Source of the DNA: Cytophagales bacterium
Lineage (GTDB): Bacteria > Bacteroidota > Bacteroidia > Cytophagales > Flammeovirgaceae
NCBI GenBank assembly: GCA_025056215.1
Contig: JANWWC010000005.1
Location: 124,001 to 188,000, forward strand
Direction of reading: 5' to 3'
DNA: 64,000 bases
A model generated the notes under the pieces. The model was not told the origin of the DNA, did not search any database, and saw only the letters and a program-made list of their open reading frames with translations. How positions within the stretch are numbered: position 1 is the stretch's first letter; each line of letters starts with the position of its first letter. Positions 1 through 64,000 of this stretch are shown piece after piece. The position numbers and the translations under genes are program-made.

Positions 1-1
1 A

Positions 2-922
2 GAGCGTTTGTTACACCTCTCAGGAATGACAGGTTATCGCTTGTTTTTAGTGAACTCAGGAGCAGAAGCTAACGAAAATGCTTTAAAATTAGCTTCTTTT
101 CATACAGGAAGAAGAAAAGTGATTGCTTTTAAAAGAGCATTTCATGGACGTACCTCTGCTGCGGTAAATGTTACGGACAATCCTAAAATAAGAGCTTTGA
201 TTAATGATGGTTTTCCAGTAGAATTTAAATGTTTTAAAGAGGACTGTTGTATTTTTGAATCGCTTCAAAATAGAGATGTAGCAGCCGTAATTATTGAAAC
301 AATACAAGGTGTAGGAGGAATTCATATGCCTTCTGTCTCTTTTTTGAGACGCTTGCGCGAAGAATGTACTAAGACAGGAACCGTGTTAATTGCTGATGAA
401 ATTCAGTGCGGATACGGGCGTTCTGGTTATTTTTTTGCTTTTCAAATGGCAGGCATCCAGCCTGATATTATTTCTGTGGCAAAAGGAATGGGAAACGGTT
501 TCCCGATTGGAGGTATTCTGATAGCCCCTCAGTTTAAGGCTTCTTACGGACTTTTAGGAACTACTTTCGGAGGAAATCATTTGGCTTGTGCAGCAGCTCT
601 TGCAGTTTTAGAAGTAATAGAACAAGAAAAACTAGTACAAAACGCAAAAAGTATGGGAGATTATTTGTTAAGCTCTTTGAAAAAAATAAAAGGAATTGCA
701 GATGTTCGCGGCATGGGTTTGATGATCGGTTTGGAGTTTGAGAAGCCTATCAAATTTTTGCGAGATGAATTATTGTTTGAACATAAAATTTTTACAGGCA
801 ATTCTTCTAATCCTAATGTTTTGCGCTTATTACCACCTCTAACGATTACGGAGCGGGAAGCCAATCAATTTTTAAACGGCCTGCAAGAAGTGATTCAAAA
901 AATACATCAACATGAATCCTAA
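2..922 (+). CDS. argD: Acetylornithine/succinylornithine aminotransferase-type class III aminotransferase, 5' partial
   Basis: This is a PLP-dependent class III aminotransferase. The family moves an amino group between N-acyl-ornithine (or ornithine/lysine-type substrates) and 2-oxoglutarate in the cytoplasm. Seen: the cofactor-binding stretch NSGAEANE near the visible N-terminus, FHGRT, the IADEIQCGYGRSG segment carrying the cofactor-contacting Asp, and SVAKGMGNGFPIGG with the Schiff-base Lys at about nt 482. The frame is open to the left window edge, so a TTG at nt 8 is not the real start and roughly the first 70-100 residues are missing. The 3' end overlaps the next gene by 11 nt, which suggests co-transcription. 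ArgD is favoured because of the short, compact C-terminal part; ornithine or 4-aminobutyrate aminotransferase cannot be excluded without the N-terminus and neighbours. Confidence 0.85.
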   Translation, partial: ERLLHLSGMTGYRLFLVNSGAEANENALKLASFHTGRRKVIAFKRAFHGRTSAAVNVTDNPKIRALINDGFPVEFKCFKEDCCIFESLQNRDVAAVIIETIQGVGGIHMPSVSFLRRLREECTKTGTVLIADEIQCGYGRSGYFFAFQMAGIQPDIISVAKGMGNGFPIGGILIAPQFKASYGLLGTTFGGNHLACAAALAVLEVIEQEKLVQNAKSMGDYLLSSLKKIKGIADVRGMGLMIGLEFEKPIKFLRDELLFEHKIFTGNSSNPNVLRLLPPLTITEREANQFLNGLQEVIQKIHQHES

Positions 923-2279
923 ACAATATATCGAAAATCATAAAGAGCGGTTTTTAAGTGAGTTGCTCGAATGGCTAAAAATTCCTTCAGTGAGCACAGA
1001 GAGCTCTCATACTGCCGACATGAAACGAGCTGCCGAATATTTGTGTAAGCAACTTACTTCTCTGGGTTTAGAGCGAGTGTCTGTTCTCCCTACGAAAGGG
1101 CATCCCGTAGTGTTCGCCCAAAAAATTATAAATCCTTCTTTGCCTACAGTGTTGATTTATGGACACTACGACGTGCAGCCTACTGATTCATCTGATGGCA
1201 GGACATGGACCTCTCCCCCTTTTGAGCCTGTAGTTCGTGATGGGAAAATATATGCAAGAGGCGCTACCGACGATAAAGGACAAGTTTATATTCACGTAAA
1301 AGCCATTGAAACCCTTCTCAATACAACGGGACTTACTTGCAATGTTAAGTTTTTGATTGAAGGGGAAGAAGAAATTGGTTCGCCACATCTGGGAGAGTTC
1401 GTAGAACAACATCGCAACTTGTTGCAATGCGATGTTATATTGATTTCAGATACCTCTATTTTGGACAATGATATTCCTTCTATGACTGTGAGTCTACGTG
1501 GCTTGAGTTATGTAGAAGTAGAAGTTTCATCAGCTAATAAAGATTTACACTCTGGGGTATATGGCGGTGCAGTTGCTAATCCGATTAATGTACTTTGTCA
1601 GATGATAGCTTCTCTGCACGATGCTAATCGACGCATTACTATTCCGGGTTTTTATGATAATGTAATTCAACTTTCAGAAGAAGAGCGGAAATTACGTCAA
1701 GTACCTTTTGATGTAGAAGAATATAAAAAAATGCTTGGCATTCCTGATGTTTGGGGAGAAAAAGGCTATACAGTTCCTGAACTTACTTCTATTCGTCCTA
1801 CGCTTGATGTAAACGGAATTTGGGGAGGATTTACAGGAGAAGGTTCTAAAACGGTGTTGCCATCAAAAGCCTTCGCTAAAATTTCTATGAGACTTGTTCC
1901 TAATCAGACTTGTGATGAAATTACGGCGCTCTTTACAAAGTATTTTCTTCAAATAGCTCCGCCGAGTGTTCGCGTAAAAGTGACTTCTCGTCATGGAGGC
2001 GATCCTTATATGACCAACACAAATTCTATGTTTTTTAAAGCAGCTGAAAAGGCATACGAGCGAACTTTTGGGAAAAAGCCTTTGTACGAAGGTTCTGGAG
2101 GAAGTATTCCAATTATTCCGATGCTTAAGAAACATTTGGGAGTGGATGCTGTTCTAATGGGATTCGGATTAGATTCTGATGATGCGCATTCGCCTGATGA
2201 ACATTTTGGATTATTTAATTATTATATTGGTATTCAGACAGTGGTAGCTTTTTATGAAGAACTACCTAATTTTTTCTAA
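912..2279 (+). CDS. M20 family metallo-dipeptidase
   Basis: This is a 455-residue cytosolic M20/CNDP-type zinc dipeptidase, a family that cleaves dipeptides and some N-acylated amino acids. Metal-site motifs are in order: GHYDVQP with His85 and Asp87, ARGATDDKGQ with the bridging Asp near residue 120, EGEEEIGS at about 150-157 with the catalytic and metal Glu pair, and a late His in DDAHSPDEHF. The stretch around residues 200-215 (SSANKDLHSGVYGG) begins the lid/dimerisation domain with its conserved His. Length matches the family. The start overlaps the aminotransferase stop by 11 nt and no better downstream Met exists. M20 members also include succinyl-diaminopimelate desuccinylase and ArgE; the HSG lid motif and length favour the dipeptidase branch. 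The exact substrate is not readable from sequence. Confidence 0.9.
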   Translation: MNPKQYIENHKERFLSELLEWLKIPSVSTESSHTADMKRAAEYLCKQLTSLGLERVSVLPTKGHPVVFAQKIINPSLPTVLIYGHYDVQPTDSSDGRTWTSPPFEPVVRDGKIYARGATDDKGQVYIHVKAIETLLNTTGLTCNVKFLIEGEEEIGSPHLGEFVEQHRNLLQCDVILISDTSILDNDIPSMTVSLRGLSYVEVEVSSANKDLHSGVYGGAVANPINVLCQMIASLHDANRRITIPGFYDNVIQLSEEERKLRQVPFDVEEYKKMLGIPDVWGEKGYTVPELTSIRPTLDVNGIWGGFTGEGSKTVLPSKAFAKISMRLVPNQTCDEITALFTKYFLQIAPPSVRVKVTSRHGGDPYMTNTNSMFFKAAEKAYERTFGKKPLYEGSGGSIPIIPMLKKHLGVDAVLMGFGLDSDDAHSPDEHFGLFNYYIGIQTVVAFYEELPNFF

Positions 2280-2318
2280 TTTGAAATCGCCTTGCTACAA
2301 GATTAATTTTGAACAAAT

Positions 2319-2612
2319 ATGGTGTATCATTCAGTTTTGTTTAAGTTTAAGCAAGATACCTCGCGCCAAACAACAGATGCTTTTATCGAGGCTCTCACAC
2401 AACTTAACGACAAAATAAAAGCTATTTTATATTTGCATGCAGGCTATAACTTCGCATCGCGCGGAAAAGGATTTGAAGTGATGTTAGCTTCTGCCTTTGC
2501 ATCTAAAGCTAAATTAGAAGAATATCAGAAACACCCTGCTCATATTGCGTTTGTAGAAAATTATGTCAAACCTTACGTAGAAGACATTATTGCAGGAGAT
2601 ATAGAAGTGTAA
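2319..2612 (+). CDS. Dabb (stress-responsive alpha/beta barrel) domain protein
   Basis: This 97-residue protein is one Dabb domain, a dimeric ferredoxin-like alpha/beta barrel. It opens with the typical MVYHSVLFKFK strand; VEKYV-type C-terminal elements appear as FVENYVKPYVEDI. The biochemical role of most bacterial Dabb proteins is unknown; some relatives are cyclases or monooxygenase-like enzymes. It sits 39 nt after the dipeptidase and 4 nt before engB, on the same strand, so it is probably a passenger in the same transcript. Nothing is odd in length or composition. Confidence 0.8.
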   Translation: MVYHSVLFKFKQDTSRQTTDAFIEALTQLNDKIKAILYLHAGYNFASRGKGFEVMLASAFASKAKLEEYQKHPAHIAFVENYVKPYVEDIIAGDIEV

Positions 2613-2616
2613 AAAA

Positions 2617-3219
2617 ATGAAAATTCATTCTGCTGTATATGTCGGTAGCGCGAATAGCTATCAGAACTGCCCTATCAGTCGGCAGCCTGAATATGCTTTT
2701 GTTGGGCGCTCGAACGTAGGGAAGTCATCTCTAATAAATGCATTGGTAGGTACTTCAGTGGCATTGGTTTCTTCGCAGCCTGGCAAAACAAAATCTATCA
2801 ACCATTTTCATATCAACCAATCGTGGTATTTGGTGGATTTGCCAGGATATGGCTACGCCAAAACTAGTAAAGAGCAAAGAATTGCATTCGAAAAAATGGT
2901 TCGAGAGTATTTGCTTTATCGTTCCAATTTAGCTTGCGTTTTTGTGTTAGTTGATATAAGGATTCCTCCTCAAAAATCGGATGTCAACTTTTCTCAGTGG
3001 CTTGGCGAGCATCAGATTCCTTTTGCGCACGTATTTACGAAAGTAGACGCGATTTCTCAGTATGAGATTCAAAAAGCTATTCGCAATTTCCATCAAATCC
3101 TGAAAGCAAATTGGGAAGAACTTCCGCCTTATTTTATCACTTCTGCTACTCAGAAGATAGGTGTTCGCGCCCTTCTTGATTACATTCAAAACATCAATCG
3201 TACATTTTCAAAATCGTGA
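2617..3219 (+). CDS. engB: Ribosome-biogenesis GTPase EngB (YihA/YsxC)
   Basis: This 200-residue TrmE-Era-EngA-EngB family GTPase assists late maturation of the large ribosomal subunit. The G motifs are visible: G1 GRSNVGKS at residues 30-37, a Thr in the switch region KTKSINH near 58-62, G3 DLPGYGYA from residue 74, G4 TKVD at 141-144, and a G5-like TSATQ near 185. The DLPGYGYA signature is specific to EngB. Length is normal for the single-domain protein. The start lies 4 nt after the Dabb gene. Confidence is high because all nucleotide-binding motifs and the EngB signature are intact. Confidence 0.95.
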   Translation: MKIHSAVYVGSANSYQNCPISRQPEYAFVGRSNVGKSSLINALVGTSVALVSSQPGKTKSINHFHINQSWYLVDLPGYGYAKTSKEQRIAFEKMVREYLLYRSNLACVFVLVDIRIPPQKSDVNFSQWLGEHQIPFAHVFTKVDAISQYEIQKAIRNFHQILKANWEELPPYFITSATQKIGVRALLDYIQNINRTFSKS

Positions 3220-3507
3220 ACTTTAGAAAAGTTGTTGTAGTTTAATAAAAAAATAGCTTAAAAGCTTTTTGAACAATAAGAAACCAAGCAGTTTTGCTTT
3301 TGCTTACCTGTAGCAATCGGAAATCAATTTCAGATTTTGGAGCATGTTTAGATGAAAATCTCACATGGCGAAAATAATTTTATTGACTTTGTTTTGGCTT
3401 CAATAGAGATGTTAAAAGCTTGATCAATCACAAAAAGGAAACTTCAGATTCTTCTGCTATAGAAATTTCAGGTGTATTTTTGATAAGAAATTAAAACGCA
3501 TCTTTTA
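3220..3507. other. Intergenic stretch between engB and uup
   Basis: This 288-nt gap has no open frame worth calling. It begins with a weak terminator-like hairpin (AGCTT-AA-AAGCT, then T5) about 35 nt after engB. I see no clear consensus promoter for the downstream gene. Confidence 0.5.
3251..3270 (+). terminator. Weak intrinsic terminator candidate after engB
   Basis: A 5-bp stem (AGCTT at 3255-3259, AAGCT at 3262-3266) with a 2-nt gap, flanked by A-rich and T-rich sequence. The stem is short, so this is only a candidate end for the argD-dipeptidase-Dabb-engB transcript. Confidence 0.3.
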
Positions 3508-5367
3508 ATGAATATTCTATCTATTGAAAACCTTACCAAATCATTTCAAGAAAATCCACTTTTTGAAAATATTCAGATAGGTATTTCACGGGGGGAAAAG
3601 ATAGGTTTGATTGGGGTTAATGGGTCAGGGAAATCGACTTTGCTTCGGCTTATTGTGGGAGAGGAAAAACCTGATACAGGTAGAATAGTGATTCGTCAAG
3701 GAATCAAAGTCGGTTTTTTGGAGCAAGAACCCATTTTTGAAGATCATCTCACTGTTTGGGATGCGATTTTTGAAACTACTCATCCTGTTTTGCAAGCGGT
3801 TAAAAATTATCAGAGAGCCCTTCGAGAGAATCAAAACATCGAACAAGCTACTGCCGCAATGGATGCCCTCGAGGCTTGGAATGTAGAGTATAAAATCAAA
3901 GAAATTCTTGGCAAACTTGGTATTCACAATACAACATCCCCTGTTTATACTCTCTCAGGAGGACAACGCAAGCGTGTTGCATTAGCAAAAGTACTTTTAA
4001 AAGAACCTGATTTTTTGATTTTAGACGAACCTACTAACCACCTCGACCTCGACGTAATCGAGTGGTTAGAAGATTATTTGAGCACTTCTACACTCACGTT
4101 ATTAGTTGTTTCGCACGACCGCTATTTTCTCGATAAGGTTACCGATGTAATTTGGGAAATTGACCAAAAGCGAATTTTTAGGTATGAAGGAAATTATGCT
4201 TTTTTCTTGGAAGCGCGTCAGGCGCGATTAGAAAATCAACAGTCTCAAGCAGAAAAGGCGCAAAAGCTTTTTCAAAAAGAGCTCGAATGGTTGCGGAGAC
4301 AACCTAAAGCCAGAGGAACCAAAGCCAAGTACAGAATCGACGCTGCACAACTTCTGCGCCAAAAATCTTATGATGTAGCAGAAGAAAAACGTATGGACCT
4401 CTCTATCAAAGCACAGCAACAAGGCAAAAAAATCCTTGAAGTTGAACGCCTTTCTAAATCGTTTGGAGACAAAATAATTCTTCGAGATTTTTCTTATGTT
4501 TTTAAAAAGAACGAAAAAATTGGAATTGTAGGAAAAAATGGAACAGGAAAAACTACCTTCTTGCGCTTGATTACGCAACAAATTTTGCCCGATAGCGGAA
4601 CGATAAACAAAGGAGAAAATACAATCTTCGGTTACTATTCGCAAGAATTCATTTCCATTCCATCAGAGAAACGCGTGATTGATGTAGTGAAAGATATAGC
4701 AGATTTTATTGATTTAGGAAACGGTAATAAAATTTCTGCTTCTCAATTTCTTTCTAATTTTATGTTTTCCATGTCTAAACAATACGACTATGTTTCTAAG
4801 CTGAGCGGAGGCGAAAAAAGGCGACTTCAATTACTTTTAATATTAGCAAAAAATCCTAATTTTTTGATTCTTGATGAGCCTACGAACGACCTTGATATTT
4901 TTACACTTACTGCCTTAGAACAATATCTTTCTGATTTTCAGGGTTGTTTGCTTATTGTGAGTCATGACCGCTACTTTATGGATCGTCTGGCTGATCATTT
5001 ATGGATATTTGAAGGAAATGGATTGATACGCGACTTTAATGGCTCGTATTCTGAATATCGTGCTCAAGAGGTGCAAAAACAAAAAGAAAAAAATCTTGTG
5101 ATAGAACCTCATAAAACTATTACGCCTAAATCTAAAACATCTTTAAAAGCATCTTATAAAGAAAGGCAAGAATTTTTGACATTGGAAACACAAATTGCTC
5201 AACTCGAACAGCAAAAAAATGACATTCTCATTAAAATGAGCAATAACAAAGCAGCTACGCACCAACAACTTTATGAATGGGCAAAAGAAATCCAGAATAT
5301 TGACTCGCTATTGGAGGAAAAAACCAACCGATGGCTTGAACTTTCAGAGCTCGATGGAATTGAGTGA
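3508..5367 (+). CDS. uup: ABC-F family ATPase, Uup-like
   Basis: This 619-residue soluble protein has two ABC cassettes and no membrane segments, as in ABC-F translation or genome-stability factors. Cassette 1: Walker A GVNGSGKST at about 36-44, signature LSGGQ near 149, then ILDEPTNHLDLD. Cassette 2: GKNGTGKTT near 343-351, signature LSGGE near 432, ILDEPTNDLDI. The inter-cassette linker is charged and helical (residues about 240-310). A C-terminal coiled coil (about 550-615, rich in E, Q and K) is the feature that sets Uup apart from EttA; in Uup it binds branched DNA. A hairpin straddles the stop codon (AAATACCTC with GGGGTATTT, 5367-5388) and may end the transcript or protect it. The gene is probably monocistronic. 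Confidence 0.9.
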   Translation: MNILSIENLTKSFQENPLFENIQIGISRGEKIGLIGVNGSGKSTLLRLIVGEEKPDTGRIVIRQGIKVGFLEQEPIFEDHLTVWDAIFETTHPVLQAVKNYQRALRENQNIEQATAAMDALEAWNVEYKIKEILGKLGIHNTTSPVYTLSGGQRKRVALAKVLLKEPDFLILDEPTNHLDLDVIEWLEDYLSTSTLTLLVVSHDRYFLDKVTDVIWEIDQKRIFRYEGNYAFFLEARQARLENQQSQAEKAQKLFQKELEWLRRQPKARGTKAKYRIDAAQLLRQKSYDVAEEKRMDLSIKAQQQGKKILEVERLSKSFGDKIILRDFSYVFKKNEKIGIVGKNGTGKTTFLRLITQQILPDSGTINKGENTIFGYYSQEFISIPSEKRVIDVVKDIADFIDLGNGNKISASQFLSNFMFSMSKQYDYVSKLSGGEKRRLQLLLILAKNPNFLILDEPTNDLDIFTLTALEQYLSDFQGCLLIVSHDRYFMDRLADHLWIFEGNGLIRDFNGSYSEYRAQEVQKQKEKNLVIEPHKTITPKSKTSLKASYKERQEFLTLETQIAQLEQQKNDILIKMSNNKAATHQQLYEWAKEIQNIDSLLEEKTNRWLELSELDGIE

Positions 5368-5433
5368 AATACCTCAATAGGGGTATTTGACATCGTTGCT
5401 TTTTCTATAATTTGCATAAAAAATATTATTCTT

Positions 5434-5844
5434 ATGAGGAGATTTTATGGCATAAACACTGTTTGGATATGTACGTTCTTAGGAGGACCTTTGGTAGCTG
5501 GTTACATGATGTCAGAGAACTTCAGAACTTTTCATAAAGTTAAGGAAGCTAACAAAACTTGGGTGATAAGCATTATTTTTACGTTGTTGTTATTGTTATT
5601 CGTACTTTTTTTTGAGAATGTTGACCTTTTTGTAAGAATTGCTCATTTTACTTACACTGGAGTTGTTTATTGGCTTGCAACCAAATACCAAAAAGAAGAC
5701 ATTCAACAATTCTTAGAAGAAGGCGGAGAAGAATACTCGATCTGGAGAAAAATAGCTGTCGTATTAATTGGGGCATTTGCTCTTGGAGTGGTTGCCTTCA
5801 TGTTTTTTGCTGCGAGTTTTATTTTAATCAGGTTTCTTTCTTAA
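5434..5844 (+). CDS. Small integral membrane protein of unknown function
   Basis: I do not recognise this 136-residue protein as a named family. It has about four hydrophobic segments: residues ~8-27, ~48-66, ~70-85 and ~107-134, with a charged loop containing KYQKEDIQQFLEEGGEEY between the third and fourth. There is no signal-peptide cleavage site or lipobox. It stands between uup and porX on the same strand with about 100 nt to porX, so co-transcription is possible but not shown. Codon use resembles the neighbours. Confidence 0.7.
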   Translation: MRRFYGINTVWICTFLGGPLVAGYMMSENFRTFHKVKEANKTWVISIIFTLLLLLFVLFFENVDLFVRIAHFTYTGVVYWLATKYQKEDIQQFLEEGGEEYSIWRKIAVVLIGAFALGVVAFMFFAASFILIRFLS

Positions 5845-5949
5845 CACTTTTTTATGGTTTATCCCAACTAATTCTGTTTATTTTGCGTTCTGAGAATTGC
5901 AAAGTTAATTAAAGCGCTTTTTTAGGAAATTAATTAAATCTCAGAGCGC

Positions 5950-7515
5950 ATGAATCCTACGCGTTTTAACATCCTTTGGGCAGATGACGAAATTGATTTA
6001 CTAAAGCCTCACATTTTGTTTCTTAGTCAAAAAGGATATGATGTTACACCAGTAAACAGTGGCGCTGATGCTCTGGAACAATTCGACAAAAAAAACTTCG
6101 ATATTGTGTTCCTCGATGAAAACATGCCTGGTATTTCTGGATTAGAGGCACTCATGCATATTAAGCAAAAAAAGCCTCATGTACCAGTAGTTATGATTAC
6201 CAAGAGCGAAGAAGAAAATATTATGGAAGAAGCCATTGGTGCTAAGATTGACGATTATTTGGTCAAGCCTATCAATCCGAATCAGATTTTAGCTTCAATA
6301 AAAAAAATTTTAGACCAGAGCCGCTTAATATCTGAAAAGGTAAGTCATTCTTATCGCCAAGAATTTCAAAGCATCAGTTTAGCGTTTGACGATGCTCTTA
6401 CTTGGCAGGGGTGGATAGAAATCTATCGAAAACTATGTTTTTGGGATTTGCAAATCTCGCGAACGAATACTAAAGACATGTTAGAAGTACTCGAAATGCA
6501 AAAAGCAGAAGCGAACATCAATTTTTTTAAGTTTATTAAGAACCATTATGTCGATTGGTTGAATAATCCTAAAGCAGATCGTCCGATTCTTTCCCATGAA
6601 GTTTTGCGAAAAAAATTGTTTCCTTTGCTCAAAGAAGAATCTCTTATTTTTTTAATTCTTATTGATAATTTGCGTTACGACCAATGGAAAGTTTTGGAGC
6701 CAGAAATTGGCAAGATGTTTCATATTGCAGATGAAACGATGTACTACTCAATTTTGCCTACTACTACCAGCTATGCGCGAAATGCTATTTTTTCGGGAAT
6801 GTTGCCATCTGAGATGGAAAAATTTCACCCTGATTTATGGCTCAACGACAATGATGAAGGTGGAAAAAACTTGTATGAAGAAGAATTTTTACGCCGTCAA
6901 CTCAAAATGCAGCATATTGGAGAAGTAAAAATGAATTATCATAAGGTGATTCATCAACAACAAGGCAAAGAAATTTTACAACATTTTCACAATCTTTTGC
7001 TCACAAAGTTTAATGTAATTGTATATAATTTTGTAGATATGCTTTCTCATGCGCGTACAGATGCAGGAGTGATGCGAGAACTTGCTCCCGATGAAGCTGC
7101 TTATCGCGATTTAACGCTCACCTGGTTTCAACATTCTTCTCTCTACGAGTTATTGAAGCAACTTTCTGAAAAAAAAGTAAAAATTGTGATGACGACCGAT
7201 CATGGCACTATTCGCGTAAAGCGCCCCTATAGAATTATAGGAGATAAAGAAACAAACACTAATTTGCGCTATAAACAAGGAAGAAATTTGAGCTACGATA
7301 AAAAATACGTACTTTCTGCTAAACCAGAAGACTTTCATTTGCCCAGAACTACAGTGTCTACCACTTATGCATTTGCGTCAGAAGATTATTTTTTTGCATA
7401 TCCGAACAACTACAACTATTATGTGAATTTTTATAAAGATACTTTTCAGCATGGAGGCGTTTCGCTTGAAGAAATGATTGTTCCTATTGTTACGTTGCAT
7501 AGCAGAGCGTTGTAA
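5950..7515 (+). CDS. porX: PorX: response regulator with PglZ-type phosphatase domain (T9SS regulator)
   Basis: This 521-residue two-domain protein has an N-terminal CheY-like receiver (about 1-120): acidic pocket Asp12-Asp13, phospho-acceptor Asp56 in FLDENMPG, Thr84 and Lys106 in DDYLVKP. A middle helical region leads to a C-terminal PglZ/alkaline-phosphatase-fold domain with IDNLRYDQW, TTSYARNAIFSG, TTDHG and a His-rich end (FQHGGVSLEEMIVPI). In Porphyromonas and Flavobacterium the orthologous PorX pairs with the kinase PorY and the sigma factor SigP to control T9SS genes, and its C-terminal domain has Zn-dependent nucleotide phosphodiesterase activity (established for the family). No kinase gene is adjacent, as is usual for PorX. 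It links functionally to sprA and the PorP-like gene in this window. Confidence 0.92.
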   Translation: MNPTRFNILWADDEIDLLKPHILFLSQKGYDVTPVNSGADALEQFDKKNFDIVFLDENMPGISGLEALMHIKQKKPHVPVVMITKSEEENIMEEAIGAKIDDYLVKPINPNQILASIKKILDQSRLISEKVSHSYRQEFQSISLAFDDALTWQGWIEIYRKLCFWDLQISRTNTKDMLEVLEMQKAEANINFFKFIKNHYVDWLNNPKADRPILSHEVLRKKLFPLLKEESLIFLILIDNLRYDQWKVLEPEIGKMFHIADETMYYSILPTTTSYARNAIFSGMLPSEMEKFHPDLWLNDNDEGGKNLYEEEFLRRQLKMQHIGEVKMNYHKVIHQQQGKEILQHFHNLLLTKFNVIVYNFVDMLSHARTDAGVMRELAPDEAAYRDLTLTWFQHSSLYELLKQLSEKKVKIVMTTDHGTIRVKRPYRIIGDKETNTNLRYKQGRNLSYDKKYVLSAKPEDFHLPRTTVSTTYAFASEDYFFAYPNNYNYYVNFYKDTFQHGGVSLEEMIVPIVTLHSRAL

Positions 7516-7788
7516 ATTTTACCATTTATTAAAACTGTCGGATGAGAGTTTTTATAAAAGATATGTGCAAAGCTTAATTTGAGAAGTTCAGCAGGTACGC
7601 TAAAAAATCAAAAATCTGCTAGGTAGGATTCATTAATGATGTCTCCATTTCTAAATTGTTTTTGGCCAAAAATCTTGAAGAAAAATCGAAATGAGGGGCG
7701 AAATTTTTGGATACTTTTCAAACAAGAAAACCAGATAGACACTGAAAAAATATCAATAATAGTTACGTAGCAACGCCTAATAAATAAC

Positions 7789-9147
7789 TTAATAGCGAGT
7801 GAAAAATATTCTTAGTTTTACACGGTTTTCATTGCTATGTGGAATGGCAAGAAGCCTTAATCTTTGCGAATTTTCAGGGCGAACTACTACACTTGCGCCA
7901 ATATTTAAGGTAGAGTTCGTGATAGAATGAGCCAACCGAGTAAGCAAGATGGGGCTATAATGGCGCCTTTCTTCGGAATAGTTAGTAGTAAAAATTTGAT
8001 TAGATGACGGAGAAGCTAAAAAAGAGTGATATAAAACTCTCGAGAGCGTATCAGTGAGATGAAAGCGAAGACTTTGAGGAACTCTTTCTTCTATCATTTG
8101 CGGTTGAAAAAATAATTCAGCTCGATTTAAAATAATTTGATGGTTGCGAATTAATGAAATGAGAGTTGGGAATGAAACTTTAATTCCAAGAGGTAAGCCT
8201 TCCTGTAAGATTCCATAATAATCAGTTTGTTCAACAGGAATTTCTTTTTGGGTTTCGATATTTTTAAGTTTTCCTGTTGTATAATCACTTTCTAAATGAT
8301 AAAAATGTCGGTAATAATAGAAAGGAATGCTGTCTTTAATCACTTGTCCGTTAGATGTGACGCGTGTAAAATACTGAATCATAGCAATTCGGCTAAAACG
8401 ATTGAGAGTTCCTGTAAGGGTGTTTGTGACGTCAAAAAGTTTTATACTGAGTCCGCAAGTAGAATCTTTAATTTTGAAAGCGAACCCCTTAAAAGTTTCT
8501 TGAAAATTTTTTTGAAGTCGCAAAACATCGGTATTTTGAGCAGCAAGAAGTTTATTTTTGAAACTTCCCTCGATTGGAATGCGCAAAGAGATAGAAGTGG
8601 TCAACTGGTTTCGCGTAAAAGCCAAATATGAAATAGGCACGAACGTAAAACTTGTTACTAAATTGCCGATGGGAAGTTTTTCTGAGAACGTGTAGTTTTT
8701 TTCAGAAAAGATTGTATCTAAAGTTTCATAAATTTCTAAAGTAACGGGTTGGCTGAGGTTTCCGCGAAAGTCAGTAATTTGAAGAGGCATGATAAGAGAA
8801 TCGGGATTCCCGAAGGAAAGAGCAGTTTCTCGGTTTCCTAAAAATATCGATGCGAATCCTGTAGCTACGTGAGTTCCTGTAAGTTGATTACTCAAATTGC
8901 CAATCGGCATTTCTCCAGAACTTGTATTGGAAGTAAAAAATGAGTCTAGGAATACTGTAGAAACGCGAACAGAGATTGTATCTGTAAAAAAGGTTTTTAT
9001 TTGTAGGTCGTTGGGTTGTAGCTCTATAGGAAATTGAGAAGGTGTTTGGCACGATGTTATGAAAAAAAATAACAGAACAACCTGAAGTTGTTCTGTTATC
9101 GAAAAAAAGAAAAAACGTTTAATTAACGAGTTTGCTATAAATCTCAT
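7789..9147 (-). CDS. DUF4270 family lipoprotein
   Basis: This 452-residue protein of the Bacteroidota DUF4270 family is probably lipid-anchored in the outer membrane. A hydrophobic signal ends in the lipobox ITSC with Cys33. The body is beta-rich, with repeated FLGN/GNL-type stretches and FYYYRHFYHLESDYTTG. Function is unknown; in many Bacteroidota it lies directly downstream of a short glycogen synthase, as here, so a link to surface or storage carbohydrate is often suspected but unproven. The ATG at 9147 lies inside the glgA 3' end (29-nt overlap); no later Met precedes the lipobox. Oddly, codons for the signal peptide also encode a 13-bp hairpin followed by a T-run on this strand, a terminator shape. 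Confidence 0.85.
   Translation of the reverse strand: MRFIANSLIKRFFFFSITEQLQVVLLFFFITSCQTPSQFPIELQPNDLQIKTFFTDTISVRVSTVFLDSFFTSNTSSGEMPIGNLSNQLTGTHVATGFASIFLGNRETALSFGNPDSLIMPLQITDFRGNLSQPVTLEIYETLDTIFSEKNYTFSEKLPIGNLVTSFTFVPISYLAFTRNQLTTSISLRIPIEGSFKNKLLAAQNTDVLRLQKNFQETFKGFAFKIKDSTCGLSIKLFDVTNTLTGTLNRFSRIAMIQYFTRVTSNGQVIKDSIPFYYYRHFYHLESDYTTGKLKNIETQKEIPVEQTDYYGILQEGLPLGIKVSFPTLISLIRNHQIILNRAELFFQPQMIEERVPQSLRFHLTDTLSRVLYHSFLASPSSNQIFTTNYSEERRHYSPILLTRLAHSITNSTLNIGASVVVRPENSQRLRLLAIPHSNENRVKLRIFFTRY
9062..9099 (-). terminator. Strong intrinsic-terminator hairpin downstream of glgA, inside the DUF4270 5' codons
   Basis: On the minus strand a perfect 13-bp stem (arms 9087-9099 and 9069-9081, loop of 5 nt) is followed by eight T residues (9069-9062). 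It lies 20 nt after the glgA stop codon, where a terminator is expected, yet 16-28 codons into the DUF4270 reading frame. It could end most glgA transcripts and attenuate the lipoprotein gene. Confidence 0.75.
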
Positions 9148-9931
9148 AGTATTTTTCTGTAAAGTTTTCAGACTGCTCTACTGTATTAACAGTTTTGTTA
9201 GGCAAGTCTGCAAATATATCTTTTAATTTTTCATTCAAACAACTATGAGCATTAGTAGCAGCGTCTGAATATTTAAGTCCTAATTTGATAAATCCGCGGA
9301 AGTCGCCTGATTTCAAATCTGCTAAGTGATTGTCGTCTATATCTTGCATTTTAATTTTTTCGATAATGTCTTTATAAGAAAATTGATGATTAAACCCTGT
9401 ATCGAAAATAGTAAAGACAGTTTTTACGTTTTTAAAAGTAGGATCGTTTTTATAAGTAGTCTTAAGGTATAAAGGAATCAAACTTGTCATCCAGTCGTTG
9501 CAGTGAATAATGTCAGGAGCCCAACCAAGCTTTTTGACAGTTTCTAAAACCCCTTTACAGAAGAAAATAGCGCGTTCATCGTTGTCGTGGTAGAATTGAG
9601 AATCTTTGTCCCAAAAAACAGACTTGCGATGAAAATAATCCTCGTTATCAATAAAGTAAACTTGGAGCCTTGCTGTAGGGATAGACGCTACTTTAATAGT
9701 GAGAGGTTTTTCTTCATCGCCTACAGAGATGTTCATGCCTGAGAGTCGTACAACTTCATGAAGCCTGTTTTTTCTTTCATTGATACATCCGAATCGCGGG
9801 ACTAAAATTCGGATTTCCATACCACGTTCTTGCATGTATTGCGGGATTGCTCTCACGTAATCGGCGACATCTGTGGTTTTTAAAAATGGGTTTATTTCGC
9901 TCGATACGTACAGGATTTTAAGTCTAGGCAT
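9119..9931 (-). CDS. glgA: Short glycogen/starch synthase-like protein (GT5 N-terminal domain)
   Basis: This 270-residue protein matches the N-terminal Rossmann domain of GT5 glycogen/starch synthases. It has the opening KILYVSSEINPF strand, VRAIPQYMQERGMEIRILVPRFG, and the nucleotide/acceptor-side segment IIHCNDWMTSLIPLYLKT. Classical GlgA proteins are about 480 residues with a second Rossmann domain carrying the catalytic Glu and the ADP-glucose site; that half is absent. The usual KTGGL-type motif reads KTTDVAD. Short forms like this are common in Bacteroidota and are annotated as glycogen synthase, but catalysis by this form is uncertain. The gene precedes the DUF4270 lipoprotein gene with a 29-nt overlap, a conserved pairing. 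A promoter-like site lies about 40 nt upstream. Confidence 0.8.
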   Translation of the reverse strand: MPRLKILYVSSEINPFLKTTDVADYVRAIPQYMQERGMEIRILVPRFGCINERKNRLHEVVRLSGMNISVGDEEKPLTIKVASIPTARLQVYFIDNEDYFHRKSVFWDKDSQFYHDNDERAIFFCKGVLETVKKLGWAPDIIHCNDWMTSLIPLYLKTTYKNDPTFKNVKTVFTIFDTGFNHQFSYKDIIEKIKMQDIDDNHLADLKSGDFRGFIKLGLKYSDAATNAHSCLNEKLKDIFADLPNKTVNTVEQSENFTEKYYEIYSKLVN

Positions 9932-9970
9932 TTTAATAAGCGGTTTAATGTTAAAAATTCAATCACGCTG

Positions 9971-10004
9971 CAAAAATATAAAAAAATCTTTTAATTTTAT
10001 GCAA
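9971..10004 (-). promoter_or_regulatory. Candidate Bacteroidota promoter for glgA
   Basis: Minus strand: TATTTTTG at 9978-9971 fits the -7 element TAnnTTTG, and a TTG at 10004-10002 lies 23 nt upstream as a weak -33 element. It sits about 40 nt before the glgA ATG. Confidence 0.35.
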
Positions 10005-10042
10005 CTTTCTACATAAACTTTTGATTATCTGAAGTTTTTGAA

Positions 10043-10073
10043 TTTGATTGCAGATTTTTTATTGTTAAATTTT
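10043..10073 (+). promoter_or_regulatory. Candidate Bacteroidota promoter for the dioxygenase gene
   Basis: TTTG at 10043-10046, 19 nt spacer, TAAATTTT at 10066-10073 (7 of 8 with TAnnTTTG). The start codon at 10090 follows closely, implying a leader of about 10 nt. Confidence 0.4.
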
Positions 10074-10089
10074 ATATAACATTAATTCT

Positions 10090-10608
10090 ATGAGTATAAA
10101 GAGACCTTTCCCTTTGAAGACTTGGATAGCAGAAAATCGAGATAAGCTCAAGCCTCCTGTAGGAAACCAACAAATTTACCTTCAAAACGATGATTTTATC
10201 GTAATGGTAGTAGGGGGACCTAATGCGCGCCGCGATTATCATTATAATGAAGGGGAAGAGCTTTTTTATCAGATAGAAGGTGATATTACTTTAAAAATTA
10301 TCGAAGATGGGCATCCTGTTGATATTCCAATTCGGGAAGGTGAAATGTTTTTATTGCCTCCGCGCATTCCTCATAGCCCCAGACGCCCTGCCAACACAGT
10401 AGGTTTGGTAATCGAACGCTATCGACGCAAAGGAGAAAAAGACGGCTTTATGTGGTTTTGTGAGAATTGTGGCGCCAAACTGCACGAAGAGTTTGCTGAA
10501 ATTACAGATATTGTAGCACAATTGCCTCCTATTATGAATCGTTTTTATAGTAATCCTTCGTTGTGCACTTGTCAGCAATGTGGAACAGTAGCTGTTAGAC
10601 CTTCTTAG
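10090..10608 (+). CDS. 3-hydroxyanthranilate 3,4-dioxygenase
   Basis: This 172-residue cupin dioxygenase opens the ring of 3-hydroxyanthranilate in the kynurenine route to quinolinate and NAD (or degradation). Fe(II) ligands of the family are visible: His in DYHYNEGEELFYQ with the following Glu, and the later His in PRIPHSPRRP; the PRRP segment carries substrate-contacting Arg. A C-terminal rubredoxin-like metal site is complete (CENC near residue 126 and CTCQQC near 162), as in bacterial homodimeric forms. No other kynurenine-pathway gene is nearby, so the remaining enzymes must be elsewhere. Its stop overlaps the convergent neighbour by 14 nt. Family assignment is secure; cellular use (NAD synthesis versus tryptophan breakdown) is inference. 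Confidence 0.9.
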   Translation: MSIKRPFPLKTWIAENRDKLKPPVGNQQIYLQNDDFIVMVVGGPNARRDYHYNEGEELFYQIEGDITLKIIEDGHPVDIPIREGEMFLLPPRIPHSPRRPANTVGLVIERYRRKGEKDGFMWFCENCGAKLHEEFAEITDIVAQLPPIMNRFYSNPSLCTCQQCGTVAVRPS

Positions 10609-11110
10609 TTAAGTAGCGATGCAATATCGAAACCGATTTTTGTAGGATTTCTGTGTCGTTTCCTACAAATAAATGGTAAGAAAGATTGTTTGCGACAATC
10701 GTAAGTTGTTGTTCTCCTGCAAATCCGTAATAAAGAAGCATGATTCCTATCAACACAAAAATACCACTTATCCATGCACTAATAACATGAGCATGAAAAG
10801 CTAATATGGTGAAAGGAAGTAAAATACCACCTGTAAGAATAGGAAGAATGAAGCGTTTGCGTTGGAAATAAATGTTTCTGATTTGTGGAACTAACCATTT
10901 TTGTTGTACACTTCCAGCGCGAGCGTATAAATATCGATTTGTAAGATGCAGCTCGTTGCCGTTTGCAAAACGCACGTGCAGAAGATGATTTTCTGGAAAG
11001 TTTATCCATGAAAATTGAAAGCTGTACGTATAAACAAAATCTTTTTGGAGACTTGCAGAATACGACCATTTCCAACTATAAAAAGAAAGTTGTAAGGGTT
11101 GCTGTATCAT
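10595..11110 (-). CDS. Unknown membrane protein with two adjacent hydrophobic segments
   Basis: I do not recognise this 171-residue protein. Residues about 1-90 are soluble and beta-rich, with a string of aromatic and basic positions. Two neighbouring transmembrane segments follow (about 92-112 and 114-132: GGILLPFTILAFHAHVISAW and GIFVLIGIMLLYYGF), then a 40-residue tail. The overall plan (beta-rich flank plus a helical hairpin) resembles bacterial PH-like membrane proteins, but that is only a resemblance. It is translationally coupled to the gene upstream on the same strand by a 4-nt overlap and converges on the dioxygenase gene. Confidence 0.6.
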   Translation of the reverse strand: MIQQPLQLSFYSWKWSYSASLQKDFVYTYSFQFSWINFPENHLLHVRFANGNELHLTNRYLYARAGSVQQKWLVPQIRNIYFQRKRFILPILTGGILLPFTILAFHAHVISAWISGIFVLIGIMLLYYGFAGEQQLTIVANNLSYHLFVGNDTEILQKSVSILHRYLTKKV

Positions 11111-11469
11111 GCCGCGTTAGAAGTTTGTAGGAATTCTATCTTTTGGTGAATGTTTTCTGTGAGGAGTTGAGTGTAACATTGGATCTTTATGCGTTGTCCC
11201 AAAAGTTCTTTTGATTGGAGTTTTTGTTTGCATTCATAAACCAGTTTTTCGTATTTTTTAAACCCAACTGCTTTTACTTTAGAAAGAAGACCGCGGCGAA
11301 GTCGGCTAAAACTTCGCAAATTGTCGTTTTCTATTCTATGAATAAGTTGAATTTTCATTTGGTTGAACTCTTGGTACGACAATTCTAAGAATGATGGATA
11401 GCTTTGAGAAGCTTCAATATTTTTGTCGTAAAAATCGAAAGTATTGTAATCAATAGGTAAAGCTGGCAT
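11107..11469 (-). CDS. Unknown small protein, predicted helical
   Basis: This 120-residue protein is not recognised. It starts MPALPIDYNTFDFYDKNIEA and then is mostly charged and helical (K, E, Q, R rich), without signal peptide or membrane segment. It overlaps the downstream membrane-protein gene by 4 nt (ATGA), so the two are probably made together. The region just upstream on the same strand holds a decayed receiver domain, so the pair may once have been part of a signalling locus; that is speculation. Confidence 0.55.
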   Translation of the reverse strand: MPALPIDYNTFDFYDKNIEASQSYPSFLELSYQEFNQMKIQLIHRIENDNLRSFSRLRRGLLSKVKAVGFKKYEKLVYECKQKLQSKELLGQRIKIQCYTQLLTENIHQKIEFLQTSNAA

Positions 11470-11489
11470 TTTGGTAAGCTTTGGTTGGA

Positions 11490-11896
11490 TAGCCCTAAAT
11501 AAAGCAAAAGCATAAATTTCTCAATTTCTAACGGTTTAAGCGAGATACTGGTGACACATAATTGAGTTTTTCCTTCAGATGGCTTAATATTTCAGCTGTA
11601 GCAGCAATAATAGGCAATGAATCCCAGATTTTTTTTCATGCGACAAGCTGTTTTAAAACTATCAAGTCCTATCATTCGAATATCCATTAAAACGGCGTCA
11701 AAATATTTGTTTAAGAAAATTTTGGGTGCTTGTTCCTTGAAGAAGCAATTATAGGCTTGATGTATTTGTATTCTAAAAAGTTTTTCATAAAAAATCGTTC
11801 GCCAAGGTTGTCATCTAAATATAGAAAAAAATAAGAATTTTTTGCAAAACGGTTAAAAGAAATTATTGGTCTTTTTTTTGATGACTGCACTTGCAA
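11490..11896 (-). pseudogene. Decayed CheY-like receiver domain (response-regulator remnant)
   Basis: Reading the minus strand with frame changes gives a recognisable receiver. Frame 1 (11896-11711): FLYLDDNLGERFFMKNFLEYKY, matching the acidic-pocket DD and first helix, ending in a stop at 11711-11713. Frame 2, from about 11720: IFLNKYFDAVLMDIRMIGLDSF with the phospho-acceptor-type Asp near 11683. Frame 3, near 11612-11585: SLPIIAATAEIL, the strand with the conserved Thr/Ala. Back in another frame, near 11540: ISLKPLEIEKFM with the conserved Lys-Pro. Spacings (about 44 residues between DD and Asp, about 49 to Lys) fit a real receiver. At least three frame breaks show it is dead. It follows the SpoIIE-type phosphatase gene on the same strand, a usual partner arrangement. 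Confidence 0.8.
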
Positions 11897-11992
11897 TTTT
11901 TTGTATTTGCGAGACCGTGCAATAATTCCACTTGTGCAAGTTTCTTTAAATCCTGCAAAAAGTAAAAAAACAAATGAAGCTTGAAAGTGAAA

Positions 11993-13867
11993 TTAGAGTT
12001 TTACGGCTACCATAGTAATATCATCTCTTTGTTTTTCAGTTCCTTGGTGGGCATCTAATTCCTCTAAGATAATATCGCGCTGCATAGAAAGAGGTTCTTT
12101 GTAGATAGATAAAATAAGCTCGGTGAGTCGTTTCATGCCAAATTTTTGTCTAGCAGCATTATTCTGGTCAGGTAAGCCGTCAGAGAATAGATAAATCAAA
12201 TCTCCGCTCTGCAAAGTGAGATGATGTACTTCGAAGGGAGGTTTCTCTGCATGGAAGCCTCCTCCAATCATGCGTTTGGTTCCTTTTAGTTCGAAAAGTT
12301 CTCCGCTGCGTACGACAAAAATACTTCTCCTAGCAGCAGTAAACAGTAAATCAAAATGGTTTTGATGATTTTCATGACGTTTGATTGCACATAATGCAAT
12401 ATCCATTCCGTCTTTGTTTTTGCTTTTTTGTTGTTGCAACGCTTCTTCAATTTCAATATCCAAGGCGTCGAGAATAAAAGCAGGCTCGTAATTTTTTTGT
12501 TCAATAATGATTTTATTGAGTAAGTCATTTCCAATCATGCTCATAAATGCACCAGGAACGCCATGACCTGTGCAGTCTGCCACTGCTAAGAAGATAGTTC
12601 CTTTTCTTCTAGTGAGCCAATAAAAATCGCCTGAAACTAAGTACTGGGGGCGATAAATAATAAAGTAGTCGAGAAAATATTGTTGAAATTCTTCCTCGTT
12701 TGGTAGAACTGCCTCTTGAATAGTTTTTGCATAGCGAATGCCTGCGGTGAGCTGCTCTTGCGATTCTTCTATACGTGCTTTCTGTTCGCTAATTTTTTGA
12801 ATACTTTCGCGCACTTTTTTGAGCATGAAACTAAAATCACGGTATAACTTTCCAATTTCGTCGTTTGTGTTGATAGGTTGTATGGTCTCCTTTTCGTCAA
12901 AATCGGATTGAATGATACGGTGAATGGAGTTGGAGAGAGATTGTACGGGGCGACTTAGTGCATTCGTAATAAAAATACCCAATGCCACATTCAGAAAAAT
13001 TGCCATCATAACCACGATTGCCATCACCCAATTTACGCGATTTTCAATTTTTTTAGATTGTAATAATACATCAGTGTTCACGACGCGAATGAGTGTTTCT
13101 ATATCATTTGTTTTTCGGATAAGTTCCCCGCGCAATCCATGCTTGTTGTCGAATCCTATGGTTTTTTCTGCCTGTACAAGTTTAAAAAACGAACTTTGGT
13201 AATTATCTAGTAAGTTGTTAATTTCTTGAAGAATATCTTTGCGTTTTATTTTGGTAGAAGCGTCTTTTTGTAGCTCAGCAATCGTTTCTGAGAGTTTTTG
13301 GATGTATTTTTCTTCTTTTCTTAAAATAAAATCTTTTTCGTGACGGCGAATCATGAGCAGTTTTACTTTATCTATCGCATAAGGGAGTTGTTCAATCTGG
13401 TGAATATAGCGGCGCATTTCGCCTTCTACGCCGTAGTCTTTAAAGCCTCGGTACAACACCACTTCCACAAATTGCTCAAAAGTTCGTTCGAAGGAATCGA
13501 GTTTGTTAGTAAGTTGTTGGATTTCATCTTGGATTTCGAGCTCTTGTAAATCTTTAGCGCGTTTTAGTTTGTTAAGTTCATCTTTTATTTCTCTGAGTAA
13601 GCTCTGATGATGTTCTAAATAGATGCTTTTCTTAGTAGCATAAAATTCTGGGTTGATGGTCTCATCTATTAAAAACTCTTTTTCTAAAGCACCAATTTCT
13701 TGAATTTTGAAGTTAATAGTAGTGAGTGTAGTGGCGATGCTTTCTATTCTTTCTTTTACACTATTAAACCAAAAAGTAGTTCCTGCCACAATGCACGTGA
13801 TTAGGAAGAACAGTGTAAAAGAAAGTATAAGCTTAGAGCGAATAGAACGAAAAAGCTTTTTTTTCAT
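11993..13867 (-). CDS. Membrane-bound SpoIIE-type PP2C phosphatase with HAMP domain
   Basis: This protein of about 624 residues is a sensor-type serine phosphatase. An N-terminal transmembrane helix (LILSFTLFFLITCIVAG) is followed by a long helical extracytoplasmic sensor region, a second helix (AIVVMMAIFLNVALGIFI, about 290-310), a HAMP linker with LSRPVQSLSNSI, a short coiled coil and the PP2C/SpoIIE domain. Catalytic metal motifs are present: SGDFYWL, VADCTGHGVPGAFMSMIG, KDGMDIALC, FSDGLPDQ and RDDITMVAV. Such proteins usually dephosphorylate anti-sigma antagonists or act downstream of two-component signals. An ATG 39 nt further upstream (13906) exists, but the Met before KKKLFRSIRSK gives a normal signal-anchor, so 13867 is preferred. 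Downstream lies the decayed receiver, so its signalling circuit may be altered. Confidence 0.88.
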   Translation of the reverse strand: MKKKLFRSIRSKLILSFTLFFLITCIVAGTTFWFNSVKERIESIATTLTTINFKIQEIGALEKEFLIDETINPEFYATKKSIYLEHHQSLLREIKDELNKLKRAKDLQELEIQDEIQQLTNKLDSFERTFEQFVEVVLYRGFKDYGVEGEMRRYIHQIEQLPYAIDKVKLLMIRRHEKDFILRKEEKYIQKLSETIAELQKDASTKIKRKDILQEINNLLDNYQSSFFKLVQAEKTIGFDNKHGLRGELIRKTNDIETLIRVVNTDVLLQSKKIENRVNWVMAIVVMMAIFLNVALGIFITNALSRPVQSLSNSIHRIIQSDFDEKETIQPINTNDEIGKLYRDFSFMLKKVRESIQKISEQKARIEESQEQLTAGIRYAKTIQEAVLPNEEEFQQYFLDYFIIYRPQYLVSGDFYWLTRRKGTIFLAVADCTGHGVPGAFMSMIGNDLLNKIIIEQKNYEPAFILDALDIEIEEALQQQKSKNKDGMDIALCAIKRHENHQNHFDLLFTAARRSIFVVRSGELFELKGTKRMIGGGFHAEKPPFEVHHLTLQSGDLIYLFSDGLPDQNNAARQKFGMKRLTELILSIYKEPLSMQRDIILEELDAHQGTEKQRDDITMVAVKL

Positions 13868-13982
13868 TAGAATGGCAGTATAAATCACGCAAAAGTAGAG
13901 CATCAATGTGCATCTACGTTGGCTTTATTGTTACAAAATTGTAAAAATGAACTTTTGATGTGTTATGATTATGTAAATAAAG

Positions 13983-14657
13983 TTATGCGATTTTCATAGA
14001 TTTCTGATATGCTACTAATATGTCGTTAGTGCACTCTATCTGTTCTAGAATTTGAACAGAAAACTTTTTTGAGTTGAGAAATTTTTGTAAGGTCGGCAAG
14101 GCATCTATTGGAGTTGTGTGTCTCATGGTGTTAAAAAGTAAATAACCGTGTGTTGAAAGGCGAGAAATAACCAGTTCCCAGAATGAGATATTTAAAAATT
14201 TTTGCGGAACAGTATCTTCTATAAAAATATCTACTACTATTAAATCGAAATAATTCGAAGTAGTAGCAAGAAATTCTTTTGCGTCTGATTGAAAAAAACA
14301 AAGATTGTTCTCTTGATTGAGTCCGAAGTGCTCTTGAGCAATTCTAATAACTACTTCATCAATATCTACTAAGTAAATAGGAGCCAAGCATTGGAAGTCT
14401 TTTCTTAGGGTGGGCACAATAGATCCCCCTCCTGCTCCTAATACTAAAACATTGTGAATATGAGAGAAATCTACTTCTTCGAGTCCTCTTCTAAGAATGC
14501 GCTGAAGTGAACCATAAGAAAAATTGCTTTTAGACGTATCTAAAACTTTTTTACCTGCTAATAGGTTGATTTCTAGCCAACCGTTGATAGGGGAGTAAAT
14601 TTTTTGCAAACAAATCGGCGCAAAATAACTCAGGACTTTTAAAACAAATGTTTTCAT
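13983..14657 (-). CDS. Spermidine-synthase-like SAM-dependent methyltransferase-fold protein
   Basis: This 224-residue protein has the Rossmann core of the spermidine synthase/methyltransferase superfamily: VLVLGAGGGSIVPTL (nucleotide loop, about 70-84), VDIDEVVIRIAQEHFGL (acidic ribose-binding loop), SDAKEFL and DLIVVDIF. It lacks the N-terminal beta-hairpin domain and the full GGGDG plus Asp-Tyr active-site set of true spermidine synthases, so polyamine synthesis is uncertain. It is transcribed away from trpD. A SAM-dependent methyltransferase of unknown substrate is an equally good reading. Confidence 0.7.
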   Translation of the reverse strand: MKTFVLKVLSYFAPICLQKIYSPINGWLEINLLAGKKVLDTSKSNFSYGSLQRILRRGLEEVDFSHIHNVLVLGAGGGSIVPTLRKDFQCLAPIYLVDIDEVVIRIAQEHFGLNQENNLCFFQSDAKEFLATTSNYFDLIVVDIFIEDTVPQKFLNISFWELVISRLSTHGYLLFNTMRHTTPIDALPTLQKFLNSKKFSVQILEQIECTNDILVAYQKSMKIA

Positions 14658-14700
14658 GTCTTTTGCTCAAGGGCTTAAAGTATAGCGATCCTTTAAACTA

Positions 14701-14708
14701 TAAATTTG
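14701..14708 (+). promoter_or_regulatory. Candidate -7 element upstream of trpD
   Basis: TAAATTTG is an exact TAnnTTTG match 65 nt before the trpD ATG. No TTTG is found at the expected 17-23 nt upstream spacing, so support is partial. Confidence 0.3.
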
Positions 14709-14773
14709 GGTATAAAACTTTTCATTTTGAAAGAAAAGTAAAGTAAGTTTCAGCACTTTTATCTTGGTATTCT

Positions 14774-15763
14774 ATGAAAGAAATTTTAGAGCGTTTGTAT
14801 CGGTATGAAACTTTATCGTACCAAGAAGCGAAGAGAGCTTTGCAGACATTGATGACAGGTTCTGTGAATGCATCGCACATTGCTTCTTTCATGACTGTTT
14901 TTTTAATGAGGCGCATCACAGTAGAAGAACTCTTAGGGTTTCGCGATGTAATGCTAGAAAATTGCTTGCGAGTGCCGTTAGAAGAGTATCAAGTAATCGA
15001 TGTATGTGGCACGGGAGGAGATGGTAAAAATACTTTTAACATTAGTACAACTGCTGCTTTTGTGGTGGCAGGTGCAGGAATCTGCGTAGCAAAGCACGGA
15101 AACTATGGAGTATCCTCGGTCTGTGGCTCCTCAAACGTATTAGAATATTTTGGCTATGCTTTTACGAACGATGTAGATAAACTTAGAAAGCAAATCGAAA
15201 AAGCCAAGATTTGTTTTATGCATGCTCCTTTGTTTCATCCTGCTATGAAAACTGTTGCGCCCATTCGCAAAGAAATGGGACTCAAAACGTTCTTTAATAT
15301 GCTCGGACCTATGGTGAATCCAGCTTTTCCTTCCTATCAATTTGTAGGAGTTTTTAGTTTGGAATTGGCGCGTTTGTACGAGTATCTTTATCAAAGAACT
15401 TCAAAAAAATATGCTATTGTGCATTCTCTCGATACATACGACGAAATTTCTCTTACTACGGAATTTAAATGGATTACACCAGAAGGAGAACGAGTGATAA
15501 GTCCTTCGGACCTAGGAATGCCTTATCTTTTGCAGGAACAACTTGTAGCAGGGTCTACGGTGGAGGATTCAGCCCGAATAGTGCTAAACGTTTTGGAAGG
15601 AAAAGCTTCTGAAGCTCAACAAAATGTAGTAATAGCCAACGCTGCGGGAGCTATTCGAACCGTTTTTCCTAGCAAATCATGGCAAGAGGCTATCTATGAA
15701 GCGCGTGAATCTCTTCTAAGTAAAAGAGCTTTCAAGGCTTTTCAAACTTTGCTTGCTTGTTAA
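14774..15763 (+). CDS. trpD: Anthranilate phosphoribosyltransferase
   Basis: This 329-residue enzyme joins anthranilate to PRPP in the second step of tryptophan synthesis. The glycine-rich PRPP loop CGTGGDGKNTFNIST lies at about 78-92, followed by AKHGNYGVSSVCGSSNVLEYFG, which carries the Mg/anthranilate-site residues, and NMLGPMVNPA (Asn-rich loop). Length and motif order are standard. It is unusual that no other trp gene is adjacent: pheT follows after about 100 nt and a divergent methyltransferase precedes it, so trpD is separated from the rest of the pathway or takes part in a split operon. The ATG chosen gives the conserved helical N-terminus (LERLYRYETLSYQEAKRAL). Confidence 0.95.
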   Translation: MKEILERLYRYETLSYQEAKRALQTLMTGSVNASHIASFMTVFLMRRITVEELLGFRDVMLENCLRVPLEEYQVIDVCGTGGDGKNTFNISTTAAFVVAGAGICVAKHGNYGVSSVCGSSNVLEYFGYAFTNDVDKLRKQIEKAKICFMHAPLFHPAMKTVAPIRKEMGLKTFFNMLGPMVNPAFPSYQFVGVFSLELARLYEYLYQRTSKKYAIVHSLDTYDEISLTTEFKWITPEGERVISPSDLGMPYLLQEQLVAGSTVEDSARIVLNVLEGKASEAQQNVVIANAAGAIRTVFPSKSWQEAIYEARESLLSKRAFKAFQTLLAC

Positions 15764-15859
15764 AGCGCAATCTTAAAAAGGTTCTTTATTTTTTGAGGAG
15801 GAAAAATTGTTATCGCATGACTTTTCTCCATATTTGAAGGCAAAAAAGTTTAGAATGAC

Positions 15860-18277
15860 ATGAACATTTCTTTTTCTTGGTTGAAAGATTTTATAGAAAT
15901 CCAAGAAACGCCTGAGGTTATCGCTGAGCTTCTTACAATGTCGGGCTTGGAAGTAGAAGCTATTGAAACTTTTCAAGCTATCCCAGGTGGCTTGGAAGGA
16001 TTAGTTATCGGAGAAGTGCTCACATGTCAAAAACATCCTCAAGCCGATCGCCTTACAATTACTACAGTAGATATAGGACAAACCGAACCTTTGCAAATTG
16101 TTTGCGGAGCCTCTAACGTAGCGGTAGGACAAAAGGTGATCGTCGCCACTTTAGGGGCTACTCTTTATCCTACTGCATCTGAACCTTTTCAAATCAAAAA
16201 AGTTAAAATTCGGGGAGTAGAATCTTGTGGAATGATTTGTGCTGAAGATGAAATAGGAGTTGGCGAGTCGCACCAGGGCATTATGGTGCTTTCTACATCG
16301 CTTCCCAACGGAACTCCTGCTGCTGAGCATTTTAGCGATGTTACCGATAAAATTTTTGTTATTGGATTGACTCCTAATCGTGTAGATGCTGCTTCTCATT
16401 GGGGAGTAGCGCGAGAAATAAGAGCATTGCTTAGGCGTTCCTTAAAGATAAATCCGTCTCTAATTCAAGAAGCGAGTTGCGATGGCTCTTGCCCTATTAC
16501 AATTCGTATAGAAGATGTAAACGCATGCAAGCGATATGCAGGAGTTCTTTTGCAAAATGTGAAAGTAGCTCCTTCACCTCAATGGCTTCAAAATAGGCTT
16601 AAAGCGATCGGACTGAAACCTATTAATAATGTAGTGGATATTACTAATTACATATTACATGGATTAGGTCAGCCTTTGCATGCTTTTGATGCTCATAAAA
16701 TTGAAGGGAATCAAATTATTGTCCGAAAAGGGTTTAATCACACGCAGTTTATGACGCTCGATGGACAAATCCGAAAGCTTTCGTTTGATGACCTAATGAT
16801 TTGCAATGCGAAAGAGCCTATGTGTATTGCTGGTGTTTTTGGAGGATTGCATTCTGCTATTTCCGAAAACACAACAAGTGTATTTTTAGAAAGTGCTTAT
16901 TTTACTCCTGAAACGATTCGCCAAACTTCTCAATATCATAATTTAAAAACGGACGCTTCTTTCCGATTTGAGCGCGGAACAGATATTAACATGGTAATTC
17001 CTGCTTTACAAGTGGCTATACAACTCATGAAAGAAATTTGCGGAGCTGCGGTAGTGGGTGGAATCACGGATGTATATCCTATACCAGTAGAACCTGCTAT
17101 AGTTTATTTAAGATATGCGCAATTAAAACGAATTATCGGAAATGAAATTCCTTTTCAAAAAGTAAAGGAAATTTTAGAACTCTTGGACATGAAAATTTTA
17201 GAAGAAAGTTCTGAAGCGCTTCGCATTCTTATTCCCCCTTACAGAGTAGATGTTACAAGAGAAATAGACGTGATAGAAGAAATTTTAAGAATTTATGGCT
17301 ATAATAATGTAGAAACCTCTCCATACATTTCTTCGACCTATTTAGCAGATGCGCCGCTAATTGATAAACATATTGTTCGTTGGCAACTTTCGGAGATGCT
17401 TGCAGGGAGCGGTTGTATAGAAATTATAACCAACTCTCTTTCTAATCCTGATTATACTTCTTTGATGCAAATATTTTCTCCTGAAAAAGATATTACAATT
17501 CTCAACAAACTAAGTCATGAACTAAGCGTATTGCGTCAAACTCTTTTGTACACAGGATTGGAGGTATTGGCTTATAATATCAATCGAAAACAAACAGACC
17601 TAAAGTTTTACGAGTTTGGCAAGGTTTATTATAAGGAAAATCAGAAATATTTTGAAAATGAGTTACTTGCTTTGTTTTTTACAGGTAATCGGAGTGCTGA
17701 AACATGGCAAGAGCGTTCTGAAAAGACTCGTTTTCATACTCTTTTGGAGGTAGTGCATAAAATTCTCGTTAAGCTAGGGGTAGATGATTATGCTATAGAG
17801 CCTAAAAGTGCTTCATTTTTTGCTTATGGTTGCCAAGTGATAGCACAAAAAAGAGAAATTGCTCAAATAGGACTCGTTAACTCTGCAATTACGAAATATT
17901 TTGATATAAAGCAAGAAGTGTTCTATGCAGAAATTGATTGGTTATCGTTAGCACAACAGCTTCAAACGCGCTATCCTTGTCGAGAAATACCTAAGTTTCC
18001 TGAAGTAAGAAGAGATCTTTCGCTGGTAATTGACAAAAAAGTATCTTTTTCAGAAATCAAACAAATTGCCTTTCAAACCGAACAAAAACTTTTGCGACAA
18101 ATCAATTGCTTTGACGTCTATGAAGGAAGCAACTTAGGAGAAAACAAAAAGGCTTATGCAATTAGTTTTATACTACAAGATGACGAAAAAACACTGACAG
18201 ATGTGCAGATAGATAACACTATGCAAAGACTTATGGAAGCCTATGAATCAAAACTTGGAGCCATTATTAGAAAATAA
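15860..18277 (+). CDS. pheT: Phenylalanyl-tRNA synthetase beta subunit
   Basis: This 805-residue large subunit of the alpha2-beta2 enzyme charges tRNA-Phe. Domains in order: an N-terminal core (MNISFSWLKDFIEI), an EMAP/tRNA-binding OB fold at about 40-155 (VIGEVLTCQKHPQADRL, CGASNV), the B3/B4 editing domain (about 215-390, including LDGQIRKL and ESAYFTPETIR), the B5 domain (about 405-475), the catalytic-like core, and a C-terminal FDX-ACB anticodon-binding domain (FPEVRRDLSLVIDKKVSF to the end). Length is standard for Bacteroidota. The alpha subunit is not in the window, as is common in this phylum. The stop codon is followed 1 nt later by the start of the broken ytxJ, so the two were cotranscribed. 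Confidence 0.97.
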   Translation: MNISFSWLKDFIEIQETPEVIAELLTMSGLEVEAIETFQAIPGGLEGLVIGEVLTCQKHPQADRLTITTVDIGQTEPLQIVCGASNVAVGQKVIVATLGATLYPTASEPFQIKKVKIRGVESCGMICAEDEIGVGESHQGIMVLSTSLPNGTPAAEHFSDVTDKIFVIGLTPNRVDAASHWGVAREIRALLRRSLKINPSLIQEASCDGSCPITIRIEDVNACKRYAGVLLQNVKVAPSPQWLQNRLKAIGLKPINNVVDITNYILHGLGQPLHAFDAHKIEGNQIIVRKGFNHTQFMTLDGQIRKLSFDDLMICNAKEPMCIAGVFGGLHSAISENTTSVFLESAYFTPETIRQTSQYHNLKTDASFRFERGTDINMVIPALQVAIQLMKEICGAAVVGGITDVYPIPVEPAIVYLRYAQLKRIIGNEIPFQKVKEILELLDMKILEESSEALRILIPPYRVDVTREIDVIEEILRIYGYNNVETSPYISSTYLADAPLIDKHIVRWQLSEMLAGSGCIEIITNSLSNPDYTSLMQIFSPEKDITILNKLSHELSVLRQTLLYTGLEVLAYNINRKQTDLKFYEFGKVYYKENQKYFENELLALFFTGNRSAETWQERSEKTRFHTLLEVVHKILVKLGVDDYAIEPKSASFFAYGCQVIAQKREIAQIGLVNSAITKYFDIKQEVFYAEIDWLSLAQQLQTRYPCREIPKFPEVRRDLSLVIDKKVSFSEIKQIAFQTEQKLLRQINCFDVYEGSNLGENKKAYAISFILQDDEKTLTDVQIDNTMQRLMEAYESKLGAIIRK

Positions 18278-18278
18278 A

Positions 18279-18625
18279 ATGAATTGGATTGAACTTAATC
18301 ATTTTGATAAAATAGAGGAAGTTTTTCAGCAGTCTTTTGTTCAGCCTATATTGTTGTTTAAGCATAGTACGCGTTGCTCAGCAAGCAATATGATTTTGAG
18401 TCGATTAGAACGCAATTGGAGGCCAGAAGAAATTGATAAAGCTTTGTGTTATTATTTCAATATCGTTCGATTTCTAATCAGATAGCTCACATTTTTCAAG
18501 TAAAGCACGAATCTCCGCAAGTTTTGGTGATTTTTCAAAGAAAATGTGTGTATCACGCTTCGCATGGAGAAATCATTTATTCGTCCATTTGTCAAAAATT
18601 ACGAACTTTCTGCTCTTTCTCATGA
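18279..18625 (+). pseudogene. ytxJ: Frameshifted bacilliredoxin-like YtxJ gene
   Basis: The first frame (ATG at 18279) reads MNWIELNHFDKIEEVF, then LLFKHSTRCSASNMILSRLE with the active-site Cys, a clear YtxJ/BrxC N-terminal half; it ends at a stop at 18483-18485. The second half of the family is intact in the -1 frame from about 18450: LFQYRSISNQIAHIFQVKHE, then SPQVLVIFQRKCVYHASHG and IIYSSI, ending TGA at 18623-18625. Compared with the family, about three residues are missing at the junction, consistent with a 10-nt deletion near 18448. The lost frame's stop overlaps the next gene's ATG (ATGA at 18622-18625), showing that the original gene was coupled to it. YtxJ proteins are monothiol redox proteins tied to bacillithiol. 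A sequencing error is the main alternative. Confidence 0.82.
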
Positions 18626-19269
18626 TTCTTAGAAAAAAGATTGCTATTCTGATACTCGTTGCCTTCTATTTTTTTGGTTGGCTTGGTACGCGTTCTGAGT
18701 TGATGCAATTTTATTTGCGAGAGTTCACCTCGTTTAATCATTTTATGGAATTAACGCCTCTGACCTTAGGAATGAGTGCTTTTTTGCTTTTTAGTTTTCA
18801 TGAGAGTTGGACACTTTCTAATATTGTTTTTTTTGTAGCTTGTGTTGTAATCACATTTTTTATTGAGTCCATAGGAGTTCATACGGGAGTAATATTTGGT
18901 CCGTATCGTTATGGAGATGTGTTAGGCTGGAAAATATGGCAGACTCCCGTTATTATTGGAGTAAACTGGCTCATCCTAGTATATTGTACTTGCCATGTTG
19001 CTGTAAGACTTGTTCAAAATTCGACGTGGCATCCTTTTGTAGCTGCTTTGTTCATGGTAGCTCTCGATTTTTTTATCGAACCTGTTGCGATTCGTTTCAA
19101 TATGTGGGAATGGGAAGGGGGTACGGTTCCCTTACAAAACTATCTTGCTTGGTATTGCATAGCTTGGATCGCTTGTTGGTTTGCTCTTAAAAGTAACGTA
19201 ACGCGTGTCCAGAATTCGATGGCTTATTATGTTTTGGGTTTACAATTTATGTTCTTTCTTTTTGTCTAA
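18622..19269 (+). CDS. CruF-like carotenoid biosynthesis membrane protein
   Basis: This 215-residue integral membrane protein belongs to the CruF/DUF422 carotenoid 1',2'-hydratase family, which hydrates the psi end of carotenes in several Bacteroidota and cyanobacteria. It has about six to seven hydrophobic segments. Family-typical polar stretches are present: SIGVHTGVIFGPYRYGD, PVIIGVNW, and LDFFIEPVAIRFNMWEWEGG with conserved Asp/Glu and Trp. The start at 18622 (MILRKKIAILIL) gives a clean first membrane helix; an upstream ATG at 18544 would overlap the second half of ytxJ in another frame and is rejected. Other carotenoid genes (crtB, crtI) are not nearby. The hydratase role is inferred from family motifs. 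Confidence 0.82.
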   Translation: MILRKKIAILILVAFYFFGWLGTRSELMQFYLREFTSFNHFMELTPLTLGMSAFLLFSFHESWTLSNIVFFVACVVITFFIESIGVHTGVIFGPYRYGDVLGWKIWQTPVIIGVNWLILVYCTCHVAVRLVQNSTWHPFVAALFMVALDFFIEPVAIRFNMWEWEGGTVPLQNYLAWYCIAWIACWFALKSNVTRVQNSMAYYVLGLQFMFFLFV

Positions 19270-19335
19270 ATAACTTATGCAACGGTTTGAAATGGGTCGT
19301 ACGGCATGTTTTTTTGAAAAAAAACTTATAATAAA

Positions 19336-19367
19336 TTTGGAAAATATTTTATTGTGTTGTATATTTG
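19336..19367 (+). promoter_or_regulatory. Bacteroidota-type promoter for the cyanophycinase-like gene
   Basis: TTTG at 19336-19339, 20-nt spacer, TATATTTG at 19360-19367: an exact match to the TTTG/TAnnTTTG pair. Predicted transcription start near 19374, giving a leader of about 310 nt. Confidence 0.65.
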
Positions 19368-19396
19368 TATCAGTAAAATGAGTAATAAAAATGGGT

Positions 19397-19456
19397 AAAA
19401 GACTCTACATATTAGTCCTCTCTACAGAAAAGAAGTCGCAGACTTCTGAGTCTTTT
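19397..19456 (+). promoter_or_regulatory. Nested hairpins in the mRNA leader
   Basis: Outer stem AAAAGACTC (19397-19405) pairs perfectly with GAGTCTTTT (19448-19456). Directly inside the 3' arm, AGAAGTC (19431-19437) pairs with GACTTCT (19441-19447) around a GCA loop. The 25 nt between the 5' arms are unpaired. No T-run follows, so it is not a simple terminator; a regulatory or stabilising leader element is likely. Confidence 0.55.
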
Positions 19457-19684
19457 AGCCTTCTCGGTCTCAAGCCTATATTTGACTGCTGATTTTGCTT
19501 CGCGTCTTTTATTCCTTCCTAACCTTTACTCACCTTACTAAACATATCTTTTGCCTTATCCATAACTAACATTTTTGATGCTTTTCATAGCCTTGTGTTT
19601 CGTTTAACCAGCTATTTTTAAATTTCGTTTGAATAAAATAAATCGAATAAAAACTAAGATAAAGTTCAACAAATCTCTTTTACC

Positions 19685-22168
19685 ATGAAAAACTTTCTAT
19701 TATGCACAGTAGTAATGGGCTCATTAGCAACGGAAGTTGCTTATAGCCAACAAAGGATGATAGTCGGAGATACGTCCGATGTAACGCGTACTACGTCTGG
19801 TGGCGTTTGTTTGATGGGAGGCGGCGCTGATAATGACGACGCTATTCGGTGGATGATTAGTAAATCAGGAGGTGGAGATTTTGTAGTAATTCGCTCTGCA
19901 GGTACTGATGCTTACAATTCTTACATCTTTGGCTTAGGAACTGTTAACTCTGTTGAGACTATTGTCATCAATTCTCGCACGATGGCAAATAATGCAGATG
20001 TAGAGCGAAGACTTCGGGGAGCGGAAGCGTTGTTTATTACTGGAGGAGACCAAGCTACCTATCAAGAATATTGGAAAGATACCAAAGTAGAAGATGCTAT
20101 CAATTACCTTATTAATGTAAAAAAAGTTCCTGTTGGCGGTACTTCCGCAGGTTGCGCTATTCAAGGGCAGTATTATTTCTCTGCAGAAATTACTACTATC
20201 CAGTCGGCAGATGCATTAGCTAATCCTTATAATACCAACATCACACTTCGCACAGACTTTATTAATAATCCAGTATTAGCAAACACTATTACTGATACGC
20301 ACTACAATAACCCTGACCGCCGTGGGCGCCATACTACTTTCATTGCGCGTTTGTGGAAGGACTTCCCTTCTGGAATCAATACAAAAGGTATTGGTGTTTA
20401 TGAAGCAACTGCCGTGTGCATTGATGCAGATACACGCATTGCTAGGGTATTTGGAAGCAGTGCCTACGAAGATTATGCTTATTTCTACAAAATAGAATCT
20501 AACTCGCTTCCCACTACTGTTCAGGCAGGAACTCCTTTGACTTGGAACAATGGCAATTTAGGAGTCCGCATCTTAAAAATTCGTGGAGATGAAACCGGTT
20601 CTACGACTTTCAATTTGAACGACTGGACGACTGTTTCTGGTACAAGAGCTCAGTGGGGGCGCATCATCGTACAAAATGGAGTACTTTCAGAAGTACTCGA
20701 TGGTTCTGGTGGTGGCGGTGGTTCATCTTCTTATTGTTCTGTAACAGGTAATGTAACTAATGAATGGATTAGAACAGTAACTTTTGATGGACAAACCAAC
20801 AACAGCAATGGAGGCTCTACGAATGGCTACGGCAATTTTACTACCATTACTTGGGACGCTGTTAAAGGAAAAAACACTTCTATTACACTTACACCCGGCT
20901 TTAGATCTTCCTCTTATACAGAAAGATGGGCTGTTTATATTGACTACAACCAAGATAATGATTTCGATGATTCTGGTGAATTAGTAGCATCAGGTCAAGG
21001 TTCTGCTGCTATTACAGTGAATACTACTATTTCTACGACTCCTGCTACTAATTCTACTACTCGCATGCGTGTAATTATGAGCTACAACACTATTACAGGA
21101 CCTTGTGCAAACGTATCTTATGGTGAAATTGAAGATTATACTTTGCGTTTTGTAGAACCTACTGCAACTTGTAATGTTCCAAGTGGATTATCAGCTTCTT
21201 CTATAACACAAACAAGCGCAACACTTTCTTGGAGTGCTGTTTCTGGAGCATCAAGCTATACAGTTCAATATAAGCCTACTACTTCTTCTACTTGGACTAC
21301 TATTTCTAACGTCACTTCTACGAGCACATCCGTTTCTGGGTTAGCTGCTGGTACTACTTACGAGTTCCAAGTAAGAACTAATTGTGGCAGTTCTTCAAGT
21401 GCATTTAGTGCGTCTGCTAATTTTACTACTTCTGCTTCGTCTGGAGGTTCTTACTGCGCAGCTTCTAGTACCAACGCTAACAATGAATGGATTCGCTACG
21501 TAAGATTGAATACTATCAATCAAACATCAGGTGCTTCTACTTATACTGATTATACTGCTACGACGCATAATGTTCGCCGGGGAACTACTTACACTATGGA
21601 ATTGCGTCCGGGATTTAGCTCTTCTACTGCTTACGATGTATATTGGAGAGTTTACATCGACTATAACCGCGATGGCGATTTTCTAGATGCAAACGAACAA
21701 GTCTATCAAAACTTTAGCCGTCGTGATTTATCGTTTAGCATCACAATTAACTCTACTGCCTCTTTAGGAACTACACGTATGCGCGTTGCATTGTCGTACA
21801 ATTCTTATCCTGCTTCTTGTGGAACATTTAATTTTGGAGAAGTAGAAGATTATTCACTCAATATTTGCTCTACTTGCCGTGATGAAGCAGAAGAGAGCGT
21901 AAGTACGCTAACAGCTCAGCCTTTGGAGTTATATCCAAATCCTACTAATGGCGAAGTAAAAATTAGCTTCTCTTCAGATACAGAAGAAAATGTTTCTGTA
22001 ACAGTGTATGACCTTGCAGGAGCAGTAGTAGAAAATTTCAGTACTACAGCTCAAGTAGGGCAAAATGTGATATCTAAAAACTTATCTGCTCTTACTGCTG
22101 GAACTTATGTAGTAAAAGCGGTGAAAGGCTCGGAGGTACTTACTTCGAAATTATTCATTACAAAGTAA
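19685..22168 (+). CDS. Secreted cyanophycinase-like (S51) protein with GEVED, Fn3 and T9SS sorting domains
   Basis: This 827-residue modular exported protein has a signal peptide (about 1-21, ending AYSQQ). Residues about 25-290 form an S51 peptidase/cyanophycinase domain: CLMGGGADNDDA, LFITGGDQATY, and GGTSAGCA with nucleophile Ser154; cyanophycinases split the Asp-Arg polymer cyanophycin. Then come GEVED domain 1 (about 355-490, ending YGEIEDYTL), an Fn3 domain (about 496-584), GEVED domain 2 (about 590-726, ending FGEVEDYSL) and a T9SS type A sorting domain (about 749-827, starting LYPNPTNGEV and ending SKLFITK). Export by SprA/T9SS is inferred from that C-terminus. It has its own promoter, structured leader and strong terminator, so it is monocistronic. 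Whether cyanophycin or another peptide is the substrate is unknown. Confidence 0.9.
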   Translation: MKNFLLCTVVMGSLATEVAYSQQRMIVGDTSDVTRTTSGGVCLMGGGADNDDAIRWMISKSGGGDFVVIRSAGTDAYNSYIFGLGTVNSVETIVINSRTMANNADVERRLRGAEALFITGGDQATYQEYWKDTKVEDAINYLINVKKVPVGGTSAGCAIQGQYYFSAEITTIQSADALANPYNTNITLRTDFINNPVLANTITDTHYNNPDRRGRHTTFIARLWKDFPSGINTKGIGVYEATAVCIDADTRIARVFGSSAYEDYAYFYKIESNSLPTTVQAGTPLTWNNGNLGVRILKIRGDETGSTTFNLNDWTTVSGTRAQWGRIIVQNGVLSEVLDGSGGGGGSSSYCSVTGNVTNEWIRTVTFDGQTNNSNGGSTNGYGNFTTITWDAVKGKNTSITLTPGFRSSSYTERWAVYIDYNQDNDFDDSGELVASGQGSAAITVNTTISTTPATNSTTRMRVIMSYNTITGPCANVSYGEIEDYTLRFVEPTATCNVPSGLSASSITQTSATLSWSAVSGASSYTVQYKPTTSSTWTTISNVTSTSTSVSGLAAGTTYEFQVRTNCGSSSSAFSASANFTTSASSGGSYCAASSTNANNEWIRYVRLNTINQTSGASTYTDYTATTHNVRRGTTYTMELRPGFSSSTAYDVYWRVYIDYNRDGDFLDANEQVYQNFSRRDLSFSITINSTASLGTTRMRVALSYNSYPASCGTFNFGEVEDYSLNICSTCRDEAEESVSTLTAQPLELYPNPTNGEVKISFSSDTEENVSVTVYDLAGAVVENFSTTAQVGQNVISKNLSALTAGTYVVKAVKGSEVLTSKLFITK

Positions 22169-22257
22169 ACAAATAAATAGCTGGGGACTTAGTCCCCTCT
22201 TTCAACCAGCTAGGAAAAAGAAAAATTACTCTTGTTTACTTAATAGTTGATTGTGTT

Positions 22258-22288
22258 AAAAAGGCTACTTGTTTCAAGTAGCTTTTTT
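22258..22288 (+). terminator. Strong intrinsic terminator
   Basis: Stem GCTACTTG (22264-22271) / CAAGTAGC (22275-22282) with a TTT loop, preceded by an A-run and followed by T6, so the stem can extend with A-T pairs. It ends the cyanophycinase-like transcript about 95 nt after its stop. Confidence 0.88.
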
Positions 22289-23049
22289 GCTTTTTAAATG
22301 GCAGACTCTATAAATTATTTAGTTTTTTAGCATTTTCAGAGTGTTTGTAATCTTTGTTTTGAGGTTGTTTATTTCGCATCTGAGAGCATTTTTTCTAAGT
22401 TTTTTGTAATTGAAGTCTCAACGTTTTTGCCAATTGGTTTTTGGTGCTTTTTGTGTATTAGCACAAATTTTCCTTGTCTTTATGTCAAAATATTATCTGA
22501 TAAAAGTTTAGCTTAAGTTATATTTTTATATTTTCAAAATCAAACACTTTTCCTGAAGCTTGCGTTATCTCTTAATCCTTCGAAAATGACAGGGAGTTTT
22601 TCTAGAAAGTTTTCAGAACTTTAACGTTCTTGCTGCACAGCCTGACAGTGCGTCAGAATCATAGTCGATGGAGAAGTATCTTTTTAAAGAGTTTTACAAA
22701 GTCTGTTGCGTGTTTTCGTCATATTAGAGAACCTTTTAAGGTGCGACAGAATTTCCTGTATCCACTTTTAGTAAGCAGTAGAAAACTTGATTTAAGTTGC
22801 TATTTAATCCAAAAGAAAGCCACAACCCACGATCATATGGTTGCCATGAATAATTTTTGAGATAAGCTAAGCAAACGTGCATAAGAGGGTTATAAAAACT
22901 TGTCTGAATAAATGCTAGTTTGCAAAATTTAACAAAGATATTAAAAGTATTACTGGGATGGAGTAGAGAGTAATTTTTCCCAAAATCTATTCGGATTTTA
23001 TATAAAATTCACAAATCAGAGTTAATTTTGCACTTTAAAGATTAAAAAA
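22289..23049. other. Gene-poor gap before typA
   Basis: About 760 nt without a supportable gene. A 76-codon open frame at 22630-22860 has no recognisable family, no promoter, and composition unlike neighbouring proteins, so it is not called. Only the -7-like element near 23023 was identified. Confidence 0.5.
23023..23030 (+). promoter_or_regulatory. Candidate -7 element for typA
   Basis: TAATTTTG fits TAnnTTTG exactly and lies 19 nt before the ATG. A good TTTG -33 box is not seen at the usual distance. Confidence 0.35.
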
Positions 23050-24858
23050 ATGAACATTAGAAACGTTGCTATTATCGCGCATGTAGATCATGGAAAAACT
23101 ACCATTGTAGATAAAATTTTACATGAAGCAAAACTCTTTCGCGATAAGCAAGAAACGGGTGAATTAATCTTGGACAATAATGATTTAGAAAGAGAAAGGG
23201 GAATTACTATATTAGCCAAAAATGTCTCTGTAACTTATAAAGGTGTAAAAATTAATGTGATAGACACTCCTGGTCACGCTGATTTTGGGGGAGAAGTGGA
23301 GCGCATTCTTAATATGGCAGATGGCGTTTTACTGATTGTAGACGCATTTGAAGGACCTATGCCTCAAACGCGTTATGTACTCCAAAAAGCTTTAGTACAA
23401 GGACTGAAACCTATTGTTGTTATTAACAAAGTAGATAAACCTAACTGCCGTCCCGATGAAGTGCAAGAGGCTATTTTTGAACTAATGTTTAATCTTGATG
23501 CTACAGAAGAGCAACTAGACTTTAAAACAGTGTACGGCTCGGCTAAGCAAGGTTGGATGGGGCCCGACTGGAAAACACCTACTTCTAATTTTAGTTATTT
23601 GCTCGATACTATTATTACAGAAATTCCAGCGCCTAAAATAGTAGAAGGAACCCTTCAAATGTTAGTTACTAATATCGATTATTCTTCTTTTATTGGAAGA
23701 ATTGCAATTGGAAAAATATCTCGTGGAATGTTAAAGGCTAACCAACCTGTTTCTTTGGTAAAACGCGACGGAAAAATTATCAAAAGCCGCGTTAAAGAAT
23801 TGTACTTGTTCGATGGTTTAGAAAAAGTAAAAACTGATGTAGTGAATTGCGGAGACATTTGCGCTCTTACAGGAGTAGAAGGTTTTGAAATTGGAGATAC
23901 CATAGCTGATTTTGAAAACCCTGAAGCGCTGCCTCCTATTACAGTAGATGAGCCTACCATAAGCATGTTGTTTACTATCAACAATTCTCCATTTTTTGGT
24001 AGAGAAGGAAAATTTGTGACATCTCGCCATATTCGCGAGCGTTTACAAAAAGAATTAGAAAAAAACTTGGCTCTTCGTGTAGAAGATACAGAGAGCCCTG
24101 ATGCTTTCATGGTATATGGGCGCGGAATTCTACATTTATCTGTGCTTATCGAAACTATGAGGCGTGAAGGCTACGAGCTTCAGGTAGGTCAGCCACGTGT
24201 GATTTTTAAAGAAATTGATGGGCAAAAATGCGAGCCGATTGAACTACTTTCAGTAGACGTGCCAGAAAATGTTTCTGGAAAAGTAATAGAGTTGGTGAGC
24301 CAGCGAAAAGGAGATATGATCAAAATGGAACCAAAAGGTGACATGATGCACTTAGAATTTGAGATTCCTTCGCGCGGACTTATTGGGCTGAGAAGTCAAG
24401 TACTTACGTCTACTGCAGGAGAAGCAGTGATGACTCATCGCTTTCTTAAATACGCTCCCTTTAAAGGAGAAATTCCTGGAAGAACGGCGGGAGTTCTTAT
24501 TGCTTCTGAGCAAGGCACTGCGATTACCTATGCTCTCGATAAACTTCAAGATAGAGGAAAGTTCTTTATTGCGCCTGGAGAAGAGGTTTACCAAGGAATG
24601 ATTGTAGGAGAGCACAACAGACCTAACGATTTAGAAGTGAATGTTACCAAAGAAAAGAAGCTAACGAATATTCGTGCAGCAGGTTCCGATGAAAAAGCCA
24701 GGCTCGCTCCTCCTGTTATATTTTCATTAGAAGAAGCAATGGAATACATTCAAGCTGACGAATATGTGGAAGTTACTCCTAAGTCAATACGTATGCGAAA
24801 AATTTATTTGACGGAGTTAGAAAAGAAAAACGCACGTGCTGCTGGTATTTTGGTTTAA
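23050..24858 (+). CDS. typA: Ribosome-associated translational GTPase TypA/BipA
   Basis: This 602-residue translation-factor GTPase has the EF-G-like build of BipA. The G domain opens with IRNVAIIAHVDHGKTTIVD (P-loop HVDHGKTT at about 8-17), then RERGITILAKN (switch I Thr), DTPGHADFGGEVER (G3) and NKVDKP (G4). A beta-barrel domain II, two alpha/beta domains (EPTISMLFTINNSPF; GRGILHLSVLIETMRREGY) and the BipA-specific C-terminal domain (about 480-602, including APGEEVYQGMIVGEHNRPND) follow. BipA supports 50S assembly and growth under cold or other stress. Length is standard. The gene appears monocistronic, convergent with sprA. Confidence 0.96.
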   Translation: MNIRNVAIIAHVDHGKTTIVDKILHEAKLFRDKQETGELILDNNDLERERGITILAKNVSVTYKGVKINVIDTPGHADFGGEVERILNMADGVLLIVDAFEGPMPQTRYVLQKALVQGLKPIVVINKVDKPNCRPDEVQEAIFELMFNLDATEEQLDFKTVYGSAKQGWMGPDWKTPTSNFSYLLDTIITEIPAPKIVEGTLQMLVTNIDYSSFIGRIAIGKISRGMLKANQPVSLVKRDGKIIKSRVKELYLFDGLEKVKTDVVNCGDICALTGVEGFEIGDTIADFENPEALPPITVDEPTISMLFTINNSPFFGREGKFVTSRHIRERLQKELEKNLALRVEDTESPDAFMVYGRGILHLSVLIETMRREGYELQVGQPRVIFKEIDGQKCEPIELLSVDVPENVSGKVIELVSQRKGDMIKMEPKGDMMHLEFEIPSRGLIGLRSQVLTSTAGEAVMTHRFLKYAPFKGEIPGRTAGVLIASEQGTAITYALDKLQDRGKFFIAPGEEVYQGMIVGEHNRPNDLEVNVTKEKKLTNIRAAGSDEKARLAPPVIFSLEEAMEYIQADEYVEVTPKSIRMRKIYLTELEKKNARAAGILV

Positions 24859-24903
24859 TTCGGTAATAGTTTTTGAGAAACTTTTAAATCGTAAGATGGT
24901 TTA

Positions 24904-27900
24904 CTATTGGGTTAGATTAAAGCGAAATTGAATTCCAAAAGAAGTATTTGTTCTTCTAAAAGAGTTGGAAACCAACGGATTGTTAATAGTTCGTTCGAAA
25001 TAAATTTGCATATTCGCTTTTTTGTTAATAGTGTAAGAGATCGTAGGGCGGAGCTGTAATTGTTCGTTTCCTTGAGTGATTTGCCCGAAGGTGTTTTCGC
25101 GTCTTTTTTCGTCTTGTACGATGCGATGAAGTATTGTTTTGTTTTCTCGTATTGTGAAAGCACAGCGAAAAGTTACATCGTTTTGCAACACTACTGTTTT
25201 GCCATCTGGAGTACGTAAAAAGGGTAGTTTCATGCCTGCTTTAGTGTATCCAATATCTATCATGATGTCGTTTGTATGGTTTTCGTTAATTTGTGCATTA
25301 GAAAGATTAAGAGCGATATCTCTTCTTCGGTTGTAGTCTATTTTAATAGATACATTCGATTTGGTACGCATATTAATCCCAAGAAGAGGACTAAAGTTTT
25401 CTCGGATACTTACCTGATTGATAACAAGGAGTGGGGTGAGATTGCCTCGAATAGGATCAAGTTGTGCTCTTCCGATATCTTGTTCACTGATACTAAGCGC
25501 AATATTTTGAGAGGTAGCTACACCTAAAGAAGAAGCGTAGCTTCCTACGTTGTAGTCTGATTGATAGCTGTGGTTAAGATTTATAGATTGAAAACTTTTT
25601 TTGAAGAATTCTAAGCGCGAAAGTCCTGTATAGGTAATTTTCCAGTTAGGAAGAGGAATCGATGGGAAATTGCTGAGTCGAATGCGATGAGGGCTTGTTC
25701 CTGCATAGGCGGCCAGAAACGAAGGAATCAATACATCTTGTGAGTTGGGTAAGTATTGTCGTGCTGTATCATTAGAATTGAAAAATGGGTTTTCATCGTT
25801 TAGGCGTTTGGTTAAAATGTGTCGATTAGAAACGAATGCTTGAAATGTTGTAGAGTTAGTAGCTTCACCTTGCTTAAAAGAAGTTCGAATTGCAATGAAT
25901 GAAGTACCGTAACTCCCTGTCCTAACAGGAGATTGAGAAAGAAAAGCCTGAGCGCTATCATTCCACCGAAATACTTCGTTGTAGGAGGATTGGTTGTTCA
26001 TTCGGGCATCAAAAGAAATTTTAAAGTCACGAATAGGTTCGGCTTGAGTGCGAAAAGTAATTTGTCGGTTCATGGTTTGGCGAAAAGGATTATTAAGTTG
26101 AGAACTTTTAGCCAGCCAATTTTGTTGAGCACCGCGCTCTTTAATGTCTTGCGATTGATCTCCTAGCATAAAAGGAATTCCTGGTGCGTTCCACTGAGGG
26201 TCAAATCCTAACCAATCGGGAGTATAAGAGGCTCCTGGAAAATCAGTAGTAGCGTTTTGAGAGTAACTCACATTGAAATCTTTAAAAGACATGAGTCCGT
26301 TAAAAACGCCTTCTACAAATCGGTTTTCTGGAGGCTGAATATCGTTTTTTTTGTTATATTCAATTTTTTCTTTGATGCTATTGAGTTTGGCTTGAAGGCG
26401 CGCTTGTTTGCGTTGTAATCTTGTTTGTCCTGTATCCAGATTCGGACGCATCGGGCGGGCGATAGTAGGTTCTTCATATATTCCGTCGCGTTCTGCACGG
26501 CGCTTGCGAAGCCATCTATTTGCTTGAAAATTTTGCTTTTCAGCTTTATAAGTAAATTTTTTTAGTTTGCGCACATTTTGTTTTTGAGCAATTTTTTGTC
26601 GCTTGATTTCCAATTCCTTTTGTCGTTTTTCTTCGGTTTTTAGGTCTTCTTTTCTTTCATCTTCTCGTGCTTTGATACGCGCTTTTGCGTCGTTTTCTAC
26701 ACTTAAGCGAAAATTATTTGCTAATTCACCAGTGGAATCTCTTTTCATGAGAATAGGAGTAATTTGTGCAATTTTTAGAGAATCATTTTTTTTCTCTTCT
26801 TCAAATCGTTGTTGCGTTTTTTGGGCTGTTTTTCTCAAATTTTCTTCAAAAAGAGCATCTTTCTGAAGGGCGCGTTCATACCGACGATTCATTTTAGCAG
26901 TTCGCCTTTCTATTCGTTGATTTCTTCTTGCTTGTTGCTTTTCTACTCGTTTTTCTAAAGGTTGAAGGCGCTCTTCTAGTCGTTTCCTTTTCCATTCCAA
27001 AGGGTCTTCTATTTTAATTTTGCCATCGCGAGAGCGCGCACGTTGTTTGGCTTTTTCGTTAATTCTTTTGAGATAGGGAACTTTGTCGTAAATTTTGTTT
27101 AAATCTATTCTTCCATTGAGAGTGACGTTTTGTTTGTTGTTAATGTGATTTCCGAATGAATCTTGCAAGGAGAGAGCGTTTGCCGTCCAATCGTATCCTC
27201 CTTGATAGCGCGCATCGGCAGATAAAAAATCGAGTCCAGGAATTTTATCGAACGGCAAGCGATAATTAGCCCCTATAGAATGAGAATAACTTTTTGGGCG
27301 GCCTCCTGTAACAGCAGCGCGCCATAAGGAATCGTTCTGACGTTGGGTAATGTCTGCAAAGGGTTCATCAATAATACCTCGTGCCGTAGCATTATAATCT
27401 AAGCTAATACTTTTAGTAAGTTGCCAGTTGAGTGTATAAGTTCTATTGACAAAGAATGATTTTTCGAATATAGGTCTTATTCCTTGGGTAGAAAGGCGAC
27501 TGTCGCGGAGTTGAGTGCGGGCAAGTCGGCGATCAATTTCTCCGCGCATTGTAAAACTATTAGGAATAGGATTTAAGTTGATATCTTTGAGCCATTTCAT
27601 TGAATTTTTTTTCATAAAGTCGGATTTGGATTTTGAGAAAGGCTCAAAAGGTTTTACTTGAGGAGAAAAAGCGTAAGCAGCACTTGTTTTCCATTGTCGC
27701 AAAGCGTAAGATTCTGTTCTGATATCTCTGCGAAATTGTTCGGAATATGAGTAGCTAAAGGTCCAGTTTTCGATATCCCAAGGGTAAGATTTGGCTTCTT
27801 TACTAATTTTTTTCTTTTTGATATTCGAAAAATTAATGCTTCTGCGCTCTTGAATATCGGAAACTAAAAGAGGATAGTTGTCGGGTCGAGATTGTCCTAC

Positions 27901-30900
27901 TTGGGTGAAAGGACCTACTCCATTTTCTACTAATACATCAGGGTCGAGAGGGTCGAACTTTGGGCGTTTTACGCTGCGTTCGTAACTCCAAAACATAGGT
28001 AAGCTAATTCCTATTTTGTTTAAAAAAAACTTATCTAATTGTACGTTAGTAGTGATGTCAAAATCTAAATTATTTGTTCGTTGGCGCTGCTGGGGCTTGT
28101 CTTGAAGAGAACCAAACCCGAATGTACTATAGCGTAGGTTAGTTTGAAGGGTGGCTAAATCTGCGAGGTTCATTCCTAAATTGGTATTGATAGCCCAGCC
28201 TTTAATATTGTTGAATTCTGTTACGCGCAATTCATTCACCCAAATGCAAAGGTTTCGAGAAAAATTTGTAGATCCTGCATCTGTTTTTTTAGGGTTGCGA
28301 ATCCCAATCAGAATGGTTTGTACTGCACTAATATCGGGTCGCCCTACAACCGTAATGCGATAACGTCCTAAAGTTTCGGCATAAGGCCGCGAGAGTTCTA
28401 GTCCAGAATTGTATTTGCGCGTTTTGATGCTAATAAGGTCTTGAATTGCAATATCAATCCGATTATTTTCTGGCCAAATCTCAAAAGGCGAAAAACTCGG
28501 AATAGGAGTAAGTTTTAATGGAACTTCAATTTCATAGTAATTATTATTTGCATCTGTTCCTAAACGCAAAAAAGCAGTGAGGTCGCCATCTTGGCTTACT
28601 TTATCATCTGATTCCGCATGAATTTCCATTTGGATTCTTCCATACTGAATAAGGTCTAATACGAGATTTTTATAGGCTGCTACTGCTTCTCCTGCAGGTA
28701 ATTGTTGGATACAGAGTTGTAAAGATTGTTCGTTGAGTTGTCTAGTTACTTGAGAAGTAGCATCGAAGTCGCGAAAAATTCCAGGAGGCAACACATAAGG
28801 AGTTCGATTAGGTAAGGCTTGTCCATTTTCTTCTAAATTAACAGTATTGATTTTAGGCAAGGAAGAAGAAGGCTCTAAAGGTAAATTTTCTCCCGCCGAA
28901 GAAAGTTTAAATTCATAAGGGCGCCATTGCGCGCCTACGAGTTGGAATTGTGCAAATCGCAAAATTACAGGTTGTTCCCAGTTGGTAAGAAACAAACGAA
29001 TTTGGTTAATAGATTTATATCCAGCGATGTTGCCGATGTTTTCGACATTATCGCCTCGAATAGGTACTCGAAACTGGTACCAAGTAACAGGTTCTCCATT
29101 TTCAGGATTAGTAGCTTCTACTTTATTAGTGATGTATGGATTTTTTCCTACATCCATTGTTTGAGGGGTGATAGGAACCCGGATTTGATAATATTGGTCT
29201 ACCAAGTCTGTTTTGTTATTGGCGTTTAGGTCTTCTTTATCAGGAAAGTTTGAATTGGAGGAGGGGAAAGCAGCGCCACCAGTAGTAGGAGGAGAATTGT
29301 TTTCAGTTCCGTTGTAGAAGCGATAGCGATCTAGAATCTTATTGTTTTCAAGATCTTGTGAGGCTCCTAAATAGTAGCGAAAATCATCGTTTGCAGGGTC
29401 TGCCGCAATTTGAGCATACACATTCGGATTTACGACAGATTGAATTTGTGATAAAAATCCCCCGAAGCGGCTGCGTTCTACATCCGAATTGATGCCATCT
29501 AAACCGACGTCTTGGAGTTCTCTGGGTCGGGAAGCATCGAAAGCGTCGTTTACAAAGGTAGCAGTAGGCGCTGTTCCGTAGCTTGTGTTGATAGTACCTA
29601 AAGGAAGAAGTTGTTCAAAGAAATCACGTCTGTCAGGAATAGCGTCTTCCGAGATAAGTCCTAAATTAAAATATAGGTCGCCACCTGTAGTATTTCTTAC
29701 GCGCACTTCCTGTCCGTAGCGCTTGTAAATTATTTCACTATTGCCAGAGGTAAGAAAGGGATCCATCAACCAAAACTCAATGTATTGAACATTAAGAGCA
29801 TCAAAGTCTTGGTTGTTTTTGACGATTCCACGCGTAATAGCAGCAAAGTTTTGACGCGGATTAGGTAGTGTTCCATCAGGGTTTAGATTAGGATTATAGT
29901 TATAGAATCCTCTCTCATTAGGAAAGTAAGCTAAATCAAACGTAGGTTCGTTAGTGAGTACTTGCCCGCGTTGTCTTGCAGGATAGATTTCATTGAAAGG
30001 AATCAGGCGTACGTATTGATTTCTTACGTCTTCGTCTGTGAGGTTAGGAGGTCGAGAACGAGCGGTTCCTCCTCCTGTAAAATAGAAAACGTTATCGATA
30101 GTGTACCAAGCCAGTTTGGCACGTCTGAAGTTGAGCGATAGCCCTGTATCTGAATTAGAAGCAAACATGCGCGGCACAGCGCCTAGTTTCCATTCTAAGG
30201 GTTGTGAGCCTATGTTGATAGGGATTTCAGCAGCTTCAAAATCGTCGATGTAAGCAGTTCCATTTTTTCCTAAAAGCGCGGGAGAACCTGGCAAAATTTG
30301 GGCAAACTCTAATTTTGTGGTTAGCTTGGAGGGAGTTTTGGTAGAAATTCCCGGCAATTGATCTATAATTCTTGTAACAAGTTGTGATTCACCTCTCCAG
30401 TCCATTCCTACTCCCCATAGAGCATTACTAGTAGGTTCTGTGCCTACTGTTACACGTCTGATGATAGGGCGCTCGTTTAAGTACAAGAGAGTACTTGTTA
30501 GTTTGAAATTTTTGTTGAAATGGTATTCTATGTCTGTTCCCATCAGGTTGCGCGTTTGAAACGAAAACATATCAGCGCGTTCGTATCGAATCGTAATATC
30601 TTTTCCTGACGCCATGACAGCATCGTTTAAAATGCGAATGGTTCCTGTCATATAATCGACATTAAAATCGGTTCCTTCTGTTAAAGGAATTCCGCCAGCA
30701 GTGATTTGTACAGAGCGCGGCGCTATATTGAGAGCAGGTAATTTAATTTCACTTCCAGAGCCTGTTTGATACTGAATGCGCAAAAAAAACTTAGCTAAAA
30801 GTGTGTTTTGCTGTACATCGTTGTCGTATTTATTTTTTCGATATAGCAAATCAAAGATATATTTAGGAAAAAATTGTGCGTCTACATCTTCTTTCATTTG

Positions 30901-32760
30901 TTTTTTGAGTGTGTTTCCGAAAGGCTCGAGAACAGGAAATATGACTCTTCCGTTGTTTTCGTCTATGGTAATGTTAGGAAGGTAATCAAAAAGTCCATCA
31001 GGACCGCGGTCATTATTAGGATTGAGTTGATCCATTTTGAGAATTTCGACGAGTTGTCGACCAGCTAAAGAAGTTTCTTGAAGGGTAGGGTTGTCGATGC
31101 CTGTATCGTCGTCTCTATAAATGATATTAAGTCTAAAGTTTTCGCGGCGAAGAGTAACGGTTCCCAACGAATAAATATTTTTCATCATCAGGTCCCAGTT
31201 TTTTAAATCAAATCGGATAGAAGCAGGTTTAAGTAGTTTAAGAATAATATTTTCGGCGTCAGTTCTGTTCTGATAGTCATCTGTGAGTTCTCCTACGCGG
31301 TATCGTTGTCCGTTGTAGGTATATTCAAAGGCAACTGCAAGAGCTTCATTGATATTAAGGCGTTGTTTAAGAGAAATATAACCGAGTTGGGGGTGAAAAG
31401 TAAATTCGTTATCGCTTAGACGTCTGGCGCGTTGGATGTATTCAAAATCTGCTCCGTTGATAAGCCCTTGTGCTTCTAGGGCAGAGATAGCAACATTACC
31501 ATTTCGTACATTTATGTTGTTGCTGAATAAGTTCCATTGAAGATTTGCATTATTATCTGCAGGAAAAGAGACTGTATCTCCTTCTAAAATTTGAAAGGCA
31601 GGTTGATTGGGTTTAGCAAATGAGGATCGAGAAGGATTGCTTTCTCCTAGGTCCATCAGAGCAACGACATTTCGCTGTTTGTCTACTATGTTTTGAATAT
31701 TAGTGACATACACCTCCACTCGAGTTACCTGCACACCAGAGGTAATCATCGGAAGGTTAGTAAGACTTCTTTCATAAATTTCTCTAAAAAAATGGGCTAA
31801 AAAGAAATGGCGATTATCGTCATAGTCGTTGCAGCGAATTTCGATTTCTTTCCCAGTAGCACCATTCCGAATTGTAATAGACTCTCCTGTGCCGCGTTGA
31901 TTGGCTAAAACTGTATTAACAAACAACCTTCCAAAGCGGAGTTTGGTTTTAATTCCGAACAAATTTTGAGAGCCTTTAATAAGACTGTTTGAGGTAGTAA
32001 AATTGATATTTCCAAATTGCACTTCTTGTAAGATATCTTCTTCAAATGCTTTATAAGCAAAGTTCATTTGATTATCGAATTGAAAACCTGCCTTAGTATC
32101 ATACCGAACAGAAGTAGAAAATTTGCTTCCTATTTTACCAGTCATATTCATTTGAATTTGTTGGTCGAAGTCGAAACCTCCGTTTCGTTGCAATCGAATG
32201 GGGAGCGTAGGGTTGTCTACACGCTGAAACTTAAATCCAAAGTCTAACACTACAGAGCCCGTCGTACGGATGTCTACTTTATCTCCTCCAAACAATCGAT
32301 TAAAAACAGGTCCTAAATAGATATCTGGGATAAGTTTGTCGGTAGTAGGTCGTTTACTAGAGGTATCTTGAATGGCTCCGCGCTCGGGTTCAAATCCTTT
32401 TTTTTTGAAGTATTTATTTTGGTCTTCTCGAAAGCGATATTTTTTATATTCTTCGAACGTCATGCGACTTGGTGCTTGAATTTCTGTGTCGCCTATTTTT
32501 TCAGAAATATTAAAAAACTTTCCACTTGTATCTAATTCAGTTACTTGTTTGTAAGAAGAGGGATTTTTAAGCAAAAAAGGAGACTGTGAGCGTCTTTCAG
32601 AGTATAAACTGCTCCGTTTATCGCGTCGATAGTAAGGTAATTTTTTAAGATTTATTTGGGTAGTGTCTGAAAAAGTTTGGATTGTCTGGGTGTTTTGGGC
32701 AAACCCTCCCAGAGAAAATAAATATAAAACTTTGATAATAAGAAGTTTAGAATATCTCAC
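24904..32760 (-). CDS. sprA: SprA/SOV: giant outer-membrane translocon of type IX secretion and gliding
   Basis: This 2618-residue protein has an N-terminal signal peptide (about 1-22, ending GGFAQ). In Flavobacterium SprA forms a 36-strand beta-barrel that lets T9SS cargo cross the outer membrane and also exports the gliding adhesin SprB. Seen: family blocks such as GPVFNRLFGGDKVDIRTTGS near 150, repeated KFSTSVRYDTKAGFQFDNQMNF-type strands, YIDDFEAAEI near 840, LFLTNWEQPVILRF near 1260, and a final barrel strand SFGIQFRFNLTQ with a terminal-type aromatic pattern. A basic, very charged coiled-coil-like insertion runs from about 1895 to 2140 (K, R, E, Q rich), far longer than surrounding loops. 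The dcd gene lies upstream on the same strand. PorX and PorP/SprF-like partners are elsewhere in the window. Confidence 0.95.
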   Translation of the reverse strand: MRYSKLLIIKVLYLFSLGGFAQNTQTIQTFSDTTQINLKKLPYYRRDKRSSLYSERRSQSPFLLKNPSSYKQVTELDTSGKFFNISEKIGDTEIQAPSRMTFEEYKKYRFREDQNKYFKKKGFEPERGAIQDTSSKRPTTDKLIPDIYLGPVFNRLFGGDKVDIRTTGSVVLDFGFKFQRVDNPTLPIRLQRNGGFDFDQQIQMNMTGKIGSKFSTSVRYDTKAGFQFDNQMNFAYKAFEEDILQEVQFGNINFTTSNSLIKGSQNLFGIKTKLRFGRLFVNTVLANQRGTGESITIRNGATGKEIEIRCNDYDDNRHFFLAHFFREIYERSLTNLPMITSGVQVTRVEVYVTNIQNIVDKQRNVVALMDLGESNPSRSSFAKPNQPAFQILEGDTVSFPADNNANLQWNLFSNNINVRNGNVAISALEAQGLINGADFEYIQRARRLSDNEFTFHPQLGYISLKQRLNINEALAVAFEYTYNGQRYRVGELTDDYQNRTDAENIILKLLKPASIRFDLKNWDLMMKNIYSLGTVTLRRENFRLNIIYRDDDTGIDNPTLQETSLAGRQLVEILKMDQLNPNNDRGPDGLFDYLPNITIDENNGRVIFPVLEPFGNTLKKQMKEDVDAQFFPKYIFDLLYRKNKYDNDVQQNTLLAKFFLRIQYQTGSGSEIKLPALNIAPRSVQITAGGIPLTEGTDFNVDYMTGTIRILNDAVMASGKDITIRYERADMFSFQTRNLMGTDIEYHFNKNFKLTSTLLYLNERPIIRRVTVGTEPTSNALWGVGMDWRGESQLVTRIIDQLPGISTKTPSKLTTKLEFAQILPGSPALLGKNGTAYIDDFEAAEIPINIGSQPLEWKLGAVPRMFASNSDTGLSLNFRRAKLAWYTIDNVFYFTGGGTARSRPPNLTDEDVRNQYVRLIPFNEIYPARQRGQVLTNEPTFDLAYFPNERGFYNYNPNLNPDGTLPNPRQNFAAITRGIVKNNQDFDALNVQYIEFWLMDPFLTSGNSEIIYKRYGQEVRVRNTTGGDLYFNLGLISEDAIPDRRDFFEQLLPLGTINTSYGTAPTATFVNDAFDASRPRELQDVGLDGINSDVERSRFGGFLSQIQSVVNPNVYAQIAADPANDDFRYYLGASQDLENNKILDRYRFYNGTENNSPPTTGGAAFPSSNSNFPDKEDLNANNKTDLVDQYYQIRVPITPQTMDVGKNPYITNKVEATNPENGEPVTWYQFRVPIRGDNVENIGNIAGYKSINQIRLFLTNWEQPVILRFAQFQLVGAQWRPYEFKLSSAGENLPLEPSSSLPKINTVNLEENGQALPNRTPYVLPPGIFRDFDATSQVTRQLNEQSLQLCIQQLPAGEAVAAYKNLVLDLIQYGRIQMEIHAESDDKVSQDGDLTAFLRLGTDANNNYYEIEVPLKLTPIPSFSPFEIWPENNRIDIAIQDLISIKTRKYNSGLELSRPYAETLGRYRITVVGRPDISAVQTILIGIRNPKKTDAGSTNFSRNLCIWVNELRVTEFNNIKGWAINTNLGMNLADLATLQTNLRYSTFGFGSLQDKPQQRQRTNNLDFDITTNVQLDKFFLNKIGISLPMFWSYERSVKRPKFDPLDPDVLVENGVGPFTQVGQSRPDNYPLLVSDIQERRSINFSNIKKKKISKEAKSYPWDIENWTFSYSYSEQFRRDIRTESYALRQWKTSAAYAFSPQVKPFEPFSKSKSDFMKKNSMKWLKDINLNPIPNSFTMRGEIDRRLARTQLRDSRLSTQGIRPIFEKSFFVNRTYTLNWQLTKSISLDYNATARGIIDEPFADITQRQNDSLWRAAVTGGRPKSYSHSIGANYRLPFDKIPGLDFLSADARYQGGYDWTANALSLQDSFGNHINNKQNVTLNGRIDLNKIYDKVPYLKRINEKAKQRARSRDGKIKIEDPLEWKRKRLEERLQPLEKRVEKQQARRNQRIERRTAKMNRRYERALQKDALFEENLRKTAQKTQQRFEEEKKNDSLKIAQITPILMKRDSTGELANNFRLSVENDAKARIKAREDERKEDLKTEEKRQKELEIKRQKIAQKQNVRKLKKFTYKAEKQNFQANRWLRKRRAERDGIYEEPTIARPMRPNLDTGQTRLQRKQARLQAKLNSIKEKIEYNKKNDIQPPENRFVEGVFNGLMSFKDFNVSYSQNATTDFPGASYTPDWLGFDPQWNAPGIPFMLGDQSQDIKERGAQQNWLAKSSQLNNPFRQTMNRQITFRTQAEPIRDFKISFDARMNNQSSYNEVFRWNDSAQAFLSQSPVRTGSYGTSFIAIRTSFKQGEATNSTTFQAFVSNRHILTKRLNDENPFFNSNDTARQYLPNSQDVLIPSFLAAYAGTSPHRIRLSNFPSIPLPNWKITYTGLSRLEFFKKSFQSINLNHSYQSDYNVGSYASSLGVATSQNIALSISEQDIGRAQLDPIRGNLTPLLVINQVSIRENFSPLLGINMRTKSNVSIKIDYNRRRDIALNLSNAQINENHTNDIMIDIGYTKAGMKLPFLRTPDGKTVVLQNDVTFRCAFTIRENKTILHRIVQDEKRRENTFGQITQGNEQLQLRPTISYTINKKANMQIYFERTINNPLVSNSFRRTNTSFGIQFRFNLTQ

Positions 32761-32828
32761 GATACTTAATCAAGTCGATGATACATAAATTTTGGGTAAA
32801 TCTTAAAATTATCAACTTTATTGAAAAA

Positions 32829-33377
32829 TCAATACAAGTTCAAAAAAGTGTTTTTCCACATCATAGATTCTACAGGCTTGGGAGAGCGCTGCGTATATTT
32901 TGCATTTCTTTTGTTAAAATAATAGTTTTCGATATTACCTTCTACTTTAAAATAGATAAGTTGTCCAATCGGCATGCCTGCATAGACGCGAACAGGCTTG
33001 GAAACAGAAATTTCGAGTGTCCAATGGTTGCAAAAGCCAACATCTCCTTTGCCTGCCGTGGCATGAATATCAATGCCTAAGCGTCCGACACTTGATTTTC
33101 CTTCCAAAAATGGGACGTGACAATGAGTTTCTGTATATTCTAGAGTAGAACCTAAATAAAGTTGGTTAGGTTGAAGCACAAAGCCTTCTGGCGGGATTTC
33201 GAAATGACAAATTTTGTTGTGCTTTTTAGCGTCTAAGATCTCATCTTCATATATAGCCAAATATTTGCTTAAATGTACATCATATGAATTTGTTCCTAAG
33301 CATTCTCTCAGAAAAGGTTCAATGACAATATTTTTTTTAGTAATTTCTTCAAGTATTTGTTTATCTGTAAGAATCAT
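32829..33377 (-). CDS. dcd: dCTP deaminase
   Basis: This 182-residue trimeric dUTPase-fold enzyme converts dCTP to dUTP (feeding dTMP synthesis). Motifs: MILTDKQILEEI start, LGTNSYDVHL (family Ser/Asp), EGKSSVGRLGIDIHATAG with catalytic Arg/Glu region, GDVGFCNHWTLEIS, and GMPIGQLIYF. Length is typical of the Bacteroidota form. A strong Shine-Dalgarno-like AAGGAGGT (33378-33385 on this strand) abuts the ATG with essentially no spacer, which is too close for normal use. It is divergent from nqrA. The enzyme connects with tdk, pyrR and pyrB in this window through pyrimidine metabolism, though not as an operon. Confidence 0.94.
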   Translation of the reverse strand: MILTDKQILEEITKKNIVIEPFLRECLGTNSYDVHLSKYLAIYEDEILDAKKHNKICHFEIPPEGFVLQPNQLYLGSTLEYTETHCHVPFLEGKSSVGRLGIDIHATAGKGDVGFCNHWTLEISVSKPVRVYAGMPIGQLIYFKVEGNIENYYFNKRNAKYTQRSPKPVESMMWKNTFLNLY

Positions 33378-33538
33378 ACCTCCTTAATGAATAAGATTTA
33401 CTTATGATGGTTTTATAATATTAACACAAAAAATAATATAATATTGCAACAAAATTTGTAAACGTTTTTTTATAAAAATCAAGAATCATATAATAGTTTT
33501 GCCAAATGAGTACTTATTTGCAAAATTAAACTATCCAT

Positions 33539-34909
33539 ATGTCGGTTCACGTCAAACTTAAGAAAGGTTTCAATATTAATTTAGCTGGAAAGGCAGCCAG
33601 AAATATTATTACAGACATCGTTCCTAATACTTATGCTGTAAAAGCCTCTGATGTGGTGGGTTTTGAACGTGCAAAGGTATATGTCACGGAAGGAGATATT
33701 GTCAAAGCAGGCACTCCTTTGTTTTCTGAAAAACAACACGAGAATGTTATGTTTACATCTCCTGTAAGCGGAGAGGTGATATCTATCGTGAGAGGAGAAA
33801 AGCGCAAGCTCTTAGAAGTTCGCATATTGGCGGATAAAACTATTGAATATGAGAGTTTTAAGCGCTACTCTATTTCAGAAATCAGCAGTATCTCTCGTCA
33901 GGAAGCGGCGGAACAGCTTTGCAAATCTGGAGTATGGACAAACATCATTCAGCGCCCTTATGGCATTATTGCTAATCCGGCAGATAAACCTAAAGCAATT
34001 TTTATTTCTACTTTTGACACATCCCCTTTAGCGCCAGATTATTCCTTTACCCTAGCAGGACAAGAAAAATACTTCCAAGTAGGTATTGATATCCTTAAAA
34101 AATTTACCGACGGAACTGTTCATGTAAACATAAATGGAAAAGCAGAAGTTTCACCTGTGTTTTCAGGCGCGAAAAATTGCCAAATTAATAAATTTGTAGG
34201 AAAACATCCTGTAGGGAATGTGGGGGTTCAGATTCATCATATCAACCCCATCAATAAAGGAGATATCGTTTGGACATTAAATCCATGGGCAGTTTGTTTG
34301 ATAGGAAAGTTATTTTTAGAAGGCATTTACGATGCATCTAAAATTATTGCAGTAGCAGGTTCAGAGGTCAAAAACCCGCAGTATTATAAAACTTATGTAG
34401 GAGCATCTGTTAGCAAATTTTTGGAAAATAACCTCAAAAGAAATGATGTTCGTATTATCAGTGGGAATGTTCTCACAGGTTATTCCATTAAAGAAGATGG
34501 ATATTTAGGATATTACGACCATCTCATTACTGTCATTCCAGAGGGAAATAAATCTCGTTTTTTTCTTACAGAAGGTTGGTTAGCTCCTACGATGCGACCT
34601 AGTTTTCATCGCGCTATAGGTCTATTACATTTCTTGAATAAGGAGAAAGAAGTGGTGATGGATACGAGCACGAATGGTGAAGAGCGTGCTTTTGTAATGA
34701 CAGGAGTTTATGAAAAAGTCCTTCCTATGGATATTTATCCGCTTTATCTAATAAAAGCTATTTTAGCAGAAGATTATGAGAGTATGGAAGCCTTAGGAAT
34801 TTACGAACTTTTGGAAGAAGATATTGCCCTTTGTGAATTTATTGATGTATCAAAGCAAGATTGGCAAGCAATTCTTCGAAAGGGATTAGATATGTTGCGT
34901 TTGAGTTAA
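33539..34909 (+). CDS. nqrA: Na+-translocating NADH:quinone reductase subunit A
   Basis: This 456-residue peripheral subunit of Na+-NQR lies on the cytoplasmic face of the sodium pump. It shows the family N-terminus (VHVKLKKGFNINLAGKA), a biotinyl-lipoyl-like fold segment with EGDIVKAGTPLF and SPVSGEVISIVRGEKR, the GQEKYFQVGIDIL region, and HHINPINKGD with GEERAFVMTGVYEKVLPMD near the C-terminus. Length fits (about 447-460). It is the first gene of nqrA-B-C-D-E, with gaps of 15-30 nt. The promoter was not resolved; a TTTG occurs at 33498-33501 without a good -7 partner. Confidence 0.95.
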   Translation: MSVHVKLKKGFNINLAGKAARNIITDIVPNTYAVKASDVVGFERAKVYVTEGDIVKAGTPLFSEKQHENVMFTSPVSGEVISIVRGEKRKLLEVRILADKTIEYESFKRYSISEISSISRQEAAEQLCKSGVWTNIIQRPYGIIANPADKPKAIFISTFDTSPLAPDYSFTLAGQEKYFQVGIDILKKFTDGTVHVNINGKAEVSPVFSGAKNCQINKFVGKHPVGNVGVQIHHINPINKGDIVWTLNPWAVCLIGKLFLEGIYDASKIIAVAGSEVKNPQYYKTYVGASVSKFLENNLKRNDVRIISGNVLTGYSIKEDGYLGYYDHLITVIPEGNKSRFFLTEGWLAPTMRPSFHRAIGLLHFLNKEKEVVMDTSTNGEERAFVMTGVYEKVLPMDIYPLYLIKAILAEDYESMEALGIYELLEEDIALCEFIDVSKQDWQAILRKGLDMLRLS

Positions 34910-34939
34910 ACTAATTAGCAAATCTTAAATTATAATGAT

Positions 34940-36154
34940 ATGAAGTTCTTACATGATATCTTAGAAAAACAAAGACCTCTTTTTGAGAGAGGAGGAAAGT
35001 TCGAAAAGCTGTATTATCTCTTCGAGGCTATTGAAACTTTTTTATTTACTCCTGCAGAGGTAACTAAACCAAAGGGCGTACAAGTACGCGATGCGATAGA
35101 CTTAAAACGCCTCATGATGACTGTTGTCATCGCCATGATTCCTTGTTTGATTTTTGGAATATGGAACGTTGGTGAGCAGCATTACATTGCAACGGGTAAA
35201 GTAGGCAGCTTTTGGGATAAGTTTTTATTTGGAGCAATTAAAGTGATACCTATCATCTTAGTAGCATATGCATCGGGAGGAACAGTAGAAGTAATTTTTG
35301 CTATTATCCGAAAGCACCCTATTAACGAAGGTTTCTTGGTAACAGGATTATTAATTCCTCTAATTATGCCTGCTACCATTCCATTATGGCAGGTAGCTTT
35401 GGCCACAGTTTTTGCTGTTTTGGTCGCTAAGGAGGTTTTTGGGGGAACAGGCATGAACATCCTAAATGTTGCAATGACAGCGCGCGCTTTCTTGTATTTT
35501 GCTTATCCTAGCGATATTTCAGGAGAAGTTTGGGTGGTTTCTGATGGGGAAAAATTTGTAGACGGCTATTCTGGAGCTACTGCTTTAGCTATTGCCGCTT
35601 CTGTTTCAGCAGCTAATCCAAGCACTAATAGCACTACGCTCATTACTGATGCGTTAACGGCTGCTAACAATGGCATGTTTTCGTTTTACAACTTATTTAT
35701 GGGGTTTGTACCGGGTTCTATAGGAGAGACTTCTACGCTCATGGCTTTAATAGGAGCTGCTATTATGATATCCTGTGGCGTAGCTAGTTGGAAAATAATT
35801 TTTTCTGTTTTCTTAGGAGCTTATTTAACAGGGATAATTTTTAATTTGATACCTGGCGAGCCTCGTCCATATTTTTGTCTTCCAGCACATTACCATTTAG
35901 TAATGGGTGGGCTTGCTTTCGGAGCTGTCTTTATGGCTACTGACCCTGTTTCTAGTGCTCAAACCGAAATCGGAAAGTGGATATACGGATTTCTTATTGG
36001 ATTTCTGACTGTTTTAATTCGTGTAAAAAATCCGGCTTATCCTGAAGGAATTATGTTGGCTGTTCTTTTAATGAACGTACTTGCTCCTTTGATTGATTTT
36101 TACGTAGTTCAAGCAAACAAAAGAAAAAGATTGAAACGAGCGTTAGCAGTATAA
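34940..36154 (+). CDS. nqrB: Na+-NQR subunit B
   Basis: This 404-residue membrane subunit has about ten hydrophobic helices and forms part of the sodium path. A covalently bound FMN site is expected on the Thr of the SGAT motif, seen as DGYSGATALA with Thr214. The N-terminus FLHDILEKQRPLFERGGKFEK and VRDAIDLKRLMMTVVIAM are family-typical, as are KEVFGGTGMNILN and GGLAFGAVFMATDPVSSAQT. Length is normal. It is 30 nt after nqrA. Confidence 0.96.
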   Translation: MKFLHDILEKQRPLFERGGKFEKLYYLFEAIETFLFTPAEVTKPKGVQVRDAIDLKRLMMTVVIAMIPCLIFGIWNVGEQHYIATGKVGSFWDKFLFGAIKVIPIILVAYASGGTVEVIFAIIRKHPINEGFLVTGLLIPLIMPATIPLWQVALATVFAVLVAKEVFGGTGMNILNVAMTARAFLYFAYPSDISGEVWVVSDGEKFVDGYSGATALAIAASVSAANPSTNSTTLITDALTAANNGMFSFYNLFMGFVPGSIGETSTLMALIGAAIMISCGVASWKIIFSVFLGAYLTGIIFNLIPGEPRPYFCLPAHYHLVMGGLAFGAVFMATDPVSSAQTEIGKWIYGFLIGFLTVLIRVKNPAYPEGIMLAVLLMNVLAPLIDFYVVQANKRKRLKRALAV

Positions 36155-36173
36155 CATTTTTAAATTTTAAGCT

Positions 36174-36920
36174 ATGAAACAATCTAATGCATATATCTTA
36201 GCTTACACAGTGGCAGTCACTTTCTTTTGTGCTCTGCTTCTTTCTGCTGTAACGTTAGGGTTAAAAGAAAGACAACTAGAAAACATCGAGTTTGAGCGCA
36301 AGTCAAGCATCCTTTCAACCGTTATGGAATTGAAAGATGATACGGATGTGAAAGAAGTTTATGCCAAGCGTGTGAGAGGCTATGTAGTCAACTACGAAGG
36401 CAAAGTGATAGAAGGTGTAGCGCCTGAAAAAGTAGATGTAGCAAAAGAATATAAAAAATCTCCTGAATCTCGCTATTTGCCTATTTACGAAATTGTATCA
36501 GAGTCAGATCCTAATGAGGTAGAGTATTATGTATTTCCCCTTTATGGGTATGGGCTTTGGGATAATATTTGGGGGTATGTTTCTTTGAAAGCTGATTTGA
36601 ATACGATTTATGGAACAAATTTTGCTCATAAGTCTGAAACTCCTGGATTAGGAGCTCGAATTGCTACTGAAGAAATTCAAAAGAGGTTCAGTGGCAAAAA
36701 GATTTTCAACCAACAAGGCGAATTTGTATCCGTAGAAATGCAAAAAGGAGAAGGTATGGATTACAGCAATGATCCTCATAAAGTAGACGGCATGTCGGGA
36801 GCTACTATTACGGGAAGAGGGCTTAACCAAATGCTAAAAGAATATTTAGGTTGTTATATTAACTTTATAAAATCTAAACAAAATAATTTGTCTTTTATTG
36901 AAAGGGTTGCCTTGTACTAA
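36174..36920 (+). CDS. nqrC: Na+-NQR subunit C
   Basis: This 248-residue protein has one N-terminal transmembrane helix (about 8-28) and a periplasmic FMN-binding domain. The flavin-attachment motif SGAT is present in DGMSGATITGRG with Thr211. ETPGLGARI and the GLWDNIWGYV stretch are conserved in NqrC/RnfG proteins. It is 19 nt after nqrB and is followed 28 nt later by nqrD. NqrC rather than RnfG is favoured because of operon context and length. Confidence 0.95.
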   Translation: MKQSNAYILAYTVAVTFFCALLLSAVTLGLKERQLENIEFERKSSILSTVMELKDDTDVKEVYAKRVRGYVVNYEGKVIEGVAPEKVDVAKEYKKSPESRYLPIYEIVSESDPNEVEYYVFPLYGYGLWDNIWGYVSLKADLNTIYGTNFAHKSETPGLGARIATEEIQKRFSGKKIFNQQGEFVSVEMQKGEGMDYSNDPHKVDGMSGATITGRGLNQMLKEYLGCYINFIKSKQNNLSFIERVALY

Positions 36921-36948
36921 TTTGTTCACTTATAAAATTGCATAAATT

Positions 36949-37611
36949 ATGAGTACACAAACTGCAGAAGTAGTCAAAACAGAAAAAAGTGAGCCGTTAT
37001 TCTCTAAGAAGAATAAAAAACTTCTTACAGATCCGCTCGATTCTAATAATCCGATTACAGTACAAGTGCTAGGTATTTGTTCGGCGTTAGCCGTGACAGT
37101 TCAAGTAAAACCAGCAATCTTTATGGCTTTAGGAGTTACTTTTGTAACTACATTTTCCAATTTGTTCATTTCTTTGTTGCGCAATACAATTCCTTCTCGT
37201 ATTCGCATCATTGTGCAACTTTCTATTGTGGCTACTTGGGTAATTGTAGTAGATCAATTTTTAAAAGCATTCGCTTACGACGTATCTAAACAACTCTCTG
37301 TTTTTGTAGGGCTGATTATTACGAACTGCATCATTATGGGGCGTTTAGAAGCCTTTGCAATGGGGAATAAACCCTTTCCGTCAATTTTAGATGGCATTGG
37401 CAACGGATTAGGATACGGCATTATCCTTGTAGTAGTATCTGTTGTTCGAGAGTTATTTGGCTCAGGTTCTATCTTAGGATTTAAGTTGTTTGAAGCAACT
37501 GGAATACCTTTTCAAGGAAATGGATTGATGATGTTACCAGCAGGAGCTTGCATCGTATTAGGAATCTACATTTGGATACAGCGTTCAATTAATGGTTATG
37601 CGGAAGAATAA
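36949..37611 (+). CDS. nqrD: Na+-NQR subunit D
   Basis: This 220-residue integral membrane subunit has about six helices after a 30-residue charged N-terminus. It belongs to the NqrD/RnfE family and, with NqrE, coordinates an intramembrane [2Fe-2S] cluster; conserved cysteines are seen in LGICSALAVT and ITNCIIMGR. NNPITVQVLGICSALAVT and the ILDGIGNGLGYG and VRELFGSG motifs are typical. The N-terminal 30 residues are longer than in many NqrD proteins, which is minor. Confidence 0.95.
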   Translation: MSTQTAEVVKTEKSEPLFSKKNKKLLTDPLDSNNPITVQVLGICSALAVTVQVKPAIFMALGVTFVTTFSNLFISLLRNTIPSRIRIIVQLSIVATWVIVVDQFLKAFAYDVSKQLSVFVGLIITNCIIMGRLEAFAMGNKPFPSILDGIGNGLGYGIILVVVSVVRELFGSGSILGFKLFEATGIPFQGNGLMMLPAGACIVLGIYIWIQRSINGYAEE

Positions 37612-37626
37612 AAAAATTTAAAGAAA

Positions 37627-38229
37627 ATGGAATTACTTATTCGTTCGACTTTTGTTGATAATATGATATTCGCCTATTTTTTAGGCATGTGTTCTTATCT
37701 GGCTGTTTCGAAAAAAGTAAATACGGCTTTAGGATTAGGCCTTGCCGTAGTGTTTGTGCTTACGCTTACAGTTCCGTTGAACTGGCTTATTAATGAGTAT
37801 GTACTGCGACCAGGTGCTTTATCTTGGATAAGTCCTGATTTTGCTACTGTAGATTTGAGCTTTTTGACCTTTATTGTTTTCATCGCTGTTATTTCAGGAT
37901 TTGTCCAACTTATCGAGATGGTGATTGAAAGATTCTCTCCTGCTTTATATGCTGCTTTAGGTATCTTTCTTCCACTCATCGCTGTGAATTGCTCTATTTT
38001 AGGAGCCTCTCTGTTCATGATAGGACGCTCTTATGATTTTGGAAATAGTATAATATTTGGTTTTGGTTCAGGACTTGGATGGCTGTTGGCAATTGTAGCA
38101 CTCGCTGCTATTCGCGAAAAAATGAAATATTCGAATGTACCCGCTCCTTTGCGTGGTTTAGGCATTACATTTATTCTTGTAGGCCTTATGTCGCTAGGAT
38201 TTTTGGGTTTTATGGGTATGAAGATTTAA
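37627..38229 (+). CDS. nqrE: Na+-NQR subunit E
   Basis: This 200-residue integral membrane subunit has six helices and is the symmetric partner of NqrD. Cysteines in [15 protein letters not shown] and [12 protein letters not shown] match the intramembrane iron-sulfur ligands. [14 protein letters not shown] and the C-terminal [20 protein letters not shown] are family hallmarks. It is the last nqr gene here; an intrinsic terminator follows within about 50 nt and no nqrF is present in the window. Confidence 0.95.
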
Positions 38230-38253
38230 ACTATTGTTGAGTTTTGTGAAAAT

Positions 38254-38289
38254 ATCGGTATTGTGAAAAACATTACCGATTTTTTTTTG
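38254..38289 (+). terminator. Intrinsic terminator after nqrE
   Basis: Stem ATCGGTA (38254-38260) / TACCGAT (38274-38280), loop 13 nt, followed immediately by a run of nine or so T. It closes the nqrABCDE transcript before the J-domain gene. Confidence 0.8.
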
Positions 38290-38311
38290 TTTTTATAAAA
38301 ATGCCATTACT

Positions 38312-38683
38312 ATGGTTTGGGAAAGAATTAAATATTTAATAAGTTCAGAAATTCATTCATTCAGAAAGTTGAACGACAGCGATTTCGTTGATTGGGAACG
38401 AATCATAAAAAATCTAGATGAAGAAGAAAAAGCTTTAAAAAATCGTCGAAACACAAAGTCTCCCGCCTATTCAGAATTGGAGCTCGCTTATTATCGATAT
38501 CTAGAAGTTTTTCCAGGGGCGCCTTTTGAAATTATTAAGAAGCAGTACAAAACGCTTATCAAGCAATATCACCCAGATAAAATTAGTGGAACTAAAGAAC
38601 GTGAGTATGCTCATATGCGATGCAAGCAGTTAAACGAAGCATACGAATATTTTGAAAAAAAATTTGATGTTAAAAAATGTTGA
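38312..38683 (+). CDS. Small J-domain (DnaJ-like) protein
   Basis: This 123-residue protein has a C-terminal J domain (about 65-120) with the HPD signature in IKQYHPDKISGT, needed to stimulate Hsp70 ATPase. The first 60 residues are charged and helical without known motif; no Gly/Phe or zinc-finger region is present, so it is a type III J-protein, not DnaJ itself. It lies behind the nqr terminator and overlaps the convergent tdk by 14 nt. The client or Hsp70 partner cannot be read from context. Confidence 0.8.
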   Translation: MVWERIKYLISSEIHSFRKLNDSDFVDWERIIKNLDEEEKALKNRRNTKSPAYSELELAYYRYLEVFPGAPFEIIKKQYKTLIKQYHPDKISGTKEREYAHMRCKQLNEAYEYFEKKFDVKKC

Positions 38684-39293
38684 GTTGTCGGCTTTCTAGT
38701 TCTTTTCTTTGTTGCATTCCTTCAAGAAAACATCTTCTACAGCGAGGCTCATACTCATTTTTTTCTCCCAACAACACTTTTTCTTTTGCAGCAGATAATC
38801 GAAAAGAATAAGAAGCAATATTTCCGCAGCGCGCACAAATAGCATGAAGTTTGGTAACGAATTCGGCAATGCTCATCAGATAGGGCATTTGTCCGAAAGG
38901 ATTGCCTTCAAAATCCATATCCAATCCGCTAACAATGACGCGTTTTCCTTGATTAGCCAATTCAATACATATTTCAGTGAGGTGGTTGTCAAAAAATTGA
39001 GCTTCGTCAATTCCAATTACTTCAGAGCCTTTTGCAATGCTGAGAATTTCTTTTGAATGTTCTACTGGAATTGCTTCAATGTAATTGCTGTTGTGCGAGA
39101 CAACATTCGTTTGGTGGTAGCGAGTGTCTAAGATAGGTTTTACAATTTTTACTTTTTGTTTAGCGATAATAGCTCGCTTTACGCGTCGAATAAGTTCTTC
39201 CGTTTTTCCCGAGAACATCGAACCACATATGACTTCTATCCATCCTGTATGAGTTTCGCGAGGAGAGCGATGAAATTGAGGTTCTAGAAACAT
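38670..39293 (-). CDS. tdk: Thymidine kinase
   Basis: This 207-residue type II thymidine kinase salvages thymidine to dTMP. Walker A is CGSMFSGKTEELIRR, the DEAQFF segment holds the catalytic Glu, the lasso loop with TKLHAICARCG follows, and two cysteine pairs (CARCG and CRRC) make the structural zinc site. The 15-residue N-terminal extension (FLEPQFHRSPRETHTG) is common in Bacteroidota. The gene is divergent from pyrR and convergent with the J-domain gene. Confidence 0.96.
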   Translation of the reverse strand: MFLEPQFHRSPRETHTGWIEVICGSMFSGKTEELIRRVKRAIIAKQKVKIVKPILDTRYHQTNVVSHNSNYIEAIPVEHSKEILSIAKGSEVIGIDEAQFFDNHLTEICIELANQGKRVIVSGLDMDFEGNPFGQMPYLMSIAEFVTKLHAICARCGNIASYSFRLSAAKEKVLLGEKNEYEPRCRRCFLEGMQQRKELESRQLNIF

Positions 39294-39400
39294 TTTTTAG
39301 TAGCTTTTGAGTTTATTACAAAGAAAAATACTTTTTTACATCAAAAACATTAGAATTCTTTTCAATTTTGTGAAATTCATATCACAGCTATTTCCAAATT

Positions 39401-39955
39401 ATGGCAAAAATAAATTTGCTAAGTGGGAAGCTTTTAGAAATAACACTTAGTAGGCTTTCTCAACAACTTATTGAGAATCACGATCACTTCTTGGAAACTG
39501 TATTGATAGGATTACAACCTCGTGGTATTTTTTTAGCGGAGCGCATCAAACAAATTCTTTCTACTACTTTACTTAAAGAGATCCCTTTAGGATACTTGGA
39601 TACTACTTTTTATCGGGATGATTTTCGGAGACGCGCTGATAAAAAACCCTTGGAAGCATCCCAAACTAAAATTCCTTTTTTAATAGAAAACAAAAGAGTT
39701 GTTTTGATTGACGATGTGCTTTATACAGGTCGGACCGTGAGAGCAGCTATGTCGGCGCTGATGGAATATGGTAGGCCTGCCACCGTCGAACTTTTAGTAT
39801 TGATAGATAGACTTTATAGCCGACATTTACCTATACAGGCTAATTATATAGGCAAATCTGTAAATACCATTCAATCGCAAAAAGTAATCGTAGAGTGGAA
39901 AGAACAAGGTTTTGAAGATGACAATATTTGGTTAATCAATCGTAACGAAATATAA
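39401..39955 (+). CDS. pyrR: PyrR: uracil phosphoribosyltransferase / pyr regulator
   Basis: This 184-residue PRTase-fold protein carries the PRPP motif RVVLIDDVLYTGRTVRAA and the PyrR-type GLQPRGIFLAERI and YLDTTFYRDDF segments. In Bacillus PyrR binds pyr mRNA to attenuate transcription and has UPRTase activity. Here it is 3 nt before pyrB, so it probably controls its own operon, but I see no obvious PyrR-binding anti-antiterminator or terminator in the short (about 100 nt) upstream region; RNA control in Bacteroidota is not well shown. UPRTase activity is the safer reading. Confidence 0.9.
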   Translation: MAKINLLSGKLLEITLSRLSQQLIENHDHFLETVLIGLQPRGIFLAERIKQILSTTLLKEIPLGYLDTTFYRDDFRRRADKKPLEASQTKIPFLIENKRVVLIDDVLYTGRTVRAAMSALMEYGRPATVELLVLIDRLYSRHLPIQANYIGKSVNTIQSQKVIVEWKEQGFEDDNIWLINRNEI

Positions 39956-39958
39956 ACT

Positions 39959-40897
39959 ATGCCTTTAAGTACCAAGCATTTGTTAGGGATTAAAGAAATT
40001 TCGGAACAAGATATTTGGCAAATTCTAGAAACGGCAGTTCGTTTCAAGGAAGTGATTAATCGTCCTATAAAAAAAGTTCCTTCTTTGCGCGATATAACAA
40101 TAGCAAATGTTTTTTTTGAGAATTCGACGCGTACACGTATTTCTTTTGAGCTTGCTGAGCGCCGTTTATCGGCTGATGTGGTGAATTTTACAGCTTCCTC
40201 GAGTTCGGTAGCGAAAGGAGAAACTCTTTTAGACACTATCAACAATATCTTAGCAATGAAAGTAGATATGATAGTGATGCGTCATCCTAGTCCTGGAGCT
40301 CCTCATTTTCTTGCTAAGTATGTCAATGCTAGTATTATCAATGCGGGAGATGGTACGCATGAGCATCCTACTCAAGCGCTTTTAGATGTTTATTCGATTC
40401 AAGAATATTTTGGCAGGATTCAAGGCATAAAAGTTGTGATCGTAGGCGATATCATGCATTCACGTGTGGCACTTTCGAATATTTTTGCACTTAAAAAACT
40501 GGGAGCAGAAGTAGCAGTTTGCGGACCCTTAAGTTTGATACCTCGATATATTTCTACGTTAGGTGTCCATGTATTTGAACATGTACAGCAAGCACTTCTC
40601 TGGTGTGATGTAGCAAACGTGTTGAGAATTCAATTAGAAAGACAAAAAGTTAAAGCTTTTCCGTCGTTGAGAGAATATGCTTTGTATTATGGTATTAACA
40701 AAGAGTTGCTCAGTTCACTTAATAAACGCATTTTGATTCTTCATCCAGGACCTATTAACAGAGGAATAGAACTTACTTCGGATGTGGCAGACTCAGAGCA
40801 TTCTATTATCTTGCAACAAGTAGAAAATGGAGTAGCCATTCGAATGGCTGTATTGTATTTATTAGCTGAAAATATACAGATAGGAAATTTTCAATAG
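39959..40897 (+). CDS. pyrB: Aspartate carbamoyltransferase catalytic subunit
   Basis: This 312-residue enzyme condenses carbamoyl phosphate with aspartate in pyrimidine synthesis. The carbamoyl-phosphate site FENSTRTRISFE lies at about 50-61, SSSVAKGETLLDT carries the catalytic Lys, DGTHEHPTQALLD the substrate-binding His/Gln, and HPGPINRGIEL the aspartate side. Size matches the catalytic chain; no pyrI regulatory gene follows, and the pyrR-pyrB pairing suggests an ATCase of the Bacillus-like, unregulated trimer class. It converges on the PorP/SprF-like gene with a 7-nt overlap. Confidence 0.96.
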   Translation: MPLSTKHLLGIKEISEQDIWQILETAVRFKEVINRPIKKVPSLRDITIANVFFENSTRTRISFELAERRLSADVVNFTASSSSVAKGETLLDTINNILAMKVDMIVMRHPSPGAPHFLAKYVNASIINAGDGTHEHPTQALLDVYSIQEYFGRIQGIKVVIVGDIMHSRVALSNIFALKKLGAEVAVCGPLSLIPRYISTLGVHVFEHVQQALLWCDVANVLRIQLERQKVKAFPSLREYALYYGINKELLSSLNKRILILHPGPINRGIELTSDVADSEHSIILQQVENGVAIRMAVLYLLAENIQIGNFQ

Positions 40898-41823
40898 TCA
40901 TTTTGAAAATTTTTTTCTGTCATCGAACTTCTTTTTTTTAAAGAAGAAAGCCGATAAATTACATTAAATTCGAAAGTATTAAAATTAGCGAGATTGTTTT
41001 TTCCGATAGGAGTGTGGTAAGAAAACATTACCCGTAGTTTTCCCCAAATAGAAGATGCATTCTCTAAGCCAAAATAAAATATAAGGTTCCTTCGGTGGTG
41101 ATAGCCGATTCCTAAAGTAAGCGAATTTGCTAGTATCCAATGGTGAGCGAGCAACATATCGTATAGCTGAGGGTTGATATATCTCAAATAACCCAAAGGT
41201 TTTCCGAAAACTTGCTCGTTCATATTGTATTGGGCTTCAATAGTATAGTGATACATAGGAATAAGCCTATAAATATCAATTAGAGGTTGTATGCCCGAAT
41301 TAAATATTTGTGAAATAGCATATCCCGCTTGCCAGTTTTTGAGCTTTAAGCGAATGCCGATAGCACCATCGAGTTTGGTGTCACTTCCACCCGCATTAAC
41401 GGCCGAAGCCAAAACTAAATAGTTCATCGCTCCTAAGGCGACACCAGCACTTAAGTTCCAGTTGTTGCGAATGAGAAGGTTAGTAGCATACTGACCATAA
41501 AGCCGATTGCGCCGTAAATATGCGCCTTCTTGTTCTGTAAACGCCGTCAGTCCGATTGCTTGGTAGTGCCTAAGAGTATCAGAACGATGTATTTTTAGGC
41601 TTATAAGCGCATATAAAGATTGAATATTATTCCATGCGCCCGAGAATCGCTGATTGCCTAAGGAAACTTCTGATTCTAAGTAAGCTGTATAGGCAGGATT
41701 GATAAAAGGATAGGCTTCAGAATAATTTCCTAAAAAGAAAGGGAAACCAATAACTTCGCGTTGGCAATACAAAGGAGGGGATGATACAAATATAAGAAAA
41801 AACAATGAGCCAATAAAAAACAT
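40891..41823 (-). CDS. PorP/SprF-family outer-membrane protein
   Basis: This 310-residue protein has a signal peptide (about 1-22, ending PPLYCQRE) and a beta-barrel body of the PorP/SprF type. The near-N-terminal FINPAYTAYLE matches the family's conserved INPA segment, followed by LGNQRFSGAWNN and alternating amphipathic strands. PorP is a core T9SS membrane component, and SprF-type paralogues help export SprB-like adhesins and are usually next to their cargo; here no adhesin gene adjoins it, so its cargo or role is unknown. It is transcribed from the minus strand, convergent with pyrB. Confidence 0.82.
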   Translation of the reverse strand: MFFIGSLFFLIFVSSPPLYCQREVIGFPFFLGNYSEAYPFINPAYTAYLESEVSLGNQRFSGAWNNIQSLYALISLKIHRSDTLRHYQAIGLTAFTEQEGAYLRRNRLYGQYATNLLIRNNWNLSAGVALGAMNYLVLASAVNAGGSDTKLDGAIGIRLKLKNWQAGYAISQIFNSGIQPLIDIYRLIPMYHYTIEAQYNMNEQVFGKPLGYLRYINPQLYDMLLAHHWILANSLTLGIGYHHRRNLIFYFGLENASSIWGKLRVMFSYHTPIGKNNLANFNTFEFNVIYRLSSLKKRSSMTEKNFQNDY

Positions 41824-41840
41824 TCGATAGTTCTTTACGG

Positions 41841-41877
41841 CTAAAATAAAGCCTTGCAGTGGTTTTACCTACAAGGC
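41841..41877 (-). terminator. Intrinsic terminator after the H1-like gene
   Basis: On the minus strand, GCCTTG (41877-41872) pairs with CAAGGC (41856-41851) and is followed by a T-rich stretch (TTTATTTT, 41850-41843). It lies 20 nt after the stop of the H1-like gene and separates it from the downstream PorP/SprF-like gene. Confidence 0.6.
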
Positions 41878-41897
41878 AATTAAAAATTTAATTTTCA

Positions 41898-42110
41898 TTA
41901 AAAACTACTTTCCTGTGCGTTGCTCTTTTGAGCTTCGGCGGCGTTTTTCATTTTTTGAATTTCATTTCGTATTTCTTGAGCTAAATTTTTCATTTCTTGC
42001 ATCGCTTTGCGCACTCGAGTGCCCGCTGCTTGGACACCCTTTTCATAAAATTTGATAAAATCTTCCTCGTGGGAAGTGAGAAGTTGTAAGAGCTGCTGGT
42101 ATCTGTTCAT
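41898..42110 (-). CDS. Histone H1-like small protein (Bacteroidota Hc1 type)
   Basis: This 70-residue protein matches the Bacteroidota small family annotated as histone H1: MNRYQQLLQLL, FIKFYEKGVQAAGTRVRKAM, then MKNLAQEIRNEIQKMKN. It is almost wholly helical, with a basic middle and a Gln/Ala/Ser tail. DNA binding is presumed from family naming, not shown by a known DNA-binding fold. It has its own terminator and a good promoter candidate, fitting an abundant stand-alone protein. Confidence 0.8.
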   Translation of the reverse strand: MNRYQQLLQLLTSHEEDFIKFYEKGVQAAGTRVRKAMQEMKNLAQEIRNEIQKMKNAAEAQKSNAQESSF

Positions 42111-42164
42111 GACACTTTCTATTTATAGAACGATTAATTGAAATTTCAAGGCAATGAACATCAT

Positions 42165-42195
42165 TAAAATTAACATATGCAAGTTTTAAGCCAAA
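42165..42195 (-). promoter_or_regulatory. Candidate Bacteroidota promoter for the H1-like gene
   Basis: Minus strand: TTTG (42195-42192), 19-nt spacer, TAATTTTA (42172-42165), 7 of 8 with TAnnTTTG. It would give a leader of about 45-50 nt. Confidence 0.4.
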
Positions 42196-42248
42196 AAGAA
42201 TATATTTTTATAAATTAGACTTTTTTAAATGAACGTTTTTGAGTATAG

Positions 42249-43145
42249 ATGAAAAAAATTGTTGTTTTTATTGTAGGACCTACCGCTGTAGGGAAAACGG
42301 ATGTCGCTGTACGATTGGCTCAGCATTATCTAACGGAAGTAATTTCTGCTGATTCTCGGCAATTTTATAAAGAAATGCTCATCGGTACAGCAAGACCTAC
42401 TCCTCTACAAATGCAAGGAGTTCCTCATCACCTTGTAGGACATATTTCAGTTCAGCAACCTTATGATGTTGCTGATTTCGAAAAAGACGCATTGAGTATC
42501 ATCGAACAAATCTTACAAAAAAAAAATATTGTTTTGGTAGTAGGAGGCTCTGGTTTATATCTTAAAACGTTAGCGGAAGGAATTGACCAAATACCCAAAG
42601 TAGATTGGCACGTGCGCCACCAGATTCTTCAAAAATACCAACAAGAAGGTTTAACTTCTTTGTTAGAAGAGCTTTCTGAAAGAGATGCTGTGTATTTTCA
42701 GCAAGTAGATAAAGCAAATCCGCAGCGAATCATTCGAGCATTAGAAGTGTGCAGAGCTACAGGTAAACCTTATTCTACTTTTCGAACAGGGAAAAAAGTG
42801 ATACGTCCTTTTGATATACTTAAAATAGGACTTATCCTTCCACGAGAAGAACTGTATTTTCGTATTAATCGACGTGTAGAACAAATGGTTGCTGCTGGCC
42901 TTCAAGAAGAGGCGCTTTCCTTAATCAAATATCGAGATGTAAATGCCTTGCAAACTGTAGGTTATCGAGAAATTTTTGAGTGGTATGATGGAAAATATTC
43001 TTGGCAAGAATGTATAAAACGCATCCAACAAAATACCCGACATTTTGCCAAACGACAACTTACATGGTTTAGAAAAGACACTTCCATACAGTGGTTTGCG
43101 CCTCAAGAAATAGCTAACATCATAAGTTGGATTGATAGATTTTAA
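42249..43145 (+). CDS. miaA: tRNA dimethylallyltransferase
   Basis: This 298-residue enzyme adds an isopentenyl group to A37 of UNN-reading tRNAs. It has the P-loop GPTAVGKTDVAVRLA at about 10-24, SADSRQFYKEMLIGTARP with the catalytic Asp, VPHHLVGH, VGGSGLYLKTLAEG, and LQTVGYREIFEWYDG, then QNTRHFAKRQLTWFRKD. Length is standard. It converges on truA with a 4-nt overlap, placing two tRNA-modification genes tail to tail. Confidence 0.96.
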   Translation: MKKIVVFIVGPTAVGKTDVAVRLAQHYLTEVISADSRQFYKEMLIGTARPTPLQMQGVPHHLVGHISVQQPYDVADFEKDALSIIEQILQKKNIVLVVGGSGLYLKTLAEGIDQIPKVDWHVRHQILQKYQQEGLTSLLEELSERDAVYFQQVDKANPQRIIRALEVCRATGKPYSTFRTGKKVIRPFDILKIGLILPREELYFRINRRVEQMVAAGLQEEALSLIKYRDVNALQTVGYREIFEWYDGKYSWQECIKRIQQNTRHFAKRQLTWFRKDTSIQWFAPQEIANIISWIDRF

Positions 43146-43900
43146 TTACGTTCGAATATTTGTGGCGGGTACTCTACCAAACATAAAAATAAGCCTTGAG
43201 GCGGAGCGGCTCCTGATGATTTTTTGACATCTCTACTCGTTATAATTTTTTGAAAATCTTCAACGGAGATTTTGTTTCTGCCTACATCTACTAAAGTTCC
43301 CACGATAAGGCGCACCATTCCTCTTAAAAATCGGTTAGATGTAATAGTAAAAATAATTTCTTCTTCGTTTTGTTCCCATTTTGCGTTGGTAATGTTGCAC
43401 AAAAAGTGAGAAGTATGGGTGCGTACTTTGCAAAACGTTCGAAAATCGTGCTCACCCAAAAGAAATTGCGAGGCTTTATTCATGCTCTCTAAACAGAGTT
43501 TCGGAAAGAACTGCCAACTGCTTTGCAAGGAAAATGGATTTTTATAAGGACAAATATGATATTGATAGGTTCTTCGAATAGCGCTAAAACGCGCATGCGC
43601 CCGGAAATCGACTTCAAAAATCCGATTTATAGCTATATCAGCGGGCAATAAACTATTGAGAGCATAGCGAAATTTGCCATAGTCTTCAATAGGGTTAGGT
43701 GTATCTACATGGATAAATTGTTGTTTACAATGAACGCCTGCATCTGTTCGGCTACTAAATACTGTTTCTACCTCATGTTTTAATAAAATCTGGAGTTTTT
43801 GATTTAAAACTTCTTGAACAGTGATTGCGTTGTGTTGTTTTTGTGAACCTGCGTAATGGGTTCCATTGTAAGAGATTTCTAAAAAATACCGCTTCATCAT
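43142..43900 (-). CDS. truA: tRNA pseudouridine synthase A
   Basis: This 252-residue enzyme makes pseudouridine at positions 38-40 of tRNA. The catalytic Asp is in FSSRTDAGVHCKQQ (about residue 53). ISYNGTHYAGSQKQ, INRIFEVDFRAHARFSA and FLRGMVRLIVGTLVDVGRNK complete the family pattern. Size is normal. An MMKRYF start with two adjacent Met makes the exact start uncertain by one codon. Confidence 0.95.
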   Translation of the reverse strand: MMKRYFLEISYNGTHYAGSQKQHNAITVQEVLNQKLQILLKHEVETVFSSRTDAGVHCKQQFIHVDTPNPIEDYGKFRYALNSLLPADIAINRIFEVDFRAHARFSAIRRTYQYHICPYKNPFSLQSSWQFFPKLCLESMNKASQFLLGEHDFRTFCKVRTHTSHFLCNITNAKWEQNEEEIIFTITSNRFLRGMVRLIVGTLVDVGRNKISVEDFQKIITSRDVKKSSGAAPPQGLFLCLVEYPPQIFERN

Positions 43901-43958
43901 CTCTAATAAGACTTAATTTTAATTTCAAATTTGTTGCGAATAAGTACTAAAATCTTTT

Positions 43959-45374
43959 TTAAATGTCCGCTTTTAAATAAAAAAAGAATTTAGATTCATT
44001 TTGGCGGTTGAAAGAATATTCTATGCGTACTACTGTATTGTAGTAGGTAACAATATCTACACCGACTCCATACCCGATGAGCAGCGTATTAGTGAGACGT
44101 TTGTTAATAGGTTGAACAAACTCATAATAGCCGTAAGCTATATCGGTATATCCTTTTAAAAATACTTGTATTGGAATGGTGCGGAATTGTTCAATAGGAA
44201 TAAACTTAAAGCGAGGCTTTCCATCTAATGCTTTCCAACGAAACGTATTTTGAGAAATTCCAAAATGCTGAGCATCAATAGCGTACAAATCGTATCCGCG
44301 CGCTAAATATCCTCCGTAACCTAATCCTTGTAATGTTGGAAAAGGCTGCCGTGAAGGTGTAGCAATCCTTCCTTTGAGGGTAGTTTCTATGGAAAACTGT
44401 TGAGATAGAAAAGAATATTTGCTAATGCTCATATAAAAACGCGTTACGTGTTGGTCTTCATTGCGAAAAACTCCCAGTTGATTTAGACCTAAAAAAAATA
44501 GCCATCCTTTGAGAGGGTATATTTGGTTATCTCGATAGTCATATCGGTAGGTATATTCAATTTCGGTATAACGTTGTATGTTTCTGCTGTCAAGAAAATA
44601 TTCTGGATTTAGAATTATTACAGAATCATCTACTCGGTTTTCTTGCCAACCTATTCGAAGAGAGTGGTTATCAAAAAAGCGCTTTCGGTAGCCTATCGAA
44701 AATGAGGTGCTAAATCGCTCTCTTAGTACTTTATCTCCATATCTCAAATAAACAAGTTTGTTGTTTTCTGTTTGATAAGCTACATCTCGATTTTCAGCAA
44801 ATCGGATTTCATACTTGGCACTGATAGTTTGTTTTCTGTTGATATAAGGAAAAAAGTAACTAAATCCGAGTGCTCTAGTAAATCCGAGTTGTAAACCAAT
44901 GCGCAAATTTTCTCGTCTTCCACGCGCATTTCTCCAATTAATACGCATACCGTATTCCAACCGCCTAAGGTCTGCATTTCGTTCGCGCAGCCATTCGTTA
45001 AAATTTCGATCTCCGATATCTAAATGTGGAATAGGGAAAATATACCACTGTTCTTTAATATCAAAAAAAATTCGGATGCTATCCAACGATAAATATTCGT
45101 ATCGATATTCGACTGACACAAAAATTTGTAGGTTGTATATTTTATTTTTTTCCCATTCTAACACTCTATCAAGCTCAGTTGCATTAATTCTATCGCCTTC
45201 TTGTATAGCTAATTCTCTTCTTAAAATGTGCTCTTTGGTGATTTTATTGCCTAAAAACATAATCTGAGCTATTGTAAGTAAAGTATCTTTTTGAGCATTA
45301 CAATAGCCATTTTGTAAAATTGTTAGAAAAACAATTATCCATCTCCACTTATTTGCGATGCATAACTTTTTCAA
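43959..45374 (-). CDS. Omp85/BamA-superfamily outer-membrane protein with one POTRA domain
   Basis: This 471-residue protein has a signal peptide (about 1-27, ending GYCNAQ), a single POTRA-like domain (about 32-110, FLGNKITKEHILRRELAI then YRYEYLSLDSIRIFFDI) and a 16-strand-type barrel with YPLKGWLFFLGLNQ and LQGLGYGGYLARGYD, a segment resembling the Omp85 VRGY/F-type loop motif. It ends with a barrel strand of alternating hydrophobic residues. With a single POTRA it is not BamA itself; a TamA-like or Bacteroidota-specific assembly/transport role is likely. It is coupled to ftsH by a 4-nt overlap (ATGA), an unusual pairing of membrane protease and outer-membrane protein. Confidence 0.82.
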   Translation of the reverse strand: MKKLCIANKWRWIIVFLTILQNGYCNAQKDTLLTIAQIMFLGNKITKEHILRRELAIQEGDRINATELDRVLEWEKNKIYNLQIFVSVEYRYEYLSLDSIRIFFDIKEQWYIFPIPHLDIGDRNFNEWLRERNADLRRLEYGMRINWRNARGRRENLRIGLQLGFTRALGFSYFFPYINRKQTISAKYEIRFAENRDVAYQTENNKLVYLRYGDKVLRERFSTSFSIGYRKRFFDNHSLRIGWQENRVDDSVIILNPEYFLDSRNIQRYTEIEYTYRYDYRDNQIYPLKGWLFFLGLNQLGVFRNEDQHVTRFYMSISKYSFLSQQFSIETTLKGRIATPSRQPFPTLQGLGYGGYLARGYDLYAIDAQHFGISQNTFRWKALDGKPRFKFIPIEQFRTIPIQVFLKGYTDIAYGYYEFVQPINKRLTNTLLIGYGVGVDIVTYYNTVVRIEYSFNRQNESKFFFYLKADI

Positions 45375-47455
45375 TTGGGTTGTGTTTGATTAGCTTGCAC
45401 TTGTTGCAAAGTTTCTTCTGAGGGTTCTGTGTGCAAAGTGATATCGTTATGCTTGGGGAAAGGACGCTTTCCGATGAGTTTTTCTAAATCGCTCTGATAA
45501 ATGACTTCTTTTTCTAAGAGTTTTTGAGCGACGAGTTCTAATTCTTTGCGTTTTTCTGTAAGGAGTTGCTTAGTGCGTTTATAAGCATCGTCTACCAATT
45601 TTTTAACTTCCTTGTCAATGAGTTCGGCAGTTGCTTCAGAATAAGGCTTATCAAATTGGTATTCGGAACGTTTGGGGTCATAATAAGAAATTAATCCGAT
45701 TTCTTTGTTCATGCCGTAGATAGTTACCATGCTATACGCAATTTTGGTAACGCGTTCTAAATCGCTCAAGGCACCTGTCGAAACTGTGTTAAAAACAATA
45801 TCTTCGGCGGCGCGTCCGCCTAATAACACACAAATTTGGTCGATAAGTTGCTCAGTGGTATAAAGAAACTGTTCGCGCGGAAGATGTTGTGCGTAACCTA
45901 GTGCCGCTACTCCTCGGGGCACAATGCTTATTTTTACTAAAGGATCTGCGTATTCTAAAAACCAACCTACGATTGCATGACCTGCTTCGTGATAAGCAAC
46001 CGTTTGCTTTTCTTCAGGCGATATGATTTTATTTTTCTTTTCTAATCCTCCGATGACGCGATCGATAGCTGCTTGAAAATCAGACATATCTATTTGTTTT
46101 TTATCGCGTCTTGCTGCAATAAGAGCTGCTTCGTTGCAAATATTGGCAATGTCCGCTCCCGCAAACCCGGGAGTTTGTGCGGCCAATTCTGAAATATTCA
46201 CATCGGGTCCGAGCTTTAATTTAGAAGCGTGTACTTTAAAAATAGCTTCTCTTCCTTTGATATCTGGTTTATCAATCGCAATTAGACGGTCGAAGCGTCC
46301 TGGGCGAAGCAAAGCACTATCTAATACATCCGGGCGATTAGTAGCAGCAAGAATAATGATATTTGTTCCTGTAGTAAATCCGTCCATTTCAACAAGAAGA
46401 GAGTTCAAGGTATTTTCACGTTCATCGTTAGCGCCCATCATCATTCCTCTTCCGCGAGAGCGGCCTATAGCATCAATCTCGTCAATAAAAATGATACAAG
46501 GAGCTTTTTCTTTAGCGGTTTTGAATAAGTCGCGTACGCGTGCAGCTCCTACTCCTACAAACATTTCCACAAAGTCAGAACCTGACAGACTAAAGAAAGG
46601 AACGCCCGATTCTCCGGCTACAGCCTTGGCTAGAAGAGTTTTGCCTGTGCCAGGAGGACCTACTAAAAGAGCTCCTTTTGGAATTTTCCCGCCTAAATCG
46701 GTATATTTTTTAGGATTTTTTAGGAATTGTACGATTTCCTCGATTTCTTCTTTGGCTTCGTCGAGCCCTGCAACATCTTTAAAAGTCACTTGAACTTTAC
46801 CAGCCTCAAAAATAGCAGCTTTTGATTTTCCGATATTAAAAATTTGTCCGCCAGGACCTAAGCCCGTCATTCGGCGCATGATAAGCCAAAAGCCAAAAAT
46901 TAAAAGAAGTAAAAATCCCCAACTAAAAAACCATGTGCTGAAATCTTGGCGTGTTTCTACTCGGAAAGGAACTTTTTGATCTAAAGGCTTATCTGCTTGC
47001 ATTTCCTCGAAATCTTTTTTGAAGATTTCGGGAGAAAAAATATTGATTCGATATTGAGGACCTTGCATCAAGCCAAACCGATTTTTTTGTGAAAGTTCCT
47101 CAATATACTCTCTCTTTTGAAGAGCTTCTTTGGTGAGAAAAACTTCTACAGAGCGTTCATTGACAATCACGACCTCTGCCACATCACCAGCGTTCAACAT
47201 TTTTTGGAAGCGTTGCTGCGTGATGTCGATAGCAGAAGTAGACTTATTAAAGTAAGTAAGCCCTACGACGGCTAATATAAGAGCGATGAGCAGCCAAACC
47301 TGATAGATTCCTCCTCCACCATTATTATCTTTTCGAGATTCTGGAAAAGGAACCTGATTTTTCTTTTTCTCTTCGCTTGTGCGCGGAAGAGTAGAATCAG
47401 ATTTAGGGCTACCGTTTAGATTATCGTTTATTTCTTGTTTATTTTCTGCTGACAT
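45371..47455 (-). CDS. ftsH: ATP-dependent zinc metalloprotease FtsH
   Basis: This 694-residue membrane-anchored AAA+ protease has an N-terminal cytoplasmic tail of about 50 polar residues, transmembrane helix 1 (about 54-70), a periplasmic domain, and helix 2 (about 175-190). The AAA domain has Walker A GPPGTGKT near 268, Walker [13 protein letters not shown] and the SRH with RPGRFD. The zinc protease motif HEAGH lies near 491, with the third ligand Asp in [11 protein letters not shown]-type context. It degrades membrane and short-lived proteins. It sits after rsfS, as in many Bacteroidota. A TAGATTTG lies 6 nt upstream of the ATG, too close to serve as a normal -7 box. Confidence 0.97.
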
Positions 47456-47519
47456 CTTTACAAATCTAATATTTATTTAAATATGAAAAATTATGTTTAA
47501 CTGAATTGTTGCAATTTTA

Positions 47520-47921
47520 TTAAGTAATGTTAGGATACCGCGTAATTTTTGCGTCTCCCCAAAGTTCTTCTAGTCCATAAAAAATGCGTTTTTCCTTTCG
47601 GAAAATGTGTACTACTACGTCAATATAATCTAAAATAATCCATTCTTTAAAAGCACTACCTTCTTTTTTCCATGGTTCTTCGCCAATGCGTTTAAAAACT
47701 TCTTTTTCTACAGAATCTGTAATCGCATCTACTTGACTATCATTGTTTCCTGAACAAATTACAAAAAAATCTGTAATTGCATTTTTAATTCCGCGTAAGT
47801 CTAATACTACTACGTCGGACGCTTTCTTTTCTAGCATGCCCAGAATAATTGTATCGACTAAACGCTGGGCGAAGCTGTCATTTTGGCACGAATATTTTAA
47901 ATCTTTAATAGTTTGAGTCAT
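47520..47921 (-). CDS. rsfS: Ribosomal silencing factor RsfS
   Basis: This 133-residue member of the RsfS/Iojap family binds uL14 on the large subunit and blocks subunit joining under starvation. VVLDLRGIKNAITDFFVICSGNNDSQVDAI and EWIILDYIDVVVHIFRKEKR are the family core, with the helical hairpin ending in FYGLEELWGDAK. It lies 64 nt before ftsH on the same strand; the rsfS-ftsH order is conserved in Bacteroidota. Confidence 0.93.
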   Translation of the reverse strand: MTQTIKDLKYSCQNDSFAQRLVDTIILGMLEKKASDVVVLDLRGIKNAITDFFVICSGNNDSQVDAITDSVEKEVFKRIGEEPWKKEGSAFKEWIILDYIDVVVHIFRKEKRIFYGLEELWGDAKITRYPNIT

Positions 47922-47992
47922 TTATACTTTAACATCTTTTTTAAAAAAATACATCAAAAATAATGCACAAAAGGTTCAACGTGGTTAAAATT

Positions 47993-49978
<1,986 letters not shown>

Positions 49979-50165
49979 TTATTATCCCTTTCCGAATAAT
50001 AAATAAAAAATTGAACTCACGAAATTAACGTTTCTTAACTGAAATGACAACATTCCATGAAAATATTTCCTTTCCAAGATTGTTCAAAATCTTATAAAAT
50101 TTCTATCATTTTTGTAATACTCCTTTAGAAAACCTTAGTGTTTTGCGTTTTCTTCTTTGAAAAAT

Positions 50166-50191
50166 TGTGCAACAAAAACCTTTTTTGCACA
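50166..50191 (+). promoter_or_regulatory. Hairpin just upstream of the ROK kinase gene
   Basis: TGTGCAA (50166-50172) and TTGCACA (50185-50191) can form a 7-bp stem with a 12-nt loop, 28 nt before the kinase ATG. Its function, operator or leader structure, is unknown. Confidence 0.3.
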
Positions 50192-50219
50192 TATTGCACC
50201 ATAAACACAAATTCGAAAT

Positions 50220-51182
50220 ATGAAAGAAGCAGTTATCGGAATCGACTTGGGAGGTACTAATACAAAATATGGTCTTGTAGATAGAACGGGAGATTGCTTT
50301 GCTGATGGAAGTATTGAGACACACGCCCATCGTCCTGTTACAGAATTTATTCCTCGGATTGCACAAGCAATCACAGCGCTTCTTCAACAGCATCCAAATG
50401 TTTCCGTAAAAGCAGTAGGAGTAGGAGCGCCTAATGGCAACTATTATACAGGACGAATGGAAAAAGCGCCTAACTTTCAGTGGGGAGAAAGAGTAGAACT
50501 TGCCAAGCTTTTAAGCGAAGCTCTTCAACTACCCGTATGGCTTACCAATGATGCGAATGCTGCTGCTATCGGTGAAAAGCTTTATGGAGTAGCCAAGCAT
50601 TTTAAAGATTTTGTAGTGATTACACTTGGCACGGGTCTTGGTAGCGGTATTTATGTAAATAATCAACTTGTATATGGTCATGACGGTTTTGCGGGAGAAA
50701 TCGGACATACTACCGTATTTTTGGACGGGCGCGACCATACTACGGGCAGAAAAGGCTCTCTCGAAACTTATGTTTCTGCTACAGGAATTAAAAGGACAGT
50801 CTTTGAACTTTTATGCAATCGCATTGAACCTAGCCCTTTACGCGATTTAAGTTACAACCAAATGACAGCCAAACATATCACAGAAGCTGCGCTTCAAGGC
50901 GACAAAATTGCTTTAGAAGCATTTGAATTAACAGGTAAAATTTTGGGTCTTAAACTTTCTGATACAGTAGCGCACTTAAGCCCTGAGGCTATTATCTTAT
51001 TTGGAGGGTTGGCAAATGCCGGTGACCTAATTCTTAGACCTACTAAATATTGGATGGAATACTACAACTTAGGAATCTTTAAAAACAAAACTCAAATTTT
51101 AATTTCAGATTTAAAAGGAGATAGCGTAGCTATACAAGGAGCTGCAGCATTAGCATGGGAAGAGTGGACAAAACATCAATAA
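50220..51182 (+). CDS. ROK-family sugar kinase, probable glucokinase
   Basis: This 320-residue ROK protein without an N-terminal helix-turn-helix is a kinase, not a repressor. It has the phosphate loop GIDLGGTNTKYGLVD (about 6-20), VTLGTGLGSGIYVNNQLV, and FAGEIGHTTV with the His/Glu pair of the ROK site. Of the usual ROK zinc cysteines (CXCGXXGC), the segment here reads DHTTGRKGSLETY: the cysteines are replaced, a feature seen in some glucokinases but noteworthy. GGLANAG near the C-terminus is the adenosine site. Glucokinase is the default assignment for Bacteroidota; other hexoses are possible. A hairpin lies in the upstream region. Confidence 0.88.
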   Translation: MKEAVIGIDLGGTNTKYGLVDRTGDCFADGSIETHAHRPVTEFIPRIAQAITALLQQHPNVSVKAVGVGAPNGNYYTGRMEKAPNFQWGERVELAKLLSEALQLPVWLTNDANAAAIGEKLYGVAKHFKDFVVITLGTGLGSGIYVNNQLVYGHDGFAGEIGHTTVFLDGRDHTTGRKGSLETYVSATGIKRTVFELLCNRIEPSPLRDLSYNQMTAKHITEAALQGDKIALEAFELTGKILGLKLSDTVAHLSPEAIILFGGLANAGDLILRPTKYWMEYYNLGIFKNKTQILISDLKGDSVAIQGAAALAWEEWTKHQ

Positions 51183-51187
51183 AATTA

Positions 51188-51225
51188 TTTGTTCTCGTAA
51201 TTCGCAAAAACTGTTTATATATTTG
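51188..51225 (+). promoter_or_regulatory. Candidate promoter for the SPOR-protein gene
   Basis: TATATTTG at 51218-51225 is an exact -7 match, 31 nt before the ATG. The TTTG at 51188-51191 is 26 nt upstream, longer than the usual spacer. Confidence 0.35.
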
Positions 51226-51256
51226 TCTAAACTTTGGAGTTAAATAAAGTAATATT

Positions 51257-52354
51257 ATGAAACGATTGTTATATGTAATAGTATTTTTTACAATATCACT
51301 CAGAGCGCAAAAGCTTACGCTCTACAGTTTCGACAAACTTTCGCAAGAACCCGTTAAAATTACTGCTAACCCTTTACCTGTTGATTCTAAAGAAGTGGGC
51401 GATACAAGTTTTACAGTTTATGGAGGTGGAACTGTAGATTTTGCACTGTACTTTGTACATGGTGATCAGTACGACAATATTTTTAACCCTAACCCTACGG
51501 GAATTGTTATCAATGGGAAATATTTTAATTTTTATTGTACCCAAGAGCTTTCTTTTAAACAGCATGTGAATATGCTTTTGGATGCTAAAGAGTTTACCTA
51601 TTTAGGCAAAACCTATTTAGTGACTATTAGTTTGTGGGAAAATTGCAAAGACGAAACTTGCCGTTATCGATGCTATAATGTATTCGACATTACTGATAAA
51701 AATGATATTAAACAATATTCTTTTAATAGTATCTTTGAGGGAATGGCTTCTTTTGGAGAGTTCAACAGCGATGGTATTATCGATTTTATTCGTGCTGCTC
51801 CTAAAGTACCCGATAACCTTACAGTGACAGATGCTGATTTAGCGCGCCAGTATTATCTTATTACAGCATACACTTTTTTAGAAGGTAGAATTGTACAACT
51901 TGCTAATCAATCTAAAAGCTATTATTACATACAAGCAAAAGGCGATGAAGAAGTGCAACAATTTCAAGTGTTAGCTGCAGATTGGTTTTTTCCACTTAAA
52001 GATAGTGCAGGGCGTCAAATAGAACCTAAATCGTACTTTCCTCCTTATATTTCTTTCGACCCTCAACAATCCTATTTGTTCGATAGTGAAGGATTTCGTA
52101 TCGAAAAAAACAGATGGTCGGTACTTGTTAAAAAAATGTCGGATATAGATGGAGCAAAAGATTTGTGTGCAGAACTTTCTAAACATGAGTTTAGAGATGT
52201 ATACATTTTGCCAGATCAGTACAGCGGAAAAATTTCTTATCAAGTACTAGTAGGAAACTACCAAAGCAAGGATATGGCTCTTGATGCTCAGGATATGCTT
52301 AAGAATATAGGCATCATGGGTGAATTGTTTGACTTAAAGGTAGGATATAAATAA
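51257..52354 (+). CDS. Exported protein with C-terminal SPOR-like domain
   Basis: This 365-residue protein begins with a signal peptide (about 1-17, LLYVIVFFTISLRAQ). Its middle (about 20-270) is a beta-rich region I do not recognise, with ENCKDETCRYRC (three close cysteines) and GEFNSDGIIDF, an FG-GAP-like calcium-type loop. Residues about 290-365 form a SPOR-like domain (WSVLVKKMSDIDGAKDLCAEL to YQVLVGNYQSKDMALDAQDML), which in other proteins binds denuded septal peptidoglycan. Periplasmic or cell-wall localisation is inferred. Its stop codon is immediately followed by the rpiB ATG, so the two are probably co-expressed. Confidence 0.7.
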   Translation: MKRLLYVIVFFTISLRAQKLTLYSFDKLSQEPVKITANPLPVDSKEVGDTSFTVYGGGTVDFALYFVHGDQYDNIFNPNPTGIVINGKYFNFYCTQELSFKQHVNMLLDAKEFTYLGKTYLVTISLWENCKDETCRYRCYNVFDITDKNDIKQYSFNSIFEGMASFGEFNSDGIIDFIRAAPKVPDNLTVTDADLARQYYLITAYTFLEGRIVQLANQSKSYYYIQAKGDEEVQQFQVLAADWFFPLKDSAGRQIEPKSYFPPYISFDPQQSYLFDSEGFRIEKNRWSVLVKKMSDIDGAKDLCAELSKHEFRDVYILPDQYSGKISYQVLVGNYQSKDMALDAQDMLKNIGIMGELFDLKVGYK

Positions 52355-52792
52355 ATGAAAAAGTACAAAATTGCTCTTGGAGCAGATCATGCAGCTTTTC
52401 ACTTAAAAAATGAACTGGCTGCTTTCTTGAAAGATAGTGGGCATGATGTTACAGACATGGGAACACATTCGGAAGCATCGGTAGATTATCCTGATTTTGC
52501 TCGCGCTGTTTGCAGTGCAATCGAAGATGGCTCCCACCATTTTGGAGTACTTTGTTGTGGGAGCGGAATAGGAATTTCAATTGCCGCTAATCGTCATCAA
52601 GGAATACGAGCAGGAGTAGCTTGGAATACAGACATTGCCGCTCTCATGAGACAACACAATGATGCTAACGTAATTTGCTTTGGAGCGCGCTTTACGGCTC
52701 CTTATTACGCAAAACGCATGCTAGAAGTGTTTCTGAACGCAGAATTTGAAGGAGGAAAACACCTTCAAAGAATTGCTAAACTTTCTTGTTAA
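52355..52792 (+). CDS. rpiB: Ribose-5-phosphate isomerase B
   Basis: This 145-residue RpiB/LacAB-type isomerase interconverts ribose 5-phosphate and ribulose 5-phosphate. It has ALGADHAAFHLK at the N-terminus, MGTHSEASVDYPDFA, the catalytic Cys in GVLCCGSGIGISIAANR, GVAWNTDIAALMRQHNDANVICFGAR with the His/Arg phosphate grip, and a C-terminal helix. Length is typical. It starts directly at the base after the SPOR gene's stop, giving tight coupling. Confidence 0.95.
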   Translation: MKKYKIALGADHAAFHLKNELAAFLKDSGHDVTDMGTHSEASVDYPDFARAVCSAIEDGSHHFGVLCCGSGIGISIAANRHQGIRAGVAWNTDIAALMRQHNDANVICFGARFTAPYYAKRMLEVFLNAEFEGGKHLQRIAKLSC

Positions 52793-52807
52793 AAGGTTAA
52801 AAGAAGC

Positions 52808-52831
52808 GTGCGAACATAAAAGTGTTCGCAC
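52808..52831. terminator. Hairpin between convergent rpiB and sdhB
   Basis: A 9-bp stem, GTGCGAACA (52808-52816) / TGTTCGCAC (52823-52831), with loop TAAAAG. Neither side has a long T-run, though the minus-strand side is fairly T-rich. It probably serves as a shared transcription end or mRNA-end stabiliser. Confidence 0.6.
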
Positions 52832-52838
52832 AATGTCG

Positions 52839-53591
52839 TTACACATATTCTGAAGTAAGTTTTGCATTAATATATTCTCGATTCATGCGAGCAATATGTG
52901 TTAAAGAAATTTCTTTTGGGCATTCAGCAGAACAAGCACCTGTATTGGTACAAGCCCCAAATCCTTCTTTGTCCATTTGTGCTACCATTGCCTCTACGCG
53001 GCGTTTTCTTTCAGCTTGTCCTTGAGGCAACAAAGCTAGTTGAGAAACTTTAGCAGCTACAAACAGCATGGCAGAAGCGTTTTTACAAGCAGCTACACAC
53101 GCTCCACACCCAATACAAGTAGCAGCGCTAAACGCTTCATCGGCAATTTCTTTAGGAATAGGAATTTCGTTTGCGTCGGGAGCATTTCCTGTATTTACGC
53201 TTATATAGCCTCCTGCTTGAATGATGCGGTCGAAGGCACTTCTGTCTACTACCAAGTCTTTGATTACAGGAAAGGCTTTTGCGCGCCAAGGCTCTACTAC
53301 AATAGTGTCGCCATCATTAAAATGACGCATGTGTAATTGGCAAGTAGTAGTTCCTTTTAGGTGTCCATGAGGCCTTCCGTTGATGTACATGCTACACATC
53401 CCACAGATTCCTTCGCGACAATCATGGTCGAATGCGATAGGATCTTTTCCTTCGTTGAGAAGTCGTTCATTGAGTACATCGAACATTTCCAAAAAGGACA
53501 TATGTTCATTTACATCATCGAGTTGATAAGTCTCAAATCGCCCTGTATCTTGTGCGTCGCGTTGTCTCCACACTTTGAGTGTGATGCGCAT
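52839..53591 (-). CDS. sdhB: Succinate dehydrogenase/fumarate reductase iron-sulfur subunit
   Basis: This 250-residue subunit carries three iron-sulfur centres. [2Fe-2S] ligands are in [16 protein letters not shown] and the later Cys near THMRHF-type context; [4Fe-4S]/[3Fe-4S] ligands are in [11 protein letters not shown] and [15 protein letters not shown]. This is the Bacteroidota/B-type fumarate-reductase-like SdhB. An ATG exists 18 nt upstream (53609), but a consensus promoter (53612-53642) ends just 2 nt before it, so transcription would begin around or inside that codon; the Met before [13 protein letters not shown] at 53591 gives a family-like N-terminus and is preferred. sdhC and sdhA are not adjacent, which is unusual for this phylum, where sdhCAB is normally one operon. 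Confidence 0.93.
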
Positions 53592-53611
53592 TTTTTTAGA
53601 TTCTGCCATAT

Positions 53612-53642
53612 CAAATTTAGTTTGTTTGTGTTAAACGTCAAA
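53612..53642 (-). promoter_or_regulatory. Consensus Bacteroidota promoter for sdhB
   Basis: Minus strand: TTTG (53642-53639), 19-nt spacer, TAAATTTG (53619-53612), a perfect TTTG/TAnnTTTG pair. Its position decides the sdhB start, because the first in-frame ATG is only 2 nt downstream. Confidence 0.65.
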
Positions 53643-53825
53643 AGTATTTAATTTTCTTGCAAAATACTTTATTGAAGTAGAATGTTTTGTTCAAAATGAA
53701 ATTTTTTTATAGAGATTTAAAGTTTACGTAAAAAGTAGTTCTTATAGAGAATTTGAAAGTAGACTCTAATAGTCATACGTTTTTTAGATTTGATAAAAGG
53801 TTTTAATAAGAAATAAGAATTTTAT

Positions 53826-53855
53826 TTTGTTTTTATTAAAAAATGTGTAATTTTA
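53826..53855 (+). promoter_or_regulatory. Candidate promoter for the conserved unknown gene
   Basis: TTTG at 53826-53829, 18-nt spacer, TAATTTTA at 53848-53855 (7 of 8), in a very AT-rich 310-nt divergent gap shared with sdhB. The ATG lies 48 nt downstream. Confidence 0.35.
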
Positions 53856-53903
53856 TTAACGAATCCATAAAGATGATGTATTTTAATTGAAAACTTTGTA
53901 AAC

Positions 53904-54617
53904 ATGGAAAAACTCAAAAACGATTGGCTTACTGATGGCTTGATTGATTTTGAATATAAGAAGTACGTTTTGTTAGCTTACCTTCAGCACGTCAGAAAAA
54001 GTTTTCGAGAAATGAAGTTGTATCCTGTATTTGACGATTTGATATTTCATTACAAAAACCTTATCACTTTACGAGACACTAAAAAGTTGCTGTATGAACA
54101 ATTTCCAAAGGAAATTACGGAAGCGGATTTTCAACGTCTTACATTAAACTATCGCCGAATTTTAGAAGACGATGCAATAATGCGAGAATTAGAAGAAATT
54201 TGTGAGTATGCAATTCCCGTTATAAAAACCCATTTAGAAGAGGGAAAAGAAGTGTATGAAATCGTTTCTCGCAATTTAGAAATTACTCCTGTAGGAATTA
54301 CTCCTATTTACAAGTATGAAGGTTACATGATGATGAGAGAAGCACACAAGCCTCAAACAATTGTTTATCGCTATAAGATTTCTATTTTCAAAAATGCAAA
54401 TGAGCGTTTTAGAGGTATCAATATTACCAAAGTAGAAGAGCAAAGGTCGAAGTTTCAAACGCCAGAAACTATTAAAGCTAATCTGATTAAGCGGTATCCT
54501 GAAATGCCTAATCCTGCTACTTACCTTATTACTACTACTGTAGCTTGTGCCTACGAACAAACTTTTATGCCCATTGCAAAAAGAAGTTTAGTTCGATATA
54601 TCACTGCAAATGAATAG
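53904..54617 (+). CDS. Unknown cytoplasmic protein
   Basis: This 237-residue protein is not recognised by me as a named domain. It has no signal peptide or membrane segment. The N-terminal half is helical and charged (KYVLLAYLQHVRKSFREMKLYP, DDLIFHYKNLITLRDTKKLL), the second half more mixed with VGITPIYKYEGYMMMR and a basic tail (AKRSLVRYITANE). It reads like a conserved Bacteroidota protein and has a plausible own promoter, divergent from sdhB. No neighbour hints at its role. Confidence 0.6.
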   Translation: MEKLKNDWLTDGLIDFEYKKYVLLAYLQHVRKSFREMKLYPVFDDLIFHYKNLITLRDTKKLLYEQFPKEITEADFQRLTLNYRRILEDDAIMRELEEICEYAIPVIKTHLEEGKEVYEIVSRNLEITPVGITPIYKYEGYMMMREAHKPQTIVYRYKISIFKNANERFRGINITKVEEQRSKFQTPETIKANLIKRYPEMPNPATYLITTTVACAYEQTFMPIAKRSLVRYITANE

Positions 54618-54715
54618 CAGGTTTCTTATCTATTATTGTTAAATGGACGCTTATTTCTAGATTCAAACATTCTGTAGATGTTTAGCGTTTTAATTTTTGA
54701 TTTTAAAGCGCTCGC

Positions 54716-55963
54716 ATGAATGTCAGTCTGCTAAATAAAGTTTTAAGGCTACTGCTAATTTACGGGGTTGTTTGTGTAGCGGGGAGTTGTCAAAACAAAG
54801 AAATAGAAAACGTTTCACCTCCTTCTCCTTTTAAGGTATTGGAGAGCTATTCTTTTTCTCAGAAAATTCCAGTTTTTCAGGTGCGTTTAATGGCTTCTTT
54901 GTTGAATTTACCCTCTCACATCAATCAGCGTTTTCAACATGACATCAGAATTTATCGCCTGATTTATCGGAGTAAATATCAAAATAATAATATTCGTGGG
55001 TCTGGAATTGTGATTATTCCAGATAACTTCTCGAATCCTCCTATTTTATCGGCACAGCGTGGAACAATTTTTGCCAGCAAAGAGGCCCCTTCTCGCTTTT
55101 TTTTTAGCTTAAATAATTTTGCAGGCAATCCGACGGGCTTTGAAATATTAGCTTCATTAGGCTATATAGTAGTGATTGCTGATTTGTTTGGTTTTGGAGC
55201 ATCTGAGAATGTTTTTCATCCTTATTTGCTTAAGGAGCCAAGTGCTCGCGCTTCTTATGATATGCTTCAGGCTACAGTAGAGTTTTTGGAGGCAGAAAAA
55301 ATTTCTTTTGATAAAAAACTGTTTCTTACAGGATACTCCCAAGGGGGATACACCACTTTAGCACTTCAAGAACTTCTCGAAAAAGAACCAATTCCTCTAT
55401 TATCTCTTACAGCTGTTACTGCAGGAGCAGGGCCCTACAATATCGAAAAAACGATGGAGGAAATCATAAAAGACACTCTTTATGAGAATCCTGCGTTTTT
55501 GATTTATGTATTTCACGCTTATAACCAACATTATGGAACGGATTATCTTCGTTCTATTATATTTCAGCCAGAAGTAGCCGATAAAATTCCAATACTTTTT
55601 AATCGACAAAATACATTAGGGACTATTAACGCCGCTCTTTCAAAACGATTAGACAGTGTATTTGTGCCTAATTTCTTAAACGATTTGAGGAAAAAAAGGC
55701 AGATTGCGTGGCTAAGAGTATTTCGCGAAAATCATACGGATAATTTTACACCTCAGACGCCTCTTCGCTTGTTTCATTCACTCAGTGATGAAGTAGTTCC
55801 TGTTGCTGTTTCTAGGGAAGCATATCGTAATTTTTTAAATCGTGACGCCAATGCTGTTGTTAGCTTTTTTCCTACAAATACGAGTTCTCATGCTACTGGA
55901 ATTTCTCCGATGTTGTTGCATTCTATTTTGTGGTTTGATAGTTTGAAGATGTATCCAAAGTAA
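54716..55963 (+). CDS. Lipoprotein alpha/beta hydrolase
   Basis: This 415-residue serine hydrolase is probably attached to a membrane by a lipid. The signal peptide ends in lipobox VAGSC with Cys25. The catalytic nucleophile is Ser208 in LTGYSQGGYTT; later Asp in HSLSDEVVP and His in NTSSHATGIS complete a likely triad. The oxyanion-side RGTIFASKEAP and DLFGFGASENVFHPYL fit secreted lipase/esterase-like peptidase relatives. The substrate is not readable. It stands between an unknown gene and a convergent transporter (2-nt gap). Confidence 0.82.
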   Translation: MNVSLLNKVLRLLLIYGVVCVAGSCQNKEIENVSPPSPFKVLESYSFSQKIPVFQVRLMASLLNLPSHINQRFQHDIRIYRLIYRSKYQNNNIRGSGIVIIPDNFSNPPILSAQRGTIFASKEAPSRFFFSLNNFAGNPTGFEILASLGYIVVIADLFGFGASENVFHPYLLKEPSARASYDMLQATVEFLEAEKISFDKKLFLTGYSQGGYTTLALQELLEKEPIPLLSLTAVTAGAGPYNIEKTMEEIIKDTLYENPAFLIYVFHAYNQHYGTDYLRSIIFQPEVADKIPILFNRQNTLGTINAALSKRLDSVFVPNFLNDLRKKRQIAWLRVFRENHTDNFTPQTPLRLFHSLSDEVVPVAVSREAYRNFLNRDANAVVSFFPTNTSSHATGISPMLLHSILWFDSLKMYPK

Positions 55964-55964
55964 A

Positions 55965-57413
55965 TCATTTAGCTATCCAAGTTGGGAGTTTGCCAATTTC
56001 TATATCAAACAAAGGTAACATAAGTATGTAGCACCAAAAACATGTTACTAGAATACAAACCAAATTGAATATTAATCCGAATTTGACCATTTCAGGCACT
56101 CTTACTTCTCCGCTAGCAAATACGATTGCATTAGGAGGAGTAGCCATTGGCAACATAAATGCAAGGCTCGAACTAATCGTGATAGGAATAATAGTAATAA
56201 GAGGATTTTCTTTCATTTCTAAAGCAATACCTGCCGTTAAAGGAATCATGACTGCTGCTAATGCAACGTTACTCATTACTTCAGTGGCAAAAACAGTGAT
56301 AAAAGTAAGTACCGTTACTACTAACAAAATGTTATTAATTCCTAAGTTTTTTACAAATTCTCCTACTTGCGCAACGATTCCTACTTTTTCCATTGTGCTC
56401 GCTAAGCAGATTCCTCCTCCAAACAGCAATAGGATTTCCCAAGAGAGTTTTTCGCTATCTTTCCAACTGAGAATGAATTCTCCCTTTTTCCAGTCTACAG
56501 GAATGGCAAACAACATAATGAGAGCTAATACTGCAATAATAGTATCGTTAAGGCGAAAAGGTAAAATTTTGTTTAGGTAGTTTCCTGTAATCCAAAGTAG
56601 AGCAGTGGTTAAGAATACAGTTAACACGATTTTTTCTCCTTTGTTCATGCTACCTAATTTTTGAAGTTCATCTTTGAAGACCGATGCAGATTGACTTAGG
56701 TTCCCGATGCGATTAGGAAAAATGATTTTGACTAAAAAAACATAACATAAAAAAAGTATTGAAAAAGATAAAGGCAAACAAAGCATCATCCAACTAGCAA
56801 AACTAATTGAATATTGGTAAGTAGAAGATAAATAGCCCGCCAACACAGCATTAGGAGGGGTTCCAATGAGTGTTGCAATTCCTCCGATGCTAGCAGAATA
56901 TGCAATTCCGAGCATTAAAGCTAACGCAAAACGGTGCTTTTTAAAAGTGTCATTTCTGAATTGATTTTCTAATAATTTTATGATAGAGGAAGCAATTGGG
57001 AGCATCATGACGGTAGTAGCAGTGTTGCTTATCCACATGCTTAACAAATAAGAAGCAAGCATAAATCCGAAGATAATATGGTTAGCATCTGTTCCAGTGA
57101 GCTTTACGATGTTTAGCGCAATTCTGAGATGTAGTTTCCATTTTTCTAAAGCTAACGCAATAAACAAACCTCCCATAAATAAATAGATAACAGGATCAGC
57201 ATAAGAAGTGGTCGCCTCTTTAAGGGATATAATGTCGAATAATGGAAACAACACTAACGGAATCATAGCAGTAACTCCGATTGGAACTGCTTCTGTAATC
57301 CACCAAGAGAGCATCAAGAAAGCTATAGCCAAAACTTTGAGTTGAGCGTTGTGAGCGTTTAAAAGAATTGTAAAAGCAATTAAAGGTGCTACGAGGAGTC
57401 CTATTTTTTTCAT
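55965..57413 (-). CDS. SLC13/DASS-family sodium:dicarboxylate (anion) transporter
   Basis: This 482-residue integral membrane protein has about 12 hydrophobic segments. Two SLC13 hallmark loops are present: SNTATTVMMLPIA with the Ser-Asn-Thr substrate/Na+ motif, and the second repeat SNVALAAVMIPL plus AFMLPMATPPNAIVFASG near the C-terminus. IGGIATLIGTPPNAVLAGYL is another signature. Family members take up succinate, malate, citrate or sulfate with Na+; which one is not clear. It is divergent from the riboswitch-metE unit. Confidence 0.9.
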   Translation of the reverse strand: MKKIGLLVAPLIAFTILLNAHNAQLKVLAIAFLMLSWWITEAVPIGVTAMIPLVLFPLFDIISLKEATTSYADPVIYLFMGGLFIALALEKWKLHLRIALNIVKLTGTDANHIIFGFMLASYLLSMWISNTATTVMMLPIASSIIKLLENQFRNDTFKKHRFALALMLGIAYSASIGGIATLIGTPPNAVLAGYLSSTYQYSISFASWMMLCLPLSFSILFLCYVFLVKIIFPNRIGNLSQSASVFKDELQKLGSMNKGEKIVLTVFLTTALLWITGNYLNKILPFRLNDTIIAVLALIMLFAIPVDWKKGEFILSWKDSEKLSWEILLLFGGGICLASTMEKVGIVAQVGEFVKNLGINNILLVVTVLTFITVFATEVMSNVALAAVMIPLTAGIALEMKENPLITIIPITISSSLAFMLPMATPPNAIVFASGEVRVPEMVKFGLIFNLVCILVTCFWCYILMLPLFDIEIGKLPTWIAK

Positions 57414-57478
57414 ATAAGTTTGTTAAGTTGTTTTTCAAAACTAAAAAATTTTTTCTTTAAAAAATTGGATAAATGTTT

Positions 57479-57510
57479 TTTGAAAAAACACCTGAATTAG
57501 TCTAACTTTG
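57479..57510 (+). promoter_or_regulatory. Consensus Bacteroidota promoter for the riboswitch-metE transcript
   Basis: TTTG at 57479-57482, 20-nt spacer, TAACTTTG at 57503-57510: exact match to TTTG/TAnnTTTG. Predicted transcript start near 57517, just before the aptamer. Confidence 0.7.
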
Positions 57511-57529
57511 AAAAGTTTAAATTCATCGA

Positions 57530-57700
57530 CGTCTTATAGGTTTAGCAGAGATGCTAATGAAAAAGGAATCGTGTGAAAATCACGAGCTGTCCCGCAACTG
57601 TAAGTAACAAAAAAGGTTTTTGCCCTTGTGAGCCATTGCTCTATTTGGAGCGAGAAGGCCGGCAAAGACTGTTACGAGCCAGGAGACTTGCCTATAAGAT
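57530..57700 (+). ncRNA. Cobalamin (B12) riboswitch aptamer
   Basis: The conserved cobalamin-aptamer core is visible: GGAATCGTGTGAAAATCACG (P-arm of the ligand core), CTGTCCCGCAACTGTAA, then a variable arm and the closing GAGCCAGGAGACTTGCC (57676-57692). It lies between a consensus promoter and metE. Cobalamin riboswitches before metE typically turn off this B12-independent enzyme when cobalamin is present (established for the class). Confidence 0.95.
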
Positions 57701-57743
57701 ATTGACAAGTGCCCTCGTGGATTGGGGTAGGCGTCAGGTGGGT

Positions 57744-57812
57744 GAACAATACAAAATTTTTTGGAGAGCGCTCTTTAAAGGTAGGAGAGCGCTCGCGTGT
57801 GTTGTGTTGTTC
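57744..57812 (+). promoter_or_regulatory. Two-tier hairpin in the riboswitch expression platform
   Basis: GAACAATACAA (57744-57754) pairs with TTGTGTTGTTC (57802-57812) over 11 bp with one G-U. Inside it lies a duplicated GAGAGCGCTC (57764-57773 and 57785-57794); its GAGCGCTC core is self-complementary, so the copies can form an 8-bp stem or each fold or dimerise. It sits between aptamer and metE start. Confidence 0.5.
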
Positions 57813-57886
57813 GTTTGCTTTTCCCTTCCATGTAGGCATTGCAGATTTAAACAAAGAAAGATTGTTTTACTTAAATTTAAAGTGCA

Positions 57887-60196
57887 ATGCAAAGTCACAA
57901 TTTAGGTTATCCGCGCATAGGGACTCATCGCCAACTTAAAAAAGCGTGTGAAAGCTATTGGGCGAATAAAATTTCTCAAGAAGAGCTTTTGAAAGTAGGT
58001 GCTCAAATCAGGCAACAAAATTGGCAGACGCAAAAGAAAGCTGGCATTCACTACATTCCGGTGAACGACTTTTCTTTTTATGACCATGTCTTAGATATGT
58101 CCTTTTTGTTGGGCGCTATTCCAGAACGATATCGCGATTTAATTGACAAAAAAAGCGCCTTAGATGTTTACTTTGCTATGGCAAGAGGATACCAAAAAGA
58201 AGGATGGGACCTCACCGCCATGGAAATGACAAAATGGTTTGATACAAATTATCATTACATTGTTCCGGAGTTTAAAAGGGATCAACAGTTTGAACTTTTT
58301 GGAACCAAAGTCTTTGATGAATTTCAAGAAGCACAACAACAAGATATTTTAGCCAAACCAGTTCTGATAGGTCCTATCTCTTATTTGTTGTTGGGAAAAG
58401 AAAAAGAAAATGGTTTTCATAGAATTGATTTGATAGATAGACTTTTGCCCGTTTATGTTCAGATTTTGCAAAAACTTCACGCTCAAGGAGCGACATGGAT
58501 TCAATTAGATGAACCTTCTCTAGCTACTGATATCACCGAAAAAGAAAGAAGAATATTTCTAGAAACTTACACAGAGATTCAGAAGCGATTACCTTCACTT
58601 CGTATCATTCTGGCTAGTTATTTTGACTGCTATGAAGAGAATCTGCAAACAGCTCTTAAACTTCCTATTCACGTACTTCATTTGGACTTAGTGCGTTGCC
58701 CTAAGCAATTAGACGATGTGTTACATCATACAGAGCTAAAAAATCAGATTTTATCTTTAGGCTTAGTCGATGGAAGAAATATCTGGAAAAATGATTTTCA
58801 AGTATCCTTAGAATATATCCGAAGAGCAGCAGAACGCATAGGTACACAAAGGGTATGGATAGCACCTTCTTGTTCTTTGCTTCATGTTCCATATGACTTA
58901 GAGTTGGAAGAAACCTTGAATCCTCAAGTTAAACGATGGCTTGCATTTGCAAAGCAAAAGCTTGTAGAGGTAACTACCTTAATGCGTTTAGCACAAGGTG
59001 AAAACACACCTGAACTTCAGCAAATTCTACAAGATAATATCCAAACTCAGAACGATCGCAAAAATTCTCCGTTGATTCATAATCCGAAAGTAAAAGAAAG
59101 ACTTGCATCTATTCGAGAAGAGGATTTTGAGCGCCAATCACCATTTCCAGTTCGTCAAAAGATCCAAAAAGAAACTTTCCAACTTCCGCTTTTCCCCACT
59201 ACCACAATAGGTTCATTTCCACAGACTACAGAAATCCGACAGTTGCGCGCCAGACTTAAAAAGGGTGAGATCACCCAAGCTGAATACGAAACCGAAATTG
59301 AAAAAGCAATCGTAGAAGCTCTTCGATTTCAGGAAGAAATAGGATTAGATGTGCTAGTTCATGGAGAATTTGAACGAAATGACATGGTAGAGTACTTCGG
59401 CGAGCTCTTGGAAGGTTTTGCTTTTACTGAGAATGGTTGGGTACAAAGCTATGGAAGCCGCTGCGTAAAACCTCCTATTATTTTTGGTGATGTAGCGAGA
59501 AGCAAGGATCTTTCATTGCGTTGGACTCAATTTGCGCAGAGTCATACTAAAAAGTTTCTAAAAGGAATGCTCACAGGTCCCGTTACTATTTTGCAATGGT
59601 CTTTTGTAAGGAATGATCAATCCAGACGCGATACAGCTTTTCAGATCGCTCTCGCTATAAGAGATGAAGTTCTTGAACTCGAAAAAGCAGGTATTAAAAT
59701 CATTCAGATCGATGAGCCTGCCTTTCGCGAAGGCTTACCACTTCGCAAAAAAGATTGGGTAACTTATTTGGATTGGGCTGTAAAAGCGTTTCGATTAGCT
59801 GCAAGCGGGGTTAAAGACTCTACCCAAATCCATACGCATATGTGTTATTCAGAATTTAATGACATTATTGAGTCTATTGCTCAACTAGATGCCGATGTCA
59901 TTACTATTGAAACTTCGCGCTCTGAAATGGAGTTATTAGAAGCGTTCATTAACTTCAAATATCCCAATGAAATTGGTCCTGGAGTGTATGACATTCATTC
60001 TCCTAGGGTGCCAAGTGTTGAAGAAATGAAACGTTTGCTTTACAAGGCTTTAGAAGTTTTACCTATCGAAAATATATGGGTGAATCCCGATTGTGGTTTA
60101 AAAACGCGACAATGGAAAGAAACTAAACTTGCACTGCAAAACATGGTTCATGCAGCTCAAGCTCTAAGAAAAGAAGTTAAGCTAAAAGCTGAATAA
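57887..60196 (+). CDS. metE: Cobalamin-independent methionine synthase
   Basis: This 769-residue two-barrel enzyme transfers the methyl group of 5-methyltetrahydrofolate-polyglutamate to homocysteine. The N-terminal barrel opens with MQSHNLGYPRIGTHRQLKKA; the C-terminal catalytic barrel has PTTTIGSFPQTTEIR, and zinc ligands His651 and Cys653 (in THMCYSEF) and Cys736 (in NPDCGLKTR). DEPAFREGLPLR carries the homocysteine/folate-site acid. Length matches (about 750-770). Control by the upstream cobalamin riboswitch is visible. An intrinsic terminator follows within 10 nt. Confidence 0.97.
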   Translation: MQSHNLGYPRIGTHRQLKKACESYWANKISQEELLKVGAQIRQQNWQTQKKAGIHYIPVNDFSFYDHVLDMSFLLGAIPERYRDLIDKKSALDVYFAMARGYQKEGWDLTAMEMTKWFDTNYHYIVPEFKRDQQFELFGTKVFDEFQEAQQQDILAKPVLIGPISYLLLGKEKENGFHRIDLIDRLLPVYVQILQKLHAQGATWIQLDEPSLATDITEKERRIFLETYTEIQKRLPSLRIILASYFDCYEENLQTALKLPIHVLHLDLVRCPKQLDDVLHHTELKNQILSLGLVDGRNIWKNDFQVSLEYIRRAAERIGTQRVWIAPSCSLLHVPYDLELEETLNPQVKRWLAFAKQKLVEVTTLMRLAQGENTPELQQILQDNIQTQNDRKNSPLIHNPKVKERLASIREEDFERQSPFPVRQKIQKETFQLPLFPTTTIGSFPQTTEIRQLRARLKKGEITQAEYETEIEKAIVEALRFQEEIGLDVLVHGEFERNDMVEYFGELLEGFAFTENGWVQSYGSRCVKPPIIFGDVARSKDLSLRWTQFAQSHTKKFLKGMLTGPVTILQWSFVRNDQSRRDTAFQIALAIRDEVLELEKAGIKIIQIDEPAFREGLPLRKKDWVTYLDWAVKAFRLAASGVKDSTQIHTHMCYSEFNDIIESIAQLDADVITIETSRSEMELLEAFINFKYPNEIGPGVYDIHSPRVPSVEEMKRLLYKALEVLPIENIWVNPDCGLKTRQWKETKLALQNMVHAAQALRKEVKLKAE

Positions 60197-60202
60197 CACT
60201 TG

Positions 60203-60233
60203 GGAAGGCTCATTTTACGAGTCTTCCTTTTTA
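60203..60233 (+). terminator. Intrinsic terminator after metE
   Basis: Stem GGAAGGCTC (60203-60211) / GAGTCTTCC (60219-60227), one G-T pair, 7-nt loop, followed by T5 (60228-60232). It lies at the convergent border with nhaC. Confidence 0.82.
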
Positions 60234-61658
60234 TTCTAATCTTTTAATTTTTATTTGCAGGTAAGCGAATAGAACAGTCATGAAAGGGCTCAGATAACAA
60301 AAAAAACAATAAGGAGCATAACTCCACGTGCTAACGCCGAGCACGGTTGATTGTGTAGCGCCACAAGTATTCCATGGAATAAGTACTGACGTAACTGTTC
60401 CACTATCTTCTACAGTACGGCTGAGATTTTCAGGAGCTAAGTTGCGTAAGAGGTATACATTTTTAAACATTCTTCCTGTAATAGCTACAGATAAATATTG
60501 GTCTGCGGTAGTAAGGTTCATGAGTATGGCTGTTAAAGAAGTTGTTAGAACCAACGACCCATCAGAATTTGCCAAACGACTTAGCCGACTTACGATAGCA
60601 GGGAGTAATCCTGAGGCTTCCATGGCTCCTCCAAAAATCATAGCGCTGATAATAAGCCAAACAGTGTTTAGCATACCTGCCATGCCGCGTGAAACCAGTA
60701 ACTCTGATAAAATGGGGTGATGCACCGGAATTTGAATTTTTCCGTACAAAGCTTTTAAAACATATTCATAAAAAATTCTCAACGAGAAGGTTTGATGTGA
60801 TAATTTCATGATAAGTTCTGATTGAAAGGTAAATGTACATATTACTCCTCCTAAAATACCGATGAACATAGCAGGAATTGCTGGGATGCGTCGCGCTACT
60901 AAATAAAAAGTGCCTAAAGGTACTATAAGTAAGCTCCAATGAATAGTAAAAGTATTCTCTAAAACATAAGTTAATGAGTCTGCGTGGCTGAAGGTGTAAG
61001 AAGTTGCAAATGAACAATAAAGCCCTATTGCTGTAAAAATGAGCAAAGTAATTGCAAATGTTGGAATTGTAGTGAGCATCATGTACTGCACATGTTTAAA
61101 GAGCTCTGTACCTGCCACAGCAGGTGCCAAATTAGTAGTATCAGATAGAGGAGAGAGTTTGTCTCCGAAGTAAGCCCCTGAGATAATTGCACCCGCTGTG
61201 AGAGGATCTGGCATTTGGAGTGCTTTTCCGATACCTATGAGTGCTACTCCTACTGTTGCTACTGTAGACCACGAACTTCCTGTACTTAGCGAGACTACAG
61301 CGCTGATAATGGCGCAAGCAGGTAAAAAAATAAATGGATGAAGAATTTGTAATCCGTAATAAATCATAGCAGGAACGATTCCTCCGAGCATCCAAGCGCC
61401 TGATAATGATCCGATTAGTAGTAAAATAATGATGGCTGGCATTGCTGCCATAATGTTTTGAAGAATTCCTTCTTGAATTACTTTCCAGCGTACACCGTAG
61501 AGAAGACCTATTGCCGAAGCCAAGCTTGCTGTAAGCAATAATACAATTTGATTAGAACCATTTAATCCTTCATCTCCAAAGATAGAAAGATTAAAAGCTA
61601 AAATTCCTATTAGAAAAATGACAGGGGAAATTGCTACCCAGAAAGGAACCGTTTTCAT
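60231..61658 (-). CDS. nhaC: NhaC-family Na+/H+ antiporter
   Basis: This 475-residue membrane protein has about 11-12 helices. Family motifs: STGSSWSTVATVGVALIGIG, GAIISGAYFGDKLSPLSDTTNLAPAVAGT, and a second-repeat-like ISAMIFGGAMEASGLLPAI with TADQYLSVAITGRMF near residue 385 (the Asp is conserved). It exchanges Na+ for H+, or a substrate such as malate/lactate in some NhaC relatives (MleN). It is co-oriented with the thioesterase gene upstream and overlaps it by 4 nt. It fits the Na+ physiology suggested by Nqr. Confidence 0.9.
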   Translation of the reverse strand: MKTVPFWVAISPVIFLIGILAFNLSIFGDEGLNGSNQIVLLLTASLASAIGLLYGVRWKVIQEGILQNIMAAMPAIIILLLIGSLSGAWMLGGIVPAMIYYGLQILHPFIFLPACAIISAVVSLSTGSSWSTVATVGVALIGIGKALQMPDPLTAGAIISGAYFGDKLSPLSDTTNLAPAVAGTELFKHVQYMMLTTIPTFAITLLIFTAIGLYCSFATSYTFSHADSLTYVLENTFTIHWSLLIVPLGTFYLVARRIPAIPAMFIGILGGVICTFTFQSELIMKLSHQTFSLRIFYEYVLKALYGKIQIPVHHPILSELLVSRGMAGMLNTVWLIISAMIFGGAMEASGLLPAIVSRLSRLANSDGSLVLTTSLTAILMNLTTADQYLSVAITGRMFKNVYLLRNLAPENLSRTVEDSGTVTSVLIPWNTCGATQSTVLGVSTWSYAPYCFFCYLSPFMTVLFAYLQIKIKRLE

Positions 61659-62080
61659 GTGTTTTTTCTTTCGATAACTGCTACTGTTAGACGACTAATG
61701 CAAACTAATTTATGATTTTCATCAGTAATTCGAATTTCCCAAACTTGTGTAGTTTTTCCGATATGAAGAGGCTTAGCAGTCCCTAATACCCAATTTCCTT
61801 GAGTTACAGGTCGGATATGGTTCGCATTGATTTCGAGTCCTACGCAGTAATATTTAGATTCGTCTACGCACAAATTAGCTCCTATGCTTCCTAAACTTTC
61901 TGCTAATACTACTGATGCGCCTCCGTGCAAAATTCCCATGGGTTGCGTGGTGCGACTGTCTACAGGCATTCTGGCGCTAATATAATCAGGACCTACTCCC
62001 ATGAACTCGATTCCAAGATGTCGAGTCATGTTGATATTGAGCTTTTGAATGTCTTCCAGAGTAATATCTTGGCGAATCAT
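61655..62080 (-). CDS. Hotdog-fold acyl-CoA thioesterase (PaaI/MenI-like)
   Basis: This 141-residue single hotdog domain has MGILHGGASVVLAESLGSIGA, where the HGG plus Glu are the PaaI/DHNA-CoA thioesterase site, and GLEINANHIRPVTQG, the conserved second strand. Roles in the group include 1,4-dihydroxy-2-naphthoyl-CoA cleavage in menaquinone synthesis and phenylacetyl-CoA-type hydrolysis; no men gene adjoins it, so substrate is open. Coupled to nhaC by an ATGA-type 4-nt overlap. Confidence 0.85.
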   Translation of the reverse strand: MIRQDITLEDIQKLNINMTRHLGIEFMGVGPDYISARMPVDSRTTQPMGILHGGASVVLAESLGSIGANLCVDESKYYCVGLEINANHIRPVTQGNWVLGTAKPLHIGKTTQVWEIRITDENHKLVCISRLTVAVIERKNT

Positions 62081-62191
62081 CGTGAAATGTTGTTTGTTAG
62101 CATAAAAATGCTGAAATTTGCGGCTTAAAAAAATACAATCAAGAATATTTTTTCGTTTAAAAAGTAAGAACAGCTAATATATGGTTTAATC

Positions 62192-62860
62192 ATGAAAACC
62201 AAAAAAATTTACGTGATTCGCCATGGTGAAACTCAATTTAATAAGTTGGGGATGGTACAAGGCAGCGGAATAGATGCCGAATTAGATGAGACGGGTATAA
62301 GGCAAGCGCAAGCGTTTTACGATTATTATGCTCATGAAGGATTTTCTCACATTTATACATCTCAGCTAAAAAGGGCAATTCAAACAGTAAAACCCTTTGT
62401 TGATAGCGGAATTCCTACTACTCAACTTCAGGGCTTGAATGAAATTTGTTGGGGAAGTAGAGAAGGAAAGAAAGCCTCAGCAGCGGACGACAAGCGATAT
62501 TACAGAATGTTGCGCGCTTGGAAAGAAGGGGATTATTATTGGAAAATTGATGGAGGGGAAAGTCCTTTAGAAGTCCAACAACGACAAAAAAGAGCGTGGC
62601 AATATATCATGTCGAGAGACTATGAAGAAAAAATATTAGTATGTACACACGGAAGAGCTTTACGCGTTCTGATTTGTACTCTTTTAAATCTTCCTCTTTC
62701 TAAAATGGATGATTTCAAACATACCAATACGAGTTTATACTTATTTCATTATCATTATGATTCTAATCATTACGACCTTATTTTAGAAAATGATACTCTT
62801 CACTTGGCAGATTTAGAAGCTGAATCTCATTTTGAACAAAAACTGCTTCATCATATTTAA
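62192..62860 (+). CDS. Histidine phosphatase family protein (phosphoglycerate-mutase-like)
   Basis: This 222-residue protein has the phosphohistidine motif VIRHGETQFNKLGMVQG (catalytic His near residue 10), SQLKRAIQT with the phosphate-site Arg, EICWGSREGK, and the second His in VCTHGRALRVL. It is probably a phosphatase of small molecules (for example cobalamin-ribazole-P, fructose-bisphosphate or adenosylcobalamin-pathway substrates) or a phosphoglycerate mutase-like enzyme; there is no way to tell from context. It seems monocistronic. Confidence 0.85.
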   Translation: MKTKKIYVIRHGETQFNKLGMVQGSGIDAELDETGIRQAQAFYDYYAHEGFSHIYTSQLKRAIQTVKPFVDSGIPTTQLQGLNEICWGSREGKKASAADDKRYYRMLRAWKEGDYYWKIDGGESPLEVQQRQKRAWQYIMSRDYEEKILVCTHGRALRVLICTLLNLPLSKMDDFKHTNTSLYLFHYHYDSNHYDLILENDTLHLADLEAESHFEQKLLHHI

Positions 62861-62884
62861 AAAAAAACTGTCCTTTCGGACAGT
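62860..62884 (-). terminator. Intrinsic terminator for the minus-strand 26-codon ORF
   Basis: Minus strand: ACTGTCC (62884-62878) / GGACAGT (62873-62867) around a 4-nt loop, then at least seven T (62867-62861 complement). It points to a transcript coming from the right, where only the small ORF at 62914-62994 is found. Confidence 0.78.
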
Positions 62885-62913
62885 ATACTTCACACTTCTG
62901 TTCTTACTTTGAA

Positions 62914-62994
62914 CTACTCTTTCATGTCAAATGAAAGAAAACTTAAGCTTACAATCACAATAGCAGTTAGGGCGATAACAGCATAAATAAACAT
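62914..62994 (-). CDS. Putative 26-residue single-span membrane peptide
   Basis: A minus-strand ORF of 26 codons starts MFIYAVIALTAIVIVSLSF and ends FDMKE. It is almost one transmembrane helix with a short charged tail. Support comes from the intrinsic terminator 30 nt downstream on the same strand and the lack of any other minus-strand gene before rnpB, so something is transcribed here. No family is recognised; small respiratory-complex or transporter subunits (CydX- or KdpF-like) look similar in build only. The leader upstream contains an AAGGAG (at about 63070) far from the ATG. Confidence 0.5.
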   Translation of the reverse strand: MFIYAVIALTAIVIVSLSFLSFDMKE

Positions 62995-63442
62995 GATTTT
63001 AAATTGTTTAATATTCAACCATATCTTAATATTCTGTACAATCTCTCTGAATCTTGATTCTCTTTACTCCTTTTAACGACTTATACTAAAAAAAGTTATG
63101 CAATCGTTTGAAATTTTAATAATTCTTGTAGAGATCAAAAGTAATAAAATCAAAAATAATTTATTTTTAAATCTTAAATTGAAGTTAAAACATGTGTTTT
63201 ATAAATAATTTTAAAGCGATAAAACAATAAAGTTACTGATTTATAAGGGATTTTATTTCTAATTTTTTATATTTCGATTTTTGTTAACATAAGTAATTTA
63301 AATTTTATAAAATTATTTAATTCGTAAAAATTTAAAATAATACTTCTACAACAATAGCGAAAATTCGCATAACTTCTGATTTGAATAGTCTGGTCTTTTG
63401 TTAAAAAATGCAACATTTTGTTTGCTATTGCGTTTAAGTCAG
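62995..63442. other. AT-rich intergenic region before rnpB
   Basis: About 450 nt, very AT-rich, without a supportable gene. It should hold the promoter of the minus-strand small ORF (near 63060-63110) and that of rnpB (near 63397-63430, where TTTG and TATTG-like elements occur); neither is a clean consensus match. Confidence 0.45.
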
Positions 63443-63791
63443 ATAGCGCAAGTCGGCTTATCGCTTCATAAGAAGAGGAAAGTCCGGGCAACACAGAGTA
63501 CCGCACTTGCTAACAGCAAGGCGTTTGGCAACAAACGACAGAAAGTGCCACAGAAAATATACCGCCGATGAGGTAAGGGTGAAAAGGTAGTGTAAGAGAC
63601 TACCGCGTTCTTGGTGACAAGGACGGCACGGCAAACCTTGCGGGTTGAAAGTTCAAATAGGTCGGCTTTGAGGTGACTCGCCTTTGCCGATGGGTGGAAC
63701 GCTTCATAAACGCAGCAATGCGTTTAGTAGATAAATGATAAGCGTCTGCTTTTAAGCAGATAACAGAACCCGGCTTATAGACTTGCGCTTT
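63443..63791 (+). ncRNA. rnpB: RNase P RNA, bacterial class A
   Basis: The catalytic RNA of RNase P is recognised from its conserved core: GAGGAAAGTCCGGGC near the 5' end, ACAGAAA, GGTAAGGGTGAAAAGGT (CR-II/III region), and the 3' ACAGAACCCGGCTTATAG. The terminal helix P1 pairs AGCGCAAGTC (63445-63454) with GACTTGCGCT (63780-63789) perfectly. Size (about 350 nt) is normal. It abuts the convergent partial gene on the right. Confidence 0.95.
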
Positions 63792-64000
63792 CTATTCTTG
63801 AATGTTTTCGTAATAAAACTTAATTTTTTCTAACCGAAGTCCCTCTGCATGAATTGTATTCATCACATCGTATAAGTTAGCCTCTACGATTTCTGCTAAT
63901 TCTGAAGGGACGAACAAATGACTTCTCAAAGTATGAGCAACAGGAGGAGTATTTTCTTTAAGTTGTTTACGTATTTGCTCGATATACAAAGAGAGTGTTT
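63792..64000 (-). CDS. Unknown protein, 5' partial (C-terminal end only)
   Basis: The last 68 or so codons of a minus-strand gene; the frame stays open to the right window edge, so a TTG at 63989 is not taken as start. The visible part is helical and charged (LYIEQIRKQLKENTP, SELAEIVEANLYDVMN, EGLRLEKIKFYYENIQE). I do not recognise the family. Its stop is 2 nt from the 3' end of rnpB, so the two transcripts converge. Confidence 0.6.
   Translation of the reverse strand, partial: TLSLYIEQIRKQLKENTPPVAHTLRSHLFVPSELAEIVEANLYDVMNTIHAEGLRLEKIKFYYENIQE

Follow-up and report, generated by a model that had tools for sequence, protein, structure and literature searches.

The glgA–DUF4270 junction in the window

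How does a first gene obtain a transcript end when the next gene begins inside it and leaves no intergenic space? The question is raised by a 64,000-nucleotide stretch of a Cytophagales bacterium genome (hereafter the window), in which a glgA-like gene overlaps a lipoprotein gene whose signal-peptide codons hold a U-tailed hairpin. The features of the locus are the following.

9119..9931, minus strand: glgA-like gene, first gene of the pair; Glyco_transf_5 only, 270 aa; Pfam PF08323, E = 2e-62
7789..9147, minus strand: lipoprotein gene of the DUF4270 type (452 aa), starting 29 nt before glgA ends
9119..9147, minus strand: 29-nt overlap of the glgA 3' end with the DUF4270 5' end, from the ORF list
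9069..9099, minus strand: terminator-like hairpin with a 13-bp stem and a 5-nt loop, within DUF4270 codons 17–27
9062..9069, minus strand: U8 tract, whose first U is still paired as the final base of the stem; codes for Phe in the signal peptide and runs to codon 29
9049..9051, minus strand: lipobox Cys33 codon, 18 nt past the stem, read from the sequence
9971..10004, minus strand: promoter-like site TTG-N-TANNTTTG upstream of glgA, matching a Bacteroidota-type consensus
9211..9238, minus strand: second promoter-like site TTG-N-TANNTTTG, within the 3' end of glgA and ahead of both the hairpin and the DUF4270 start

The hairpin reads ATAACAGAACAAC-TTCAG-GTTGTTCTGTTAT on the minus strand, and its arms (9099–9087 and 9081–9069) form 13 perfect pairs, four of them G-C. 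It begins 19 nt past the last base of the glgA stop (9119). An earlier sequence-only reading had described a perfect 13-bp hairpin with a T8 run just after the glgA stop and inside the DUF4270 frame, and the sequence agrees; the placement in codons 17–28 is right for the start at codon 17, but the stem ends at codon 27. That reading also held that the lipoprotein must start upstream of the hairpin, there being no later Met before Cys33. This point is borne out. Position 9147 is the first start codon of the DUF4270 frame in the ORF listing of the window, and the window sequence holds no in-frame ATG, GTG, or TTG between 9147 and Cys33. The upstream start is shared by relatives, the first DUF4270 ATG lying at −29 relative to the glgA end in L004, L006, and L010 of the same family and at −17 in many other loci. 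On both grounds a DUF4270 start further along, past the hairpin, was rejected. A terminator for the plus strand was rejected because the U-tract is absent on that side, and a described RNA family was rejected because an Rfam search over 7500–10700 gave only one sub-threshold snoRNA match, elsewhere (8391–8453, plus strand, E = 0.41, 20.5 bits against a gathering value of 60).

Folding of 88 nt at the window hairpin gave −22.2 kcal/mol (z = −5.1), a stability equaled by none of 200 dinucleotide shuffles, and the stem had a mean pair probability of 0.99 within a 240-nt context. The contribution of codon choice was measured against a null in which the protein is kept and the codons are redrawn from the locus's own usage. 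The window hairpin lies at z = −5.04 in this distribution, with 0 of 300 draws equally stable, and a second run gave z = −5.95 (0 of 200 draws). No competing antiterminator pairing was present in the minimum-energy folds of the hairpin region, to which this search was confined. Both marks of a predicted intrinsic terminator, a stable stem unlikely by chance and a directly adjoining U-rich tract, are thus present in the window. The hairpin also lies where an internal terminator or attenuator would be expected, between promoter-like sites and a downstream gene that would depend on read-through.

A consensus terminator scan over 9 kb of the window found three sites against a shuffle mean of 6.0, which is fewer than chance, so a hit in such a simple scan is uninformative alone. 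The striking feature of the window hairpin is its stem length. For the counts that follow, a terminator-like site was defined as a stem of at least 8 bp with a loop of 3–9 nt and at least five T in eight positions. A 347-kb portion of the window genome contains 55 such sites, with 17 behind stop codons, 7 in gene interiors, and 13 antisense. A match to the definition at a single site is no proof, since interior and antisense sites are found as well. The 17 post-stop sites lie a median of 18 nt past the stop and have 10 bp with 4 G-C pairs (medians), and the window stem is built alike.

Identity of the downstream lipoprotein

The assignment of the lipoprotein to DUF4270 had been made from the sequence alone, and it holds by homology and gene order but not by a direct Pfam match. 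The window protein matched no Pfam family at E ≤ 1, DUF4270 (PF14092) included. Relatives do match the model (L008, 3.4e-35; L131, 1.2e-33; L033, 1.1e-9), and BLASTP of the window protein against Pfam-positive DUF4270 relatives gave E = 2e-31 and 1e-20. When a profile was built up from three Pfam-positive members, it gathered 152 of 153 abutting frames, among them that of the window. By these comparisons the window protein is clearly homologous to Pfam-positive neighbors of glgA but too divergent for the Pfam model.

Codon choice at the glgA–DUF4270 junction across lineages

The relatives search found a glgA match in 96 of 97 genomes (the window's own included), and loci were taken from 70 of its genomes with the weaker matches left out. 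A similarity search contributed the best 80 of 194 loci, and a class-level search gave a match in 117 of 119 genomes, of which the loci of 40 were used. Loci with the same junction sequence were counted once, and the additional copies of the window locus (L002 and L003) were dropped. The order-level set consists of L001–L084 and L113–L152. Its genome-search loci are from the same family or order, and L033–L084, found by similarity, are mostly Cytophagales-type by title, with at least one (L064, a repeat of L197) from another order. L085–L112 are mostly Bacteroidales by title. The 183 loci form 134 clusters at 90% glgA identity, and 40 of the clusters have an in-codon site.

Fold stability against the codon null was determined for 119 of 122 lipobox loci (two were too short and one ambiguous; three further frames have no lipobox). 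The signal-peptide stretch scored z < −2 in 38 of the 119 and z < −3 in 21, against 35 and 4, respectively, of 726 random windows placed in glgA and the body of DUF4270. In L004, of the window's family, the hairpin is present and the codon signal is not significant (z = −0.98). The excess is local. Over 118 of 123 loci, 46 sites fall in the DUF4270 frame within 180 nt past the glgA stop, versus 1.05 expected, with 6 on the antisense strand; the next kilobase of the frame holds 1 versus about 3 expected, with 1 antisense.

Where DUF4270 abuts glgA, a site occurs in the first 180 nt in 44 of 96 loci of the order-level set (1.4 expected), in 9 of 30 from other orders of the class (0.26 expected), and in 2 of 27 from L085–L112 (0.04 expected). 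Three loci with ambiguous letters (L035, L074, and L082) enter this survey in the denominator only; L035 is counted in the glgA tree described below, where the total with a site is 56 instead of 55. The glgA–DUF4270 pair does not require the site, because 52 of the 96 abutting order-level loci have no counted one (L035 included, in which a site is present with ambiguous letters). At loci with no abutting long frame, a site lies in the spacer in 23 of 30 (18 of 20 order-level, 5 of 9 from other orders, and 0 of 1 from L085–L112). It seems from these distributions that the glgA transcript needs an end, and that a next gene leaving no room often carries that end in its own codons. The comparison shows that codon choice keeps a predicted U-tailed hairpin in the DUF4270 5' codons in many lineages.

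The excess is confined to U-tailed hairpins

Hairpins in 126 loci (those outside L085–L112, with ambiguous loci skipped) were sorted by their tails. Hairpins with at least five T in eight numbered 52 against 1.1 expected. Those with 3–4 T numbered 4 against 3.3, and those with 0–2 T numbered 3 against 4.9. A test on the mean tail (6.27 T against 5.40 expected) was biased, the sites having been chosen for their U tails, and was not used. Phe codons just before the lipobox were 23 TTT and 0 TTC in a Marinoscillum-like group, against 180:123 elsewhere in both genes; an Ekhidna-like group had 6 TTT and 2 TTC against 168:116, with no clear bias. The confinement of the excess to U-tailed hairpins, together with the TTT preference of the Marinoscillum-like group, favors selection for termination over selection for a ribosome-slowing stem.

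These counts bear on three other explanations. The stem might mainly be a barrier to 3' exonucleases, one that protects glgA mRNA once it has been processed or released by Rho. A stem close to where a first gene ends could serve in this way, and PMC9239205 names an E-hairpin at the galE mRNA 3' end, with Rho-dependent termination about 10 nt downstream. A barrier of this kind does not need a U-tract, yet the excess is limited to U-tailed hairpins, and TTT is preferred to TTC before the lipobox in one of two groups. We regard the barrier as an improbable main function. A second explanation holds that the hairpin arose by chance from hydrophobic codons and has no function. Such codons are rich in U, the simple scan did not rise above shuffles, and some doubt would remain if 5' ends had a codon bias that the null misses. 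Against this, codon-resampled proteins yield 1.4 loci against the 44 observed and 1.1 sites against the 52 observed, other close gene pairs rarely have a site (2 of 115), and the stems carry compensatory changes (below), which makes chance a very poor explanation. The third is that the T8–T9 run and stem serve transcriptional slippage or recoding. In-frame T9 runs do occur in several loci, but the frame is open without a shift in the window and in the translated relatives and the T runs are broken at many sites; we give this reading almost no credence.

The same place in relatives

The exact stem of the window was absent from all other genomes examined, among which there is no second species of the window's genus. 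A terminator-like site after glgA is nevertheless present in 18 of 18 genomes of the window's family. It lies inside the DUF4270 codons in 6 of 6 with DUF4270 abutting and in the spacer in the other 12 of 12. The five nearest relatives with an abutting DUF4270 have a different hairpin in the same place. The hairpin of five same-family genomes is AAAGGATTACT..AGTAATCCTTT, and the tail after the stem in same-family relatives, UAUACUUU, is a weaker U tail than the window's. Marinoscillum-like genomes have CGGGATTAGC..GCTAATCCCG and variants followed by T8–T9, and Ekhidna-like genomes have CCGGGATCAAT..ATTGATCCCGG and variants followed by T7; still other sequences fill the place elsewhere. Relatives with the feature include Marinoscillum furvescens DSM 4134 (L033), Ekhidna lutea DSM 19307 (L042), and Raineya orbicola (L053). 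Base-pair conservation in close relatives had been named beforehand as a test that could refute the proposal. The outcome is mixed but favorable as judged from these genomes: the exact stem is found nowhere else, and another hairpin occupies its place in the five nearest relatives.

Covariation was analyzed in 14 sequences (13 distinct) of the Marinoscillum-like and Ekhidna-like groups. Standard pairs fill 94.9% of pair cells, and 4 of 12 pairs are changed on both sides. The covariation score of 0.350 exceeds the 0.256 of shuffled alignments (0 of 500 reach it), and slid registers give at most 0.125. The count of double-change pairs, reached by 35 of 500 shuffles, stands out less, and further pair types show no excess (297 of 500). 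Where loop length differs by one or two codons, the stem stays in place.

A lipobox was called in 47 of the 56 in-codon loci. The stem ends before the Cys codon in 36 of these 47, a median of 13 nt before it, and therefore codes for the hydrophobic core while the U-tract codes for the residues preceding Cys. In the other 11 the stem lies past the Cys codon, as in the codons for QPQNLGVVFTD in L054 and L138.

In-codon sites after the lipobox Cys were noted in L053, L054, L138, L114, L115, and L144, several of them in codons of a QPxN..GVxFTD segment.

The position of the stem bears on the alternative set beside attenuation in the sequence-only reading, that the hairpin sets translation of the second gene. 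In its fuller form, the hairpin would act on DUF4270 translation or export as a ribosome-slowing stem and the U tail would be a by-product of Phe and Leu codons. The usual anchoring of the stem to the lipobox speaks for this, as do L131 and L146, which keep the stem in the signal peptide although their first ATG lies 108 and 79 nt past the glgA stop. Under such a role hairpins should be in excess whether or not they carry a U tail, whereas the stretch has no excess of hairpins lacking one. Nor does it account for the 11 stems found after the signal peptide (among them L138, L053, and L114) or for the spacer sites at 23 of the 30 loci where no long frame abuts glgA. The translation reading is accordingly less favored and is in our view unlikely.

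In some loci only 4–10 nt separate the glgA stop from the stem, a distance at which a terminating ribosome would interfere with stem folding. On a glgA tree, which was made quickly and has many unresolved forks, the abutting loci require at least 28 changes between presence and absence of a site, and gain is indistinguishable from loss.

One locus shows a different structure. In L132 (G093:C1) the 18–102 nt past the glgA stop form an inverted repeat of 41 bp, free of mismatches when G-U pairs are allowed and ending in a T tail, and the next long frame after glgA is not DUF4270. This repeat may be a relic of a mobile element rather than a plain terminator.

Promoter-like sites and the route of DUF4270 transcription

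Promoters were sought with a Bacteroidota-type consensus. Of 183 loci, 122 have the motif in the 200 nt preceding glgA, whereas 108.5 kb of glgA body contain 3 matches; the final 210 nt of glgA include it in 2 of the 183 (the window and L062). A general DUF4270 promoter inside glgA was rejected on this last count. The −7 half-motif alone was found in 7 of 56 in-codon loci, 5 of 97 abutting loci without a site, 0 of 23 spacer loci, and 2 of 7 far loci without a site; the full motif within 260 nt past glgA was found in 2 of 56, 3 of 97, 3 of 23, and 1 of 7, respectively. The rarity of the full motif after glgA means that the spacer loci likewise appear to have no general DUF4270 promoter. DUF4270 is most likely transcribed by read-through from the glgA promoter, since the motif is common upstream of glgA and nearly missing from the glgA end. 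The promoter-like site within glgA in the window would blur this operon logic, yet it too lies upstream of the hairpin.

Other close gene pairs

A site of this kind was found in 2 of 115 close gene pairs sampled from three genomes, one of the two being glgA–DUF4270. ORFs for this count and for the genome-wide site count were called crudely (at least 100 aa), and the control missed rpmH–rnpA because ORFs below 100 aa were not called. In the window's genome, rnpA (L171:12206-12613, G000:C15) overlaps rpmH (12070-12225), and its early codons hold the hairpin AAGAACTCTTT..AAAGAGTTCTT with a U-rich tail at 12285-12308. Among the 30 best rnpA loci (a match was obtained in 53 of 58 genomes), the first 200 nt contain a site in 10, where 0.38 would be expected. 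Looked for by its start motif only, rpmH lies just upstream in 7 of the 10 rnpA loci with a site and in 8 of 30 overall. The rpmH–rnpA pair resembles glgA–DUF4270 in that its two genes overlap and the second has a terminator-like hairpin among its earliest codons; it differs in that the proteins are others and no signal peptide is involved. Because this second, unrelated pair is arranged alike, the data suggest that the arrangement is a more general habit.

Sampling of 63 close pairs in the window's genome gave just one further case, a gene at L170:1087-1761 (G000:C14), presumably aldolase-like from a reading of its sequence. It lies 11 nt after a dehydrogenase-like gene and has CACAGGAATGGTTCCTGTG followed by TTTTATGA in its early codons.

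Discussion

The hairpin and U8 tract are probably an intrinsic terminator of the glgA transcript that acts as an attenuator and limits DUF4270 to read-through. The argument is comparative: sites in the codons of abutting frames far exceed the codon null, the excess is restricted to U-tailed hairpins, and spacer sites stand after glgA where no frame abuts. On this evidence the attenuation option of the sequence-only reading, a terminator with low-level read-through, is upheld as the better account. The majority of RNA polymerases would be released after glgA at the hairpin and U8 tract, and a minority would read through to make lipoprotein mRNA, giving much glgA mRNA and little DUF4270 mRNA. 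A transcript carrying the DUF4270 start must cross the hairpin, and for this reason the hairpin would act as an attenuator. Translation could feed into this choice. A ribosome starting at 9147, 48 nt before the stem, could cover the 5' arm and favor read-through, and one that halts where glgA ends, 19 nt short of the stem, would not mask it. Translation initiation at the DUF4270 start, or re-initiation following glgA, would then gate transcription of DUF4270. Termination in the cell, its strength, and this effect of the ribosome are inferences.

Known systems share parts of this arrangement. In ABC-importer operons of Clostridia, internal intrinsic terminators set stoichiometry (PMC9045158, excerpts). 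As at glgA–DUF4270, a leaky stem-loop terminator stands between a highly and a weakly transcribed gene; the stem-loop described in those excerpts is intergenic, whereas the one considered here lies in the codons of the downstream gene. Blocking translation of Bacillus subtilis bmrB lowered downstream expression, which its authors read as more efficient termination (PMC4191407, in part). The bmrB attenuator is likewise an intrinsic terminator within a coding region. As given in that part of the article, bmrB is a short leader-peptide frame with predicted antiterminators that controls the next genes; DUF4270 is a full lipoprotein gene, and no antiterminator appears in the window folds. The E. 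coli galE–galT junction also has a stop shortly after the first gene that is tied to failed translation start of the next, but as described in PMC9239205 it depends on Rho, and the pause lies 130 nt past the galE stop codon, unlike the U-tailed intrinsic hairpin of glgA–DUF4270. In Clostridium perfringens pilC2, a terminator inside a coding gene lowers expression 4-fold; it lies mid-gene, and the parts of PMC6958937 consulted contain no cross-species codon comparison.

Internal operon terminators are thus already known, and what appears new, as far as found, is a terminator kept by the codons of the 5' end of a full downstream gene. A literature search that left subscription papers mostly outside gave no account of terminators that codon choice maintains throughout an order at the 5' end of a complete downstream gene. 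This novelty is qualified by E. coli rnpA, which contains a terminator. A literature search for that terminator found no paper.

A broader reading is tentative, and we think it possible rather than likely: that in Bacteroidota the opening codons of a gene that overlaps the one before it are a regular place for intrinsic terminators, making transcription of that gene depend on its own translation start, and that such terminators are picked via synonymous codons and hydrophobic U-rich stretches. If true, glgA–DUF4270 and rpmH–rnpA would be two cases of a wider, overlooked layer of operon control, one that may have escaped notice because terminators are mostly sought outside genes.

At the glgA–DUF4270 junction itself, one DNA stretch appears to carry two codes, a lipoprotein signal peptide and a transcription terminator, through synonymous-codon selection, in an arrangement gained or lost many times among abutting loci. 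Terminator-like hairpins within genes should not be dismissed as noise, and codon-optimizing such genes could alter operon expression. The junction offers a direct test of transcription–translation coupling in Bacteroidota: if the two are coupled, broken DUF4270 initiation should lower read-through.
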